Positions 1-64,000 of a stretch of DNA of 64,000 nt are shown here, one piece after another. Source of the stretch: Methanobrevibacter sp. YE315 (lineage in GTDB: Archaea > Methanobacteriota > Methanobacteria > Methanobacteriales > Methanobacteriaceae); NCBI RefSeq assembly GCF_001548675.1, contig NZ_CP010834.1, positions 1,213,501-1,277,500 of the forward strand, given 5' to 3'. Under the pieces are notes generated by a model. That model was given only the letters and a program-made list of their open reading frames with translations, ran no database searches and was not told where the DNA came from. Positions within the stretch are counted from its first letter, which is position 1. Each line of letters opens with the position of its first letter. The position numbers and the translations under genes were made by a program.

Positions 1-1046
1 AAAATCCCATTAAATGATAATGGGGATGTTTTCATCAAGGTAATGAGAGCCTGATCTTCTCCACCTAAAATTGTTGTGTATCCACTCCAGTAAAATGCGA
101 TAAGTGCACCGATAATCAATGTACCGATTGGAATGATTGCGTTCCATACGGATAATTTAATTCCATCAACAGGTTTTACTTCATCAAATCCTGGTGCTTC
201 AGGAACAATGATTTCTTCATCGTCTTTTCTTTGACGAGCAGCCTGTTCTGCCTTTTTCATTGGACCAAATTCATATAAAGTTAAAGAAGAAATAACAATG
301 AATATTAAAATAAAGATGTTATAGAACCTATATGGAATAGTCTGTAAAAATATTCCAAAACCAGTTACGTTAGTTACTCCAACAGATTTGAAACCGGCAG
401 CAATTAAACTAATTTCTAATCCAATCCAAGTGGATATGATTGCAATACCAGCTACAGGAGCAGCGGTTGCGTCAACTACAAATGCTAATTTTTCTCTGGA
501 TACTTTGAGTTTATCCATAACAGGCCTCATAATAGGACCGACAATTAATGAGTTTGCATAATCGTCAAAGAAAACACATAATCCTAAAATCCAGGTGAAT
601 AACTGAGCTTTTCTAGGAGTATCTGCTCTTTTTGCAAAAGCATCAGCAAGAGCTTTTGCCCCACCCATTTTGGTTACCAATTGGATGATACCTCCAATGA
701 GCAAACATTGAAGAATAATACCTGCATTCCATGGGTCAGCCATACATGCAATTATTTGAGAACCCATTTGTAAAAAAGCATTCACTGCAGTTGAAACAAT
801 GTTTAAATCATTAACACATAACATGAATTCCCCAACAAAAACACCTACAAATAAAGACAGGACCGTTTCTTTGGTAATGAACGCTAAGCCAATAGCAACA
901 AGAGGTGGCAATAGTGTTAAAATACCAAAACGGACAGAATTATCTGAACCTGCTGGTGCCTGGGAGATTAATAATGATAAAACGAATAAGGCTATTATGG
1001 AAATAGCTACAATTAATCCCAATTTCATACTTCTATTCAATTTCAT
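1..1046 (-). CDS. NhaC-type Na+/H+ antiporter, 3' end cut by window
   Basis: The reverse frame is open from an ATG at 1046 to base 1, giving 348 codons without a stop, so the C-terminus lies outside the window. The protein is very hydrophobic with many membrane spans. It contains a charged FFDDYANSL segment and a long cytoplasmic loop rich in Lys, Arg and Glu around residues 250-290. This pattern matches the NhaC/YheL Na+/H+ antiporter family, which exchanges sodium for protons across the cell membrane. In a methanogen this would help balance the sodium gradient made by Mtr. The substrate is assigned only by family. Confidence 0.8.
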   Translation of the reverse strand, partial: MKLNRSMKLGLIVAISIIALFVLSLLISQAPAGSDNSVRFGILTLLPPLVAIGLAFITKETVLSLFVGVFVGEFMLCVNDLNIVSTAVNAFLQMGSQIIACMADPWNAGIILQCLLIGGIIQLVTKMGGAKALADAFAKRADTPRKAQLFTWILGLCVFFDDYANSLIVGPIMRPVMDKLKVSREKLAFVVDATAAPVAGIAIISTWIGLEISLIAAGFKSVGVTNVTGFGIFLQTIPYRFYNIFILIFIVISSLTLYEFGPMKKAEQAARQRKDDEEIIVPEAPGFDEVKPVDGIKLSVWNAIIPIGTLIIGALIAFYWSGYTTILGGEDQALITLMKTSPLSFNGI

Positions 1047-1304
1047 AATCACACCATTTTCCTATACATTTATTAAAAAGATTGATTTAATGTTTATTAA
1101 TCTTATGAAATAATTAATAAGTCAAATCTAAATTTTAGAATATTTTAACTTATTAAGTACACATTTTATTTTGTTTTTAATGATATAAAAATATTTATAA
1201 ATATTTTAATCAATAAACAATGAATTTATTGTCTATTTTAAAAAATAGAAAATTATTCTAAAAAATGATGATATATTAATGCAAATTAATGAAGGAGTTC
1301 AAAA

Positions 1305-2741
1305 TTATAAATTTGATTTAATATTTAAAATAATTTCTGAAATATATTCATCATTTTCAAATTTTTCTAAATAGTTTAAACATCTATCAATAGGATTTAT
1401 TTCCGGATGTTTATAAAAATAGTCTTCAAAATCAGTGTAGTTTACAATATCCATATGATATTTTTCCCAAAAGTGCAGCGGATGACTGTCCAAAAATTCA
1501 TAGCCCTTTTCTGTAATTGAACCATTTAGGAAATACCCGTATTCCTCCAGGCAGTATCTCAGATTGCTCCAGGAGATGTTGTAATTATTTTCAATTGTAA
1601 AGATTGCATAGTCTATTTCGATTTTTTCATTAATCAGCTTTAAGAACTTATACATTATAAATCTGATATCTTCCTCGAAATCGCTTTTGGAAGTGTTGAT
1701 AAATCTGATTAGATTTTCCTGGATTTCATCGATATCATAATCGAGATTAATGCCGCAAAAATGGCAGAACCTGTCGTGACTGTCTATTGGCATGCTGCAA
1801 TATGGGCAAATGTCGTCATGAGACTTAATAGACGGCTCCAAATTACTGTCAAACAGATAAGCCAATCTGATTAAGAGGGATTCGTTTAAAATCATTCCTG
1901 ATTCGTATTCCTCCCTGATTTGTTGCTTAATTTCAAAAGCCTTTTCATAGGTGACATGACCATCATCGATCAGTGACTGGATATATTCGGAAAACTCATC
2001 ATCTCCGCCGATAATCTCCTCAAGGGTGTAGTTCTTTATCGGCAAACGTTCTTCCAAATCCAATATGACCTTCATCAGTTCAACATCGTTATCTGCAAAT
2101 AAGTCCTTAATATTGGAAAAGTAATCATCATTTATGTTTTTTCTTTTTTCAATGCAATCATAATGAATAATATCATGGTTTAAAGGAGAGCTATAGGCAA
2201 TAATTCCCTTATCCAAATCAAGGACATGGAAACTGCAGCACATCTCCAAATCATAAAAGTGAGTTGACAGCTCATCATTGTCATAGTCCGAATTTGACAG
2301 GACATGGCTGCCCGGAACAATGAATTCAATGGCACTTACAACAATATCATCATTGACTCTTTTAGCAAAGCCATAATCGATCAACCTTTCAACAACCAGG
2401 CGTGTTGGCTCCATGATACTGGGTTTGTAGTGGTCCTTCATCGTATTTTCAAGCTCTTTTAAAAAGAGTCCGTTTCCTCTAAACTCCGGAAGCACATAAA
2501 TATTGCTTAAGGCTGCGGTCATGAACTCCCTTGAAAAATCATAAGTGCAGAAGCCTACAACCTGCTTATTGAAGACCAGCTCCTTAAATAGATTGCATTT
2601 GGGATACTTTAAAATGAGACCTTCCTCCTGCATTGAATCAAGAATGTAGCCGTAACTGTCCTTGAGAATCGAAACTACTTCGAAAGTATCTTCACTTAAA
2701 AATGCCTTTTGCGAATTATCATTTTTGAGGATAATATCCAT
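1305..2741 (-). CDS. GNAT-like protein with central zinc ribbon (478 aa)
   Basis: The N-terminal 140 residues resemble a GNAT acetyltransferase. They include a strand running into PEFRGNG at residues 85-91, the usual acetyl-CoA pyrophosphate loop. Two CxxC pairs at residues 312/315 and 326/329 form a zinc ribbon of the DZR type. The remaining 150 residues are acidic and mostly helical, with no family I recognise. The gene stands alone with AT-rich flanks on both sides. A GNAT domain followed by a zinc ribbon and a long C-terminal region is unusual. The substrate is unknown; protein or tRNA acetylation would be guesses. Confidence 0.7.
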   Translation of the reverse strand: MDIILKNDNSQKAFLSEDTFEVVSILKDSYGYILDSMQEEGLILKYPKCNLFKELVFNKQVVGFCTYDFSREFMTAALSNIYVLPEFRGNGLFLKELENTMKDHYKPSIMEPTRLVVERLIDYGFAKRVNDDIVVSAIEFIVPGSHVLSNSDYDNDELSTHFYDLEMCCSFHVLDLDKGIIAYSSPLNHDIIHYDCIEKRKNINDDYFSNIKDLFADNDVELMKVILDLEERLPIKNYTLEEIIGGDDEFSEYIQSLIDDGHVTYEKAFEIKQQIREEYESGMILNESLLIRLAYLFDSNLEPSIKSHDDICPYCSMPIDSHDRFCHFCGINLDYDIDEIQENLIRFINTSKSDFEEDIRFIMYKFLKLINEKIEIDYAIFTIENNYNISWSNLRYCLEEYGYFLNGSITEKGYEFLDSHPLHFWEKYHMDIVNYTDFEDYFYKHPEINPIDRCLNYLEKFENDEYISEIILNIKSNL

Positions 2742-2944
2742 CTACACCATTACTCCATAAAAAGCGATTAATTTAATTAAATCTATATTAAACTTCCCTA
2801 TATTTAAATTATTCTATTGTGAATTTAGTTTTAACTAAAAAAAATAAATAAACTTTAGTAATACCAAAATAAATAAATATTAATGTTGAAACTCCAAAAT
2901 TTTAAATGAAAAATTAAAATAATACTTATGAAAAAAATATAAAC

Positions 2945-3889
2945 ATGAACATTTTACTTATAGGGGCAGGCGGAGTTGGATTAGGAATAGCAAGTTCAGT
3001 AATTTCACAGGGAGCAGAAGTATCGATTTATGCAACCGGTGAAACTGCAAAAGCCATTAAAAAGAATGGAATCAGAAGAACAGGACTATTTACACATTAT
3101 TCATTCGAAAATGTCCCGGTTTTTGAAAGTTATGCTGACATTCCAAAAGATTACTTTGACTATATATTCATTGCAAGCAAAACAACGGCAAATGCGGAAA
3201 TTGCCAAAAATCTAAATGAAAACAGATTAATTTTCAAACAAGACACAAAGATAATCATTTTCCAGAATGGATTTGGAAACGATGACTACTATCTGAAATA
3301 TTTCCCAAAAGAACAGGTATTCGTTGCACGGGTAATCACAGGTTTTACAAGACCTGAAAGACATATCAGTGAAGTTACAGTATATACAGAACCTATTTTG
3401 CTTGGATCACTTCAAAAGGAAGACCCTGAACAACTGACCGAAATAGCTGAAATGATTACCGCATCCGGAATAAACTGTGAAGTCACAGATGAGATTGATA
3501 AATACCTATGGGCAAAAATGCTTTACAACTGTTCATTAAATCCCCTTGGGGCAATTCTGGACGTCACATATGGAAAGCTCACCGAAAATGACTACACAAT
3601 CGAAATCATGAACCGGATTATCGATGAGATATTTGATGTCATTAAGGCATCCGGATATGAAACATTATGGGACAGTCCGGATGATTACAGGAAGTTATTC
3701 TATTCAAAACTGGTTCCAGATACTTATAATCATTATTCATCAACCCATCAGGATATTCAAAGGAAAATAAAAACAGAAATCGATTCCCTAAATGGCAAAG
3801 TTATTGAGCTTGGCGAGAAAAACAGTATTGATGTGAGTACAAACAAAATAATCTATAACCTAATAAAAGCTATTGAAAATGAATTCTAA
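2945..3889 (+). CDS. Ketopantoate reductase family protein (ApbA/PanE-like)
   Basis: The N-terminus has a Rossmann nucleotide site, GAGGVG at residues 7-12. The length of 314 residues is typical of the ApbA/PanE 2-dehydropantoate 2-reductase family, which reduces ketopantoate to pantoate with NADPH for CoA synthesis. A catalytic-type lysine occurs in the conserved LWAKMLYN segment, followed by an asparagine-rich helix typical of the C-terminal domain. Pantoate kinase is encoded elsewhere in the window at 19152-19994, so a CoA role is plausible. The family also contains other 2-oxoacid reductases, so the substrate is inferred. Confidence 0.75.
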   Translation: MNILLIGAGGVGLGIASSVISQGAEVSIYATGETAKAIKKNGIRRTGLFTHYSFENVPVFESYADIPKDYFDYIFIASKTTANAEIAKNLNENRLIFKQDTKIIIFQNGFGNDDYYLKYFPKEQVFVARVITGFTRPERHISEVTVYTEPILLGSLQKEDPEQLTEIAEMITASGINCEVTDEIDKYLWAKMLYNCSLNPLGAILDVTYGKLTENDYTIEIMNRIIDEIFDVIKASGYETLWDSPDDYRKLFYSKLVPDTYNHYSSTHQDIQRKIKTEIDSLNGKVIELGEKNSIDVSTNKIIYNLIKAIENEF

Positions 3890-3927
3890 TTACCTTAAAC
3901 TATATATATGTAAAAATCAAATATAGT

Positions 3928-3971
3928 ATTGTTCATATTGTTATATACTATTTTTTTATAATATGAACAAT
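3928..3971. repeat. 12-bp perfect inverted repeat upstream of the SseB-like genes
   Basis: The arms attgttcatatt (3928-3939) and aatatgaacaat (3960-3971) are exact reverse complements around a 20-base T-rich spacer containing ttatatac. The repeat lies 38 bp after the ketopantoate-reductase-like stop and 115 bp before the first SseB-like start. It could be an operator overlapping a promoter, or a transcript hairpin. Confidence 0.6.
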
Positions 3972-4086
3972 GGTGATGGTTGAAATGAGCATTCGTTTGT
4001 ATTCCTTTAGTGGTGTTTAGGAAGAGAATGTTCATTTGTTTTTAAAAAAGAACTTTTTTTAATGATTATCGAATTACGGTGAAACT

Positions 4087-4575
4087 ATGAGTGAACTTAA
4101 ACAATTAATAGAAAAATTTATAGAACTTGACGATGACTTAAATGAAAAAATCGAAGCTGCTTTAGGCGATTCAGAAGAGCTCGATGATTCCTTTGAAGAA
4201 GAAAACAAAGAACAGATCGAAGAAATCGGTGAAATCTATCATGAAATCGAACACATGGTATTCAACGAGGAATTCATCATCGTATCCAATGCAAACAGTG
4301 AAGAAAAGGAAATCGTTGCATTGATTATCAGCGAAGAAGAGGATGATGCAGAAGAGTTTGTAATTCCAGTTTTCACAGATGAGGAAGAAGCTAAAAATGC
4401 TATTGAAATCTTTAAAGAACAATTCGAAGAAAATGAATTCGTATGCGATACAAAAATCGGCAGTGAGATTGTTGCTGATTATTCAGAAGATGAAGAATTC
4501 ATTGGACTTGCCATTAATGCACCTCAATGGGACTTTGTAATTGGTAGCGAAGATGTTCATGATTGCTGTGAATGA
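4087..4575 (+). CDS. SseB-like acidic protein 1
   Basis: This 162-residue protein is strongly acidic. Its C-terminal half carries the pattern FVIPVFTDEEEA followed by GLAINAPQ, which matches the SseB N-terminal domain signature (a VPVFT strand, then a GxxxNP-like turn). The N-terminal half is Glu-rich and helical and is not shared with the neighbours. It is the first of three genes in one run; its TGA overlaps the ATG of the next gene. Two more paralogues follow directly and a fourth lies at 6790. SseB-domain proteins have no settled general function, so none is assigned. Confidence 0.75.
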   Translation: MSELKQLIEKFIELDDDLNEKIEAALGDSEELDDSFEEENKEQIEEIGEIYHEIEHMVFNEEFIIVSNANSEEKEIVALIISEEEDDAEEFVIPVFTDEEEAKNAIEIFKEQFEENEFVCDTKIGSEIVADYSEDEEFIGLAINAPQWDFVIGSEDVHDCCE

Positions 4576-5021
4576 AAATGAACCCTAAAGATTACGAAGA
4601 TTATCAAAAAAATAATGTAAAGGCTTCCAAAAGCCAAATGAAAGAATACATTCAGGTATATGCGGATATGGTCAAAAAGCTCAAAAGCGAAGATGCAATC
4701 GAGCTTGAAAGCGTAAAGAACAATATTCTAAATACATATCCTGAAGAAATCTATTTTACAATGGTTGATGAGCTTGATAGGCCTGTTAAATTAACATTGA
4801 CCGAATCAAGCAAGGAATACATCATTCCAGTCTTTACAGACATAAGGGAATATGCGGTTGGAAGCGCCAAAATATCCAAATTATTCCTGGACAAACTGGA
4901 GATGAAAGCCTTAACCTCTGAAGACATCTCAAAAATAGCTGAAGAGGATGAATATTTCCAGGGTTTTGTGATAAATCCTCACTCACAGAACTTCAATATG
5001 GACAGAAACGGGAGCTTTTAA
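4572..5021 (+). CDS. SseB-like protein 2
   Basis: This 149-residue protein contains YIIPVFTDIREYAVG followed by GFVINPHSQN, the same strand-turn signature seen in its neighbours and in SseB N-terminal domains. The ATG overlaps the stop of the upstream gene by four bases (ATGA), so the two are probably translationally coupled. The N-terminal 70 residues are Lys/Glu-rich helix. Function unknown. Confidence 0.75.
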   Translation: MKMNPKDYEDYQKNNVKASKSQMKEYIQVYADMVKKLKSEDAIELESVKNNILNTYPEEIYFTMVDELDRPVKLTLTESSKEYIIPVFTDIREYAVGSAKISKLFLDKLEMKALTSEDISKIAEEDEYFQGFVINPHSQNFNMDRNGSF

Positions 5022-5300
5022 ATGAAATTCATATGCCCAACAATTGGTGAAGGTCATGAAAGGGACTTTCTTGTATGCGGTAGCCTTGAGGATTTCAGGA
5101 TAATTGTCTTTTCCAACTTGGATGAATATGAAAAAGGCTTTGAATACTTGGAACTGACCGATTACAAGCCTTGTGAAGTATCCTGTGAATTGTTCAGGGC
5201 ACTTGCAAAAAATGACGAAGCCTTTTCAGGAATTGTTTTGGATATCCATTCACAAAACAGATTTATTTCAAAAAAAGAGTTATTAGAAGAATTATTCTGA
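5022..5300 (+). CDS. Short SseB-like protein 3
   Basis: The start codon directly abuts the stop of the previous gene. At 92 residues it is essentially the SseB core alone: FRIIVFSNLDEYEKG, then GIVLDIHSQN, parallel to the second paralogue's HSQN turn. The helical N-terminal extension of the other copies is missing. It ends nine bases into a convergent small gene. Function unknown. Confidence 0.65.
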   Translation: MKFICPTIGEGHERDFLVCGSLEDFRIIVFSNLDEYEKGFEYLELTDYKPCEVSCELFRALAKNDEAFSGIVLDIHSQNRFISKKELLEELF

Positions 5301-5567
5301 TTCTTCAATTTCTTCTTCTACAATATCCTTATTGTAGTATTTGTATCTATAAGACATTTTAAATCCGCTCATGACCTCACGTTTAGGTCTTTTTTTACGT
5401 TTTATTTGAGGTCCGTTCATGGTTTTAAACTTGTCTTGATGATGTTTAACAAGATTTTTATTTTCACGATAATATTGGGAGTTTCGATGACGTTTATGTG
5501 GCGAATGATACATTCTTTTCCTAAGTAAACGTCTTCCGCTTGTCACTAGCCTTATCACAAAAATCAC
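5292..5567 (-). CDS. Small basic protein, unknown
   Basis: An ORF of 91 codons starts with GTG at 5567, inside the GTGA overlap with the stop of the upstream gene, which suggests coupling. The first 70 residues are rich in Arg, Lys, His and Tyr, and the last 12 are acidic. A nucleic-acid-binding role is possible from composition alone. No family recognised. The 3' end overlaps the convergent SseB-like gene by nine bases. Confidence 0.5.
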   Translation of the reverse strand: MIFVIRLVTSGRRLLRKRMYHSPHKRHRNSQYYRENKNLVKHHQDKFKTMNGPQIKRKKRPKREVMSGFKMSYRYKYYNKDIVEEEIEESE

Positions 5568-5764
5568 TTATTTCTGTTTCTGTTTAAATTTTTTGTAGCA
5601 GATTTATCTAAAGTAGCTTGAATTTCATCAATTCTTTCAACAACCACTTTAATAGCTTGTTCACCTTGACGAGTAGGGTTGATACCTTGTTCAACAAGTA
5701 ATGCATCTCTAATATCCCTTAATCTATCAATTGAATCAATTTTCATTATTGTACTGTAAAACAT
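5564..5764 (-). CDS. Small conserved-looking protein, unknown
   Basis: A 66-residue ORF preceded by a good GGAGG Shine-Dalgarno sequence nine bases before the ATG at 5764, which supports this start over the internal ATG at 5746. The protein is mostly helical and ends with a basic NRNRNK tail. It overlaps the next small gene by four bases, forming a two-gene operon divergent from msrAB. No family recognised. Confidence 0.6.
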   Translation of the reverse strand: MFYSTIMKIDSIDRLRDIRDALLVEQGINPTRQGEQAIKVVVERIDEIQATLDKSATKNLNRNRNK

Positions 5765-5875
5765 TAGGTAATTCCTCCAATTATAAAATATGAACTTAAT
5801 AATAAAAAAGTTTTATGTATAATAGGTTTCAAGATAGAATCAAACTTTAAATAGTAAAAAATAATACTAATAATT

Positions 5876-6784
5876 ATGTTTAAAATTCAAAAAGTAATCT
5901 ATTTGGCCGGAGGGTGCTTTTGGGGAGTTGAAGCATTCATTTCAAGATTGAAAGGAGTAAATCAGACTGAAGTCGGATATGCTAACGGCCTTGACCTTGC
6001 GCCGACATATGAAAAGGTATGCACCGGAAAAACAGGACATGCAGAAACCGTAAAGGTAACCTACAATCCGGAGATAATATCACTTGAAGATATTCTGGAA
6101 AGCTTTTTCAAGATTATTGATCCATTTAGCAAAAACCGACAGGGAAACGATATTGGAACACAATACAGGACTGGTATCTACTGGCAGGAAGAATCCCAAA
6201 AGAGCATCGTCCTGAACTTTCTAAAACAAAAGCAGAGGGAATCTGAAAAAAACATTGTTGTCGAAGCACGTGCAATAGGCAGCTTTTACCCGGCAGAAAG
6301 CTATCACCAGAAATATCTGGAAAGAAATCCAGAGGGCTATTGCCATGTTGATTTAAATTTAATAGACGATAAAGAATTCGACCATTTGACCCCTGAAGAG
6401 TATAAAATAACACAGCTTTCTATGACAGAAGCACCATTTAGCGGCAAGTACGATGACTTTTTTGAAGAGGGTGTATATGTGGATGCCGTAAACGGTGAAG
6501 TTTTATTCTCATCTGATGACAAATACGATTCAGGATGCGGCTGGCCGGCATTTAAAAAACCCATTTCAGATGACAAGATCATAAGGCACAGGGACTTTTC
6601 ACATGAAACAACAAGAATAGAAGTCAGAAGCGCAAAGGCAAATTCACATCTTGGCCATCTCTTCCACGATGGACCAGGAGGGTCTGCAAGATACTGCATT
6701 AACTCAGCGGCACTGAAATTCATACCGAAAGATGAAGTCGATGAGTATCTAAAAAAATTAAATAACAATAAAAACCAAAGATAG
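5876..6784 (+). CDS. msrAB: Fused peptide methionine sulfoxide reductase MsrA-MsrB
   Basis: Residues 1 to about 160 are MsrA, with catalytic Cys14 in GGCFWG and a GTQYRTGIY motif. Residues 180-302 are MsrB, with [18 protein letters not shown] and catalytic Cys274 in RYCINS. MsrA reduces the S and MsrB the R epimer of methionine sulfoxide, so one protein repairs both. The MsrB half lacks the paired CxxC zinc motifs of the zinc-binding subtype. An SseB-like gene starts six bases after the stop codon, implying co-transcription. In a strict anaerobe this is an oxidative-damage repair enzyme. Confidence 0.95.
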
Positions 6785-6789
6785 ATACA

Positions 6790-7185
6790 ATGAAAATTGA
6801 AGAAGTAAAACACCCTGAGCTAAAAAACAATATCAACATGATATACATGCATGGTGAAAACCAGAATAATGAAGCTATTGAGAAAACCGAAAATGAAATA
6901 AAAGAATATATCAAAGATAAGGAATTCATAATCTCAATAGAAGATTCAAAGCCAGTCAAAATACCATATGCAAATGACGGAGAATATCTGGTCCCTATTT
7001 TTACAGATGCCCAAGAATATGAAATAGGAATGCAGTATTTCTCATTCAATGTAATGGATGAAAACAAAGAGTATATAATAGAAAAATTAGATTACTTTAA
7101 AAAATTAAAAGAAGATCCTAATTTCTTAGGATACATCGTTAACATAGCCCGAGTAAGCTATATCATAAATATTAGTCTTTTATGA
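6790..7185 (+). CDS. SseB-like protein 4, downstream of msrAB
   Basis: A 131-residue protein with YLVPIFTDAQEYEIG followed by GYIVNIARV, matching the three SseB-like proteins at 4087-5300. It lies six bases after msrAB in the same direction and is probably in the same transcript. The final 14 bases overlap the convergent Mrp gene. Function unknown; the msrAB linkage is the only functional hint. Confidence 0.7.
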   Translation: MKIEEVKHPELKNNINMIYMHGENQNNEAIEKTENEIKEYIKDKEFIISIEDSKPVKIPYANDGEYLVPIFTDAQEYEIGMQYFSFNVMDENKEYIIEKLDYFKKLKEDPNFLGYIVNIARVSYIINISLL

Positions 7186-8149
7186 AATTTTCCTGAATAT
7201 CCTTTACGATTTCAACAAATCTTTTTGAAACCTCATCATCAGGGTCAATTGTAGCAATGACACCATCCTTATTAGGTGAATTGGAAACATTTTCTTCAAT
7301 CGGCAAATCACCAAGATAAGTGATTTCCATTTCTTCGGCAAATGCCTCACCATTTCCTTTTCCAAAAATATGGAGCTTTTCATCACAATGTGGACAGATG
7401 TAATATGCCATGTTTTCAACCAAACCAATTTGAGAGATATTCATCATTTCAACCATTTTTACGCATTTCAAAACATCTTCCTGTGATACTACATTTGGTG
7501 TGGTGACCATAATGACTGCATCAGCATCAGGAATGGTTTGAAGAACTGTCAATGGTTCATCTCCTGTTCCAGGAGGATTGTCTATGATTAGATAATCAAG
7601 CTGTCCCCAGTATACATCGGAAATCAATTGTTTGATTGCACCGGTTTTTTGAGGTCCTCTCCAAATGATTGGAGTGTCTATGCTTTCCAAAAGGAATGCC
7701 ATGGACATCACTTTCAGACCACTTGGCAATACAACCGGAAACATTGAATTCTTGTATTCCTCTTTGACTGATTCTATGTAAGCTAACTTTTCCTCATCGT
7801 TTTCAAAGGTTTTTTGAGCTAAACCGGCTTCAGTAATCTCTTTAAATGCTTCAAACTGAACTTCACCAAATGCCTCGCCATATAAATCCAAACCTAACAT
7901 TTTAGGAATGTTCGGTCCGTGAATATCCGCATCTAAAATACCGGTTTTATAACCTAACTTCTGTAAGGTTTCAGCAATGTTGGCTGCAACAGTGGATTTT
8001 CCAACCCCACCTTTTCCACTCATTACAACGATTTTATGTTTGATTTGACCAAGATTTTTTGCCAATCTTATTTCTTGCTCAATCATCTGTCTTTGTTGTT
8101 CAGGTGTCATTTGGCCTCCGTGGCCATGACCATGTCCGTGCTCTGCCAT
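7172..8149 (-). CDS. Mrp/ApbC-type Fe-S cluster carrier ATPase
   Basis: A deviant Walker A motif of the MinD/Mrp type, GKGGVGKST, lies near residues 45-53. DADIHGPNIP and IDNPPGTGDE match the Mrp/Nbp35 family, and a CPHC pair lies around residue 250. The protein is expected to dimerise, bind a bridging 4Fe-4S cluster through the CxxC cysteines and transfer it to apo-proteins. The N-terminus is His/Gly-rich (four HG pairs), which could bind metal. It follows the flavoprotein gene by 20 bases in the same direction. Confidence 0.92.
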   Translation of the reverse strand: MAEHGHGHGHGGQMTPEQQRQMIEQEIRLAKNLGQIKHKIVVMSGKGGVGKSTVAANIAETLQKLGYKTGILDADIHGPNIPKMLGLDLYGEAFGEVQFEAFKEITEAGLAQKTFENDEEKLAYIESVKEEYKNSMFPVVLPSGLKVMSMAFLLESIDTPIIWRGPQKTGAIKQLISDVYWGQLDYLIIDNPPGTGDEPLTVLQTIPDADAVIMVTTPNVVSQEDVLKCVKMVEMMNISQIGLVENMAYYICPHCDEKLHIFGKGNGEAFAEEMEITYLGDLPIEENVSNSPNKDGVIATIDPDDEVSKRFVEIVKDIQENFIKD

Positions 8150-8169
8150 TTTATCATCTCCCTAATAAT

Positions 8170-9504
8170 TTAATTAAATTTTTTACTAACTTCTTCAACA
8201 GCAAGTATTAAAGGATCTGTAACCATTGAAACAGGTGGTGCATAAGCAAATTCCATATTGCTTAAATCAAAGCAGGTCAAGCCTTCGGTAATGGCCAATG
8301 TCATTGTATCAATTCTTTCAGCCACCCTTTCCTCTGCTATGATTTGACAACCTATAATGGTTCCGTTTCCATCACAAATAACTTTGATATCCATTGGTTT
8401 TGCGTTTGGATAATAACGAGCTCTAGTAAGTGCCTGTACCTTCTGCACAACTGGTCTGATTCTGTTTTGCTGAGCAAAACTTGTGGTGTAACCAACAGCA
8501 CCAAACTCCAAATTTCCAACTTTGGAAACCATTGAATTTAAAACAGGATTGAATCTGGATTTTTTACCGCAGATAGTACGGGCTAAAGTTTTTGATTCAC
8601 GGACTGCAGTAGTACCTAATTGAGAAATAGTATTTGAACCTAAAATTAAATCTTTAGACTCAACACAGTCTCCAACAGCATAAACGTCTTCAACTGAAGT
8701 TTCCATCCTGTCATTTACAAGAATAGCCCATCTTCCGATTTCACAACCGGCCATTCTAGCCAGATCAAGTTCGGCCCTAACACCTGTAGCCATAATGACC
8801 ATGTCGGCATCGTAAATATCTTCATCACCGAAGCATGCTTTTTCTACTTTTCCATCACCTATCAATTTAGTGATCGGTTTTCCTAAAACTACTTGGATGC
8901 CTTCCATTTCAAGATATTTCACTAGGATATCTGACATGTCCTTATCAAGAGACCTTGGAACAATTTGAGGTAGCATTTCACTTAAAATAACATTTAATCC
9001 TTGTTTTTTAAGTGCATATGAAATTTCAATTCCAATTAAACCAGCACCAGTAACAATAGCACTTTTAGCATCTTTCATAGCTTCTTTAACTCTTTTTCCA
9101 TCTTCGATATTGCGGATTCTGAATACACCTTCCAAGTCCACACCATCCATAGGAGGGACAAATGGATTTCCTCCGGTTGCAAGAACCAACTTATCATAGT
9201 CAATAGTTATGTCTTTACCATCTTTTTGCTGGTAAGTAACAGTTTTTTTCCTACTATCGACTTCAGTTACCTCTACTTCAACAATAACTTCTATATTTTT
9301 CTTTTTATAATCTTCAGGAGTTCTCATTACAATATCATCAAATGATTCGATTGTACCGGACAATACATAAGGAATGGCGCATGGAGAATATGCTACCTTA
9401 TTGTCTCTAGTGAGAACTGTAATTTCAATATCATCATCAAGTTTACGTATATTTGAAGCTGTGGAAATTCCTCCAGCTCCTCCACCTACAATTACTACTT
9501 TCAT
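8170..9504 (-). CDS. CoA-disulfide reductase / NADH oxidase-like flavoprotein
   Basis: The N-terminal FAD site is GGGAGG at residues 7-12. A single redox cysteine, Cys42, sits in YSPCAIPY, the hallmark of the CoA-disulfide reductase, NADH oxidase and peroxidase group rather than the paired cysteines of disulfide reductases. A second Rossmann motif (GAGLIGIE) binds NAD(P)H, and YAVGDC is the second FAD contact. Length 444 is normal. Likely roles are thiol disulfide reduction, O2/peroxide reduction or sulfur reduction; the sequence alone does not choose. Confidence 0.85.
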   Translation of the reverse strand: MKVVIVGGGAGGISTASNIRKLDDDIEITVLTRDNKVAYSPCAIPYVLSGTIESFDDIVMRTPEDYKKKNIEVIVEVEVTEVDSRKKTVTYQQKDGKDITIDYDKLVLATGGNPFVPPMDGVDLEGVFRIRNIEDGKRVKEAMKDAKSAIVTGAGLIGIEISYALKKQGLNVILSEMLPQIVPRSLDKDMSDILVKYLEMEGIQVVLGKPITKLIGDGKVEKACFGDEDIYDADMVIMATGVRAELDLARMAGCEIGRWAILVNDRMETSVEDVYAVGDCVESKDLILGSNTISQLGTTAVRESKTLARTICGKKSRFNPVLNSMVSKVGNLEFGAVGYTTSFAQQNRIRPVVQKVQALTRARYYPNAKPMDIKVICDGNGTIIGCQIIAEERVAERIDTMTLAITEGLTCFDLSNMEFAYAPPVSMVTDPLILAVEEVSKKFN

Positions 9505-9578
9505 TTTAACAAAACCACATATGATTTATACAATAGAATATATATAAATAAATAATATAAAAAGATTTAGGTTTTTAA

Positions 9579-10202
9579 ATGAAAGAAATAGAATTTGATT
9601 TAAATAATAATCTCTTCATTAATTTTCAATCAACTCGTTACTCAATGAGTGCCCGAATTAATGTAGAAAAGTTATGGAAATGGTGTCAAAAAAACAATAA
9701 GTCATTTTTCATAATGAGTCTAGGCTGTTTAATGAATGCCGTAAATTCAGTCCCGGAACTTAAAAGAAGAATAATTGATGAAAAAGCAATTGAATATGAT
9801 TATCTTGATGGTGTCAGTCCAATAATGGATGACGAAAACGAAATTTACATGGAAATGAGAGTTATAGTTCCTCAAGAGTTTGACAGCATCCTGGAATGGC
9901 ATGATTATGTAAAAAATCAATCCGAAGATATATTAAGTGGCAAAAAGGAAGGATTTACTCTAGAAATGGAAAAGAGGGACTTTGAAAATATTGCAAACTT
10001 CTCATGCATCCCCTGGGTTGATTTTGATATGATTACAAACTGTGTAGTTGACGGGCAAGCCATCCAACCGCTTGTAACCTGGGGAAAGGTTAACGATGAC
10101 TATGAAATGAGCGTTTCCATAACAGTAAGCCACATATTTGTAAATGGGCGTGAACTAGGATATTTCTATGAGAATGCACAAAAGGAATTTGACAGATTCT
10201 AA
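9579..10202 (+). CDS. Chloramphenicol acetyltransferase-like protein
   Basis: A 207-residue protein of CAT family size and layout. It has an N-terminal STRYS segment with the structural arginine, a CIPWVDFD segment, and near the C-terminus SHIFVNGRELG. The CAT catalytic motif is HxxxDG; here His185 is kept but the aspartate is Asn189. The equivalent aspartate in CAT normally forms a salt bridge with the early arginine. It is probably an acyltransferase of the CAT fold with an unknown substrate, and there is no resistance context. Divergent from the flavoprotein gene. Confidence 0.75.
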   Translation: MKEIEFDLNNNLFINFQSTRYSMSARINVEKLWKWCQKNNKSFFIMSLGCLMNAVNSVPELKRRIIDEKAIEYDYLDGVSPIMDDENEIYMEMRVIVPQEFDSILEWHDYVKNQSEDILSGKKEGFTLEMEKRDFENIANFSCIPWVDFDMITNCVVDGQAIQPLVTWGKVNDDYEMSVSITVSHIFVNGRELGYFYENAQKEFDRF

Positions 10203-10337
10203 ACTACAGCAATCCCAAAAAAGAACAGCAGAACTGAAACGATTGCAATGATTATTGAATGAATATAGGACTTCTCACTTTGAACAATATGTTATTAAAT
10301 AGTTTCTTTTAGAATGAAAAAAGATAAATTTGAAAGA

Positions 10338-10823
10338 TTATCTGCATTTATATCCCAATTCATTAATAATTTTTTGCAGATATTTCTTTTTAAGAACCAA
10401 TTCCCTTTTATTTGCTAATTTTTCACTATTAGGCTGTCTTACCTTCTCATTCAATCTGGCTGCACCCAAATACCGTGTGTCCCCTTCAGTTAATCTATGA
10501 GCCTCACCATTTTCAATGGCCTTTTTGATATAGTAATAGTCCTTAAACAACACGTCAAAATCGTTGCTTAAGTAATAAAGCTCCAGATCAGTTATTATCC
10601 CATCTTCATTATACCAGATAATCAAGACAGATTCATGCTTAAAAAGGTCAGCAAATTCAATCAGGTTAAAATAGTCCAAATCGGCAAGCTTGAATTTCGA
10701 GGCGGGATAGCGCCTGCCGCAATTCTTGTAAAAATACTCCAATGAAGCAATAAAAAAAGTTGGCGATTCATTTAAGGCAACTTCATCAATGTGTTTACCT
10801 ATCAACGCCTCAAATGAATCCAT
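10338..10823 (-). CDS. Sau3AI/MutH C-terminal-like domain protein
   Basis: I chose the ATG at 10823; a TTG nine bases upstream is also possible. The 161-residue product resembles the C-terminal half of Sau3AI-type enzymes. It has LIGK near the N-terminus, a hydrophobic strand VLIIWY, then KAIENGEAHRLTEGDTRYLGA (residues 101-121), RQPNS and ANKRELVLKKKYL. In Sau3AI the related text is GDT-YLGA, then RSQP-S and AKxRAFSLK. I see no D...ExK catalytic triad, so this may be a DNA-binding regulatory domain rather than a nuclease. It is the last gene after fno copy 1. Confidence 0.6.
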   Translation of the reverse strand: MDSFEALIGKHIDEVALNESPTFFIASLEYFYKNCGRRYPASKFKLADLDYFNLIEFADLFKHESVLIIWYNEDGIITDLELYYLSNDFDVLFKDYYYIKKAIENGEAHRLTEGDTRYLGAARLNEKVRQPNSEKLANKRELVLKKKYLQKIINELGYKCR

Positions 10824-10833
10824 ATTAATCAAA

Positions 10834-11520
10834 TTAGTCTTTGTCGAGTGCAGGAATTCCTGTAATTCTTAAACCACCATAATGGGATTTGTATTTAATG
10901 TTTAATCCAATTAACAATGGGGTGATTTTTTCAATGATTCTTGCTTTTTCAAGAATACCTGTGTCGATTGTTTTTATACCAGGTATTTTGTCGATGATTT
11001 CTGCTGCGATTTCTTTTGCTTCTTTGTCATCACCTGCAATTAAACAGTCACAGTCGATTTCTTCTGGGATGTTTGAGAGGTGTGAGTTTGAAATGTTACA
11101 GAATGCGCAAATTACTTTTGCACCGGTGCCTTCAAGAATCTTAGCGGTTCTTTCAGCAGCGGATCCTTCCATTAGGTCAACGAATCTGAATGGTTTTCCA
11201 CCAATAGCTGTTTCTAATGGTACTGTTGCATCCATGACTATTTTGTCAGTACAGAATTCTTTGATTCCTTCAACAGTAGGTTTTTGTGCAGCTAAAGGTA
11301 CTGTGAGGATTAATACATCTCCTGCTTTTGCAGCATCTTCGTTTGCCATTCCAACCATGTTTAAGTCATAGTCTGCTAATTCTTCTTTAGCTTTTGCAAC
11401 AACGTCTAATGCTTTTTCTTCTTTTCTGGAACCGACAATTACTTCAACACCAGCAATAGCTAATCTTTCTGCAATTCCAAGTCCTTGTGGTCCTGTTCCA
11501 CCTATTACACTTACAATCAT
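10834..11520 (-). CDS. npdG: F420-dependent NADP oxidoreductase, copy 1
   Basis: The N-terminal GGTGPQG (residues 7-13) binds NADP, and SRKEE after the second strand fits NADP preference. Length 228 matches Fno/NpdG, which moves hydride between reduced F420 and NADP+. A second copy at 57847-58521 is almost identical: I count only Ile2/Lys2 and one Thr/Cys change before the last few residues diverge. The DNA differs at many synonymous sites. This copy has a longer tail (PALDKD). It lies eight bases after a DUF2284 gene and just before the Sau3AI-like gene. Confidence 0.95.
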   Translation of the reverse strand: MIVSVIGGTGPQGLGIAERLAIAGVEVIVGSRKEEKALDVVAKAKEELADYDLNMVGMANEDAAKAGDVLILTVPLAAQKPTVEGIKEFCTDKIVMDATVPLETAIGGKPFRFVDLMEGSAAERTAKILEGTGAKVICAFCNISNSHLSNIPEEIDCDCLIAGDDKEAKEIAAEIIDKIPGIKTIDTGILEKARIIEKITPLLIGLNIKYKSHYGGLRITGIPALDKD

Positions 11521-11528
11521 TTTATCAC

Positions 11529-12080
11529 CTAGTTTTTATCATAAAGTAAACCGCCTACAAATATCAGATATTCCGGCAATTTACCATCATGAGCGTAAAG
11601 AATCTTATATCCGAATAAGTCTTCAACAGTTTTATCGACATGGGCTCCTAAAGACTCTAATGAGTATCTCATTTTAAATGGCATTTTGCAAGGCGCTCCA
11701 AATTCTCTTGTACATCTCATACATAAGTTGCACTTGCCTAAAAATAGTCCTAAGGAGTTTTCGTTTTCAAGCATGTAAATTTCATTCATTAATTTAACTT
11801 TAAGCCTTTCAAATCTTTTTAAAACGAATTCCAATTCATCATCAGAGAAAGTATGCTCTAGTTCTTCAGCTGAAAAATCAATCTTGAAAGCTATTATTTT
11901 AAGCTTATTGTAAGAATTCCATATATCTTCCACATCAAAATCAAATGGAGGATAATTCCAGTTGTATCCTAACATTTCCTGCTCTTCTATACATAATTTT
12001 GATATTTCCTCAAAATCAACATACTTGTCATAAAATTGTTTAACATCAACATCAACTGTGAGTTTTTTAATCTCTGACAT
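11529..12080 (-). CDS. DUF2284 putative metal-binding protein
   Basis: Cysteines 117, 120, 123 and 131 form CNLCMRC followed by C after seven residues, inside a segment with FGAPC and P-rich flanks typical of DUF2284. Length 183 is in the family range. The four cysteines could hold an Fe-S cluster or zinc. It lies eight bases before fno copy 1, so it is likely co-transcribed with it; a link to NADPH/F420 redox chemistry is inference. AT-rich DNA without genes lies upstream. Confidence 0.75.
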   Translation of the reverse strand: MSEIKKLTVDVDVKQFYDKYVDFEEISKLCIEEQEMLGYNWNYPPFDFDVEDIWNSYNKLKIIAFKIDFSAEELEHTFSDDELEFVLKRFERLKVKLMNEIYMLENENSLGLFLGKCNLCMRCTREFGAPCKMPFKMRYSLESLGAHVDKTVEDLFGYKILYAHDGKLPEYLIFVGGLLYDKN

Positions 12081-12294
12081 GATTAATAATATTAAAAAAG
12101 CATATTATAAAACTTTTGAAAAATTTTAATATCCAAAATTGACAATTGTCATAATCTTAATAATCATTTTACAATAATTTTTAAATTTATTAAAAAATAT
12201 TTAATAAAATATGAAAAAAATTCAATAACATATTATTTTTACATTCAGAAGTTATAATGAAAAAATTTGAACAAAATTTTATAAATATAATAAA

Positions 12295-13662
12295 TCAATT
12301 AAAATAGTCCCTATGTATTTTCAGATAAACGTTTACATGAATGAATCCGATAATGGAACCAAGAGACATGCCGCATACAATACCAATATATATTCCTATA
12401 TCCACCATATTGAATACGAATGCAAATAAACCTGCAAAGAGTATTTCCAAAATGAATGACCTAAGCATTGTTAAGGCTAGAGACATTGTTCCCTTTCCCA
12501 TTGCCTGGAAAATGTTACCTGCCAAAATACCAAGCGGCATCAACAATATAAAGAAACAGAGAATGCGCAAAGCTTCAACAACCCTTGAAGCCAATACGGA
12601 ACTGCTTGCAGAATATGAGAAAATAAAAGACAACGGCTCTGCAAATATGAAGAAAATTGAACAAATAATTATTGATGAAATCAAACCTAATTTCGCACCA
12701 TAAAACAAAGCGGTTTTCAGATTATCATAATTGCGGGCACCGTATGCTGCCCCACCAACAGTCAAAGCAGCAACCCCAATACCGATTAAAGGAGATATTC
12801 CAATTGAAACCAGTCTCCAAGTTGCAGTATATGCCGCTACAGCTATAGTCCCTGACAATATGCTTAACCAGTAATTCATCAGGATTGATACAAAAGAAAG
12901 AATGAACTGCTCCAGACTGGCTGGAATTCCAACAACTAAAATGTCCTTATAGATTGATAAGTTTCTTTTATATTCCTTTAGTCTGATTTCTAAAAAGCTG
13001 TCCTTTTTATAAAACATCCAATAGATCATAGGAAGCATTGCAAGTGTCGCTGCAAGAACTGTCGCAATAGCTGCACCTGTAATACCCCATCCTAAAACAT
13101 AAATGAAAATTGGGTCTAGAATCATGTTAATTATTGCTGTAAGCATTAGAGGATATGATGCGCGCTCAATTTCCCCTTGAGATCTGAAAATTGCAGCAAG
13201 CATCGCAGGGATATATAATGAAAAAACACCGCCTAGAACAATATACCCATAATCTAAAGCATAACCTATTACTTCACGTGCACCCATCATTAAAAGAAGA
13301 GGCTTTAAGATAACCAGAATTAGAATTGTGGAAACGGCAGTAACAATGAAACATAACATTATGGAGTGAATTGCACTATTTCCAGCATCATGATACCTTT
13401 CAGCGCCAATGCATCTGGCTATTAGGCTGTTAGAACCTGCCCCCAAACCATTTGCAATTCCAACAAATGCAAAGAACAATGGTGTTACAAAACCAACGGC
13501 CGCAAGAGGTTCCGGACCCAATCCTGCAACCCAAATACCATCAATAATATTGTTAAGAGTCATAAACAGGTTACTAACAATGATAGGAAATGCTAACTTG
13601 TTTATTGCTTTTTTAGGATGGTTTACAATCAAATCTATTTCTTCGGTTTTATTTTGCGCCAT
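12295..13662 (-). CDS. MATE-family multidrug/Na+ efflux transporter
   Basis: The protein has 455 residues with about twelve membrane segments. It carries the two MATE-type repeats, with N-terminal features such as PIIVSNLF, WVAGLGPEPLAAVG and GLGAGSNSLIAR. It is predicted to export cationic compounds using a sodium or proton gradient. It is the last gene of the aroA'-aroB'-thpR-cca run, starting four bases after the cca stop codon. Substrate unknown. Confidence 0.9.
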   Translation of the reverse strand: MAQNKTEEIDLIVNHPKKAINKLAFPIIVSNLFMTLNNIIDGIWVAGLGPEPLAAVGFVTPLFFAFVGIANGLGAGSNSLIARCIGAERYHDAGNSAIHSIMLCFIVTAVSTILILVILKPLLLMMGAREVIGYALDYGYIVLGGVFSLYIPAMLAAIFRSQGEIERASYPLMLTAIINMILDPIFIYVLGWGITGAAIATVLAATLAMLPMIYWMFYKKDSFLEIRLKEYKRNLSIYKDILVVGIPASLEQFILSFVSILMNYWLSILSGTIAVAAYTATWRLVSIGISPLIGIGVAALTVGGAAYGARNYDNLKTALFYGAKLGLISSIIICSIFFIFAEPLSFIFSYSASSSVLASRVVEALRILCFFILLMPLGILAGNIFQAMGKGTMSLALTMLRSFILEILFAGLFAFVFNMVDIGIYIGIVCGMSLGSIIGFIHVNVYLKIHRDYFN

Positions 13663-13666
13663 TACT

Positions 13667-15031
13667 TCACCTTACAATGTGCTGGCCCGGATTTACAAAG
13701 TCATCCAAGAATTCTAAAAATTCATCGTTTTCAATTTCATCGATATCTATAAATTCATAAGTCTCAATTATATTCCTTTTAAGGTTTTTGCCTACTTTAA
13801 TTAAGTTTATATGTTCTTTAGTAAAAATATGCTCAATTAGACCTAAAGCATTATTGAATTCTCTTTTTTGTGTGTGAACAAGATAATCCCCTTGAACATA
13901 ACAGTTTTCACGGCCGTATTTGGCTGCAAAATTCTCACAGGCCTGATTGATGAACACTTTCGGCCCGACATTCACCTTAATGTCATTCAGTTTTGATGAA
14001 ACCATCTCAAGAAGAATTACACATCTAAAAATTTCATCGCTCCAGTAATCAGCCTTAAAGACATTGAATTCCTCATCATTCAATTTGCGTTCAAGAGCTT
14101 CGGTTGTCTTTCTGAGCTGAGGATGTAAAGTATCAAGAGGAATATCCGGAATCCTGAAGCTGATGGCTATAACTTCACCGTTTCTTGATTCAAATTGACC
14201 TAAAACATCGTTTTTATTCAAATCTCTTTTCAATGGATAAAAATAATCTTTCTTATTGTCTGAAAAAATATAATTGCGGGCAGACTGAATAAATTCTGCC
14301 AATCTGTCCAATCTTAAAGCGGCACCTACATTTCTATTCTTGTCAGTCGGATCGATTACAATCAATGGGTCTTTAAAATTCTTTGATGTGCCATAGCTTT
14401 CCAAATCTATGGTGTGTCCAAATTTCCAGTTGATTGCCTCTTTTAAAGTATTTTCAAAAGTGCCATAATAAATAATCAGTAACTCACATAAGTAACCTGC
14501 AAAGCCACCGACCTTGAATTCAGAGCCATAAGTTCCAGTCATTGCCATGAAACGCTTTAAAAGCAATACTTCATCCTCCTGACCTTCATTCAAATTGGCC
14601 TTGACATATCTGGTATGCAGAATTGTCCTGTCGACTGCTGATTTGAGCTGATTTCCGTTTTCGATTGCATAGCACGGGACGATATCCACTTCAAAATCCT
14701 CAATATAAGTGGTTACATAAGGATGAGAAGCAAAATGATGTTCCGGAACAGCATTAAACTCATCACAGCACTTATGAGCCAATTCCAATCCCTTTTCCTT
14801 TAAATATTTCTTATCAGTATCCAATGGAAATGCAATGAAAATGTCAATATCCGATTTGCCTTTAAGTGCAGTGTTTTTGGCAACGGAACCTACCAAAGCA
14901 ACTTTTGCATTGAGGCTTTCCTCATCACATAAACTCTGCAGATAGATAATGACTTTAGATGAAACCTCTGTGATTTTTTCTGTTTCATCAACTGTTGGTT
15001 TTATATCAGTTAATATTAAATTATAATCCAT
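13667..15031 (-). CDS. cca: CCA-adding tRNA nucleotidyltransferase (archaeal class I)
   Basis: Residues 46-66 contain GSVAKNTALKGKSDIDIFI, the class I nucleotidyltransferase signature GS with the catalytic DxD. The length of 454 is normal for archaeal CCA enzymes, with polymerase, central and C-terminal tail domains. The enzyme adds CCA to tRNA 3' ends without a template. The only tRNA gene in this window (55018-55090) lacks an encoded CCA, consistent with need for this enzyme. It is flanked by thpR four bases upstream and the MATE gene downstream. Confidence 0.95.
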   Translation of the reverse strand: MDYNLILTDIKPTVDETEKITEVSSKVIIYLQSLCDEESLNAKVALVGSVAKNTALKGKSDIDIFIAFPLDTDKKYLKEKGLELAHKCCDEFNAVPEHHFASHPYVTTYIEDFEVDIVPCYAIENGNQLKSAVDRTILHTRYVKANLNEGQEDEVLLLKRFMAMTGTYGSEFKVGGFAGYLCELLIIYYGTFENTLKEAINWKFGHTIDLESYGTSKNFKDPLIVIDPTDKNRNVGAALRLDRLAEFIQSARNYIFSDNKKDYFYPLKRDLNKNDVLGQFESRNGEVIAISFRIPDIPLDTLHPQLRKTTEALERKLNDEEFNVFKADYWSDEIFRCVILLEMVSSKLNDIKVNVGPKVFINQACENFAAKYGRENCYVQGDYLVHTQKREFNNALGLIEHIFTKEHINLIKVGKNLKRNIIETYEFIDIDEIENDEFLEFLDDFVNPGQHIVR

Positions 15032-15035
15032 GACA

Positions 15036-15593
15036 TCACAATTCGAATACTTTTAAATCTTTATATATCGGTCCGGAAGGTGTTAGCTTAGATTTCTTTA
15101 AGATAATATTGTTTACAGTCATCTCACCAATTTCAACATCACTGAATTCTTCAATGGTTGATTTGACCTGAGCTTTATTTTTAGCTGATTTCATGCGGCC
15201 AATGGTTAAATGTGTTGAGAATTTCTTATCCTTTTCAAAGCCCAATTTGACAAATTCCTTATCAAGCTTATCATGCAGTTGCCTGATTATTGAATCATCA
15301 TCAATGCCGACCCAAATAACTTTTATATGATTGTTGTTCGGAAAAGCTCCACAACTTTTAATTTTGATATCAAAAGGTTTGAATTCAGATACGACATTGG
15401 CTATTTTCTCTTCCAGTAGTTTTAAACCGGAAGTATCGATTTCTCCAAAGAATTTCAAGGTTAAATGAAGGTTTGCTAATTCCACATATTTGATTCTTGT
15501 ATCGATTTGTTTAAATTCTTTAATAATCTTATTAATCTCTGGTTTTAAATCATCATCTAAATCTATAGCTAAAAATGCTCGTACCTCTGACAT
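15036..15593 (-). CDS. thpR: RNA 2',3'-cyclic phosphodiesterase
   Basis: Two HxTx motifs, HLTLKF and HLTIGR, spaced about 85 residues apart mark the 2H phosphoesterase family of LigT/ThpR size (185 residues). The enzyme opens 2',3'-cyclic phosphates on RNA ends to a 2'-phosphate. It sits between aroB' and cca in one operon, a position linking RNA end processing with CCA addition. The physiological RNA substrate in archaea is not settled. Confidence 0.92.
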   Translation of the reverse strand: MSEVRAFLAIDLDDDLKPEINKIIKEFKQIDTRIKYVELANLHLTLKFFGEIDTSGLKLLEEKIANVVSEFKPFDIKIKSCGAFPNNNHIKVIWVGIDDDSIIRQLHDKLDKEFVKLGFEKDKKFSTHLTIGRMKSAKNKAQVKSTIEEFSDVEIGEMTVNNIILKKSKLTPSGPIYKDLKVFEL

Positions 15594-15602
15594 ATCATAA
15601 CC

Positions 15603-16733
15603 TCATTGTTCAATAATTGTCTCGTCAATAGCAATTCCAAAGTGACGTGCATTAGATTCAATGTATACTTTTACCTTATCTCCAGCCTTTACATCAGCTA
15701 CTGATAATGGATTGTTGTTTTCATCGACAATCCTGATAGTTTCCGCATTTTGCAGGAGTGTTCTGATGGTTTGGCCTTCATATTCAGCTTCAATTAAAAT
15801 CAATGGCCTTCTTTCGATTTTGCTTCTTCCAACATATGCTGTTCTGGTTTCACCTTCAGTATTGACAATCAACACTTCATCTCCTGCCACAAGTTCTGAC
15901 AGGTATCTGGTTTTGTTTCCAGGAACCATTACATATGCCTGAACTGGACCTGCATTTACTCTGAATGGACGGGAAGCAACATATTCACTTTCAAGAGACT
16001 CTGAATGCACTAAAAACATTGATTTTGAATAGGAACCTATCAGCATCCCTTCTCCAGGTTTCATCATGTCTGTTGTATCAACGCATACCCTGTCTCCGGA
16101 TCCTAACGGTTTTACATTAGTCACAGTAGCTATCTTCAACTCATATTTAGCTTGTGATGCTTCAACAACTTCCTGTGCTATTTTCTTGATTGTATTGAAA
16201 TCATTTGCCTCAAAGATAATACCGTCGGTTCCATGTTCCAATGTTTCCAAAGCAACTTTTGCACCATCCAAATCACGAACAGCCGCAATAATTTCCACAT
16301 CCTCTTTTTGAAGGTCTGCAATAATATTTTCAAGTGGAATTATTGTCCAGTCAGTGCCAACAAGAATAATATAATCTACAATTGAACCTAATTTAACAGC
16401 CAGTTGTTCATGAGCCTTATCTGTGATTTTTATATATGCACATACGGTTTTTCCTTCGCTTTTTGCTTTCTTTGCATTTGCAATATCTGTTGAATCAGTG
16501 AAATCATCATTCAATTCAAGAAAGCCGTCTCCTTCACCGTTAATACCTACCAAATATATATCTGAATCATCATTATTTGCAATTATTTTTACATTGCCGA
16601 GTTTTCTGATCTGTTCTATATCATCAAAATCCAAAACATAATCTATTCCTGATTCCAATGCAGTGGTAATCATTTCTTTTTTATCTTCCCATTCTTCGTC
16701 AGGAGTGCTTATCCAAGCGAATTTATTTTGCAT
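15603..16733 (-). CDS. aroB': 3-dehydroquinate synthase II (archaeal)
   Basis: A 376-residue protein with the text of the archaeal dehydroquinate synthase family: KFAWISTP at the N-terminus, LGSGDRVCVDTTDMMKPGEGMLIGSYS and RPFRVNAGPVQAYV in the middle. It converts 2-amino-3,7-dideoxy-D-threo-hept-6-ulosonate to 3-dehydroquinate by NAD-dependent oxidative deamination and cyclisation. Its substrate is made by the gene eight bases upstream, so the two-step archaeal entry to the shikimate pathway is encoded together. Confidence 0.95.
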   Translation of the reverse strand: MQNKFAWISTPDEEWEDKKEMITTALESGIDYVLDFDDIEQIRKLGNVKIIANNDDSDIYLVGINGEGDGFLELNDDFTDSTDIANAKKAKSEGKTVCAYIKITDKAHEQLAVKLGSIVDYIILVGTDWTIIPLENIIADLQKEDVEIIAAVRDLDGAKVALETLEHGTDGIIFEANDFNTIKKIAQEVVEASQAKYELKIATVTNVKPLGSGDRVCVDTTDMMKPGEGMLIGSYSKSMFLVHSESLESEYVASRPFRVNAGPVQAYVMVPGNKTRYLSELVAGDEVLIVNTEGETRTAYVGRSKIERRPLILIEAEYEGQTIRTLLQNAETIRIVDENNNPLSVADVKAGDKVKVYIESNARHFGIAIDETIIEQ

Positions 16734-16741
16734 TCAATCAC

Positions 16742-17533
16742 CTATTTTAAGAATTCCAAAGCTTCTTCAACATCTAAATCATGGTGAACAACTTCTGAGA
16801 TTGCTCTTGTAATTTTACCAGGGTTTTCAGCTTGGAAAAGATTACGTCCAAATGCAACACCTGCCCCTCCAACTTCAAGGGAATCCTTTACCATTTGCAA
16901 TAACTCTTCATCAGTGCTAACTTTAGGGCCGCCTGCAATGACAACAGGAACGATTGCTCCTTCTACAACTTCACTGAATGAATCAGGGTCTCCTGTGTAG
17001 TTGGTTTTTACAATGTCTACTCCAAGTTCGGATCCTACACGTGCGGCATGTTTTACGAATTCCACATCATGCTCATTTTCCACTTTTTGTCCTCTTGGGT
17101 ACATCATTGCAAGAAGCGGCATTCCCCAGTAGTCACAGGTTTCTGCTATTGCACCTAATTCCTGCAACATTTGGCTTTCGGTTTCACTTCCAAGGTTTAC
17201 GTGGATTGAAACAGCGTCTGCACCAAGTTGAATTGCTTTTTCAACGCTTGTAACTGTTACTTTATCGTTTGGATCTGGCGCAAGGGAAGTACTTGCAGAT
17301 AAATGTACAATCAAACCGATATCTTCACCGTAACCACGATGTCCTTGTTTTACGATTCCTTTATGCATTAAAATCGCATCAGCCCCTCCTTGGGCGATTT
17401 CTTCAACGGTTTCATCCATGTCAATGATTCCTGGAATCGGACCGCTTGATACACCATGGTCCATAGGTGCGATTACTGTTCTTTTTGTATTTCTGTTAAT
17501 GATTCTTTCTAAACGAATCTTTTTACCTATCAT
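16742..17533 (-). CDS. aroA': 2-amino-3,7-dideoxy-D-threo-hept-6-ulosonate synthase
   Basis: A 263-residue TIM-barrel of the archaeal FbaB/DeoC-like class I aldolase family. It has [11 protein letters not shown] at the N-terminus, [10 protein letters not shown] carrying the likely Schiff-base lysine, and a C-terminal phosphate-binding GGPK and GRNLFQ. It joins aspartate semialdehyde with a ketose-derived unit in the archaeal shikimate entry. First gene of the run ending with the MATE transporter; its promoter should lie in the AT-rich 17534-17765 gap. Confidence 0.95.
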
Positions 17534-17765
17534 TATTTAACCTCGTTATACTTATGAATTATATTTTTCGATATACTGATATATAAATATTAATTGTACC
17601 AATTTTGACATTATTTTTAAGATTTTAAAAAAATAATTTCACAAACAATACAAAAAACTTCTAAAAATCAATTATTATCTATAAAAATAATTTTACAATG
17701 TTAAAATAATATTTTAACAATAAATAAGCAAATTATAAATAAACTAATAATTTATATTATGCTTC

Positions 17766-18341
17766 ATGAACATCGAAGAAATTAAAGAAAATTATTATTT
17801 TGAGACATTGAATGAAAATCATGATTTAAGTAATTTTGATTGTGGTGACTATGATTTAAATGATTTTTTAAAAAATGATGCGTTTAAACAACAAAATGCA
17901 AATCCCAATACAACAAAAATTATAGTATGCAATAGAAAAATAATTGGATATGTTTCTCTTTTAACTGATACATTAATATTAAAAAACATTAACGATGAAA
18001 ATCTTAAAATGAAAATAAAAGGAAAATTAGGAGTAAAATCACAAAACAGAAATGTTCCTGCAGTTAAAATTGGAAGGTTAGCACTTGACAAAAGATTTTC
18101 AGGTGAGGGTTTAGGTAGCCATATATTAAGGAATATATTAAATAGTCTAAAGGAAATCTCTAAAAATCATATAGGATTCAAATTCATTGTTGTCGAAGGT
18201 TATGCGAAAGCTTTTAATTTTTATGTTACAAAAAACGGATTTGAACATTTAAACAAGGATAGTGAAAAAGTGAAAGATATAGATTTCATTTCTCAACGAG
18301 ACCCAACAAAAAGATTTTACATTTATTTAGATTTAGAATAA
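17766..18341 (+). CDS. TacT-like GNAT acetyltransferase (possible toxin)
   Basis: The first 40 residues contain HDLSNFDCGDYDLNDFLKNDA, close to the FxCGxxxLNxFLxxxA block of GNAT toxins and relatives. The acetyl-CoA part has VKIGRLALDKRFSGEGLG at about residue 100, with the (R/Q)xxGxG-like loop as SGEGLG. Length 191 suits this family. TacT-type enzymes acetylate aminoacyl-tRNA; that activity is inferred here. A 54-codon ORF ends ten bases downstream on the opposite strand. No DUF1778/RHH-type antitoxin is seen upstream. Confidence 0.7.
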   Translation: MNIEEIKENYYFETLNENHDLSNFDCGDYDLNDFLKNDAFKQQNANPNTTKIIVCNRKIIGYVSLLTDTLILKNINDENLKMKIKGKLGVKSQNRNVPAVKIGRLALDKRFSGEGLGSHILRNILNSLKEISKNHIGFKFIVVEGYAKAFNFYVTKNGFEHLNKDSEKVKDIDFISQRDPTKRFYIYLDLE

Positions 18342-18350
18342 ATTAAATAA

Positions 18351-18515
18351 CTATCTATTTTCAGGAGGTTCATCCCAAAAATAAACAATTCTTTGCTCTT
18401 TCATTTTTTTAGCTAGTTCTTTCTGTTTTTCTGTAGGTGGATCAAGCATATGATTTAAAAATTCTGTTGCTTCATCCCCATACAATTCAGGAGTATCACC
18501 AATAGGTTTTGCCAT
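18351..18515 (-). CDS. 54-residue small protein convergent with the GNAT gene
   Basis: Reading the reverse strand from the ATG at 18515 gives 54 codons ending in TAG. The product starts MAKPIGDTPELYGDEATEFL, continues with a PPTEKQKE turn and a basic helix, and ends WDEPPENR. From memory, short proteins beginning (A)KPI-x-TP-L-x-G-x-A-x-x-F are common beside GNAT or toxin genes in bacteria. GAGG-like pairing upstream is supplied by the revcomp of tacctc five bases before the ATG. An antitoxin role is inference; the convergent arrangement is atypical. Confidence 0.6.
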   Translation of the reverse strand: MAKPIGDTPELYGDEATEFLNHMLDPPTEKQKELAKKMKEQRIVYFWDEPPENR

Positions 18516-18646
18516 AATAATACCTCTTATATTCAGCTAAATATTAATCTAAGAATTATTATTAATAAACTTTGCTTTTTAAACGCTGCTAAATTGATTT
18601 AAGAGTGAAAAATTGTTTTAAAAAAAACCATATTATTTAAAGTTAA

Positions 18647-19159
18647 CTATTTTTTCAGTTTTGGAGTCCACAAGTCGAATTCTTTAATTAATGGAGGAAT
18701 ACCTGAATCATGATAGGTTTCAAGATAACCTTCCTCGCTAATGATTTTCTCATCACTTCCGATTGCGGAGTTAAAAAATTCCAAAATTCCACGGTTTCTG
18801 ATTACCGTGTGTTTTGGCTTAAAAGTAGATGACCATATATAAAAGACTTTAAAAACAGTATCCGGATGATATCCTCCACCCAAATCGATTGCAAGCACAT
18901 CGCATGACTGAGCAATCTTAAAAACTTCAGCAATAACTTCATGTAAGCGGACATCACCTGAAATAAAAGTCACATCCAACTTTGCCATTTCATCGGTTGC
19001 CTCCGGTGAATTGTCTATAGCTATCACATTGCAGTCACTTGGAAGCAATCTGGTTGTCCCACCGGTATGGCAACCCAGTTCGATAACTGTATCGCCTGAC
19101 TCAACCAAATCGAGCAGATCATTCCTGTAATTTTTAACATCATAGCTGAGTTTAATCAT
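18647..19159 (-). CDS. SAM-dependent methyltransferase-like protein
   Basis: A class I SAM fold is indicated by VIELGCHTGGTTRLLP (motif I), an acidic NVIAIDNSPEA (motif II) and DVLAIDLGGGYHPD (motif IV region). I use the ATG at 19159, which overlaps the pantoate kinase stop codon, rather than one five codons upstream. About 170 residues, small for the class. Substrate unknown; coupling to pantoate kinase is seen only as gene overlap. Confidence 0.75.
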   Translation of the reverse strand: MIKLSYDVKNYRNDLLDLVESGDTVIELGCHTGGTTRLLPSDCNVIAIDNSPEATDEMAKLDVTFISGDVRLHEVIAEVFKIAQSCDVLAIDLGGGYHPDTVFKVFYIWSSTFKPKHTVIRNRGILEFFNSAIGSDEKIISEEGYLETYHDSGIPPLIKEFDLWTPKLKK

Positions 19160-19994
19160 GAACAATCCCAACATTGTTAAGTTTATCTATATGCAAGCCT
19201 TCAATGTTTAAAGTTTTGAATGCATCTTCATTATATGCGAATGCAAATACCGTATTTCCAAGCATTGCCATTGAACTACCTAAAATATTGTCCAAAGAAT
19301 TAAAATAATAAACCAATTCTTTGACTTCACCAGACATTAATTCTGTTTCATTGGCAAATCTATTTGAAAAGTCAAGGAAATTTTTTAAGCTTGGGTCTTT
19401 CTTGAAAAGTTCCCAATATTTAATGCCTGAATCAGAAATAGCTTTCTTATGAATTGGATCTTGAATGATGCTTGAGGTTTCAATCTCACCGAAGGTTTTC
19501 CAGGCAATATAAACATCATGCTCAAAGGATTCTATCTCACCGATTCCCGGAGCACCAGGCCTTGTCCTTAAAACCAAACCGTGACCAGTTTGTGCTATCA
19601 CATCACCCAAACCTGCACCCAAATTAACTTCAGCCATGTGAGCTATTTGCCCACACAAATCCTTAGGATATCCCAAATCCAAAAATTCATTTAAAGCCAG
19701 AGTCAAGCTTAATGCCGAAGCGGCAGATGTTCCAAAACCAGCACCGATTGGAAGGCCAATCTCCTGTACAATCTTAAAATCATTGCTTTCAAGGTTCAGA
19801 ATATTTAATATTTCCCTTATTATTGTGTCATCGCCCTGATTAACTTCATAATCAAAACTGTCGGACTCAAGAATTGTAGTCCTGACACCATCAGATACTA
19901 GAAACCCGACTCCACAAGATCCGTTTTTCAATTTGGAATCATGATTTTCAATATTGAAAAAACCAGTAATATGTCCCGGAACAAAAACACTCAT
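19152..19994 (-). CDS. Pantoate kinase (archaeal GHMP kinase)
   Basis: The protein begins VFVPGHITGFF and carries the GHMP ATP loop PIGAGFGTSAASAL near residue 90. ARTRPGAPG-like text (LRTRPGAPGIGE) and 280 residues match the archaeal pantoate kinase family. This enzyme phosphorylates pantoate before phosphopantothenate synthetase acts, replacing the bacterial PanC/PanK order in CoA synthesis. The ketopantoate-reductase-like gene at 2945 could supply the substrate. Confidence 0.9.
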   Translation of the reverse strand: MSVFVPGHITGFFNIENHDSKLKNGSCGVGFLVSDGVRTTILESDSFDYEVNQGDDTIIREILNILNLESNDFKIVQEIGLPIGAGFGTSAASALSLTLALNEFLDLGYPKDLCGQIAHMAEVNLGAGLGDVIAQTGHGLVLRTRPGAPGIGEIESFEHDVYIAWKTFGEIETSSIIQDPIHKKAISDSGIKYWELFKKDPSLKNFLDFSNRFANETELMSGEVKELVYYFNSLDNILGSSMAMLGNTVFAFAYNEDAFKTLNIEGLHIDKLNNVGIVHD

Positions 19995-20053
19995 AATAAT
20001 CAGTAAGTTAAATGAATATTTAATAGTTATTGAATATTACATCAATACGCGAA

Positions 20054-20560
20054 TCATTCTTCAATCCACAATCCTACGGTATCCTTTACATTATAAACTT
20101 CTGAGCCTGGAATTGAAAGACCTTTTTTTATATCTGCACCAACGCATAATTTAGATAAATCCTTAATGCTTTTTCCAAAGCCAGATCCTTCATGGGTTAC
20201 AAATGGCTTAACAACTTTTCCGGTGAAATCTAGCTGTTCCAACTGAGTGAACATCGGCATCGGAAGTGTTCCCCACCAATTTGGAAAACCAATATAAACA
20301 GTATCATATCCTTCAAGACCTTCCAAAGATTCTTTAATTTTAGGTCTTGAATTCATTTGCTCTTCCTTTTTAGCGATTTCGATACATTCCATATAATCCT
20401 CAGGATATTCAACTTCAGGTTCAACCTTGAACAAATCGGCACCGGTAAATTCCTGTATAAACTCAGCAATCACCTCAGTATTTCCTTTTTCAATGTTCTT
20501 AAGTTCTCCACCGAAGTAATTTTCACCAGCTCTTGAAAAATAGATAACAATATCAGACAT
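20054..20560 (-). CDS. Flavodoxin
   Basis: A 168-residue protein beginning DIVIYFSRAGEN, the FMN phosphate loop region, followed by VYIGFPNWWGTLPMP, the aromatic FMN stacking loop, and PFVTHEGSGFGKS. This is the flavodoxin_4-type group. It lies 41 bases after the F420H2 oxidase gene on the same strand, so it may be co-expressed with it as an electron carrier. The partner is inferred from location only. Confidence 0.9.
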   Translation of the reverse strand: MSDIVIYFSRAGENYFGGELKNIEKGNTEVIAEFIQEFTGADLFKVEPEVEYPEDYMECIEIAKKEEQMNSRPKIKESLEGLEGYDTVYIGFPNWWGTLPMPMFTQLEQLDFTGKVVKPFVTHEGSGFGKSIKDLSKLCVGADIKKGLSIPGSEVYNVKDTVGLWIEE

Positions 20561-20601
20561 ACAAAAAACCTCAAATAAAAAAAAAGAAAGAATAATTAAG
20601 A

Positions 20602-21825
20602 TTATTCTTTAATAGAACGTGCGAGTTCGGCACCTTTTTCAAATGCTTCAGCCAAAACATCCTCATCAGGTACAAACAATACATCCAATGTATCGGTTAC
20701 GGTGAACCCTGCTTCTTCCAAATCTCTTTGGAGTTTTGCAATAGCTCCACCACCCCATCCTTTGGATGAGAATATCAATGCACTTTTCTCACTGCCGGTT
20801 CCTTTGAAGTTTACACAATCCAGCCAGTACATCATGTTACCGATTCTTGGGAACGGCTTGTTCATCATTGTAGGAGCACCTAATGCAATGGCTTTAGAGT
20901 CCAAAATATCTGTAATCACATCATCAGGACCGTCTTCCTGCATAAAGTACATTGCAACTTCCACACCTTCGCTCATTATACCTTCAGCGATTTGATATGC
21001 TAATTTTTCGGTTGAATGGTGCATGGTGTCAAAAATTACAGTAATCTTGTCTTTGCATACGCCTGAACCCCATTCGGTATATTTTTCTACGATAGGTGCA
21101 GGATTTTTCCAGATTTGACCGTGACAGGGTGCAATCATTTTAATCTCATTGATTAAACCAGTTTCGGTTAATTCATTCAATTTCATTCTAAGCATTGGAG
21201 AGCCTAAAGTAACAAGGTTTGCATAGTATTTTTGCGCTTCCCTAAGCAAGTATTCTACATTATAGTCTTCATCAAACCTTTTGGAATGAGCTACATGCTG
21301 TCCGAATGCATCATTTGAGAATAAGATTCCCTCTTCAGCGAGCAGAGTGAACATGCTATCAGGCCAGTGAAGCATCGGTGCGGATACGAATTTCAAGGTT
21401 CTTCCACCGATATCCAATTCGTCGCCGGTTGCTACAGCATTAATTTCCAAATCTGAGAAATTGTGATATTGTGCTTCTAAAAATTTAATACAATTTGCAG
21501 AGGCATAAATTTCTGCATCAGGATTATATTTAGCAATAGTTTCTCTTAAAAATGTGGAATGATCCATTTCAGAATGGTTTTGAACAAATACGTCTATTTT
21601 GAATTCTTTTCCTTCTTGCTCAAAAGCATCCTTAACTCTTGCATCGAATTGTTCAAACATTCCCCTGTAAACATTATCAATCAATACGGTTTTTTCTTCA
21701 CCAAATACTAGATATGCATTATAAGTAGTACCTGGAATTCCATATCCATGGAAAGTTCTACTGTGCCAATGGATTACGCCAACCCAATAAACACCATCTG
21801 CCATCTTTACAGCTTTTGCTTTCAT
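20602..21825 (-). CDS. fprA: F420H2 oxidase / flavodiiron protein
   Basis: The metallo-beta-lactamase domain has the diiron motif HSEMDH near residue 85, then MLHWPDSMF and PCHGQIW carrying further ligands. Residues 255-400 form a flavodoxin domain (DTMHHSTEKLA, GAPTMMN, SKGWGGGA). FprA reduces O2 to water with reduced F420 in methanogens, protecting the cell from oxygen. Length 407 is normal. It precedes a flavodoxin gene and is divergent from the PHP-domain gene. Confidence 0.95.
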   Translation of the reverse strand: MKAKAVKMADGVYWVGVIHWHSRTFHGYGIPGTTYNAYLVFGEEKTVLIDNVYRGMFEQFDARVKDAFEQEGKEFKIDVFVQNHSEMDHSTFLRETIAKYNPDAEIYASANCIKFLEAQYHNFSDLEINAVATGDELDIGGRTLKFVSAPMLHWPDSMFTLLAEEGILFSNDAFGQHVAHSKRFDEDYNVEYLLREAQKYYANLVTLGSPMLRMKLNELTETGLINEIKMIAPCHGQIWKNPAPIVEKYTEWGSGVCKDKITVIFDTMHHSTEKLAYQIAEGIMSEGVEVAMYFMQEDGPDDVITDILDSKAIALGAPTMMNKPFPRIGNMMYWLDCVNFKGTGSEKSALIFSSKGWGGGAIAKLQRDLEEAGFTVTDTLDVLFVPDEDVLAEAFEKGAELARSIKE

Positions 21826-21914
21826 ATTTACTACCTCAAAAATATTTTAAGTTGTATAAATATATATTCTAGGTATTATATAAAATATTATATTTAATAT
21901 TAAGAGGTTATATT

Positions 21915-22580
21915 TTGAATAAAAGAATTGATTTACATATGCACAGTTTATTCAGTGACGGAGAATTACTGCCATCCGAACTTGCAAGAAGAGCTTTAAA
22001 ATTAGACCATGAGGCAATAGCTATTACAGACCATGTTGACTGGTCAAATGTTGATACAATCCCGGCAATTCAAGATGCAATTGACGACATCAATGCAAAC
22101 TGGGACATTACCGTTGTTTTAGGTGCTGAAGTTACCCATGCTCCATGCGAATCCATTGATGGAATAGCTGCAAGAGCAAAGGAGTTAGGTGCCAAAATTG
22201 TTGTAGTGCATGGAGAAACATTGAATGAACCTGTAACCCCTGGAACAAACAGAGCTGCAGTTGAATCAGAAAATGTTGATATATTAGGCCATCCTGGGTT
22301 AATAACTGTTGAAGAAGCAGAACTTGCAAAGGAAAATGACATTTATTTAGAGATTTCAGCCCGTAAAGGACATTGCCTTGGAAACGGTCATGTTGCTAAC
22401 ATTGCCCGTGAAGTTGGAAACAAATTGCTTGTCGATACAGACACCCACGCACCAAGTGACCTGATTACATTTGAAAAGTCATATGAAATTGCTTTAGGAG
22501 CAGGATTAACTCATGACGAAGCAATGAAGGCTCTTGTTGATAATCCCCGTGAACTTTTAAAAAATAAAGGTATTTTATGA
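21915..22580 (+). CDS. PHP-domain histidinol-phosphatase family protein
   Basis: The start codon is TTG at 21915, chosen because AGAGGT lies eight bases upstream and the protein then begins with [14 protein letters not shown], the first PHP metal motif. Further metal sites are ITDHVDW, VVHGE, ILGHPG and DTDTHAPSD. The 221 residues suit a small PHP phosphoesterase. Substrate may be histidinol phosphate or another phosphoester. Its stop overlaps the next gene (ATGA). Confidence 0.85.
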
Positions 22581-23041
22581 AGGCATCCAAACTTCTAAAA
22601 ATTATTCGTGAAAACTTAAAGGATTATCCTATTGAATATTTAAGGAATAAAGTTACTGATGAAAGATATAGGGATCCTCTAACCAAACAACTTGCAAAAT
22701 ATAACTCCAGTGTGTATGATGATATCTATAGTGTGGAAATTTCAGAGGATTTTGAAATAAACGATGACATTATAAGAAATATACGTTCTGACATCGGCTT
22801 TTATTTTGACAGGTATTCGGGTGGTGATGATGAAAACAAACGATTCACCGAAAACATTTCACTCTACCTGGCACTGATAGCCAAAAGGCCGCTTCATCCA
22901 TATAGTGAAGATAAAAAGGATGATGTATATTATTTCAATGGGGACTACTACTGCAAAGGCCGCATGAAATATATTCATGATAAAAAGTCACTTTGCAGAT
23001 ATTGCGTATGTAAAACTGTGGGTTTTAGCGGACTGTTCTAG
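22577..23041 (+). CDS. DUF2115 / UPF0305 family protein
   Basis: A 154-residue archaeal protein ending with CRYCVCKT, a cysteine cluster, after [13 protein letters not shown] and [16 protein letters not shown]. This is the DUF2115 pattern of methanogens. The ATG overlaps the PHP gene stop by four bases, so the two are coupled. The C-terminal cysteines could bind metal. Function unknown. Confidence 0.8.
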
Positions 23042-23184
23042 TAAAAAATAATATAGCTACACACATTTTCTCCTAAACAATGGCTTTACAGGTGTTTAAA
23101 AGATATATATGTTTATTTAACTATTTTTTCTTGTTTTCAAAAGCAATTTTACAATATCGCACAATTTTTAGTTTAATTAAAAAA

Positions 23185-23856
23185 TTAGTCATTTAAAACA
23201 TTATATTTTAAGATTAAATCTTTTTCCAATTGATATGAGTCAATTAACTCTAATTTTACTGCTTCATCCATAAGGTCAAATCCTTCACCGTCAAAGAAAG
23301 TCTTTGCATTTGCTCCCCCAACAATCATTGGAGCTACACAAATACTTATCTCATCAATTAAACCTGCCTTAATCATTGAAAAGTTTAAGGTAGACCCTCC
23401 TTCAAGCATTAGCTTTTCAATTCCTTCCTCATGCAGATAGCTCATTAATGCAACAAGATCAACCCGTTCACTTCCGCTCCAAAAGAATTTCACTCCACGA
23501 CTTTTGAATGTTTCATATTTTTCAGACTGTTTAAAATCATCCTTATATTCATTTGCACAGGCAATTATGGTTTTTGCATCAGAATTTGTAATTCTGGCAT
23601 CGATTGGAGTCCTGCATTTGCTGTCAACTACAACACGAACAGGATTATCCTCCGGTTTTGCATCAATCTTATGGACTGTAAGTCTTGGGTCATCAGCAAG
23701 TACGGTTCCAATTCCAACCATGATTCCGTCGCATTCTTTTCTTAGCTCATGAACCCTTTCAAGGTCCTTTTTGCCGGAGATATTTGAAGAACCAGTAGCT
23801 GTTGCAATCTTACCGTCCAAAGTCATTGCTGCATTCAATATTACATAAGGCCTCAT
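23185..23856 (-). CDS. arfC: Diamino-ribosylamino-pyrimidinone phosphate reductase (RibD C-terminal type)
   Basis: A 223-residue RibD_C/dihydrofolate-reductase-like protein: N-terminal VILNAAMTLDGKIAT, then GTVLADDPRLTVH, KLMLEGGSTLNFSM and CVAPMIVGG. Archaea use such a stand-alone reductase for the second step of riboflavin and F420-chromophore synthesis, reducing the ribose of the pyrimidine intermediate. It lies eight bases after the MraY-like gene at the end of a run that starts with metG. Confidence 0.92.
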   Translation of the reverse strand: MRPYVILNAAMTLDGKIATATGSSNISGKKDLERVHELRKECDGIMVGIGTVLADDPRLTVHKIDAKPEDNPVRVVVDSKCRTPIDARITNSDAKTIIACANEYKDDFKQSEKYETFKSRGVKFFWSGSERVDLVALMSYLHEEGIEKLMLEGGSTLNFSMIKAGLIDEISICVAPMIVGGANAKTFFDGEGFDLMDEAVKLELIDSYQLEKDLILKYNVLND

Positions 23857-23864
23857 TTGCTCAC

Positions 23865-24878
23865 CTAAATATGATAAAACATTTCTTTTATTTGTAAAAA
23901 GTTCATTAATGTTTGGTTTTCAATCATTCCCGGCATCATCAATGCAACAATAATACCGAGCAATCCGAATACTAAACCGATACCCCAGATTATTTTTACC
24001 GCATCCTTTTCAGAAATTGGTTTTCTTAAAATCAATCTGATTAATGATTTGAAACCCTGTTCCGGCCTGACCAATTTTCCTTCATCATTTAATTGTGTTG
24101 GTTTTTGCTGTTGACGGTTCATAAAACCGGCAGAATAGAATTTTAAAGCTGCATCAATAATATTCGGCATTAAAACAATGAATGCAATCAATTTTACCCT
24201 TCCAATAAATGCGATACAAACAATAGCTGCCCCAATAATCAGTGTACCTGTATCTCCAGGGAAGATTTTTGCAGGATATCTGTTATAATACAAGAATGCG
24301 ATTAATGCACCAAGCATACTCATGGAAATGATTGTTACATCATACTTTCCCAAAATGATACATGCAATTGTCAATGATGCCATTGAAATGACACCCAAAC
24401 CAGATTCGATTCCGTTTAAACCTGCAAGCATATTTGTCAAGTTAGATCCGATTGATAAAGCTATTGGAATAGTAATCAGATACAATAAACCTACATTCGG
24501 AGGTGCTGCCCAAATCAATGGAAGACCTGCCAGGAACAGCAAGAAGAACTTTTCCTTTGAGGATAGGGCAAGCAAATCATCTACGATTCCAATAATACCC
24601 ACTAACAATATTACAATCAGAACTATACATAATTTAGCTGTCAATATGTCATGCATATATATTCCGGAAAACATTCCAATTATAAAACCAAATAATATTC
24701 CAAATCCGCCCATTTCAGCAACAACGGGCCTCCATGACTTGTGAATGTCCTTTCCGACAATGTCAGCATCTTCAAGTTTTTTAATAATTCTGGGCATAGT
24801 CAATCTGGTTACAAAAAAAGATAGTAAACCACAGATTAAAGCTATGGCATATAAAGGAAGTTGTGGTAAAATCATCAT
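23865..24878 (-). CDS. MraY/GPT-like glycosyl-1-phosphate transferase
   Basis: A 337-residue polytopic protein with the MraY/WecA-family signatures VGIIGIVDDLLALSSKEK, NLTNMLAGLNGIESGLG and FPGDTGTL. These enzymes move a sugar-phosphate from a UDP-sugar to a polyprenyl phosphate in the membrane. In Methanobacteriales this suits pseudomurein or N-glycan precursor synthesis; which one is not determined by the sequence. A UppS-type polyprenyl synthase is encoded at 46468. Confidence 0.9.
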   Translation of the reverse strand: MMILPQLPLYAIALICGLLSFFVTRLTMPRIIKKLEDADIVGKDIHKSWRPVVAEMGGFGILFGFIIGMFSGIYMHDILTAKLCIVLIVILLVGIIGIVDDLLALSSKEKFFLLFLAGLPLIWAAPPNVGLLYLITIPIALSIGSNLTNMLAGLNGIESGLGVISMASLTIACIILGKYDVTIISMSMLGALIAFLYYNRYPAKIFPGDTGTLIIGAAIVCIAFIGRVKLIAFIVLMPNIIDAALKFYSAGFMNRQQQKPTQLNDEGKLVRPEQGFKSLIRLILRKPISEKDAVKIIWGIGLVFGLLGIIVALMMPGMIENQTLMNFLQIKEMFYHI

Positions 24879-24914
24879 ATTAAATTATATGACACTCATT
24901 ATTAAAAAAAGTAA

Positions 24915-25379
24915 TTATTTTTTGTTTAAAATATAGTAAACACTTCTAAGTGGCATATCTAATTTCTCAGCTATCTGCTTTGCAGATAATCCTTCACTTT
25001 GAAGTCGTTTTACCTCACTGTGATCATGTTTTCTTTTCCTATTATCAAAAGTGGCATCGCTTTTTTTAAGCAGGTAATAAACCCTATTAAGCGTAATGCC
25101 CATTTCTTGAGATATTTCTTTTGCAGACAAACCTTCATTAGACAATCTTAAAACTTCAAATTCCGCGCCGTTAGTCTTTGATTTGGCTCCCCAGTTATAC
25201 TTCTTCTTAACCTTAATATGCAGCTCACTTAATGCATCAATATATGTTGAAGAGGTTCTATCATACACACTGGGAGGGCAGGTGATTTCAACCAGACTAG
25301 GATACTTTTCTATTAAATCAACAATCATTGCAGATGTTAACGTTTTTGACATATGAACAGTTGTGACATCTTCATCCAT
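24915..25379 (-). CDS. DUF1699-like domain with two HTH repeats
   Basis: The first 70 residues (VTTVHMSK, then EITCPPSVYDRTSSTYIDAL and IKVKKKYNWG) resemble DUF1699. Two consecutive helix-turn-helix units follow, each beginning EVxRLxxEGLSAKxI and ending RVYYLL or SVYYIL, about 48 residues apart. They are clearly an internal duplication of a resolvase-like HTH. A DNA-binding regulator is likely. It lies seven bases after the DUF530-like gene, downstream of metG. Targets unknown. Confidence 0.7.
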   Translation of the reverse strand: MDEDVTTVHMSKTLTSAMIVDLIEKYPSLVEITCPPSVYDRTSSTYIDALSELHIKVKKKYNWGAKSKTNGAEFEVLRLSNEGLSAKEISQEMGITLNRVYYLLKKSDATFDNRKRKHDHSEVKRLQSEGLSAKQIAEKLDMPLRSVYYILNKK

Positions 25380-25386
25380 ATAATCA

Positions 25387-26964
25387 CTATTTTTTAATTA
25401 GTTCTAAAAATCTCTTTGATTTATCGCTTTTCGGATTTTTAATATGGTCAATATGCTTAATTTCCTTTTTTATTCTGGATTCATTAATATTGAATGCATT
25501 GCTGATGTTTTCAAGAGGAATATTTGAATTTTCATATATCAAAGCAGCTCCAAGCGCAACATAATTAAATTGAATATTAGAATTTCTAATCTGCTTTTCA
25601 AATTGGAATTTCTCATATAAAAGCAAGTCCATTTCAGGAACAGGAATAATCTTGATATCAGTAAAATTATTTAAAGTTTCAATTATGTCAGTATAGTCCA
25701 TCTGGAATACCTTTCTTTGTTCCCTATCCAATTCAACCCGTATATATGGGAATGGTCCGTTTTCAATTCTGCGTGAATTATTGGAAGTTGTCAGGTAATA
25801 TCTGAAGATGTCCCAAATTATTAAGGTAGCTGCAATATTTACAAAAGTGTTCTTATAGATATTATCTCTCACTTTCAAATCACGTCTAAGAGACCTTTTC
25901 ATCTTTCCAAACTTATCAAAGTATCCGAATTTTATAAATTCCTCTTCAATTTTTGATTTTCTCCAAGAATCGATTGCATCCAAATCATATTTGTCAATGT
26001 AGTCCGGAGTTTGATTTTCATATTCGGAAATAACCTCAAAATACTTATTTAATCTTTTAAAATCAGTCAAGTTTCTTTTTAATATATCCTCTTTAATGTT
26101 TTCAATTATTTCCTCAGCATATCTGACGTAGGCAAGGGCCAGTGCAGTTCTTGCATGCTTATCATCAATTATTGCGGGTTTGGTTCTATTAAGTCTTAAA
26201 ACTTCAATTCTTACATTGGTACCATATATTCGTCTGACTTCCTCTTCATAGCTGTTAACGAATTCAGAACCTAAAGTAATGTTCTTTCTAATTAGGCGAT
26301 TATTTTTATCTCTGAATTTTATAACAAGAGAAACAGTATTTACAACACCTTTACGCTCTTGTTTAAGTATGTTCAAAACTTTCTTAAAGGATTCCTTACC
26401 ATAGCCACACAATTCACTTCTTAAAACCATATAGTTACCGGATAAAGGCAAATAAGGTATAATTTCAACCCTGTATGTAGCTTCCTTTTTGATTTTAAAT
26501 GTAAATCCTTTACTGCCGCAGCTGCATTTGGATTCCATTTGTTTATATTCATCAATAGTATATTTCTTATAACAGGAATTGCATTTCAAATATCCGAACT
26601 GATTCAAATTACCGATAGCTATCTTATGTGAATCAATTGCTGATTTAACCCTATCTAAAATATTTTTCTTGGCATTTGCCTTCATTCTAAAAATCTGATT
26701 ATGGCGACTGCTTTCTCCAACTTCTTCCACCACCACATCAGAAACGGATTTGGTCCCATATTTATTTAAGGCAGTGAAAGGGGTTGTGTACCCCTGTGCA
26801 TCCATATCATCCTTTAATTTTTGCAAATGGTTTAGTCTGTCATCTAATTTAAAGTAAAGGCTTTTGAAATTTTCAAAATCTTCAATATTCTCTAAGCTAA
26901 TCGAATCATTTGAAATTTCTTTCAGATAGCTCTCGGCTCTATTTACCAGGACAGACTCTTGCAT
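25387..26964 (-). CDS. Conserved archaeal protein, probably DUF530
   Basis: A 525-residue protein with a zinc-ribbon-like region at about residues 128-150 (CNSCYKKY, then SKCSCGSKGF). The remainder is basic and helical, ending in a segment like a TFIIB/cyclin-type repeat (FNYVALGAALIYENSNIPLENISNAF). I recall proteins of this length and position next to metG in methanogens as DUF530, but this is from memory. Starts 11 bases after metG. Function unknown; RNA or transcription work is a weak guess from the fold hints. Confidence 0.6.
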   Translation of the reverse strand: MQESVLVNRAESYLKEISNDSISLENIEDFENFKSLYFKLDDRLNHLQKLKDDMDAQGYTTPFTALNKYGTKSVSDVVVEEVGESSRHNQIFRMKANAKKNILDRVKSAIDSHKIAIGNLNQFGYLKCNSCYKKYTIDEYKQMESKCSCGSKGFTFKIKKEATYRVEIIPYLPLSGNYMVLRSELCGYGKESFKKVLNILKQERKGVVNTVSLVIKFRDKNNRLIRKNITLGSEFVNSYEEEVRRIYGTNVRIEVLRLNRTKPAIIDDKHARTALALAYVRYAEEIIENIKEDILKRNLTDFKRLNKYFEVISEYENQTPDYIDKYDLDAIDSWRKSKIEEEFIKFGYFDKFGKMKRSLRRDLKVRDNIYKNTFVNIAATLIIWDIFRYYLTTSNNSRRIENGPFPYIRVELDREQRKVFQMDYTDIIETLNNFTDIKIIPVPEMDLLLYEKFQFEKQIRNSNIQFNYVALGAALIYENSNIPLENISNAFNINESRIKKEIKHIDHIKNPKSDKSKRFLELIKK

Positions 26965-26975
26965 TTTAATCTAAT

Positions 26976-28967
26976 CTATTGGATTCTTTCGCCTACTTTC
27001 CCGTTTTCATCAGGAGATAACAATGCACCGGATCCACCGGTTGCAAGAATCATACCTTGAGATAAGGTTCCGAATAGTTTTGCCGGTTGCAGGTTAGCTA
27101 CAACACAAACTTTTCTGTCAACCAATTCTTCTGGAGAGTAGAATTTTGCAAGTCCTGCAACAATTTGTCTTGGTTTTTCTTCGCCGATATCAACCTGGAG
27201 TTTTAATAATTTGTCAGATTTTTCTATTTTTTCCGCTTCTAAAACTTGTCCTATTTTAATTACAACTTCATCAAAATCATCAATACTAATTAAATCACTC
27301 ATATTCTCATCCTCACTACTTTCTTTTAAGTTTTCTTGTAATTTCGCTTTTTCAGCTTCAATCACTTCATCATCAATCTTTTTGAATAAAGGTTTTGCCT
27401 TGTTGATTTCATAACCACTTGGAAGGAAAACGCTTGCATCCTTCCACTCTGATAAATCATCAATATTCATTATTTTAGCTATTGCATCAGCTTTGGTTGG
27501 TAAATATGGTTTTAATGTGTAGGCTAATGTTTTTGCTAATTGGTTTGATAAATAAAGACAATTTGCCGCCTTTTGCATGTCTTCTTTTACGGCTTTCCAT
27601 GGCTCTTGATCGTTGAAGTATTTATTTCCTTTTTTGGCTACTTTAAATATTTCAAGCAAACCTTCTCTGAATTCAAATTTAGAGATATATTCACCTGCAA
27701 TTGCAGGTAACTCTTCAATTGCTTTTTTGAACTCTTCATCTTCAGCTGACGGATTGGCGTATTCAGGGATTTTACTGTCAAAATACTTACGGGTGAATGT
27801 AAATGTTCTATGTAGGAAGTTACCAATTACATCAGCTAATTCATCGTTATTTCTTCTTTGGAAATCGTCCCATGAGAAGTCTGAATCCTTATTTAAAGGA
27901 GCGTTGATAGTCAAGTAATATCTTAAAAGGTCAGGGTCATAATCTTTTACGAAATCAGCTATCCAAATAACCCAATTCTTACTTGTGGACATTTTTTCTC
28001 CTTCAAGAGATAAGAATTCTCCAGCATAAATCATATCTGGCAATTTGCATCCATATGCCTTTAAAAGACCCGGCCAGAATATTGAATGGTGGTAAATGAT
28101 ATCCTTTCCAATGAAATGAACTACAAAGTCATCCCAATACTCTTCCCATTTCTTGCCGGATTGCTCTGACCATTGTGATGCTGATGAGATATAACCTAAG
28201 AATGCTTCAATCCAAACGTACAATACTTTACCTTTGGCCTCTTCGAGAGGTACTGGAATACCCCAATCCATATCCCTTGTTAAAATCCAATCGTTTAGTC
28301 CATCATTTAACCAGTTGGATGCATAATTTTTAACATTGGCCGGAAGATTTTCATTGTTTTGAATATAATCCTTCAAGTCATCTTCAAAATCAGATAATTT
28401 AAATGCATATTGGAAAGTATCTTTAATAACTGGAGTGGTTCCGCAGGTAATGCAATGAGGTTCATCGAGTTCTGTTGGGTCTAGTGCCCTTCCACATTTT
28501 TCGCAGTGGTCTCCTCTTGCTTCTGATCCACAAACCGGACATAATCCTTCAACATATCTGTCAGGCAAGAATTTATTACAGTTCGGACAGTATAACTGTT
28601 GGATATCCTCTCTGTAGATAAATCCATTATCATACAAATCCTTAAAGAAATTTTTAGCAATTTCATAATGTTTTTCATCAGTAGTTCTTGTAAAATTATC
28701 CAATGATATGTTCATTGACTCTACATCTTTTACAATCATATCATGGTATCTCTTTGAAATTTCAATCGGTTTTTTATTTTCCTTATCCGCCTTAACTGCA
28801 ATTGGAGTTCCATGCTCATCTGTCGCACAAACAAGTAAAACATCATTTCCAACCATACGATTGTACCTTGCATAAATATCTGCAGGCAAATAAGTTGAAC
28901 GAATGTGTCCTAAATGACATGGCCCATTTGCATAAGGTAATGCACATGAAATAAAAATTTTTGACAT
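26976..28967 (-). CDS. metG: Methionyl-tRNA synthetase with C-terminal tRNA-binding domain
   Basis: Class I synthetase signatures are HLGH ([10 protein letters not shown], residues 17-20 region) and KMSTS ([10 protein letters not shown]). Between them lie four CxxC-type knuckles from residue 145 to 190 that bind zinc. After a helical anticodon domain the C-terminal 110 residues form an EMAP/Trbp111-like OB-fold (VEIKIGQV-like [26 protein letters not shown]). It charges initiator and elongator tRNA-Met. First gene of the run leading to arfC. Confidence 0.97.
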
Positions 28968-29302
28968 TTATATAATCCCCTTATCTTTTTTAAACATGAT
29001 ATAAATATGTAAATTATATATAATAAAGTATTATTTTTAACAGTGTTATAAACATGAAAAATTGAGTTTTGAAAAAAACTTAGTTTTAATAAATTCGGCA
29101 CCAATCTCAAATAGAATTTCATCAAAACCCCTTCAAAAATATATTACTTCAAACTTTTTTACCATTTATGAATTAATGAGCTATTTTTTAATGCTTGTAT
29201 GATCAAATTCGATTGCAACATCGTTTATGCTTATTTCTAAAAATGAATTGCTGGAAAAATGCATATAAAAGACTAAATCAAGGTTCAATACTAATACAGC
29301 AA

Positions 29303-29312
29303 TATTTAAATA
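29303..29312 (+). promoter_or_regulatory. Probable TATA box of adh1
   Basis: tatttaaata matches the archaeal TATA consensus. Initiation about 25 bases downstream would fall near 29337, giving a leader of about 75 bases that begins at the inverted repeat. Position and sequence only. Confidence 0.45.
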
Positions 29313-29338
29313 AACTCCATTTAAGATATAAGATTAAT

Positions 29339-29386
29339 GTTGATTAAAACTGAATTCTTCTGAAATTTAAACAAGGATTAATCAAC
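29339..29386 (+). repeat. Inverted repeat in the adh1 leader
   Basis: gttgattaa (29339-29347) and ttaatcaac (29378-29386) are exact reverse complements with a 30-base spacer. They lie between the likely start of transcription and the adh1 ribosome site, so they could form an operator or a leader hairpin. Confidence 0.5.
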
Positions 29387-29412
29387 TTAATAACTAAAAA
29401 GGAGATAAAATC

Positions 29413-30477
29413 ATGAGAGGTCTTGCAAGAATTGATCAAGATGTAATGGATTGGGTTGAAAAAGACAAACCTGAATGTGGACCATACGATGCAATCGTAA
29501 AACCAATTGCGCTTGCACCTTGTACATCTGATGTACATATTGTATGGGGAAATGCATACATGAGCGATGCTCCAAACCGTATTCTCGGACACGAATCAAC
29601 CGGTATTGTTGAAGAAGTTGGAAGCCATGTAAAAGACTTCAAACCTGGAGACCGAGTAATCGTACCGGCAATTACACCGGACTGGCTTACCGTTCCGGGA
29701 CAAAAAGGATTCGGTCAACACTGTTACGGTATGGGTACCGGAATGAGCTTCATTACATTTAAGGATGGAACATTTGCTGAACACTATAACGTTAACCAAG
29801 CTGACGGTAACTTGGCACACTTGCCAGATAACGTTTCACTTGACCAAGCAGTAATGATATCCGATATGATGACAACCGGTTTTTACGGTGCAGAACTTGC
29901 TGAAATCAAACCGGGTGAAACCGTAGCCGTATTTGGTATTGGTCCTGTAGGACTTATGGGTGTAGCAGGAGCACACTTTATGGGTGCATCAAGAATTCTT
30001 GCTGTAGGAAGCAGACCAGTGTCAGTGAAAGTCGCAAAAGAATATGGTGCAACTGAAATTGTTGATTATCACGATGGAGACACCGTACAACAAATTATGG
30101 ACATGACTGACGGTCAAGGTGTAGACAAAGTAGTTGTTGCAGGTGGAAATGCAAACACTGTTGGAGAAGCACTTGAAGTCCTCAAAGTCGGAGGAATATT
30201 AGGTAATGTAAACCACTATGATGGTGCAGAATACATTCCGCTACCTGCACTTGCATGGGGAGCAGGACTTGCCGACAAAACAATACGTGGTGGAGTATGT
30301 CCAGGTGGACGTGCTAGAATGGAACAACTCGTAAAATTAATTGAATACGGAAGATTTGATTCCAGTAAACTAATTACACACAGATTCACCAAATTCGATG
30401 ACCTGTATGAAGCTATGATAATCATGAGGGATAAACCACGTGACTTAATCAAACCTGCAGTAATTCTAGGAGAATAA
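29413..30477 (+). CDS. adh: NADP-dependent zinc alcohol dehydrogenase 1 (TbADH-like)
   Basis: A 354-residue medium-chain dehydrogenase closely following Thermoanaerobacter secondary ADH. Catalytic zinc ligands are Cys37 (APCTSD), His60 (LGHES) and Asp151 (MISDMM). The cofactor loop GIGPVG is followed by VGSRPVS at 199-204, where Ser-Arg select NADP. The GGVCPGGRARME segment is typical of this group. It oxidises primary or secondary alcohols to aldehydes or ketones with NADP+. NADPH could be passed to F420 by NpdG. A terminator follows at 30479. A paralogue lies at 58585-59661. Confidence 0.93.
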   Translation: MRGLARIDQDVMDWVEKDKPECGPYDAIVKPIALAPCTSDVHIVWGNAYMSDAPNRILGHESTGIVEEVGSHVKDFKPGDRVIVPAITPDWLTVPGQKGFGQHCYGMGTGMSFITFKDGTFAEHYNVNQADGNLAHLPDNVSLDQAVMISDMMTTGFYGAELAEIKPGETVAVFGIGPVGLMGVAGAHFMGASRILAVGSRPVSVKVAKEYGATEIVDYHDGDTVQQIMDMTDGQGVDKVVVAGGNANTVGEALEVLKVGGILGNVNHYDGAEYIPLPALAWGAGLADKTIRGGVCPGGRARMEQLVKLIEYGRFDSSKLITHRFTKFDDLYEAMIIMRDKPRDLIKPAVILGE

Positions 30478-30478
30478 G

Positions 30479-30513
30479 GCTATAATTCAATTATAGCTTT
30501 TTTTTATTTTTTT
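30479..30513 (+). terminator. Hairpin plus T-run after adh1
   Basis: gctataat and attatagc pair around tca (30479-30497), followed at once by a run of eight T and further T-rich sequence. The stem starts two bases after the adh1 stop codon. It looks like an intrinsic terminator. Confidence 0.75.
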
Positions 30514-30613
30514 AAGATGAATATCATCTAACTTTTCTTTTTTTCAAAACCAATACAATACTGATTTTATAAATGAGATACCTATTTAATAGATAAAATA
30601 AAAAGTTAAAAAC

Positions 30614-31942
30614 ATGACTGAAGTCTCATATATCAACCCATTATCCGATGAAGGAAGAGGAATCATTAGAAATTATGGAGATTTAAATCAGATATTTGAT
30701 GAAGATGAAACCTTGATTGATATCATTACCCATACAACCAATCAAAAAATATCAGATGATTCCCTGATTCCTAAATCATACCATGACTTGGCTTTAAAAC
30801 GCATACAATGGGCTATTGAGAAAAAGAACAACAAAAATTTTTCACAATCCGAATTTGAATACCTGACAAATGAGGATTTGTTTGCACAAGATGTTGTGAC
30901 ATTCCATATATTATGCCAAGCTATAGCCATTCAATTCAATACCGGCTCTCGTGAAACAAGACTGTTCATTGAATCACAGGGCACACTTATTTTGGAAAGG
31001 CTTGCTAAAATACCTCCAATGACAAGGGCTGAAATAATAGATGAGGTTCTTGATGAGGTAAAAGTTGACGGATCCATAAATTGGAAATCCCTAAAAGAGG
31101 TTATAGCAACTAAAAAACTCAAATTGACCGATTTATTAATAAATAACGGGGATATCATACTTCAACAAGATGACTTTTTGGAAAGATTTTCAGACAAATT
31201 CCATGACAGAAGCCCTGAAAGAATGTATAACATACTGATTGGGGATAGCGTCAAAGAACAGATTCTTTCAAGACTTATAATGCAGAAGACAGAAGAATAC
31301 ATTCAAAGAATTAAGGAAATGTCTGCAAGAATCGAAATTCACCCAGCAATCCTAAATATTGGTGAAGAACTAAAAGAATTCATTCCAGAAGAAATCAGCA
31401 AATATAATCAGTATTACGCCGGCAGTGGAGGAATATACGGCAGCGTTGAAGCTGGAAAATTAAATCCAGATGCATTTCCACCATGCATCAAATCAACAGT
31501 CGAAGGAGTGTCTTCAGGTGGGCGTAACGATGCTATCGTGCTTCTTTTAACATCATTTGCATCATATGCAAGATTATATCCAAGAATATTCGCATCCGAA
31601 GAAAGCGTAAAAGTGTCTGATATGGATCCCGATTTAACAATCACCGAAAACGAAATCCTGCCTCTGATTTTTGATGCAGCAGACAATTGTACTCCCCCAT
31701 TATTTGAGGACCAGCCACAGGAAAAAATAAACATCATATCAAAACTAGGCTTTGGAATGCATGAAAAGGTTGACATCAACCACGAAGGCGAAACAAAATG
31801 GTATACACCGATGAGCTGTGAGAAAATAAAAATACACTTGCCTAACTTATGCCATCCCGACAAATCCTGCAAAGGAATAAACAATCCGTTATCCTGCTAT
31901 GGACGCAAAAAATATCAACTTGACAACCAGGCAAAAGAATAA
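30614..31942 (+). CDS. priL: DNA primase large subunit PriL
   Basis: A 442-residue protein with an N-terminal helical domain and a C-terminal Fe-S domain containing four conserved cysteines: PPCIKS, DNCTPP, NLCHPDKSC and LSCYGR. This is the PriL/Pri2 layout. With PriS it makes RNA/DNA primers for replication; the 4Fe-4S domain supports initiation. priS lies 640 bases downstream in the same direction with one opposed small gene between them. Confidence 0.95.
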   Translation: MTEVSYINPLSDEGRGIIRNYGDLNQIFDEDETLIDIITHTTNQKISDDSLIPKSYHDLALKRIQWAIEKKNNKNFSQSEFEYLTNEDLFAQDVVTFHILCQAIAIQFNTGSRETRLFIESQGTLILERLAKIPPMTRAEIIDEVLDEVKVDGSINWKSLKEVIATKKLKLTDLLINNGDIILQQDDFLERFSDKFHDRSPERMYNILIGDSVKEQILSRLIMQKTEEYIQRIKEMSARIEIHPAILNIGEELKEFIPEEISKYNQYYAGSGGIYGSVEAGKLNPDAFPPCIKSTVEGVSSGGRNDAIVLLLTSFASYARLYPRIFASEESVKVSDMDPDLTITENEILPLIFDAADNCTPPLFEDQPQEKINIISKLGFGMHEKVDINHEGETKWYTPMSCEKIKIHLPNLCHPDKSCKGINNPLSCYGRKKYQLDNQAKE

Positions 31943-32458
31943 TCACATACTGCTTTGAGAAAATTCAAAGGGATTGTGATTTTCATGAATTGCATCATAA
32001 TACCTATTTAAGATTTTTGATTCCCACATATTATAATTGGCTTGCTCTTCCTTTTCAAAATTATAGGCCAAAAGACCGATTTTTCTTTCATATTCGTCAA
32101 TGCCTTTCAATTCGCAGAATTCAGTTATTATATCAGGAATATACTCGCAAGGGTCATCGCTGCTGAATTCCAGAAATTCCTCATATTCATTTTTTGAAAA
32201 GAATTCTTCTTCACTTATCGGTTCTTCATGAGATTTGATTGTAAACAATTCAATATAAATATTATCGGCAAGCGGAAGCTGGTTTAACTCTATTCCAAGA
32301 CCATAAACTTTACCGTTTTCCAAATTTAATACAGTATGGCCTGTTCTTATACCAACCACCCAATTATCAAAAGCGGGCTTGACAATCTCTTCAGGTGTCA
32401 AGCTTGATAAAACTGTTTTTAAATGTTCCACGCCAATTACTTCAACTACTTCTTCCAT
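31943..32458 (-). CDS. Acidic protein between priL and priS, unknown
   Basis: The ORF is open to 32581, but I take the ATG at 32458 (MEEVVEVIG), because the upstream extension would overlap the priS start and is hydrophobic and unlike the rest. The 171-residue product is acidic, with GKVYGLGIELNQLPLADNIYIELF in the middle and a DDPCEYIPDIITEF segment. It is convergent with priL (stop codons abut) and divergent from priS. No family recognised. Confidence 0.65.
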   Translation of the reverse strand: MEEVVEVIGVEHLKTVLSSLTPEEIVKPAFDNWVVGIRTGHTVLNLENGKVYGLGIELNQLPLADNIYIELFTIKSHEEPISEEEFFSKNEYEEFLEFSSDDPCEYIPDIITEFCELKGIDEYERKIGLLAYNFEKEEQANYNMWESKILNRYYDAIHENHNPFEFSQSSM

Positions 32459-32579
32459 GAAGTTATATCTCAAAATAATATTTAATAAAATTATTGAAAT
32501 GGACAAACGTGCTAAAACATTACCTTGAAAATGCACACTTACCTTAAAAATAAATACTTTAAAAAAGTAATTATTAAAC

Positions 32580-33557
32580 ATGTTTTCTAAAGCTAGCCTG
32601 AAGGAAAGAAGGCAATATTACCGTGAAGAATGGTCACCCAAAGATTTACCAGATTTCATTGTTAATGATTTAAAGAAAAGAGAATTCGGTTTTGACCATA
32701 ACGGTAGAGGACCTAACGATAGATATAAAGTATTTAAAGGTCCGGAATCTTTAAGAAAATTCTTAAGATACAAATCTCCTTTTGCAGCATATATCTCTGT
32801 AGCATTCTACAATAATCCAAAAAGAAGAGAAGACTGGCTGAAAGCAGAATACATTTTTGATGTGGATGCAAAAGACATTCCTATTAGGTCATGCCAATGT
32901 GATGGTGTATGCGAAACTTGTCTCGGTGAAGCTTTAGAAATTGTGAACTCACTAATCGACACGTTGGAATCCGATTTGGGACTAAAAGATATACATCTGG
33001 TTTATTCAGGAAGGGGATATCACATCAGGATTCTGGATGAAGAAATGATGACTGCAAACAGTGAGCTCAGGTCTGAAGTTCTGAAATATGCTGCGGGTGC
33101 GGAAGTTCCAAAATCCCAATTCATGAATTCTGAAGTATCCAACCAGAGCTTTAACTTTGAACACTTCACCATTCCGGTAGGCTACTCAAAGATATTTACC
33201 GACAAAGTCAAATTCAATATACAGCATTTAGTCGGAAATGAAAAGATTGATGGAATTAATACAAAGCTAATGAAGGATATAATTGCTTCAAGACATCACC
33301 TGGAAAATAATGATTGGGGCTATTTCAAACGGGACATCGGTCCAAGACGTTATAAGAATCTTGTTGAAGCTATGGCTCGTGTAAATCTGGCAACAATCGA
33401 TGCGAAAGTTTCAATTGATTTGAAAAGAATTTTAAGACTGCCATCATCACTTCACTCAAAAGTAAGTATGAAATGCATGGAAGTAGAAAACAGAGAAACC
33501 TTTGACCCATTTGATAAAGCAGTCCCTAAATTCGTATATGAAAGGAAAGATTCCTAG
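32580..33557 (+). CDS. priS: DNA primase small catalytic subunit PriS
   Basis: Catalytic aspartates lie in YIFDVDAKD near residue 95. A zinc motif SCQCDGVCETC follows, then SGRGYHIRI, a conserved primase block. Length 325 is typical. PriS synthesises primers and works with PriL (30614-31942). The start ATG at 32580 lies about 120 bases from the divergent acidic gene. Confidence 0.96.
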   Translation: MFSKASLKERRQYYREEWSPKDLPDFIVNDLKKREFGFDHNGRGPNDRYKVFKGPESLRKFLRYKSPFAAYISVAFYNNPKRREDWLKAEYIFDVDAKDIPIRSCQCDGVCETCLGEALEIVNSLIDTLESDLGLKDIHLVYSGRGYHIRILDEEMMTANSELRSEVLKYAAGAEVPKSQFMNSEVSNQSFNFEHFTIPVGYSKIFTDKVKFNIQHLVGNEKIDGINTKLMKDIIASRHHLENNDWGYFKRDIGPRRYKNLVEAMARVNLATIDAKVSIDLKRILRLPSSLHSKVSMKCMEVENRETFDPFDKAVPKFVYERKDS

Positions 33558-33610
33558 TATGAATCTTATTTTAAAAAAAAAGTTAAATTTTCAATATAGG
33601 CATTTTATAT

Positions 33611-34198
33611 TTATTCAACTGCTTTTTTATCTGATTCTAAGCATATATTAATAATTTTTTGAGAAATAACATCAGGAGCATCATCTGCTGGAATAATATT
33701 CCATTCATATGTAGCGACTTTTGTCTTTTCACGTGTCTCCCTAAGTGCATCAATGTTTTCAAACATCTCTTCTGCTTCATTACGTGATTTAATTCTTCTA
33801 AGGGATTCTTCAGGAGTTACATCTAAAAAGAACATACAATCGGATTTTGGAAGAACCTTGGAAACAATTTTATAAACAATGCTGTTAATCCCATCTGGAA
33901 GATAAGCCACTGCCAATGTATACCTTGAAAAGATTACGATATCAGTTTTTTTATCATAGCAATACATTTGAACTGACCTGATTGCATCCAGACCGTAATA
34001 AATGGTTGCTTTGATATGATTAATTTTACCTGTCTTTAAAAGAGCCTGTTTTGATTTTCTGCCAAATTTATTGTCTGAACAGGGATGTGAACGAATAACA
34101 ACATCTCGCCCTTTATTTTGATACATTTCAGCCAATAATTTAACTTGAGTATCTTTTCCGCATCCATCTAATCCATCAAAAACAACAAACTTCTTCAT
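33611..34198 (-). CDS. Thymidylate-kinase-like protein
   Basis: A P-loop DGLDGCGKDTQ at residues 7-17 and a DIVIFSRYTLA segment resembling the DRY-type motif of thymidylate kinases. The length of 195 fits. The expected role is phosphorylation of dTMP to dTDP. The DR[YW] aspartate is replaced here by SRY, so this may be a divergent member with another nucleotide or sugar-nucleotide substrate. It lies 15 bases after cofH in the same direction. Confidence 0.7.
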   Translation of the reverse strand: MKKFVVFDGLDGCGKDTQVKLLAEMYQNKGRDVVIRSHPCSDNKFGRKSKQALLKTGKINHIKATIYYGLDAIRSVQMYCYDKKTDIVIFSRYTLAVAYLPDGINSIVYKIVSKVLPKSDCMFFLDVTPEESLRRIKSRNEAEEMFENIDALRETREKTKVATYEWNIIPADDAPDVISQKIINICLESDKKAVE

Positions 34199-34213
34199 AC
34201 CTACACCAATTAA

Positions 34214-35332
34214 TCAATCAATCGGATAAAATTCAGTATACTTGGAGTTTCTTTCAATTGGGTTTCTACCCAAATCCCTTACCATTCTGCTTAAAGTACC
34301 AATTGATGCATCGACTCCATCAGGCGCTCCTGAAGCTTCTGACAATTCATCACCACCTAAAGTACCTCCCAAATCATTTGCACCAGCTGTGAGTGATACC
34401 TGAGCAAATCTGAAACCCATTTTCACCCAAGACACTTGAATATTAGGTATTAAATCTCTAAACATCAATCTTGAAACGGCATATAGTTTTAAATCCTGTG
34501 TTCCGGTGGCACCTAAATCAGATTGGCCTTCCAAAAATATTGGAGAGAATTCGTGCATGAATGTCATTGGGATAAACTCTGTGAAACCATGAGTATCTTC
34601 CTGAATTTTACGAATAATGTCCAAATGTTCTACCCTTTCCTCCAAAGTTTCTACGTGCCCATACATAATGGTGGCAGATCCAGGTATTCCAACTTCCTGA
34701 GCTGTCTTTACAATGTCAATCCACTCAGCTACACTTACCTTTTCCGGACAAATTATCTCTCTTGACCTGTCTGTCAATATTTCAGCTGCGGTTCCAGGCA
34801 AAGTATCAAGACCCGCCTTTTTAAGTATTTCAAAACCTTCTGCAACATCAATTCCGGAAACCAGACAGGCATCCCTGACCATTGTCGGTGAAAATCCATG
34901 TATTGCCACATCAGGATGATTGTCTTTCAATAATGTAAGCAGATGTTCATAATAATCAATATCCGCATCTTCAAGCACTCCACCCATCAATGTGAATTCA
35001 CGGGCACCATTTTCAACAGCCCCCTGTGCCTTTTCCAAAATCTGTTCATCATTTAAAATATAAGCTTCAGGGTCATCGGCATCCTTTCCAAATGCGCAAA
35101 AACCACATCTTACCCTACATATATTTGTAAAGTTGATATTACAATTATTAATGAATGTTACGTTGTCTCCAACGATTTTTTGCCTTAAGTAATCCGCAGT
35201 TGCTAGTAGAGGGTATAAATCAGCTCCTTTAATATTCATTAAATGATTTGCTTCTTCAACAGTGATTGCTTCATCCAGGGATTTTGTTAAAATCCTTTCT
35301 GTTTGAGAAGAAATGGGTAGTTTATCAAACAT
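34214..35332 (-). CDS. cofH: F0 synthase subunit 2 (CofH), radical SAM
   Basis: The radical SAM motif CRVRCGFC (CxxxCxxC) lies near residue 75, preceded by INNCNINFTNI. The 372 residues and GTAAEILTDRSREIICPEK and TIMYGHVET blocks match CofH. CofH works with CofG to join tyrosine with the diaminouracil intermediate into the F420 chromophore F0. The riboflavin-branch enzyme at 23185 makes a precursor of the diaminouracil. Divergent from comDE. Confidence 0.95.
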   Translation of the reverse strand: MFDKLPISSQTERILTKSLDEAITVEEANHLMNIKGADLYPLLATADYLRQKIVGDNVTFINNCNINFTNICRVRCGFCAFGKDADDPEAYILNDEQILEKAQGAVENGAREFTLMGGVLEDADIDYYEHLLTLLKDNHPDVAIHGFSPTMVRDACLVSGIDVAEGFEILKKAGLDTLPGTAAEILTDRSREIICPEKVSVAEWIDIVKTAQEVGIPGSATIMYGHVETLEERVEHLDIIRKIQEDTHGFTEFIPMTFMHEFSPIFLEGQSDLGATGTQDLKLYAVSRLMFRDLIPNIQVSWVKMGFRFAQVSLTAGANDLGGTLGGDELSEASGAPDGVDASIGTLSRMVRDLGRNPIERNSKYTEFYPID

Positions 35333-35488
35333 GATTTTATATTACTTTTAAGTTAAATAAAAAGGTTACTATTAATTAAAATTAAAGTATTAAAATTTAC
35401 ATTAATTAAATTGAATTAAAATGATTTAAATATATTTTTATACTAAATAACATAAATAAAATTATTATTATAATCTAGATGTGATAAT

Positions 35489-35980
35489 ATGGATAGTAGT
35501 GAAGCTATTTATGATGGGCTTAAGGATGCGGGAATCGACTTTATAGTAAGTGTTCCATGCGTCAATTTATCAAAGATACTAAATATGATTGATGATGATG
35601 AGGAGATAATACATGTTCCTGTAACCCGTGAAGAGGAAGGAATAGGAATATGTGCCGGCGCTTATCTTGGAGGTAAAAAGCCGGCCATTCTAATGCAGAA
35701 TTCCGGGCTTGGAAACTCAATCAATGCATTAAAGTCATTGACTGAACTTTATGAAATGCCGTTGCTCATGATTATGAGCCACAGAGGAACAGAAGGCGAA
35801 AGCATTTGCGGACAAGTTCCAATGGGCCAGTCAACACCAAGAATACTTGAAGCTATGGATTTCGAATTTTTCAAACCTGGAAATCCGGAAGGGGCATATG
35901 AAGATATTATAGACGGATGGGATTTGTCAGTTGAAGAAGGAAAACCCGTCAGCATACTTTTAGAAATCAAATACTGGTGA
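35489..35980 (+). CDS. comD: Sulfopyruvate decarboxylase alpha subunit
   Basis: A 163-residue TPP-enzyme Pyr-domain protein: the catalytic-type glutamate in [21 protein letters not shown] and [12 protein letters not shown] are conserved in ComD. With ComE it decarboxylates sulfopyruvate to sulfoacetaldehyde in coenzyme M synthesis. comE follows four bases after the stop codon. A second CoM gene, comA, lies at 42055. Confidence 0.95.
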
Positions 35981-35984
35981 TAAT

Positions 35985-36521
35985 ATGGCAAGAAGGGAAG
36001 CGATTGAAGACATAATGAAACACATTGATGATGAATTGGTTGTTTGCAATATTGGATTTCCATCAAGAGAATTGTATGACATACAAGACAGGGATGAAAA
36101 CTTCTATATGATTGGATCAATGGGCCTTGCTTCATCAATTGGTCTGGGATTGGCTTTAGCAAGACCGGACAAAGACATCGTCGTAATTGACGGTGACGGT
36201 TCACTTTTAATGAATATGGGTTCACTTGTAACCGTGTTTGCAAACAATCCACGCAATTTAACATGGATAGTGATAGATAATGGAGCATACGGCTCAACCG
36301 GAAATCAGGACACCTATGCTCAATTGCTGGATTTGGTTTCTGTTGGAAAAGGTGTTGGATTTGCAAACAGCGCTGATTTCAAGGACATTAACTTAAAAGA
36401 GTTCATAAAAAGTGATGATGCAAGTTTTATTGTATATAATACTGAAGCAGGAAATTCAAAAGCACCTATAATTGATTTGGACCCAGTAACAATTAAAAAT
36501 AGATTTATGGGCATTCTATAA
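35985..36521 (+). CDS. comE: Sulfopyruvate decarboxylase beta subunit
   Basis: The TPP motif GDGSLLMN...N is seen as DGDGSLLMNMG followed by VIDNGAYGSTGNQ. This 178-residue protein is the PP-domain partner of ComD. The two genes are split halves of a single TPP decarboxylase. Sulfoacetaldehyde from this complex is the substrate for the unknown or newly described thiol-forming last step of CoM synthesis, relevant to the DUF39 gene at 40769. Confidence 0.95.
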   Translation: MARREAIEDIMKHIDDELVVCNIGFPSRELYDIQDRDENFYMIGSMGLASSIGLGLALARPDKDIVVIDGDGSLLMNMGSLVTVFANNPRNLTWIVIDNGAYGSTGNQDTYAQLLDLVSVGKGVGFANSADFKDINLKEFIKSDDASFIVYNTEAGNSKAPIIDLDPVTIKNRFMGIL

Positions 36522-36640
36522 TCATTCATCCAATGTTCAAATTTAAATGTCTAATAAATATTATTAAATTATGATTAAAACAATGTAAAGGAACATAATT
36601 GATATATAAAGATTTTTATTAAAATTAAACAATTATACAT

Positions 36641-36901
36641 ATGGATGAAAAAGAAATGTATGAAATTCTTGGCTACATCAAAATATCTCCCTACAGAACG
36701 GAAACCCTAAAAGCTATAAACAACGAATTGAAAATGCCATCTGAAATAGCAAAGGAAATCAACATAAGCACAAGCCAAGTTTCAGCAGCCCTTTCCGATT
36801 TGAAAAAGAAAAACCTAGTAATCTGTGTTAATGAAGAAGTGAGAAAAGGAAGGTTATATAAATGCACAGATTTAGGAAAGGAAATACTTAAAAAAATATA
36901 A
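36641..36901 (+). CDS. Small winged-helix transcription regulator
   Basis: An 86-residue protein with a winged HTH: PSEIAKEINISTSQVSAALSDLKKKNLV, then a wing with GRLYKCTDLGKEIL. It resembles single-domain MarR/ArsR-type archaeal regulators without a metal site. It lies between comE and hdrA on the opposite strand to hdrA, convergent with it. Targets unknown; the comDE or hdr operons are candidates only by location. Confidence 0.8.
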   Translation: MDEKEMYEILGYIKISPYRTETLKAINNELKMPSEIAKEINISTSQVSAALSDLKKKNLVICVNEEVRKGRLYKCTDLGKEILKKI

Positions 36902-36923
36902 TGAATCTAAGTTCAAAAGTTAG

Positions 36924-39233
36924 CTACGATTCAGCCTCATCCAATTCAGAAATCTTTTTATCGAATTCTATGAATTTGCGAGCAAGGCCTGAGAAATAAG
37001 GAATATATACTTTTGAAAATGTAACCCTTTCAGGATCTTCACCCAATTCTTCAATTCTATCTTTAACCCTTTGGATTTTGCGTTCCACTTCATCATACAT
37101 CAAATCTCCAGGGAACTCACCGATAAATACACCGTCAGCACCATTATCTAGAGCATATCTGATATGTCTTGGTCTGACCCTATTTACTGAAATGACCTTG
37201 ATGATATGGATTGATTCAGGATAGGACAACCTGTTTACCCCAATATTGTCCGCGGCAGTATATCCTATATTGTCCAGGAATACCAGAATCATGCGTTCGC
37301 CCTCTTGTTTTTTGGAAAGGACACCCTTAATTGTAGACAATATCTTCTCGTCGATATTACCATTGACAGTAATTGCCCTTTGATTGCATCCAATAAGGCA
37401 TTTTCCACATCCAGTACAGCTCATCGGGTCAATATAAACTTCATCATCCTGTATGCTCATGGATTTATATTTGCATCTGCTGATACATTCACCGCAAAGT
37501 ATGCATTTTTCCTTATCGATTTCTGCAATGAAGGGCTCGATTTCAACACCGCCGTAGTTATATTCGCTGACCTTTGATGCTGAGGCTATCGCCTGCATAA
37601 TGGAATCAGTGATGTCTTTCGGGTCATGGGCTGTGCCGCATACGAATATTCCCTGCACATCAGTTGCAACCGGCTTTATCTTTGGATGTGATTCCTTAAT
37701 AAAACCGTCTTCGGTTGTGCCGAGATTCAGTATTTTAGCAATTTCGCGAGTACCTTCTGACGGTTCCATAGCAGTTGAAAGCACAACCATATCAGCTTCA
37801 ATTTCAACAAATTCACCTTTTAATGTGTCTTCAGTACGTACAATGAAGTTATCTCCTTTCTTGACTACTTCACCGGGACGGCCTCTTAAAAACCTCACTT
37901 CATTTTCTTGGGTATGCTTATAATATTTTTCAAACATTCCAGGGGTTCTAATGTCAGTATAGCAGATTAAAACATCAGTATCAGGATATTTGTGCTTTAT
38001 GATATTGGCGTTCTTAAGTGCAACAGTACAGCATATCTTGGAACAGTATCTATGGCCGTCAGGCTTTTCATCACGAGATCCGACACATTGTATCATTACA
38101 ACTCTTTTTGGAACTTCACCATTGGCTTTAAGAAGTTTACCCTTTGTAGGCCCGTTAACTCCAGTAATACGCCCCAATTCAGATTGGGTTATTACATCAT
38201 CATATCTGTCATATCCGTATTCTGGACGTTTTTCCATGTCAAATAGCTTATGTCCTGTTGCCACAATTATTGAACCGACCTGCAAGAGCATTTTTTCAGG
38301 TTTTCCTTTAAGCCTAATGGCTTTCATGCTGCATTGCCTAAAACAATTTCCGCATTTGTCGCAATTATCCATGTCAATTACGTAAGCTTCGGGATATGAC
38401 TGCCCGAATGGCCTGTAGATGGCCTTTCTCATAGACAGATTATCATTCCAATCATTAGGAACTTCTACTTCACAGACTTCAGCACATTTGCCGCAAGCCA
38501 TACACCTATCTACATCAACGTACCTTGGAGATTTTTCGACAATTAAGTTATAGGTTCCCGCTCTCCTTTCGGCTTCAATTACCTTTGCATTGGTTATAAC
38601 TTCAATATTGTCATTCCAAACAATTTCATTAAGTATCGGATTTAAAAGACACATCCCACATTCTTCAGCGATTTTAACAGGTGAGAAAACCTTTCCGATT
38701 TTTGCCATGTGCCCTCCAATTGAAGGAGACTGTTCTATAATGGTAACTTTTGTTCCCTGCTTTGCAAGGGATAATGCTGCATTCATTCCTGCGATTCCGC
38801 CGCCTATTACAGCAACCTCTTTCGGGGTTTGGCAATATATAGGGTCAACTGCATCAGACTGCTTTACCTTTTCAATGGATGCGTTGATCAATGTAATGGC
38901 CTTGTGGGTTGCCTTCTGCTTGTCATCATGTACCCAGGAGCATTGCTCCCTGATATTTGCCATGTCCATCAGATAAGGATTAAGGGGCTTTACATAGTCC
39001 TGGAATGTTTTTTCATGACTTATCGGAGAACATGCCGCTACGACAACACGGTCCAAATCATAGTCAAATATTGCATCACGAATTATTTTACGTCCATTTA
39101 ATGAACATAAGTTTTCAAATTGTCCAATGAATTCAACATCTAGAGAATCCCTTACTTCATCCAAATCAATTACATCTGCAATATTTCCTCCACATTCACA
39201 TAAAAACACGCCAACTTTTAAATCATCCCTCAT
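36924..39233 (-). CDS. hdrA: HdrA-MvhD fusion, heterodisulfide reductase-like subunit A
   Basis: A 769-residue protein. It has an N-terminal CECGG region, FAD site AVIGGGIAGMNAAL at about residue 140, then a pair of 4Fe-4S motifs (CMACGKCAEVCEV and CDKCGNCFRQC), a second Rossmann region, and a second ferredoxin pair at about 590-630 (CILCGECISRC, CTGCGKCLIGC). From about residue 645 a MvhD-like domain is fused. This is the layout of HdrA2-type proteins and allows electron bifurcation between a low-potential ferredoxin and a disulfide or similar acceptor. The start overlaps hdrB by ATGA. Confidence 0.9.
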   Translation of the reverse strand: MRDDLKVGVFLCECGGNIADVIDLDEVRDSLDVEFIGQFENLCSLNGRKIIRDAIFDYDLDRVVVAACSPISHEKTFQDYVKPLNPYLMDMANIREQCSWVHDDKQKATHKAITLINASIEKVKQSDAVDPIYCQTPKEVAVIGGGIAGMNAALSLAKQGTKVTIIEQSPSIGGHMAKIGKVFSPVKIAEECGMCLLNPILNEIVWNDNIEVITNAKVIEAERRAGTYNLIVEKSPRYVDVDRCMACGKCAEVCEVEVPNDWNDNLSMRKAIYRPFGQSYPEAYVIDMDNCDKCGNCFRQCSMKAIRLKGKPEKMLLQVGSIIVATGHKLFDMEKRPEYGYDRYDDVITQSELGRITGVNGPTKGKLLKANGEVPKRVVMIQCVGSRDEKPDGHRYCSKICCTVALKNANIIKHKYPDTDVLICYTDIRTPGMFEKYYKHTQENEVRFLRGRPGEVVKKGDNFIVRTEDTLKGEFVEIEADMVVLSTAMEPSEGTREIAKILNLGTTEDGFIKESHPKIKPVATDVQGIFVCGTAHDPKDITDSIMQAIASASKVSEYNYGGVEIEPFIAEIDKEKCILCGECISRCKYKSMSIQDDEVYIDPMSCTGCGKCLIGCNQRAITVNGNIDEKILSTIKGVLSKKQEGERMILVFLDNIGYTAADNIGVNRLSYPESIHIIKVISVNRVRPRHIRYALDNGADGVFIGEFPGDLMYDEVERKIQRVKDRIEELGEDPERVTFSKVYIPYFSGLARKFIEFDKKISELDEAES

Positions 39234-40171
39234 TTTTCAACCTCCTTTAAATCCTTGATAATCGAACTTATCGGTACAGTATGTGCTTTCTGACCGATTA
39301 CTTTATCCAAGTCGCCACCCATAGCCAACGCTATAAATTGTGCTATATTCAGGTGTATTGCCTTGAATTTTCTGCCTTCACGTTCACCTATTAAATGTTG
39401 ATACCTGTCGAATTGGATATGGCAATTTGGACATAAATGTACTAAAATATCAACATCTTCATCTCCAATTGCGTTCATCTTATCAGCTGTTGCTGTAAAT
39501 GACAGCTCTGGATTTGAATACCTTTGCCTGAAACCGGTTCCGCATGTTGCACGTTTGTGATCATACCATCCTATTGTTTTGCATCCGCATTCCCCAATCA
39601 GCTCATCCATGATATTTGGATCCCTTACACCGCCGATAGTGTCTTCGTAGTGCACTTTACAATAATGGCATCCGTGGTGAGTTGCTATGGTGTAATCACT
39701 TAAATCATATTTTATATGCTTTTTAATTTCATCCTTTTTGCCATATAAGATATCTACAACATGAAAAATGTTTTCGGTAGGCTTTAAATCATCTTTTTCA
39801 TATTTTAAGTGTGATAATCCGTTATCGTCAAATAATTTATTAATATGATTTCTCAAATCATCTTTCTTGTTTAATAATTTTACAGATTTCTTATTGATTG
39901 CGTAACAAGTTGCGCACATCATTACAAGATTAGGGCGACCTATTTCGCGTGCGATTTTGAAATTGCGTGCCCCAATAGCTGTAGTATCGATTTGGTCAAA
40001 GACATCGGAATAATGGCCCAAACCAGTGCAGCAGGTCTGCTTTTCTGAAATCGCGTAGTCTATTCCTAATTTATCAAAGACAAATTTTGTTGATGCTTCC
40101 ACACCGGGATATTCAACGCTTACAAGACAGCTTCTAAATAAAAGAATATCTTTATCAGGAATGTTCTTCAT
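39230..40171 (-). CDS. hdrB: HdrB-like subunit with a changed cysteine motif
   Basis: A 313-residue CCG-domain protein. The first cysteine set is complete: Cys15, Cys47-Cys48 and Cys86/Cys89. The second set has Cys168, then Thr209-Cys210 where HdrB normally has CC, and Cys247/Cys250. One ligand of the second noncubane cluster is therefore missing. Other cysteines (171, 195, 197) might substitute. In heterodisulfide reductase this subunit carries the active-site clusters, so substrate or chemistry may differ here. It overlaps hdrC by 17 bases. Confidence 0.85.
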   Translation of the reverse strand: MKNIPDKDILLFRSCLVSVEYPGVEASTKFVFDKLGIDYAISEKQTCCTGLGHYSDVFDQIDTTAIGARNFKIAREIGRPNLVMMCATCYAINKKSVKLLNKKDDLRNHINKLFDDNGLSHLKYEKDDLKPTENIFHVVDILYGKKDEIKKHIKYDLSDYTIATHHGCHYCKVHYEDTIGGVRDPNIMDELIGECGCKTIGWYDHKRATCGTGFRQRYSNPELSFTATADKMNAIGDEDVDILVHLCPNCHIQFDRYQHLIGEREGRKFKAIHLNIAQFIALAMGGDLDKVIGQKAHTVPISSIIKDLKEVEK

Positions 40172-40760
40172 AATCTGCCTCCTGAGTATCTCTTATCTTT
40201 TCTATTTTATCTTTAAAACCCGTAATCGTTAATATTTTGCTTACTTCATCAATAACTTCCTTTGATGGCATTAACGGAGGGTCCAATTCCAATTCCTTTC
40301 TGATTTCATCTAAATTTTGTCTGAAATCCCACCAGCCCGGAACATCACGGTCAATATCTGAGAAGAATATCTCGGGAATTGCACCAATAGCTGCCGTAAA
40401 GTAGGAATCTGCAAATCCCATGTATTCATAGAGCTTGTCATAACCTATTTCATTTTTTATTGCAAACTGTTTTAGAATCTGATTTACTTCGCATACGCTG
40501 TTTCCTACAGGACATACGCTATGGCAGGTATAGCAGTAAAAACAGTTCCAGATACAATCATCTTCCAAAATTGACATGTCTCCGTCCAATACTCTTTCGA
40601 TTATCTCACGTGGATTATAGTCACTGTGGCGTGCTGCAGGACATGTTGATGTGCACATTCCACATTGCACACATTTTAAAACCCCATCCTCTTTTGAGTT
40701 TTTAACATCTTCAATTATGTCTTCTGCAAAATCAATTGGTGAATCGGTAATCTTTTGCAT
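40155..40760 (-). CDS. hdrC: HdrC-like ferredoxin subunit
   Basis: Two 4Fe-4S motifs, CVQCGMCTSTCP and CFYCYTCHSVCP, lie in the first 90 residues, followed by about 110 helical residues. Length 201 and layout match HdrC, which relays electrons from HdrA to HdrB. The order hdrC-hdrB-hdrA with overlaps suggests one complex. The start lies eight bases after the DUF39 gene. Confidence 0.92.
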   Translation of the reverse strand: MQKITDSPIDFAEDIIEDVKNSKEDGVLKCVQCGMCTSTCPAARHSDYNPREIIERVLDGDMSILEDDCIWNCFYCYTCHSVCPVGNSVCEVNQILKQFAIKNEIGYDKLYEYMGFADSYFTAAIGAIPEIFFSDIDRDVPGWWDFRQNLDEIRKELELDPPLMPSKEVIDEVSKILTITGFKDKIEKIRDTQEADYEEHS

Positions 40761-40768
40761 ATAATCAC

Positions 40769-42022
40769 CTATAATTTGAACTCTTGATTTTGAATCATTT
40801 TCTTTAATTTTAGAGATAATTTGTTTGCTCTTAATCTATCTGACTGTCTGCAGATGATTGGAATTGTAACATCATTATCGTTAATATTCAAATCAACACT
40901 GCCGGTTTTCATGTCGAATGCATCATGGCGGCAGTAGTTGGCACACATTCCGCAGCCAAAACAGTAAGTAAGGTTCAATCTTTCATTTTTAAATGCATTT
41001 GTTGGACAGATTTCTTCAACAATACATGAATCGCATTTTGAACATTTTGTCCTATCATATTGAGGCCTTAAATCATTATCTGCCCATAATTCAGCATAAT
41101 TGGTTTCATCTAAAGGCAAGTGACGTCCTTTGATATCTGAAACCGGAATATCAACCTTGTCATCGGTTACAAGCAAATTATTATAAATTTCTTCATTCAA
41201 TACAGGTATCGGAATGGCTACCGTATCATAAACTTCTCCGCCCTGGCCTGTTTTGAAACCGCCTAAATAATACGGGTCCATTTTAGTTAAATCAGCAGAT
41301 AACATTAAATTCGGTTTTTCAGCACTTGACCTTGTTCCATTGCCTAAAACGTATCCCTGTGTTCCGTTTAACAGAACTTTAGTTCCTTCTTTAATTACAT
41401 TTTGAGGAATATCATTCTGCAACGGATTCAAATCTCCGCATCCTGAAAATGTCAATCCCCTCAAGTTTCCTTCCAATGGAATTGCTGCAAAGATTGATGA
41501 AACAGCTTCCTTGTTCGGGTTTGTAAAGGCAGTATAGTTTTTAAACGCCATACGCGCTCCAACAATTTGCGCTCTTGTAATATCATCAATTGTTATTGTA
41601 TTTTCAATGGTCTTTCCATCTGCACTTTCTACCCTGACATCTATTTTTTTGCCTTCAAGTATGTCTTTTAGCAAGAATCCTCCACCATAGTTTTCATCAT
41701 GAATAGAGTGGGCTGTTCCGTGAAGAATCACATCCACTGAACCCAGCCATTCGTTAGGACAAGGTCCTGCGTAAGCCGGAACTCCATTTAAGTAAACCTC
41801 ATTTGCCCTTATGAATTCTCCAGGTTGGGAAATAATGAAGTTTAAAATAGCTGCAGTGCCGCTCATCACACCGCAAGTTCCTGTTGTAACCACATCAACC
41901 TCATCAAAACTTGGTGCATCTCCTTTTTTAATGAGCTTTTTAAATTCCTCTGCCGTATAAATATTGGCTTCGCCGTCTTCAATTCTTTTATTGATCTGGC
42001 CAATGCTTTTATTATTAGTCAT
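40769..42022 (-). CDS. DUF39 sulfurtransferase-like protein with two 4Fe-4S motifs
   Basis: The first 320 residues match DUF39 (N-terminal NKRIEDGEANIYTAEEFK, VVTTGTCGVMSG, and GVPAYAGPCPNEWLGS). The C-terminal 90 residues contain CSKCDSCIVEEICP and CFGCGMCANYC. DUF39 proteins act in homocysteine formation from aspartate semialdehyde and sulfide, and from memory one was reported to make CoM from sulfoacetaldehyde. Here comA lies 32 bases upstream and hdrC 8 bases downstream, which favours a CoM role. A cysteine in TGTCG may be the sulfur carrier. Confidence 0.85.
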   Translation of the reverse strand: MTNNKSIGQINKRIEDGEANIYTAEEFKKLIKKGDAPSFDEVDVVTTGTCGVMSGTAAILNFIISQPGEFIRANEVYLNGVPAYAGPCPNEWLGSVDVILHGTAHSIHDENYGGGFLLKDILEGKKIDVRVESADGKTIENTITIDDITRAQIVGARMAFKNYTAFTNPNKEAVSSIFAAIPLEGNLRGLTFSGCGDLNPLQNDIPQNVIKEGTKVLLNGTQGYVLGNGTRSSAEKPNLMLSADLTKMDPYYLGGFKTGQGGEVYDTVAIPIPVLNEEIYNNLLVTDDKVDIPVSDIKGRHLPLDETNYAELWADNDLRPQYDRTKCSKCDSCIVEEICPTNAFKNERLNLTYCFGCGMCANYCRHDAFDMKTGSVDLNINDNDVTIPIICRQSDRLRANKLSLKLKKMIQNQEFKL

Positions 42023-42054
42023 TTTATACCTTCTTTCAATAGCTAACTTTTTGA

Positions 42055-42837
42055 TTAGATTTTACCGAGAGTATCTCCCCTTAAGCCTCTCCTTAATGTT
42101 TCAAGAGAAGTGATATCGTCACTTGAAATATTTCCCAAATTAACAGTATTTCCTAATTTCAATATGAAAAAGACTTGCTGGTCCTTATTTGGCGCTTCCC
42201 ATAAAATTTTCTTATTATCTATTTTTTCTAGAATATAATCTATTTCATCCTCTTTCGGATTTCCTGATTTGTCAAAGATTCCAATGTTCTTTCCGCCTTC
42301 ACGGGCTTCTACAATTATTAGGGAGGAGCCTGCATTTAATTCGTTTTCCATTTGTTCTATTCTTTCATCCAAGCTTAATTCCTTATCCAATTGAGGATTT
42401 TTTTTACCAACTTCAGACAATACTTCAAAACCATCATCTTTTGCCTTTTCGATGCAGTTCAATTTGTTTTCTGTGGGAATATTTGTTGAACCATCTGATA
42501 TTTCAATGGCCGGAAAACCCAATTCATGAGCTTCCTGGAAGAATTCCTCAAGTTTTCCTTTCATGTAGGCCAGTTCAAATAAGGTTCCTCCGGTATATGG
42601 GGTGATTTTATGGGATTTGTACATTTCGACTTTTGCCTTGATTATATCCTGCTCATGGACTATTGATGTTCCCCATCCAAATTTCAGATAATCGACATAA
42701 TCTCCTGAAATTTTCATCAGGCTGTCTGCAGTTTCAAGGCCTAATCCTTTGTCCAAAACCATTGTTAAACCGGAAGTTCTCGGTTTTTCTTGTCTGTCTA
42801 TTGATAAAAATTCAAATGATTTCAAGTTATCACTCAT
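42055..42837 (-). CDS. comA: Phosphosulfolactate synthase
   Basis: A 260-residue TIM-barrel of the ComA family: KPRTSGLTMVLDKGLG at residues 18-33, YLKFGWGTSIV, TPYTGGTLFELA and EISDGSTNIP are conserved. ComA adds sulfite to phosphoenolpyruvate to give phosphosulfolactate, the first dedicated step of coenzyme M synthesis in this lineage. It is the first gene of the run through the DUF39 protein to hdrCBA. ComB and ComC are not in the window. Confidence 0.95.
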   Translation of the reverse strand: MSDNLKSFEFLSIDRQEKPRTSGLTMVLDKGLGLETADSLMKISGDYVDYLKFGWGTSIVHEQDIIKAKVEMYKSHKITPYTGGTLFELAYMKGKLEEFFQEAHELGFPAIEISDGSTNIPTENKLNCIEKAKDDGFEVLSEVGKKNPQLDKELSLDERIEQMENELNAGSSLIIVEAREGGKNIGIFDKSGNPKEDEIDYILEKIDNKKILWEAPNKDQQVFFILKLGNTVNLGNISSDDITSLETLRRGLRGDTLGKI

Positions 42838-42923
42838 TTTAGATTAATTTAGAAAGTATAATTATTAATATAATTGTATAAACCTATTTTTAACATTTTG
42901 CTTTTGTAGAACTATCAAAAAAC

Positions 42924-42937
42924 ATAACTATAGTTAT
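42924..42937. repeat. 14-bp perfect palindrome upstream of comA
   Basis: ataactatagttat reads the same on both strands. It lies 87 bases before the comA start and 36 bases after the UPF0058 gene stop, upstream of a likely TATA element (tgtataaac around 42879-42887 on the forward strand). It may be an operator, though palindromes of A/T are common in such DNA. Confidence 0.35.
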
Positions 42938-42972
42938 AAAAAAACCAATAAAAAAAGTTAAAAAAAAGCGAA

Positions 42973-43260
42973 TTAATCCGCTTTCATTTCATTTTCAGAT
43001 CTTGTAACTAAATCGGAAAGTGAATTGCGAACATTTTCTGGAATAGAATTGTCTTCTTTATCAGCAATCACTTGTGAAATGATTTTACATAAAACAAAAA
43101 TCGCATGTTTGTGCTCAGCTTTGGTTTTATGAATATGATGAGGGCTTATTTTAAGGGTAATATATTCACTGCAATCATTTGTAATTTGGTCATCTTCAGC
43201 TAAATACTTTAAAACATATACTAAAAATTGATGTAATTGTATCATTTCGTCTTTATACAT
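42973..43260 (-). CDS. UPF0058 family protein
   Basis: A 95-residue helical protein starting MYKDEMIQLHQFLVYVLKYL, with LKISPHHIHKTKAEHKHAIF in the middle. This is the UPF0058 pattern conserved in methanogens and halophiles. The His-rich HHIHKTKAEHKH segment could bind metal or nucleic acid. Function unknown. Transcribed toward comA with 135 bases between. Confidence 0.9.
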   Translation of the reverse strand: MYKDEMIQLHQFLVYVLKYLAEDDQITNDCSEYITLKISPHHIHKTKAEHKHAIFVLCKIISQVIADKEDNSIPENVRNSLSDLVTRSENEMKAD

Positions 43261-43484
43261 AAATATCTAACCCAAACATTAACTAATTTCATTTAGTTAA
43301 AAAATTAACTCGATTTTTCTATACTCTTAATATTATAACTAATCATATTTAAATATTGCATTCGAAATAAAACACAATGATTTAAAAGACAAGTTTTCTT
43401 TAAAATTATTATAACCTGCATTTAAAAAAAGCCCAAATAATTGTTTACTTGTGAAATTATGATGATTATTTCAAAACACAGGAA

Positions 43485-44198
43485 TTACAAATCAACATTG
43501 AATTCATCCGTTTCAACTATTCTAGGCAATTTGCCCATAGTTGCGACATGATCTCCAGAAATGATTAGAACACCTTCGAAAAATTCCTTATAGTTTTCAC
43601 TGAATTCCAATGCATTTTGAAGCATGTCTTCACTATCAGAACCTTTAACTTCATTAGCGATTTTAGTTGCAAGACCATCAGCCGTTGCGGCCGATTTGGA
43701 AATTACGCTTACGCTTTCAGCATCCCCAAAACTGATTGAATGGCCAATCCTGCCTGAAGATGTGCAAATCCCCAACGGTTTTTTCCTTGCCTTTACTTCG
43801 AATGCTATTTTATTTTTAAGAATCTCATTATTTGAATAGATTCCGCATAAAACCTTTTCATCATTGATTAGGGCAATATCCCCACCGTTTTCAACAATTG
43901 AATATTTGGAATCAAGATTTATCAAATAATTCAAAGACAATTCTGAAATTGAACCTGCAACACATGCCATTGGACCAACATCAGCAATATTTGAAGCCTT
44001 AACCATTGTTTCACAAATCAACGGCAAATCCCCCTCAGTTTCAATTGGTTCCAAGGATAACAGGAAATCACTGTTTCTAGAAATATACTCCTTTAAATCA
44101 TACCTGATTGATTGAATATATTTTTTTAATTCGTGACTAACTAAATCAGTTGTTAATCTAATATGTGTTTCCTCTAAATTTATTTCAGAATGATTCAT
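43485..44198 (-). CDS. UPF0280 family protein (ApbE-like)
   Basis: A 237-residue protein with [29 protein letters not shown] and [12 protein letters not shown], the UPF0280 signature related to the FAD:protein FMN transferase (ApbE) fold. The function of the family is not settled; flavin transfer or thiamine-related roles are guesses. Divergent from the cPG synthetase gene with about 55 bases between. Confidence 0.85.
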
Positions 44199-44253
44199 GT
44201 TTAATTATTAAATTTGTTTATCTTATAAATATTATTAAAACATATTAATTATC

Positions 44254-45633
44254 ATGAAAGCTCTAAATAAAATGCTCTGTTTAGTTGATGGTGAACATTA
44301 TCTACCCGTCACTCAAGAAGCAATAGATACACTAAACAATTTAGAACACATTGATGTCGAAGGTGCTGTTTTTATTGGAGGAACAGAGAAACTTAGAGAT
44401 GAATCAGAAGAATCCTATTCTGAAAAACTTGGAGTTCCTGTGCAATTTGCAAAAGATAAAGATATCCCCTATGATATCATTGTAGAAATGATTAGAAAAT
44501 ATGATATAGATACTGTTATGGATTTAAGTGACGAACCGATACTTGACTATCCTAAAAGGTTCAAGATAGCCTGCCGTGTTTTAGGTGAAGGAATAAGTTA
44601 TGAGGGGCCGGATTTCAAATTTGAACCAACATCCCAATATGACATTATGGAAAAGCCTTCAATTACAATTTTAGGAACCGGCAAACGTATTGGAAAAACT
44701 GCAGTTTCCGGTTTTGTATCAAGATTAATTGATAAAAATGGATATGAACCATGCGTAATAGCCATGGGCAGAGGCGGTCCGGAAGAACCTGAAATAGTTC
44801 ACGGTGAAGAACTGGAAATATCAGCAGAATTCTTGCTTGAACAATCTGAAAAAGGTGTTCACGCAGCCAGTGACCATTGGGAAGACGCTTTGATGAGCAG
44901 AATATTGACCATAGGCTGCAGACGCTGTGGCGGAGGAATGGCAGGTGAAGTGTTTTTAACAAATATGAAAAAAGGAGCTCGCCTTGCTAATGAAGTCGAA
45001 TCCAAATTCGCAATATTTGAAGGAAGCGGAGCAGCAATACCTCCAATAAAAACCGACAAGAAGATTGTATTGATTGGAGCAAATCAGCCAATTGAAAACT
45101 TGACCACATATTTTGGACCATACAGAGTAGGGCTTGGAGACTTGGTAATCTTAACAATGTGTGAAGAGCCAATGTGTTCAGATGAAAAAATCAGAACAAT
45201 TGAAGAGTTTGTAAATGAAATCAATCCCGAAGCAACCGTCATATCAACAGTATTTAGACCAAAACCTTTAGATGACATATCCGGCAAAAATGTACTGTTT
45301 GCAACAACAGCTCCTGAGGCAATCAAAGACAAGTTGGTTGATTATCTTGAAAGCAATTACGACTGCAAAATAATTGGAACTACAGCACATTTATCCAATA
45401 GGCCCCTTTTACGTGAAGACATGGCTAAATATATGGACAAAGCAGATGTTATGCTTAGTGAACTTAAGGCAGCTGCCGTTGATGTTGCAACTAAAGATGC
45501 AATCGCTGCAGGCCTAGAAGTTGTTTATTGCGACAACATTCCAGTTCCAATAAATGATTCCTATCCTGATTTGGCTGATTCCGTGCTGAAAATTGTTGAC
45601 TCAGCAATTGAAAGCTTCAATGGCAAAAATTAA
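44254..45633 (+). CDS. cpgS: Cyclic 2,3-diphosphoglycerate synthetase
   Basis: A 459-residue protein starting [14 protein letters not shown] with a P-loop-like [14 protein letters not shown] at about residue 143 and GRGGPEEPE. This matches the methanogen cPG synthetase, which uses ATP to close 2,3-diphosphoglycerate into the cyclic compound found in Methanobacteriales. cPG acts as a stabiliser and phosphate/carbon store. A strong hairpin overlaps the stop codon. Confidence 0.93.
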
Positions 45634-45672
45634 AATAAGAAACCCCTATCTTATTTTAATAATTCTTTTTTT
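45629..45672 (+). terminator. Hairpin and T-run at the cpgS stop codon
   Basis: attaaaataaga (45629-45640) and tcttattttaat (45649-45660) pair perfectly over 12 bases around an eight-base C-rich loop. A run of eight T follows four bases later. The TAA stop lies inside the left arm. This looks like an intrinsic terminator. Confidence 0.75.
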
Positions 45673-45742
45673 TAATTTTATATTGTAAAATTTTTAAAAA
45701 TACAATAATTAATTTATATAGGAAAATACATATTACTAACTA

Positions 45743-46459
45743 ATGAAGACAATAGCTATCGGTGTTGGAGAAAATGACAATATAATACAAGCATGTCATA
45801 TTTTTAAAGAAAAACACCCAAAAACAAATTTAAAACTAATATATAGTGATGAAGACTTAGTTAAGGCTGTTTTAGATGATAAAATACATGGAGTGGTTCG
45901 AGGGTCACTTCCTGCATCTAACATCATGAAAAAACTAAACGAAAAATATCCTGATATTACAAGGGCAACTTATGTTAACGGAGACGAATATGAGTTCTTA
46001 TTAACACCAGTTGGAATTGATGAAGGAGAAACCGTCGAAGACAAACTCAGAATCGTCAAAGAGTGTATTGGCTTTTATAAAAGACTTGGAAAAACCCCAA
46101 AAATAGCAGTTCTTGCAGAAGGAAGGGAAGATGATTTCGGAAGAGGCAGAGAAGTATCAAAATCAATTACGGAAAGTAAAAAATTAACCAAACTAATCGA
46201 AAACGAAACCTCTGAAGAAGTTAAAAATTATTATATCCTAGTTGAAAAAGCAATAAACGCAAAATGTAACATAATTGTTGCTCCAAACGGAAGAGTTGGA
46301 AACATAATATTCAGAACATTAGTTTTACTTAACTCCTGGCCAAGTTACGGTGCAATAACCTTTGGAATGAACAAGATTTATATTGATACTAGTAGAGATC
46401 AAAGTATCGATGGATATGTTCGCAGTTTAATTTTAGCTAATAGTTTAGATAATTTCTAA
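45743..46459 (+). CDS. mtxX: Methanogenesis marker protein MtxX
   Basis: A 238-residue protein: IAIGVGENDNIIQACHIF at the N-terminus, GVVRGSLPASN, AVLAEGREDDFGRG and APNGRVGNIIFRTL. This is the MtxX/Mmp4 family found in methanogens, related to phosphate acetyltransferase folds. A methyltransferase role has been suggested for the family but is not shown here. uppS starts eight bases downstream. Confidence 0.88.
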   Translation: MKTIAIGVGENDNIIQACHIFKEKHPKTNLKLIYSDEDLVKAVLDDKIHGVVRGSLPASNIMKKLNEKYPDITRATYVNGDEYEFLLTPVGIDEGETVEDKLRIVKECIGFYKRLGKTPKIAVLAEGREDDFGRGREVSKSITESKKLTKLIENETSEEVKNYYILVEKAINAKCNIIVAPNGRVGNIIFRTLVLLNSWPSYGAITFGMNKIYIDTSRDQSIDGYVRSLILANSLDNF

Positions 46460-46467
46460 TTATTTAA

Positions 46468-47241
46468 GTGATGAAAATGGCAGAAAATATACTTTATAGA
46501 ATATATGAATGGTACATCTCAAGAGATTTGGTTCCGGAAAAGATGCCCAAACATGTAGCTATAATTATGGATGGAAATAGAAGATATTCAAAGCTCCAAG
46601 GAAATGTTGACGTTTTAAAAGGACATGAAGTTGGTGTAGACACCTTAGAAAAGGTTCTCGATTGGAGCATTGAACTTGGAATAGAAATCATTACTGCCTA
46701 TGCTTTCTCAACAGAAAATTTCAACAGATCAAAGCACGAAGTTGATGGATTGATGGAATTATTCTTCATAAACTTCAAAAAACTAGTGAACAACGAAAGA
46801 ATACACAAAAACGAAGTAAAAGTAAAAGTGGTTGGTAGAACCGAATTGCTTCCGGACAAGGTTAAAGAAGCTATCAGAGAAGCTGAAGAAGCAACAGCGC
46901 ATTACAATAAGAGATTTTTAAATTTAGCTATTGGATATGACGGACGTCTGGAAATTATAGACTCCTTCAAAAAAATTATTGAAGATGTGCAAGCCGGAAA
47001 GATTACAGTTGATGATGTAACCGAAGAGCTTGTAAGCGAAAATCTATATACCGCCGGGCTTGACGACCCTAATTTAATTATCAGAACCAGCGGCGAAGAG
47101 CGCTTAAGCGGATTTTTACTTTGGCAATCATCATATTCAGAATTATATTTTTGTGAGACATTATGGCCTGAACTAAGAAAAGTTGATTTTATAAGAGCTA
47201 TCCGTTCATACCAGGCAAGAGACAGAAGATTTGGGGCTTAA
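46468..47241 (+). CDS. uppS: cis-Prenyltransferase (UppS family)
   Basis: The signature [14 protein letters not shown] lies at residues 28-41, with the catalytic aspartate in [40 protein letters not shown] and the acidic TLWPE end are all typical. Length 257. It makes a long cis-polyprenyl diphosphate, the lipid carrier used in pseudomurein or glycan synthesis. The next gene starts one base after the stop codon. Confidence 0.95.
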
Positions 47242-47242
47242 T

Positions 47243-48004
47243 ATGATAGATACTCATTGCCATATTGATTTTAAGGAATTTGATGATGACCGGGAGGATG
47301 TTATCAAAAGGGCGCAGGAAAAGCTAGATTATGTGATTGCTTCAGGTTACAGCAATGACAGCAACATGGACGTATTGCAACTTTCAAAAGACTACAAAGA
47401 TTTTATTTATCCTACTTTTGGTTTTCACCCTGTAAGCTCACAGAATGCAACTGAAGAGGATATAAAAATTGCTCATGACAATATAGATAAATACCTTGAT
47501 GATATTGTGGCAATCGGCGAAGTTGGAATGGATTACTATTACGTTACTGATAAGGCATTGCGTGAAAGACAACAAGAAATATTTACCGACTTTTTAGAAC
47601 TTGCAAATGAATACAAAGTTCCAATCGTGATGCATGTAAGGGACTGTGAAAAAAAGGCCGTCAATATTGTACCCGAATACGAGGACATTCCTTATTTTAT
47701 TTTCCATTGCTATGGAGGCAGCCTAAAAACCGCAAAAAGAATAATGAATATGGGAAACGCCTATATGAGCTTTTCTACAATGCTATGCTATTCCAAACAG
47801 CATCAAGATTTAATTGAAAAAATCGATTTGGACTATATCCTAACTGAAACTGACAGCCCGTTTCTTGCAATGACAAAAGAAGAAAGAAACGAACCTGCAA
47901 ATGTTGTTAATGCAGTTTATAAAATAGCTGAAATAAAAAATATTGATGTCGGCACAGTTGATGAAGTTACCACCAAAAATGCCCGCCATGTTTTTAAAAT
48001 TTAG
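47243..48004 (+). CDS. TatD-family metal-dependent hydrolase
   Basis: I take the ATG at 47243, giving MIDTHCHIDF, the TatD metal motif HxH at the very start; an earlier ATG in the uppS end is possible. GEVGMDYYY, PIVMHVRDC, FHCYGGS and ETDSPFLA provide the remaining metal sites. About 253 residues. TatD enzymes are Mg-dependent DNA 3'-5' exonucleases or related phosphoesterases. The stop overlaps the convergent gene by four bases. Confidence 0.9.
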   Translation: MIDTHCHIDFKEFDDDREDVIKRAQEKLDYVIASGYSNDSNMDVLQLSKDYKDFIYPTFGFHPVSSQNATEEDIKIAHDNIDKYLDDIVAIGEVGMDYYYVTDKALRERQQEIFTDFLELANEYKVPIVMHVRDCEKKAVNIVPEYEDIPYFIFHCYGGSLKTAKRIMNMGNAYMSFSTMLCYSKQHQDLIEKIDLDYILTETDSPFLAMTKEERNEPANVVNAVYKIAEIKNIDVGTVDEVTTKNARHVFKI

Positions 48005-48369
48005 TAATGAAGCGTGAAATTCAAATTAATCAGCACATCATTATTTTCATTTACTGCTTCAATTTCAAATTCAAAATCAGTTAAATCATCCATAACCAAT
48101 TTTATCAGGTTCCATTTAAGAATTGAATCATTCAAGAATATTGTAAACTGATTATTGCTAATTTTAGCTTGTTTTCTGCAAAACAATTTGAATGCATAAA
48201 AATAAAGTTCCAATCTTAAAATCAGATCTTCCTTATCACCATTTCCATTGATGAAATATTCCTTCAAGTCTTCCTGTAGGATTTTTCCCTCATCCCCCAC
48301 ATCGGCTTTGAAAGTTTCCATTTCAACTAAATCCTGCATCAGTTGCTTTTTTTCTTCTTCGCTATACAT
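48001..48369 (-). CDS. Unknown 122-residue protein
   Basis: The ORF starts directly after the carboxymuconolactone decarboxylase-like gene on the same strand. The product has an acidic helical N-terminus (EEEKKQLMQDLVEME), a helical middle with FKLFCRKQAK, and beta-like C-terminal strands. No family recognised. It overlaps the convergent TatD gene by four bases. Confidence 0.6.
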   Translation of the reverse strand: MYSEEEKKQLMQDLVEMETFKADVGDEGKILQEDLKEYFINGNGDKEDLILRLELYFYAFKLFCRKQAKISNNQFTIFLNDSILKWNLIKLVMDDLTDFEFEIEAVNENNDVLINLNFTLHY

Positions 48370-48747
48370 CTAATCACTCAGCAAATCCCTTTCTGCAAAC
48401 ACTTCCTTTGCAGCCACAATGCCGTTAATGGCTTTTGGAAAACCTGCATATGCACTCATCTGCATAATTATTTCAACTATCTCTGTAGTGGAGTTTCCTA
48501 CATTAAGTGCCGCGTTTATATGGTCTTTAAGCTGAGGGATTGTTCCAAGAACTGTTAATGCTGCAACAGTGCACAATTCCCTGGTCTTTAAATCGACCTC
48601 TTTTCTTGTGTATATTTCATAATAAGGGAATTCAACAACAAATCTGGACATGTCCGGAGCAATATCATCAATTACTTCAAAAATTTCCTCTAAAGGTCTT
48701 TCCTGAATTGATTCCAATACTTCTTTTCCTTTTTCATACCTGTTCAT
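48370..48747 (-). CDS. Carboxymuconolactone decarboxylase family protein
   Basis: A 125-residue protein with the CMD-fold text RKEVDLKTRELCTVAALTVLG, LKDHINAALNVGNSTTEIVEI and AYAGFPKAINGIVAAK. The AhpD-type CxxC pair is absent; a single cysteine sits in RELCTVA. This matches the gamma-CMD subgroup, which may act as a redox or lactone enzyme; the activity is unknown. It lies 15 bases after the pilin-like gene. Confidence 0.85.
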   Translation of the reverse strand: MNRYEKGKEVLESIQERPLEEIFEVIDDIAPDMSRFVVEFPYYEIYTRKEVDLKTRELCTVAALTVLGTIPQLKDHINAALNVGNSTTEIVEIIMQMSAYAGFPKAINGIVAAKEVFAERDLLSD

Positions 48748-48762
48748 AATTATATTATATCC

Positions 48763-49260
48763 TTAAACCCATTTAACATTAGCTGTCGTGTAAACATAAT
48801 GGGGTGAAAAAACCGGGTTATACAATTTATTGGTTGCCTGGGTCGTGTTGAAACTGACCGCAATGGATTTTCTTAAATTGTAGTTTATCCTATCACCTAT
48901 CGAAATCAATTCCTCATTATCAAATCTTTCTGAGGTTTTAGCATAGACCTTGAATTGTATTCTCTTTTTACCATAATTGGCATCCATGCCAAGCTCCGAA
49001 TAGGAAATATTAACAATTTCAACAGAATAGGGATTCAATATGTTTATTTTAGAATTGGAATACAGCCTATAGGCATCCGCTGGATAGATTGCGCTTGAAG
49101 AGGTTGCAAGCCCCTCGATAGCGCCATTGCGTGCAGCGCTCATTGCGATGTTTAATTCGTTTTCACCTGCAATAAATACAATAGAAATCATTGCAACGAC
49201 AATCAATGTCCCGAAAAGGAATAAAAGCTCTGCCGATATTTGTCCTTTGTTATCCATCAT
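48763..49260 (-). CDS. Class III signal peptide pilin-like protein 2
   Basis: The N-terminus MMDNKGQISAELLFLFG is the class III signal: a short basic leader, cleavage expected between Gly and Gln, and a Glu at +5 of the mature helix. One hydrophobic segment follows and then a 130-residue soluble domain with NILNPYSVEIVNISYSE. Such proteins are processed by EppA and form pili or surface structures in methanogens. The start overlaps the upstream pilin gene by four bases. Confidence 0.8.
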   Translation of the reverse strand: MMDNKGQISAELLFLFGTLIVVAMISIVFIAGENELNIAMSAARNGAIEGLATSSSAIYPADAYRLYSNSKINILNPYSVEIVNISYSELGMDANYGKKRIQFKVYAKTSERFDNEELISIGDRINYNLRKSIAVSFNTTQATNKLYNPVFSPHYVYTTANVKWV

Positions 49261-49652
49261 GTTATCACTATTTTTCCGTCTTCCGTTTTTGAAATGTAAT
49301 ATCCCCTTCCGCTAACCATTTTGTATTTCGAATCAATATTTATTAGCGGAAGCATTGTCTCACCCTTTTTGCCGTCATATTCTATCGTCAATTTAGACTT
49401 ATCGACCGTCATTTCAAAGTATCCTCTATCGGAGGGCAACTTAATGTATTTTGAATAGCCAATCCCATTCGAATTTACCTGATTGATTACGGATGCAACA
49501 TTATCCAAAATGAGCCTATGAGACACACTATTTTCAATATTCAAACTTGAAGAAATAGTCGATGATGCATAAAATAATAACCCACAGGTTATTATTAAAA
49601 TAATAAATAATGAAAATAAATATTCAACTGAAATAAATCCTTTTTCGTCCAT
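49257..49652 (-). CDS. Class III signal peptide pilin-like protein 1
   Basis: MDEKGFISVEYLFSLFIIL is a class III-like signal with Phe at +1 instead of Gln, and Glu at +5. A single membrane helix is followed by a soluble domain of about 95 residues with DRGYFEMTVDKSKLTIEYDGK and a C-terminal YYISKTEDGKIVIT. The two genes form an overlapping pair and are likely minor pilins or membrane-anchored surface proteins. Confidence 0.75.
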   Translation of the reverse strand: MDEKGFISVEYLFSLFIILIITCGLLFYASSTISSSLNIENSVSHRLILDNVASVINQVNSNGIGYSKYIKLPSDRGYFEMTVDKSKLTIEYDGKKGETMLPLINIDSKYKMVSGRGYYISKTEDGKIVIT

Positions 49653-49750
49653 AATTTTTAATTATTTTTAATATTAATAAAGTTTACTTAAATTTAAGCT
49701 CAATTTTGATACATAATTATTAAATAATACTTGAAACTAAAAAATATATT

Positions 49751-50503
49751 ATGAAAGGAAAAGTTATATTCATTGGTGCAGGTCCTGGAGATCCTGATTT
49801 AATAACAGTAAAAGGAAGAAACGTAATTGAAAAGGCTGATGTAATCATTTATGCAGGTTCACTTGTAAATAAAAATGTTTTATGTCCTGCAAAAGAGGAT
49901 TGCGTTATTCACAATAGCGCATATTTAAATTTGGAAGAAACTGATGCAATCATTACTGAAGCCGTAAACGAAGGTAAACTTGTTGCTCGTGTGCACACCG
50001 GAGACCCTTCAATATATGGTGCCATCGGCGAACAGATTCGCGAACTTAAAAAACATGACATTGAATATGAGATTATTCCCGGCGTAAGTTCACTATTCGG
50101 TACAGCCAGCGTTTTGGAAGCTGAATTAACTTTACCTGAAATTTCACAAAGCGTCATCATTACCCGTCCTGAGGGAAGAACACCTAAGCCTGATGGTGAA
50201 AGCATAGCCAGTTTTTCAAAGCATCATGCGACAATGTGCATCTTTTTGGGTATCGGTATGATTGATAAGGTAGTTGATGAATTGCTTGAAGGTTATGAAA
50301 AAACTACTCCCGTGGCAGTAGTTAAAAAGGCAACTTGGCCAGACCAAGAAATAATTAGAGGAACCCTCGCAGATATTGCACAAAAAGTTAAAGATGCCAA
50401 TATAACAAAGACTGCAATGATTGTAGTGGGAGATGTGTTAGACCCTGGAGATTTTAATGCATCTAAGCTATATGACAAAAACTTTAAACATGAATATAGG
50501 TAA
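49751..50503 (+). CDS. cbiF: Cobalt-precorrin-4 C11-methyltransferase
   Basis: The SAM-binding motif VIFIGAGPGDPDLITVKG is at residues 5-22, with HTGDPSIYGAIGEQ, PGVSSLFGTASVLEAELTLP and ITRPEGRTP typical of CbiF. Length 250. It methylates C11 of cobalt-precorrin-4 in anaerobic cobalamin synthesis, needed for the corrinoid of Mtr. Single gene divergent from the pilin operon. Confidence 0.95.
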   Translation: MKGKVIFIGAGPGDPDLITVKGRNVIEKADVIIYAGSLVNKNVLCPAKEDCVIHNSAYLNLEETDAIITEAVNEGKLVARVHTGDPSIYGAIGEQIRELKKHDIEYEIIPGVSSLFGTASVLEAELTLPEISQSVIITRPEGRTPKPDGESIASFSKHHATMCIFLGIGMIDKVVDELLEGYEKTTPVAVVKKATWPDQEIIRGTLADIAQKVKDANITKTAMIVVGDVLDPGDFNASKLYDKNFKHEYR

Positions 50504-50586
50504 GTTTTAACTTAAATCCTAAAACTAGGAAAAAATAGATTTTGAATAAAAAATATTTAAAAAAAAGAATTAATTAAGGAAGCAAC

Positions 50587-52167
50587 ATGTACGAACTAGT
50601 CGACCAAATTATAAACATAGATTTTGAGGAATTGTCCACTTTTGACTTTCCAATCGATTATCGCTTTGGATTATGCGTGAACTTAAGAGGAACAAAATAC
50701 GAATTTCTAGTCCATTTTAAGAGCAACACCGACAAAGTCATCTGTTTAGGTGCAGGAGCCATGGGTAATCATTCAAAGCATGATACCAGAAGACCATTTT
50801 TCCACAGGCACGGTTGGAAATTCGATGCATCCTCAATTTGGTACAATGACCCTACACGCTACTTGAACTTAAAATCAAAAGGTTCATGGGGCGTTGGAAC
50901 AACCGATGAATACTTTTTAGAAAACATAGGAATAATCGTCGTTAAACTTATATCCCGCTTGGATTTGAAACAGGAAAATCTAATTTTCTATGGAAGTTCA
51001 ATGGGCGGTTTCACTTCACTTCAACTGGCAACACTGGTTAGGGATTCTACCGCACTTGCAGACATCCCCCAGTTGGAATTCCAGAATCATGTTAGCTATG
51101 AAAGAGTTAAGCCATACTGTTTTCCAGGACTAAGCGATGAGGAAATTTGGGATAGATTCAAACATAGGTTTGATGTTATCGAACTGATGAAAAAAGAAAA
51201 TTACATCCCAAAAGCAACAATCATATTCAACTGCAGCAATAGGGACATCAACACCCAATATCTGGACTTCATAAAAAAAACCAATGAACTTCCAAAAATC
51301 GAAAATAAAAGCAACCATATAAAAATCGTGTTTAATTACATTGACGCCCATAAACCGTTGGGCAGTCCTGAAAGTAGGATGCTGGCAAATGGAATAACAT
51401 CTAAAAATATGATGGCCTATTACGATGAGCTTGAAGACTCAGAAATGTATCAGGAAAACCAGCGATTAAAAGCCCAAGTAAACCAAAACTGCAACACAAA
51501 ACACCTAATAAAAGACTGCTTATTCCAAGACGGCAAATTCTACAACCACTACAACCGTATCATAATCGACAATGAAGGAACAATGAGTTGTAATGTAAGT
51601 TCCGCTGGATTCTACCTCGCAGACAAAACCGGAACCGCAACCAATCTAACACAATGCCTACAATACACACCACCATTCAGCTTCGAATTCGACGTCGAAA
51701 ACCCATACGGAAACGCATTCATACATGTAACAAACGGAACAACAACAGTCAACAAGAAATTCCAGATAGTATCACAGAACAAGAAATCCTATCATGTAAA
51801 AGTCGAAGTCCTAACCGACCGCATCAACTACTATGTTGATAATGTCTACAAATCAGATTTAACCTGGACAGGAACATTCACAGGCAACCTCCGTATCGGA
51901 TTCAGATTAAACGATGGAAGTAGCATGCGATTCGACAACTTTATCATCTACTCTATGAGTACTGTTCCAGGAGCACCAGAAAGTGTTACATTATCAAGTG
52001 ATAAGAGTGTATTGTCTTATTATGATAATGAGTCTGCTACTGTCCTGTATCAGGAAAACCAGCGATTAAAAGCCCAAGTAAACACATTGCTTTCATCAAA
52101 TTCATGGAAGATTACAAAACCTCTTAGAAAAATAGGTTCAATACTAAGAAAATACCTTAAAAAATAA
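50587..52167 (+). CDS. Asp2-like alpha/beta hydrolase with inserted beta domain and coiled tail
   Basis: Residues 50-290 are an alpha/beta hydrolase: nucleophile Ser138 in YGSSMGG, an acid in IFNCSNRDIN and His in YIDAHKPLGS. A 13-residue YQENQRLKAQVN segment follows at about residue 287. A 180-residue region with FSFEFDVENPYGNAF and LRIGFRLNDGSS (LamG/concanavalin-like) comes next, then the same YQENQRLKAQVN at about 487, and a C-terminal SWKITKPLRKIG tail found in glycosyltransferases of surface-glycan clusters. The role is probably in surface glycan modification. Confidence 0.65.
   Translation: MYELVDQIINIDFEELSTFDFPIDYRFGLCVNLRGTKYEFLVHFKSNTDKVICLGAGAMGNHSKHDTRRPFFHRHGWKFDASSIWYNDPTRYLNLKSKGSWGVGTTDEYFLENIGIIVVKLISRLDLKQENLIFYGSSMGGFTSLQLATLVRDSTALADIPQLEFQNHVSYERVKPYCFPGLSDEEIWDRFKHRFDVIELMKKENYIPKATIIFNCSNRDINTQYLDFIKKTNELPKIENKSNHIKIVFNYIDAHKPLGSPESRMLANGITSKNMMAYYDELEDSEMYQENQRLKAQVNQNCNTKHLIKDCLFQDGKFYNHYNRIIIDNEGTMSCNVSSAGFYLADKTGTATNLTQCLQYTPPFSFEFDVENPYGNAFIHVTNGTTTVNKKFQIVSQNKKSYHVKVEVLTDRINYYVDNVYKSDLTWTGTFTGNLRIGFRLNDGSSMRFDNFIIYSMSTVPGAPESVTLSSDKSVLSYYDNESATVLYQENQRLKAQVNTLLSSNSWKITKPLRKIGSILRKYLKK
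51446..51483 (+). repeat. 38-bp direct repeat, left copy
   Basis: The 38 bases from 51446 to 51483, starting tgtatcagg and ending caagtaaac, recur exactly at 52046-52083, exactly 600 bases away and in frame. They encode the YQENQRLKAQVN coil in both places and flank the inserted beta domain. Confidence 0.95.
52046..52083 (+). repeat. 38-bp direct repeat, right copy
   Basis: Exact second copy of the repeat at 51446-51483. The upstream codons also match weakly (YYD in both), and bases just outside the repeat differ. The domain between the copies uses noticeably more C-ending codons than the flanks. Confidence 0.95.
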
Positions 52168-52171
52168 TTTT

Positions 52172-53116
52172 TTAATTATATTTGTCCCTAATTTCATTCA
52201 TCAATCTTAACTTTTCAAATGCAACATCTTTCGGAGCTCTTCTCAATCCGCAATCAGGATCCAAAAGTAAATTATCCTTGCCAACAATATCAATAGCTTT
52301 TTTGACTAAGTTTTCAACATCTTCAACATTATCGACTTCATTGACGGATGAATCAACACAGCCAAAACCTACTTTCTTATTTTTAAGCAATGAAGCATTC
52401 TGCTCAAGAACACCGAGATTAACGTTGTTTCCCGCAAACTCCATATCTAAAATGTCAATATCAAATGTGGTCAAATCCTTAAATGCATCATTCAAAAGAC
52501 CACATACATGCATCGCCAAAGGAACTTCAAGTCCATCTTTAAGAATGCCGATAGCTTCACGGGCAGTTTTCATATCAACCATCCCTGTAGACAAGAAAGG
52601 TTCATCAACCTGTATATAGACGGGTTCTACTTTTTTGGCTATTGCATCAACTTCAAATTTCAATGAATGTGCCAAATCAATGATTGCATCTTCCTTGTTT
52701 TTATAAAAAGCCTGAATTCTGGATGAATGAACAATTGTATTAGGGCCTGTAATGATTCCTTTCACTCCGCAGCCTTCCGGAATTTGACCTCCATAATACT
52801 CCCTCATCACCTTTTTGGCATACTGCAAGTCTTTAATGGAAATTTCCTGGGTTGGATTTCTGATTTTTCCGACAATGAATGTATTTCCATCCTCAATCTT
52901 CATTCCAGGAATGTATTTTGTAAAAATAGAAACCATGTCACCTCTAACTTGACCATCTGAGATTATATCCACTCCTGCATCAAGTTGAGCAATGACACTA
53001 GCCTTAATTGCATCTTTGAACGGATCATATGAACCAAAAGCCTTTAACAGCTTATCCTTAAAATTAGATGGTGAGCTTTCCTCAGCCGGAAAACTACCTA
53101 CAACAGTTGATTTCAT
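52172..53116 (-). CDS. Archaeal short methionine synthase (MetE C-terminal type)
   Basis: A 314-residue MetE-C barrel: TVVGSFPAEE at the N-terminus, ISDGQVRGDM, YIQVDEPFLST, HVCGLLND and a terminal DPDCGLRRAP carrying a zinc cysteine. His, Cys and Cys zinc ligands are present as HVC and DCGL. Short archaeal forms lack the N-terminal half and probably take a methyl group from a corrinoid protein, not folate. The gene overlaps DUF1894 by four bases. Confidence 0.9.
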   Translation of the reverse strand: MKSTVVGSFPAEESSPSNFKDKLLKAFGSYDPFKDAIKASVIAQLDAGVDIISDGQVRGDMVSIFTKYIPGMKIEDGNTFIVGKIRNPTQEISIKDLQYAKKVMREYYGGQIPEGCGVKGIITGPNTIVHSSRIQAFYKNKEDAIIDLAHSLKFEVDAIAKKVEPVYIQVDEPFLSTGMVDMKTAREAIGILKDGLEVPLAMHVCGLLNDAFKDLTTFDIDILDMEFAGNNVNLGVLEQNASLLKNKKVGFGCVDSSVNEVDNVEDVENLVKKAIDIVGKDNLLLDPDCGLRRAPKDVAFEKLRLMNEIRDKYN

Positions 53117-53427
53117 TTTTTATTACCGGTATCTAGCTTCCTTATTTTTTCAACTTCTTCTTCATCAATTGGAAGTTCAACTACAGAAGTACCATGGCAA
53201 GGTTTAGTATAAGGTAGAAAAACAGTTCCTTTTTCATGGTCAAATCCAATTGGAATTGGTGGGATACCAATAACTCTAACGCCCAAAACTTCATCACCAG
53301 GCTTGATGTAAACTATATCCTCAGCTTTATACCTGATAATCATTGCACAGTCTTTAAAACCTGCTCTTGCCGCATGAATTTCATAGTTATCGGATTGTTG
53401 AAGATATGTATCTAAACAGAATGACAT
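53113..53427 (-). CDS. DUF1894 family protein
   Basis: A 104-residue protein with the text LDTYLQQSDNYEIHAARAGFKDC, IIRYKAEDIVYIKPG and IPPIPIGFD, recognised as DUF1894. It is sandwiched between DUF1890 and the methionine synthase; its stop codon overlaps the metE start. Function unknown; the fixed pairing suggests a methyl-transfer partner. Confidence 0.8.
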   Translation of the reverse strand: MSFCLDTYLQQSDNYEIHAARAGFKDCAMIIRYKAEDIVYIKPGDEVLGVRVIGIPPIPIGFDHEKGTVFLPYTKPCHGTSVVELPIDEEEVEKIRKLDTGNKK

Positions 53428-53886
53428 TTATTCAAACTCCTTTATAGCTTTATCAAATTTAACTTTAATTGGAGAAGGATTATGGAAAGCTCTTACAGAA
53501 ACAATTTTGGCATTGCTTCCGCTTTCTTCAATCATGCTTACAAATTCAGCCACTTCATCCGCATCTCTTGAGAAAACAAGTGCAAGAGATTTGGTTTGAA
53601 GAATCTGTTCAAAGGTTACGAAAAATGATGCTGCCGCATCCTTATGGACAAAACCAACCAATAAATCATAATCTCCTTCATTGATATCTCCTAAAGTTCT
53701 TTCCAAATCCATTAAATTAAGATTATAAAAACCTTCAGGATCAGATATCTTTACTAATTTAGAAGCTGCAGGATTTGCAGCGATTGCAGTATCATAACCC
53801 ATTTTATTTAATTTATTATACACATAAACAGCCATTGGAGTCTGAGCTGGAGTTTCAGGACATCCAAGCAATATTAAAGCTTTCAT
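53428..53886 (-). CDS. DUF1890 family protein
   Basis: A 152-residue protein beginning MKALILLGCPETPAQTPMAVYVYNKL, with YDTAIAANPAASKLVKISDP and YDLLVGFVHKDAAASFFVTF. This is DUF1890, a methanogen family with a B12-domain-like or Rossmann-like start. Starts ten bases after the membrane protein gene and abuts DUF1894. Function unknown. Confidence 0.8.
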   Translation of the reverse strand: MKALILLGCPETPAQTPMAVYVYNKLNKMGYDTAIAANPAASKLVKISDPEGFYNLNLMDLERTLGDINEGDYDLLVGFVHKDAAASFFVTFEQILQTKSLALVFSRDADEVAEFVSMIEESGSNAKIVSVRAFHNPSPIKVKFDKAIKEFE

Positions 53887-53896
53887 ATTACTACCT

Positions 53897-54979
53897 CTAT
53901 GAACGTGATTTCAATGTAACAACATTAGCTAAAATCAATGTACCGATAAACAGGAATGTCAATAATGCCATACCGTTGATGGATCTGTTAAATACGAATA
54001 ATCCTATTAAAGCTTGTGCACAGAATGCTGCTAAGGCACCAGTTAACAATACTTCTCTTCCAAGATACTTCTTATTATTTTTCTCTCTTTTCTCTCTGTA
54101 CATTGTCAATATTTTAAAACCTATGATTATAGTTCCCAGTACGAATGCAATCAAAGCGACAAGCCCTAAAATTCCAAAGTCGAAACCATAACCGAAAATA
54201 CCTGGAAGCATATAGTCAATTGTATCCTTTTGGTTAACTAGCACACCAAAGAACATTGGGAATGGCAATCCAAAGAATAAAACCAATTGCATCGGCAACG
54301 TAATATAACCTTCAGCAAATGCCGTTCCTTCCGCACCCCAATAGGATGCTCTTGCATTATGTCCAATTAATTGCAGGTTATTCAATACCATTTTAATACT
54401 TGATAAGGAGTATTGCTCAATCCTACCTAACCTTAAGAGTGGTGAAAAGATTGTCATGCCTGTTACACGAGCTACAGCTTCTAAAAGAAGAAATCCTGCT
54501 CCGGCAGCACCAATAAATAACAATACCCTTTTTAATGTGAATACTGATTTTTCCCTGAAGGATTCTGAAATAATTAAGTAACCCAAGAATAAACCTAATA
54601 TCCATAATATTAAAAATGACCTGTGCATTAATCCACCGAAAACGGTGATTCCAATAAGGAACAATATTACAAATCTTCTTAAAGGCCGTATATCTACGCC
54701 CGACTCTTTCATCACTTTCAGTGAAGCTAATGCAGTGACAGCACCCAATAATGCTATTGGACCGAACGGGTGAGTAAATTCTGCTTGACTTGAAGAAATC
54801 ACAAGAAGCGCAATATCTGCTCCGAAAACTAATGTGAAACCTCCCATTATGAATAATGATAAAAAGGTTACTACACTAAGTGACAAAGGTATTAAGTTAA
54901 GACAAAATACTAATGTAACAAAAAGCATTGCTGCAACTTCTACAATTAATTGAAAATGGTTTTGAGCAATTAATAACAT
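53897..54979 (-). CDS. Multi-pass membrane protein, unknown
   Basis: A 360-residue protein with about nine or ten predicted membrane helices and few long loops. FGADIALLVISSSQAEFTHPFGPIALLGA and LMHRSFLILWILGLFLGYLI are characteristic segments. No family recognised with confidence. It heads the run DUF1890-DUF1894-methionine synthase, ten bases upstream of DUF1890. Confidence 0.7.
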   Translation of the reverse strand: MLLIAQNHFQLIVEVAAMLFVTLVFCLNLIPLSLSVVTFLSLFIMGGFTLVFGADIALLVISSSQAEFTHPFGPIALLGAVTALASLKVMKESGVDIRPLRRFVILFLIGITVFGGLMHRSFLILWILGLFLGYLIISESFREKSVFTLKRVLLFIGAAGAGFLLLEAVARVTGMTIFSPLLRLGRIEQYSLSSIKMVLNNLQLIGHNARASYWGAEGTAFAEGYITLPMQLVLFFGLPFPMFFGVLVNQKDTIDYMLPGIFGYGFDFGILGLVALIAFVLGTIIIGFKILTMYREKREKNNKKYLGREVLLTGALAAFCAQALIGLFVFNRSINGMALLTFLFIGTLILANVVTLKSRS

Positions 54980-55017
54980 AATTTAATCACAATTCTCTTT
55001 TTATTTTTAAATATAAA

Positions 55018-55090
<73 letters not shown>

Positions 55091-55133
55091 ATAAAAAATT
55101 AATTTAATTATCAATAAAATATTAGATTATTTT

Positions 55134-55143
55134 AATATAAATA
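55134..55143 (-). promoter_or_regulatory. Probable TATA box of tRNA-Ala
   Basis: Reverse strand reads tatttatatt, a good archaeal TATA element about 44 bases upstream of the tRNA 5' end. Initiation about 25 bases on would leave a short 5' leader for RNase P. Confidence 0.5.
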
Positions 55144-55144
55144 A

Positions 55145-56176
55145 CTATTTACCATTTTTTGCCAAATCATATAAATTATCAATAATTACCTGGAACAAGT
55201 CATCAGTTTCAACATCGATTTTCTCATGAGGATTAACAATAAAATCCAATGCCTTATTGATAACCTCATCAGTATCAATTGACCTGAACATCAAACCCTT
55301 GTTGATATAGTACTGATCAACAGATAAAGTTTCACCAGGATAACATGAAATTACAGGGGTTTGCAATATTGCGGCTTCCCTATTCATTGTTCCACCGGCT
55401 CCAATGACCAAATCGCATTTTTTGATTAAGCTTGAAGTATCGACCGGAGGTTTTAAGATTGAAACGTTATCTATTCCTTCAAAAATTTCGGATTGTTCTT
55501 TAAATCTTGGCAAAATCAAGATATTCGCCACATTCTTCAACTCATCAACAATAGGAGATAAGACTGATTTTCTGCAATCCGCATCAAGATATGATGCAAG
55601 TGAAGGTTCAGGCCTCATTAGAATTGTTTTACGATGTTTTAAATTAAGATTTAAATCATCAAATACATTATCATTGTATTTGAAACTTTTAAAATGCATT
55701 AATTCGGAGGTTCCGTCATAAGAAATGATAGTGTTTGGGTCTGCACCGAATTTCATTAGTTTCCACATGTCAATGATTTTTGGAGTAATTATTCTGTCAC
55801 ATAAAGGCAATGTTAACTTGTTGGCCGCAAGGGCATGTTCGTTGTCTAAAACGTACAAACTAGGAATTCCTAAACCGAATGAGATTCTAGGAAGCTCTAT
55901 AGAATGCTTGCTAAGGGCAACATCCACCTTTTCATCATGTATAACATCGACAAGATTATAAACTCTTGAAGTGCTTTCCTTCAACTTATCATAAAGACTT
56001 ACACCATGTTTTCCGACAGATATGAAGTCTATATCATACATTTCCATTAATTTATGGATATCACCAAATTGCCTTGCTGTAACAATTACATCCTCACCTT
56101 CAGCCTCCAAGTATTTAATTACATCCTTAAAGAACCTAACATGAGGTGCATTTGAAATATCTATCCATACTTTCAT
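55145..56176 (-). CDS. DUF354 glycosyltransferase-like protein
   Basis: I take the ATG at 56176 (MKVWIDISNAPHVRFF); a GTG four codons upstream is also open but overlaps the GGTGGT ribosome site. The protein of 343 residues has the DUF354 text, VALSKHSIELPRISFG, LVIGAGGTMNREAAILQTPVISCYPG near the C-terminus, the latter like GT-B nucleotide-sugar sites. A GT-B glycosyltransferase role is likely. It follows hypB by 24 bases. Confidence 0.82.
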   Translation of the reverse strand: MKVWIDISNAPHVRFFKDVIKYLEAEGEDVIVTARQFGDIHKLMEMYDIDFISVGKHGVSLYDKLKESTSRVYNLVDVIHDEKVDVALSKHSIELPRISFGLGIPSLYVLDNEHALAANKLTLPLCDRIITPKIIDMWKLMKFGADPNTIISYDGTSELMHFKSFKYNDNVFDDLNLNLKHRKTILMRPEPSLASYLDADCRKSVLSPIVDELKNVANILILPRFKEQSEIFEGIDNVSILKPPVDTSSLIKKCDLVIGAGGTMNREAAILQTPVISCYPGETLSVDQYYINKGLMFRSIDTDEVINKALDFIVNPHEKIDVETDDLFQVIIDNLYDLAKNGK

Positions 56177-56200
56177 AAGAACCACCACATTAAATTAAAA

Positions 56201-56854
56201 TTAACTGTTCATAGCTTCTTCAATAGCTGCAATGATTTCATCTAAGCCTATTCCTTCTTTTAAGCTTGATTTAATAACTTTCACATTTGGATTTAATTTT
56301 TGAGCATCACAGACCATTTTATCAGCATCTGCACCTACTGCATCTGCAAGGTCCACCTTGTTGATTACAACCACATCGGAAGTTTGGAAAATGATTGGGT
56401 GTTTTTCTACAGTATCATCACCTTCAGTAACACTTACAACAACAATTCTTAAATGTGAACCGAGTTCAAAGTCAACAGGACAGATTAAGTTACCGACGTT
56501 TTCAATGATAACCATGTCCAAGTCATCCAATGGTAAATCTGCAAGTCCATGACCTACTAAATGTGCATCCAAGTGGCACTCTTTACCTGTATTCAAACCG
56601 ACGACAGGAACATTATGCTTTTCAATACGTCCTGCATCAAATTTGGATATTACATCCCCGGCTAAAACGCCTATTTTATAATCAGTATTATCAATAATTT
56701 CTTCTACAAGAGTTGTTTTACCAGAACCGATTGCTCCGACAAAATCAACACAGAATATCCCATTATCTTCTAATTTATGTAAATTTTTGTGAGCTAATTT
56801 TTTATTAGCGTCCATAATGTTTTTTGCTACTTCTACATCTGCTATTTGGTGCAT
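56201..56854 (-). CDS. hypB: Hydrogenase nickel-insertion GTPase HypB
   Basis: The G1 loop GAIGSGKTTLVEEI is near residue 41, and the metal pair sits in GKECHLDAHLVG. VIENVGNLICP and VVINKVDLADAVGAD are further GTPase motifs. There is no His-rich N-terminus. HypB delivers nickel to hydrogenases with HypA, which lies 18 bases upstream. Length 217 is normal. Confidence 0.96.
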   Translation of the reverse strand: MHQIADVEVAKNIMDANKKLAHKNLHKLEDNGIFCVDFVGAIGSGKTTLVEEIIDNTDYKIGVLAGDVISKFDAGRIEKHNVPVVGLNTGKECHLDAHLVGHGLADLPLDDLDMVIIENVGNLICPVDFELGSHLRIVVVSVTEGDDTVEKHPIIFQTSDVVVINKVDLADAVGADADKMVCDAQKLNPNVKVIKSSLKEGIGLDEIIAAIEEAMNS

Positions 56855-56872
56855 TTTTTCATCTCCTATAAT

Positions 56873-57250
56873 TTAAGCATCATCAGGTTTTTCTATAACA
56901 ATATTTTTAACAACAATGTCTTTACCGTTTAAGGTTTCTACATTGAGACTATCGCACTTTGGACATTTAACCATCGGTGCGTAATGGTCTTTATCATCAA
57001 GAATAGCTTCACCGTTAAAGTCACAATCATAGCATTTGATTTCAGCAGGAATTTCTTCAAAATTAATTTCTGCATCTTCCATTATAGTATTTTCAATCAA
57101 TACTCCTAATATGAACTGTAATTGTTCGGGATTAATCATGGCTAACCTACCGACTTCAACAGTTACTTCATTAACCTCAGTTGCATTATTTGCTTCAGCA
57201 GTATCTAGTACTGCATTAATAATACCCTGAGCCATAGATAATTCGTGCAT
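56873..57250 (-). CDS. hypA: Hydrogenase nickel-incorporation protein HypA
   Basis: A 125-residue protein starting MHELSMAQGIINAVLDTA, where MH is the nickel site, with two zinc pairs CYDCDF and CPKCDS. It binds nickel and docks to hydrogenase precursors together with HypB, 18 bases downstream. Likely serves the F420- and Mvh-type hydrogenases of the cell, encoded elsewhere. Confidence 0.96.
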   Translation of the reverse strand: MHELSMAQGIINAVLDTAEANNATEVNEVTVEVGRLAMINPEQLQFILGVLIENTIMEDAEINFEEIPAEIKCYDCDFNGEAILDDKDHYAPMVKCPKCDSLNVETLNGKDIVVKNIVIEKPDDA

Positions 57251-57390
57251 TTTACTACTCCTTTACTATAAATATTAATATTATAAATATTGTTTTGTTA
57301 ATTTATAAAAGTATTTAATATTTGAGTAATATTGAAGTAATAATATTGAAATTAAAAAAAAGATATTGGTTAAAAAATTAACCAATCAAA

Positions 57391-57696
57391 TTATAAATCA
57401 GTAGCGTCTGCATCAAAAACGTTTATTTCAAGATCTGCAGCAAGTAATCCATCAATGTTTTTACCGAAATTAAGGAAATGTTCAGTTTGTAAATGTTTTC
57501 CTAAAATTTCCTTGGATTCCCATTGTTCTACAAACATCAATGAACCGTCACCAGTGTTTGCAAATAAATTATAATCTACATTCCCATCTTCTAATTTAGA
57601 TTTAGTGATTAAATCTTGTGCAAAATCAATGACCTTTTCTTTTGCAGATTCATCATTTGGAATAGCTTTTGCTAAAACAATTATCATATTTTCCAC
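57391..57696 (-). CDS. Antibiotic biosynthesis monooxygenase (ABM) fold protein
   Basis: A 101-residue dimeric alpha-beta barrel (ABM/YgiN type): IIVLAKAIPNDESAKEKVIDF, DYNLFANTGDGSLMFVEQWESKE and HFLNFGKNIDGLLAADLEI. The family includes quinol monooxygenases and many proteins of unknown activity. An oxidative-stress role is possible. It lies downstream of fno copy 2 with a 150-base gap that holds an imperfect inverted repeat. Confidence 0.85.
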   Translation of the reverse strand: MENMIIVLAKAIPNDESAKEKVIDFAQDLITKSKLEDGNVDYNLFANTGDGSLMFVEQWESKEILGKHLQTEHFLNFGKNIDGLLAADLEINVFDADATDL

Positions 57697-57742
57697 CTGT
57701 TTAATAATTTATATCTTACTCTTATTAAAATTTATTAAAAAT

Positions 57743-57832
57743 GAAAGATAGATAAAATAGACATTATTTGTGAATTTGAAAGATTACAAAGGTTGAGAGT
57801 GCAATAAATAATTATCTATTCTATCTACTTTC
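57743..57832. repeat. Long imperfect inverted repeat between fno copy 2 and the ABM gene
   Basis: Left arm 57743-57761 begins gaaagatagataaaataga; the reverse complement of 57815-57832 is gaaagtagatagaataga, with one gap and one change. The match continues weakly inward (attatt on both sides). It could form a stem about 90 bases long overall, between the two genes. Confidence 0.5.
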
Positions 57833-57846
57833 ACACGAAAACATTC

Positions 57847-58521
57847 TTAAAATTTAATTCCAGTAATTCTTAAACCACCATAATGGGATTTGTATTTAAT
57901 GTTTAATCCAATTAATAATGGAGTGATTTTCTCGATTATTCTTGCTTTTTCAAGTATTCCACAGTCGATTGTCTTAATTCCAGGAATCTTGTCAATTATT
58001 TCTGCTGCGATTTCTTTTGCTTCCTTGTCATCACCTGCAATCAAACAGTCACAGTCGATTTCTTCCGGGATGTTTGAGAGGTGTGAGTTTGAAATGTTAC
58101 AGAATGCGCAGATTACTTTTGCACCAGTACCTTCAAGAATCTTAGCGGTTCTTTCAGCAGCTGATCCTTCCATTAGGTCAACGAATCTGAATGGTTTTCC
58201 GCCAATTGCGGTTTCTAATGGTACTGTTGCATCCATGACTATTTTGTCTGTACAGAATTCTTTGATTCCTTCAACAGTAGGTTTTTGAGCGGCTAAAGGT
58301 ACTGTGAGGATTAATACATCTCCTGCTTTTGCAGCATCTTCGTTTGCCATTCCAACCATATTTAAATCATAGTCTGCTAATTCTTCTTTAGCTTTTGCAA
58401 CAACATCCAATGCTTTTTCTTCTTTTCTGGAACCAACAATTACTTCAACACCAGCAATAGCCAATCTTTCTGCGATTCCAAGTCCTTGTGGACCTGTTCC
58501 GCCGATAACACTAACCTTCAT
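57847..58521 (-). CDS. npdG: F420-dependent NADP oxidoreductase, copy 2
   Basis: The ATG at 58521 follows a GGTGAT ribosome site, so I prefer it to the GTG at 58530. The 224-residue product is nearly identical to the protein at 10834-11520, differing at Lys2, one Cys for Thr, and at the last residues (ITGIKF). It lies 63 bases after the alcohol dehydrogenase 2 gene, which makes NADPH, but a hairpin and T-run intervene. Expected to transfer that hydride to F420. Confidence 0.95.
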   Translation of the reverse strand: MKVSVIGGTGPQGLGIAERLAIAGVEVIVGSRKEEKALDVVAKAKEELADYDLNMVGMANEDAAKAGDVLILTVPLAAQKPTVEGIKEFCTDKIVMDATVPLETAIGGKPFRFVDLMEGSAAERTAKILEGTGAKVICAFCNISNSHLSNIPEEIDCDCLIAGDDKEAKEIAAEIIDKIPGIKTIDCGILEKARIIEKITPLLIGLNIKYKSHYGGLRITGIKF

Positions 58522-58532
58522 TAATATCACCT

Positions 58533-58576
58533 TAAAAAAAAAGAAAATAATATGTAATGAATTTAATCATTACATA
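58533..58576 (-). terminator. Hairpin and T-run between adh2 and fno copy 2
   Basis: tatgtaatga (58551-58560) and tcattacata (58567-58576) pair over ten bases with a six-base loop. On the transcribed strand a T-rich run ending in nine T follows. It sits just after the adh2 stop and before the fno ribosome site, so it could end or limit the transcript. Confidence 0.7.
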
Positions 58577-58584
58577 AAACATGT

Positions 58585-59661
58585 TTAGTCGAGATCTAAC
58601 ATTACTACAGGTTTGATTAAGTCTTTAGGTTTTTCTTTCATTAAGTAAAGAGCATCTTCGATTTTTTCAAGGCCTTTGAATTTGTGGGTAACTAATAATT
58701 CAGGGTCTTGTCTACCTGCTAATGCTAAGTCAGCAAGTCTTTCCATCCTTACTGCTCCACCAGGACATAATCCGTTTTTAATGTTGATGTTAGACATACC
58801 GCAACCCCATTCTACACGTGGGATTAATACGTTGTCAGCACCACTTAAGTAGTTTACGTTGGATACGGTTCCTCCTGCTTTTGCAGATTTGATTGCTTCA
58901 GCCCATGTGTTTTCTAAGTTACCACCTGCGATAACTACGGAGTCAACACCTGCGCCGTCGGTAAGTTCTCTTACTTGTTCGTCGATTGGTCCTTCTCTGT
59001 AGTTAATGATGTCGGTTGCACCGTATTTTTTAGCTACTTCGACGGAAACTGGACGGGTACCTGCTGCGAATAATCTACCTGCACCTAAACATTTTGCACC
59101 AGCAATAGCTGAAAGACCTACTGCACCAATACCGATAACAAGTACTGATCCACCTAATGGAATGTCAGCGTTTTCTGATCCCATCATACCGGTTGACCAC
59201 ATGTCGGTTAACATTACTGCACCTTCATCGGATAATCCGTCTGGTATGAATGTTAGGTTTGCATCTGCCATGTTTACGTGGAATCTTTCACCGAATACAC
59301 CATCTTTGAAGTTGGAGAATTTCCAACCACCAAGAGGTTCGGTTGTTTGTGAAGGGAATCCTCTTTGTGCTGCTTCATCATCCCAGTCAGGAGTAATAGC
59401 TGGAACGATTACACGGTCCCCAGGTTTAAATTTGGTAACTAAACTACCTACTTCAACAACTTCACCAACTGCTTCGTGTCCTAAAATCATATCAGTTCTT
59501 TCACCGATTGCGCCTTCCCATACTGTGTGAATATCGGAAGTACATGGGGATACACAAGTAGGTTTAATAATTGCATCCATTGGTCCACATTCAGGAACTT
59601 CTTTTTCGACCCAGCCGGTTTCTCCTATTTTCTTCATTGCAAATCCTTTAAAAGTTGCCAT
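58585..59661 (-). CDS. adh: NADP-dependent zinc alcohol dehydrogenase 2 (TbADH-like)
   Basis: A 358-residue medium-chain dehydrogenase. Catalytic zinc ligands are Cys40 (SPCTSD), His62 (LGHEA) and the Asp in LTDMWST. The nucleotide site GIGAVGL is followed by AGTRPVS, with Thr-Arg where NADP-specific TbADH has Ser-Arg. It is closer to TbADH in the DWDDEAAQRG region than adh1 is. A good ribosome site (GAGGTGA) precedes the ATG. It oxidises alcohols with NADP+; the next gene recycles NADPH through F420. Confidence 0.93.
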   Translation of the reverse strand: MATFKGFAMKKIGETGWVEKEVPECGPMDAIIKPTCVSPCTSDIHTVWEGAIGERTDMILGHEAVGEVVEVGSLVTKFKPGDRVIVPAITPDWDDEAAQRGFPSQTTEPLGGWKFSNFKDGVFGERFHVNMADANLTFIPDGLSDEGAVMLTDMWSTGMMGSENADIPLGGSVLVIGIGAVGLSAIAGAKCLGAGRLFAAGTRPVSVEVAKKYGATDIINYREGPIDEQVRELTDGAGVDSVVIAGGNLENTWAEAIKSAKAGGTVSNVNYLSGADNVLIPRVEWGCGMSNINIKNGLCPGGAVRMERLADLALAGRQDPELLVTHKFKGLEKIEDALYLMKEKPKDLIKPVVMLDLD

Positions 59662-60095
59662 TTTTTGTCACCTCTAAAATTAAGCCACTATTCAAAATTA
59701 ACATTATTAATAAAAATGATGTTAATAATAAATACTGACTTAATCCTATTTTAATTGAATAATATTTATAAATTTTTCTATTTGTTAAAAAATAATTAGT
59801 AATGTTTAAAACAATTTCCATAATATTTAACAAATTTACAAAATCAATTAAATAATGTCCAATATATATTACATTTATTAATCGATATAACAATGACTTC
59901 ATAACGAATAGAATGATATCAAAAAAAAAATATCAAAAAACTAAACAAAGAAAATTTTTTTAATGAATATGGTCAAAAAGAATATGAAAATGAATAAAAA
60001 CCTACAAAAAATATTAAAAGTTGTTAATTCATTAATTTTGCAATTAACAATACTTAAATATTTTACAAATTAAAAATTATATTGGAGATAGCATT
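59662..60095. other. AT-rich 434-bp divergent promoter region
   Basis: No gene is supported. On the adh2 side, a TATA-like element tttataaat lies near 59763-59773, with an eight-base inverted repeat (59697-59726) between it and the gene. On the other side, a GGAG ribosome site (60083-60086) precedes the aldo/keto reductase ATG. The middle contains several poly-A runs and nothing recognisable. Confidence 0.5.
59697..59726. repeat. Inverted repeat in the adh2 leader
   Basis: attaacat (59697-59704) and atgttaat (59719-59726) are exact reverse complements around a 14-base spacer, and attattaa/ttaataat (59703-59710, 59722-59729) gives an overlapping alternative pairing. It lies 36 bases upstream of the adh2 start. 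Confidence 0.45.
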
Positions 60096-61235
60096 ATGAC
60101 TTACAAATCAAAATTCGGTTTTGGTTGCATGAGGCTTCCGAAAACCGATGAAAATGACCCAACATCAATCGACCAGGACTTATTTGACCAAATGGTCGAT
60201 ATCTACATGGAAAAAGGCTTTAACTTCTTTGATACCTCATACGCTTATCACAATGGAATGAGTGAAGTGGCAATCAGGAAGGCTGTCGTTGAGAGATATC
60301 CTCGTGAATCATTTAAAATTTGTGATAAAATGCCAACCTGGGCACTAACCTGCGAAGAGGACAACGACAAATTTGTAAATGAAATGCTTGAAAGGCTTGG
60401 AATCGATTATTTTGACGTATTTTTAATTCACAATATTAATGTTCCATGGCTTAAAAATGCAATGAATGCCAATACCTTTGAATACATTAAAAAAATGAAA
60501 GAAAAAGGTGTTGCAAAAGAAATTGGAATCAGTTTCCATGAAAAATCAGATTTATTAAAGGAAGTCCTTGACGAATATGGTGAAATCCTTGATGTGGCCT
60601 TGCTTGAGCTCAACTATCTTGATTGGGAAGACCCATCAATTGAAGCCCATAAATGCTATGACCTGTGCGTTGAACATGGACTGGATGTTTATGTTATGGA
60701 ACCTCTAAAAGGAGGGGTTATTGTAAATCCTTCTGATGAAATAAGAAATGATTTTGAGGAGTTTAATCCCGATAAAACGATAGCCAGCCTTGCAATTAGA
60801 TTCTGCGCATCACTTGATCATGTCAAAATTGTTCTAAGCGGCATGAACAAAATGGATGATTTAATGGATAACTGCAACACATACGAAAATTTTGAAGTTT
60901 TAAGCAATGAAGAACAAGAATTTCTTGAAAAAATGGCAAAAAAACTCAAATCAACACTCGCCGTTCCATGCAGCGAATGCGGATACTGCATTGATGTTTG
61001 TCCTGAAATGATTCCAATTCAAGAATACTTCCATCTATACAATACTAGCAAAAACCAGCCCGAATCCAACATCTACAAATTATATTTCGATAAGTTAGCT
61101 GATGAAAAGGTACCTGCCAGTGCCTGTGATGATTGTAGAACCTGCATTGACTTTTGCACTCAGCAAATTGATATTTCTAAAGAATTAAAAAAAGTTTGCA
61201 AACATTTCGAAGAGGGTTTCAGTCCATATGGATGA
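60096..61235 (+). CDS. Aldo/keto reductase with C-terminal 4Fe-4S domain
   Basis: A 379-residue protein. Residues 1-290 are an aldo/keto reductase barrel: GCMRLP, FFDTSYAYHNG with the catalytic Tyr, and DVFLIHNIN with the catalytic His. The C-terminus has CSECGYCIDVCP and CDDCRTCIDFC, two ferredoxin-like cysteine sets. Such fusions occur widely in anaerobes and may reduce substrates with ferredoxin electrons. Substrate unknown. Ends five bases before the convergent helicase gene. Confidence 0.88.
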   Translation: MTYKSKFGFGCMRLPKTDENDPTSIDQDLFDQMVDIYMEKGFNFFDTSYAYHNGMSEVAIRKAVVERYPRESFKICDKMPTWALTCEEDNDKFVNEMLERLGIDYFDVFLIHNINVPWLKNAMNANTFEYIKKMKEKGVAKEIGISFHEKSDLLKEVLDEYGEILDVALLELNYLDWEDPSIEAHKCYDLCVEHGLDVYVMEPLKGGVIVNPSDEIRNDFEEFNPDKTIASLAIRFCASLDHVKIVLSGMNKMDDLMDNCNTYENFEVLSNEEQEFLEKMAKKLKSTLAVPCSECGYCIDVCPEMIPIQEYFHLYNTSKNQPESNIYKLYFDKLADEKVPASACDDCRTCIDFCTQQIDISKELKKVCKHFEEGFSPYG

Positions 61236-61240
61236 TCTCC

Positions 61241-64000
61241 TTAAGAAATCCTTATCTTCAATTCGTTGACCATTTCACCATCTTTATTTATTTTACTGGC
61301 TTTTCTGTAATATTCTACCGCCTTCGGAAATATTCCAGAATGATAATAAATCAGCCCCATTAAGGCAAGCACTTCTGGATTTCTATCGTCGAAACCTATT
61401 ATCTTTTCAAGAATTTCGGCCGAGGTATCCAAATCGCCCTGTTCGTATAAATCATATGCCTCTTCATACAACGTATCGACATCATCCATAGAATCCAAAA
61501 CTATTTCCTCTTTTTTTGAAGACCTATCCGTCAGCAAAACTTCCAGTTCATTGGCCTTTTCATTTGCCTTATCAATAGCCAATGCCTTTCTTGTAAACAG
61601 CAAAGAAATATCCCTTTGGTCTTGGTCAAATAATATTTGTGCCATCAGGACTAGCGCATCAACATTATGCTTATCATTAGATAAAATATTGTTCAGGATA
61701 TCTTTTGAAGCTGAATAATCCTGCTTTTCATATAATTCATATGCTTCATCCATTTCGCTTGATTTTTCAACTATCTCTTCAACGATGACCTCTTCCTTTT
61801 CGCCTTCAACATCTTTGGAAATCAGTTTTTTCATATATTCAAGAATATACTTTGTGGCATTTTTGTGAAGCGGTTTATTATCATTTCCGCATTTCGGAGA
61901 GTAAATGCATGATGGACATCCGCTTTGGCAAGAGCAATTGTTCAATAAATCAATTGTAGAATTTAAAAGATCAACAAAAACATCAACCGCCTTTTCACAG
62001 ATGCCTATTCCTCCTTCATAACCATCATAAATAAAGATTGTTGCTTCCTGCGTATCCTCATGGTAGTTGGTTGATAATCCACCTATGTCAAACCTGTCAC
62101 ACATTGTATGGAGCGGGAATAGACCGATAAGTGCATGTTCTGCTCCATGAAGCCCCCCTTGGAATACCTCTTCTTCATTTGGAAACATGTCATCCAAAGT
62201 ATCCTTTACTCTTTTTGGAATTGTAAACCATAACCCTTTTGTATTAAACTTTAAAGGAGGTAAATCCAGAGGATATGTTCCAATAGGTTTTGAAAAGTGC
62301 ATTTTCTTATATTTGAAGTAATCTTCGCTTACGGTTAGCTCACCGAAGTTGATTGTTAGTTTTCCATATTTGGTTTTGGACAATTTCTTTCTAATGTTAA
62401 TCTCGGTTTTGTTCAAAACCATAGTATGGTAATCCACGGTTTGCTGTGAAACGTTCACATAACCCCTGGCCAAATTAATGCTATTGACAACATATGTGTC
62501 TCCCTTATTAATTAGAATGGCTCCTTCATGCGCTTCCCTATAAACCTGGGAACGTTCCATTGTCTCCAAAAGCCTTCCATTATTCATTACTTTGAATTCT
62601 TCAGAGGAAATCTGGTCAAGTGAATGGTCCATTGCAGGATTATCATCATAGGGATACATATAGTCTCCCCTGTGGTTTTCATGAAGGTATTTTTTAGAAA
62701 CCAAATCATCCAATATTTCCTCATCGATGCCGAAATATTTTTCGCATTCCCCTATTTTTATAGGCAATTCTTTAGCAGCACACAACAGGTGAGCTTCCTG
62801 CAGGATTGGATTGGACAAGTCAATGATTGCATTTTCATGTGGCTTATCAAAGAAAAACTTAGGATTGTTCATGAAATACTGATCTAACTGGTTTTCAAAA
62901 GCGATTAGAATAGCAATTGATTTTTGATTGCTTCTTCCAGCTCTTCCTGACTGTTGCCAAGTTGAAATCATTGTTCCGGGATAACCTGAAATGATAACTG
63001 CATCAAGTGAGCCTATATTTATTCCAAGTTCCAGTGCGTTTGTACATGTAACTCCCAAATATTTTCCGCTTTTAAGGCCTTCTTCTATTTCACGCCTTTC
63101 CTGAGCCTGATAGCCTGCCCTATATGCGGCTATTCTATGGGCCAGTTTACCCTTCACTTGAGTCATGTCCTTTTTAGCCCACATGGCAATGAGTTCTGTG
63201 GTTTTTCTTGAAACGGTAAAACACAATGTTTGGATGTTTTTCAGCATCAAGTACATGAATATGTTTTCTGTTTCCATGTGAACCGATGGAGTATTTTGGG
63301 TATAAACCTTGTTTCTTACATAATTTTTAAATGGATTATATAAAATAAAGTCCTTTTCACCGCTTGGTGATGTGTCCTCATCAATTAATAAAAACTCTTC
63401 ACCTGTCAATCTATTCGCCAATTCCAACGGATTAGCCAAAGTTGCCGAAGACAGGATAAACTGTGGATATGAACCGTAAAAGTTAGCTATCCTCTTTAAC
63501 CTTTTGATTAAAAATGCAACGTTTGATCCGAAAACACCCTTATAGTAATGTGCCTCATCAATTACTATGTATCTAAGATTCTTGTAAAATCTTGACCATT
63601 GGTGGTGCCATGATAAAATTAGGTGCAGCTGGTATGGATTTGTTAAGACAATCCTTGATTTTTCACGGATACCCTTCTTTTCATTTCTTGGCGTGTCCCC
63701 ATCATATGTGCGGGGATTGATTTTAATGTCCAATTCCCTTTCCAGATCTTCCAAAACGTGCAACTGGTCATTGGACAGGGCCTTTGCAGGATAAATGTAA
63801 AGGGCAGTTGCCTTTTCATCCCCTATCATGGTCTCCATAATCGGCAAATTAAATGCCAACGTTTTGCCTGATGCTGTTGGAGTTGTTATAATAACGTTTT
63901 CATCGTTTTTAATGGCTTCATATGCATCTGCCTGATGTTTATAAAGCTTTGCATCTTTTGAATCAAGATAGCTGATTATTTTATCATCTAAATTATCGAC
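61241..64000 (-). CDS. Hrq1/MrfA-like DEAD/DEAH helicase with TPR tail, 5' end cut by window
   Basis: The frame stays open to the right edge, adding 47 codons before the first internal Met, so the N-terminus lies outside. TPTASGKT is Walker A, DEAH is in YIVIDEAHYYKG, and QQSGRAGRS is motif VI. Near residue 690 a cysteine cluster (CSCQSGCPSC, then SPKCGN) matches the DUF1998-type zinc site of Hrq1/MrfA helicases, which repair DNA crosslinks. After this, about 190 residues form two TPR-like units, not typical for the family. The unit repeats are about 100 residues apart. Confidence 0.85.
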   Translation of the reverse strand, partial: VDNLDDKIISYLDSKDAKLYKHQADAYEAIKNDENVIITTPTASGKTLAFNLPIMETMIGDEKATALYIYPAKALSNDQLHVLEDLERELDIKINPRTYDGDTPRNEKKGIREKSRIVLTNPYQLHLILSWHHQWSRFYKNLRYIVIDEAHYYKGVFGSNVAFLIKRLKRIANFYGSYPQFILSSATLANPLELANRLTGEEFLLIDEDTSPSGEKDFILYNPFKNYVRNKVYTQNTPSVHMETENIFMYLMLKNIQTLCFTVSRKTTELIAMWAKKDMTQVKGKLAHRIAAYRAGYQAQERREIEEGLKSGKYLGVTCTNALELGINIGSLDAVIISGYPGTMISTWQQSGRAGRSNQKSIAILIAFENQLDQYFMNNPKFFFDKPHENAIIDLSNPILQEAHLLCAAKELPIKIGECEKYFGIDEEILDDLVSKKYLHENHRGDYMYPYDDNPAMDHSLDQISSEEFKVMNNGRLLETMERSQVYREAHEGAILINKGDTYVVNSINLARGYVNVSQQTVDYHTMVLNKTEINIRKKLSKTKYGKLTINFGELTVSEDYFKYKKMHFSKPIGTYPLDLPPLKFNTKGLWFTIPKRVKDTLDDMFPNEEEVFQGGLHGAEHALIGLFPLHTMCDRFDIGGLSTNYHEDTQEATIFIYDGYEGGIGICEKAVDVFVDLLNSTIDLLNNCSCQSGCPSCIYSPKCGNDNKPLHKNATKYILEYMKKLISKDVEGEKEEVIVEEIVEKSSEMDEAYELYEKQDYSASKDILNNILSNDKHNVDALVLMAQILFDQDQRDISLLFTRKALAIDKANEKANELEVLLTDRSSKKEEIVLDSMDDVDTLYEEAYDLYEQGDLDTSAEILEKIIGFDDRNPEVLALMGLIYYHSGIFPKAVEYYRKASKINKDGEMVNELKIRIS

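Follow-up and report, generated by a model that had tools for sequence, protein, structure and literature searches.

In Methanobrevibacter sp. YE315, a gene for a probable surface-glycan-modifying enzyme carries a 562-bp insert between two exact copies of a 38-bp sequence, in the middle of what is elsewhere a continuous hydrolase-coil-tail protein. The arrangement probably arose once, when illegitimate repair or template switching brought in a fragment of a virus-type adhesin; "viral" here denotes a sequence like those in the tail genes of viruses and proviruses. The gene lies in a 64-kb stretch of DNA (64,000 nt), here called the window, and its parts, numbered from the first letter of that stretch, are the following.

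50587 to 52167 (stop codon included), plus strand: intact ORF encoding hydrolase, coil, insert, coil and tail; hydrolase and tail are continuous in the homologue L004
50587 to 51444, plus strand: alpha/beta-hydrolase domain, SacC/XcbB-CpsF-like by profile, fold and residue conservation
51446 to 51483, plus strand: 38-bp repeat (coil codons), left copy, adjoining the ancestral hydrolase without a break
51484 to 52045, plus strand: insert, 562 bp, absent from all hydrolase homologues found
51484 to 51519, plus strand: QNCNTKHLIKDC codons, matching the point where an Ig-like strand ends in viral adhesins (MNLQETYSIEDC), by profile alignment from aa 304 and by the inverted repeats in L084 and L166
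51520 to 51954, plus strand: concanavalin/LamG-like beta module, by virus-only profiles and a fold nearest to CBM66
51955 to 52044, plus strand: linker and first 21 residues of an Ig-like domain, ending at the right repeat, by Ig profile
52046 to 52083, plus strand: 38-bp repeat, right copy, adjoining the ancestral tail without a break
52084 to 52164, plus strand: C-terminal tail TLLSSNSWKITKPLRKIGSILRKYLKK, common to many surface-glycan enzymes of the genus

The repeat, TGTATCAGGAAAACCAGCGATTAAAAGCCCAAGTAAAC, is 100% identical in its two copies, which are spaced by 600 nt, and reads (M/L)-YQENQRLKAQVN in frame in both, within one ORF of 526 aa; the original prediction had given the same positions, exact identity and in-frame spacing. 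An exact 38-mer pair is expected by chance in 64 kb at about 3e-14. This pair is the sole local exact repeat of at least 24 nt in the window, and the other exact repeats of that size come from two paralogous genes at 10.9-11.5 and 57.9-58.5 kb. There, positions 10862-11461 and 57863-58462 share exact runs of up to 68 nt, 47 kb apart and in register; they are a recent paralogous pair, and the copy near 58 kb looks like an F420-dependent NADP reductase. Searching other genes of the same genome for the 38-bp sequence, a check proposed with the prediction, returned no third copy in the 2.27-Mb genome (one contig). Two exact, in-frame direct repeats at a distance of 600 bp could also point to an on-off architecture, in which some members of the population lose the module by recombination between the 38-mers and forms of 526 and 326 aa coexist, both of which would be open. 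Such a deletion is one-way and would represent loss rather than switching; this interpretation is highly improbable.

Strong support for an insertion comes from a homologue with an empty site. L004, from the congener G036, is a 329-aa ORF whose hydrolase is 79-80% identical to the YE315 protein and runs directly into coil and tail (MFRENNYLKLENQRLQAEINTLFNSKSWKITKPLRK, with the SWKITKPLRK tail), with no beta domain between them. When the window flanks are joined through a single 38-mer, they align with L004 over the full length, with 739 of 1002 columns identical and one 21-nt gap, equal to one coil heptad, in the repeat region. More distant hydrolase-coil-tail genes that likewise have no such domain number at least six (L006, L010/L122, L021, L114, L121 and L143). 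Congener genomes were sampled at one per species, and the nearest empty-site relative is about 80% identical. On the strength of these alignments, the left copy is assigned to the hydrolase side and the right copy to the tail side, and the 562 bp between them are judged foreign. The prediction that a hydrolase-coil-tail gene had taken up a domain and had its coil sequence duplicated in the process is thus strongly supported, and the domain-less versions that it had suggested looking for do exist; none of the relatives found carries the LamG-like domain. As observations that would count against it, the same prediction had named a uniform full-length architecture in all relatives and a lack of other repeat copies; the former is not what is seen, and the latter is.

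The geometry is that of a target-site-duplicating insertion, with an exact direct repeat on both flanks and a single copy in L004. The true duplication would be slightly shorter than 38 bp if junction bases were shared. The same geometry resembles that left by a mobile element with a long target-site duplication, or by the remnant of one, but the insert is coding, adhesin-type sequence and has no second copy, and this origin is extremely improbable. A transposable element proper was rejected in the absence of a transposase, convincing terminal inverted repeats (best 10/15) and a second copy. CRISPR-type integration by Cas1 was also considered, given a duplication of about CRISPR-repeat length, but CRISPR spacers are far shorter than 562 bp and the insert is far too long to be one. 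A possible AQV microhomology between the coil and the Ig end (L042/L085) was set aside because it is one residue out of register.

The inserted sequence resembles part of a tail adhesin. A profile built solely from virus and provirus sequences detects a LamG-like domain at aa 304-456 (1e-4), and its LamG-subset counterpart matches aa 318-456 at 6e-7. A virus-only Ig-like profile aligns its positions 2-22 with aa 466-486 (6.5e-5), and the match ends exactly at the right repeat; all these E-values assume a nominal database of 10,000 sequences. Taken together, these matches indicate that the insert consists of an Ig-strand end (QNCNTKHLIKDC, of which the first few codons were matched by eye), a LamG module and a following Ig-like domain of which only residues 1 to 21 are present. 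The insert is therefore not a clean domain, being cut mid-domain at the edge of the right repeat, a feature absent from the original prediction. It was modelled separately because the hydrolase-guided full-length model left it out, and the resulting model has a mean pLDDT of 56, with a core of about 58-82. Its best fold matches in the PDB are CBM66 carbohydrate-binding modules (5e-6), followed by other concanavalin-like folds, and in BFVD it matches viral tail and lectin proteins. The top match, CBM66 of Bacillus subtilis (PDB 4b1l, 4b1m, 4azz), differs from the insert in sharing only 13-15% identity, at a TM-score of about 0.5 to a low-confidence model, and a carbohydrate-binding site in the insert is putative. 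The label "LamG-like" given at the outset is borne out by profile and by a beta-sandwich fold, the latter in a low-confidence model, with scores below the Pfam cutoffs.

Close relatives of the insert are lacking. Its LamG relatives are only about 20-29% identical, and no donor with DNA-level similarity was found in viral contigs, INPHARED, congener genomes or 151 genomes of the order. The YE315 genome has no further LamG module of this type, two other adhesin queries in the scans returned no relatives, and the full protein used as query against genome contigs gave no match in the first scan. Because no DNA-level donor was found, the donor may have been a cellular adhesin rather than a virus.

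Among 67 congeners, several relatives of the insert occupy proviral tail contexts. Those in L083, L087, L088 and L166 (the last being IMG/VR contig IMGVR_UViG_3300032038_000522) have tail genes as neighbours, tape-measure and baseplate genes among them; by PHROGs, a neighbour is a tape-measure protein at L087, L088 and L166 and a baseplate wedge at L083. The Ig-LamG tail-adhesin modules of Methanobrevibacter proviruses and of the IMG/VR contig (L083, L084, L085, L087, L088 and L166) show the same order as the insert, namely Ig end, LamG and Ig start. The insert differs from them in having no Ig core and no tail-gene context, and in lying within a host enzyme. It was therefore not classed as a viral tail-adhesin cassette: its location is a host gene, and only its relatives occupy tail loci with inverted repeats.

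In L083, L084, L087 and L166, codons resembling (M)xLQETYxIEDC lie in inverted repeats (45 nt at 78%, 37 nt at 81%, 96 nt at 86% and 36 nt at 89%, respectively) that surround LamG ORFs on opposite strands. The cassettes span 3632-5646 in L166, 76-2083 in L083, 5070-5967 in L084 and 6727-7922 in L087, with the repeats at LQETYSIEDC codons, and L166 holds four LamG-type cassettes. Judged from their sequence, they look like invertible receptor-binding modules, whose expected anatomy they display. The halovirus phiCh1 carries an invertible tail-fibre module (PMC8651126 and its reference 72), an earlier instance of an archaeal tailed virus whose receptor-binding cassettes recombine. That system differs in belonging to a halovirus, and it is not known to have passed into a host gene; the Methanobrevibacter cassettes are likened to it by anatomy. 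Ig-like domains have also been reported to be enriched in gut archaeal viruses (PMC12134362).

The insert starts at codons equivalent to those in the viral inverted repeats. This may be a coincidence, and the position is also a natural domain edge. Together with the similar repeat lengths (36-37 nt in L084 and L166), it raises the idea that a viral invertase, acting on the inverted repeats located at LQETYSIEDC codons of an adhesin cassette, mis-joined the cassette to a similar-looking site within the host coil. Both junction copies are identical host sequence, whereas conservative site-specific recombination at unlike sites would leave hybrid junctions and is therefore disfavoured; in addition, the right edge is not a cassette boundary and no recombinase was identified. 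Such mis-joining is accordingly very unlikely. A broader proposal, that the invertible receptor-binding cassettes of Methanobrevibacter viruses repeatedly supply glycan-binding modules to the surface-glycan enzymes of their hosts, with entry at cassette boundaries, is quite unlikely; if true, virus adhesin variation would feed the evolution of host glycan enzymes.

Codon choice also sets the insert apart. In two-fold pyrimidine codons, C-ending and T-ending forms stand at 44:13 in the LamG part against 38:47 in the hydrolase (Fisher p = 1.3e-4) and 115:222 in five neighbouring genes (p = 1e-9 against the LamG part), which agrees with the different codon choice noted originally. The final 84 nt of the insert, comprising the linker and the Ig-like start, show 0:5, opposite to the LamG part, indicating that the insert is not homogeneous.

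The receiving enzyme had been described as an Asp2-like hydrolase. Asp2, of the accessory Sec system, has a hydrolase-like fold in a glycan context, but no Asp2 family match was obtained in Pfam or NCBIfam, and the matches fall instead on XcbB/CpsF and SacC. The family profile A2 matches NCBIfam XcbB/CpsF (NF033892) for 7 of 8 members, at best with 2.6e-5, a match that scores 18 against 125 bits and so lies far below the NCBIfam curated cutoff. SacC is the best PDB match of this profile (4.1e-5) and is ranked first by Foldseek for the well-modelled hydrolase domain (2e-7). S138 (in GSSMGG), D220 and H255 are invariant in the family alignment and would form the probable catalytic triad, in keeping with an alpha/beta-hydrolase fold with nucleophile, acid and histidine. 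SacC, the capsule O-acetyltransferase of Neisseria meningitidis serogroup A (PDB 6yuo, 6yuq, 6yus), has the same alpha/beta-hydrolase core and Ser-Asp-His residues; the YE315 hydrolase differs in being archaeal, in sharing about 15% identity and in its added coil, LamG insert and tail. The enzyme is better called SacC/XcbB-CpsF-like, a relative of capsule O-acetyltransferases, than Asp2-like. It probably acts as an O-acyltransferase or esterase on a surface glycan, and its closest homologue lies in a surface-glycan cluster (L089).

In YE315 the gene stands alone, with cobM on one side and a metE-like gene on the other. The gap between these two genes in congeners measures from 9 bp to about 630 bp and contains no hydrolase, and in some congeners it is occupied by a small, unrelated ORF whose start is zinc-ribbon-like (L092, L093, L097). 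The hydrolase-less junctions suggest that the whole gene was probably gained at the YE315 site, and the junction (window positions 50504-52171) is a possible cargo spot.

The coil and an SxSWK(I/V)TxPLR tail are common to many otherwise unrelated surface-glycan enzymes of the genus (L010, L015-L018, L025-L032). Tail-bearing enzymes include several glycosyltransferase types, a methyltransferase, a CDP-glycerol-type transferase, a pyruvyl-transferase-like ORF and the YE315 hydrolase, and the shared segment is possibly a docking tail. Among hydrolase homologues, the modules after or near the coil include a beta module (L019, L029, L113) and a methyltransferase (L174), and in L175 a beta module is common to the hydrolase homologue and a neighbouring LicD-like ORF; this module has no detectable homology to the insert. 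The sequence after the coil is thus variable across the enzyme family, being the tail, other beta modules or a methyltransferase. Such variability, and the wide occurrence of coil and tail, would suit homologous recombination with coil DNA as a recurrent exchange point, whereby the LamG module came from another coil-bearing gene through crossovers in the coil. Against this, the YE315 genome offers neither another 38-mer nor a second coil-tail gene, the tail at 52084-52164 being the only one there; no coil gene with this LamG occurs in 151 genomes of the order; and the right edge falls inside an Ig-like domain, not at the coil. Exchange by coil crossovers is therefore unlikely. The suggestion of a modular swap site among surface-glycan genes survives in part: post-coil modules do vary, but a 38-mer-specific site is not supported by a single case with no other copies and no donor.

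Capture by repair would account for the structure as follows. The ancestor would have been a surface-glycan-modifying enzyme composed of hydrolase, short coil and SWKITKPLR tail. In the YE315 lineage, a 562-bp virus-type tail-adhesin fragment, running from an Ig-like strand end through a whole LamG-like module and 21 residues into the Ig-like domain that follows, would have been captured in frame within the coil codons, and up to 38 bp of the target would have been duplicated. The event would most likely have been illegitimate repair or replication with templated insertion, either through a template switch into adhesin DNA and a return 38 bp upstream, or through staggered-break fill-in with capture of a fragment. 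These routes would explain everything with the fewest assumptions. Three points weigh against this account: no DNA-level donor was found, the LamG relatives are only about 20-29% identical, and 38 bp is a long duplication for simple end joining. A direct viral donor would likewise be a supposition of this account. Orientation and frame are kept at both ends, which has a chance of about 1 in 18 and points to a product that cells at least tolerated and that may have been selected. The LamG module may have been retained as a glycan-binding module of the enzyme.

A literature search of partial coverage found no report of such a host fusion. The gene is a clear single case in which protein parts of virus and host have become mixed; it does not represent a new kind of system. 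With both flanks, an empty-site homologue, a duplicated target and a cut donor domain all visible, it is an unusually readable domain insertion. In this gene an adhesin module of virus type is joined to a surface-glycan enzyme of the host, which suggests one way in which receptor-binding domains may become enzyme-associated glycan-binding domains in gut methanogens.
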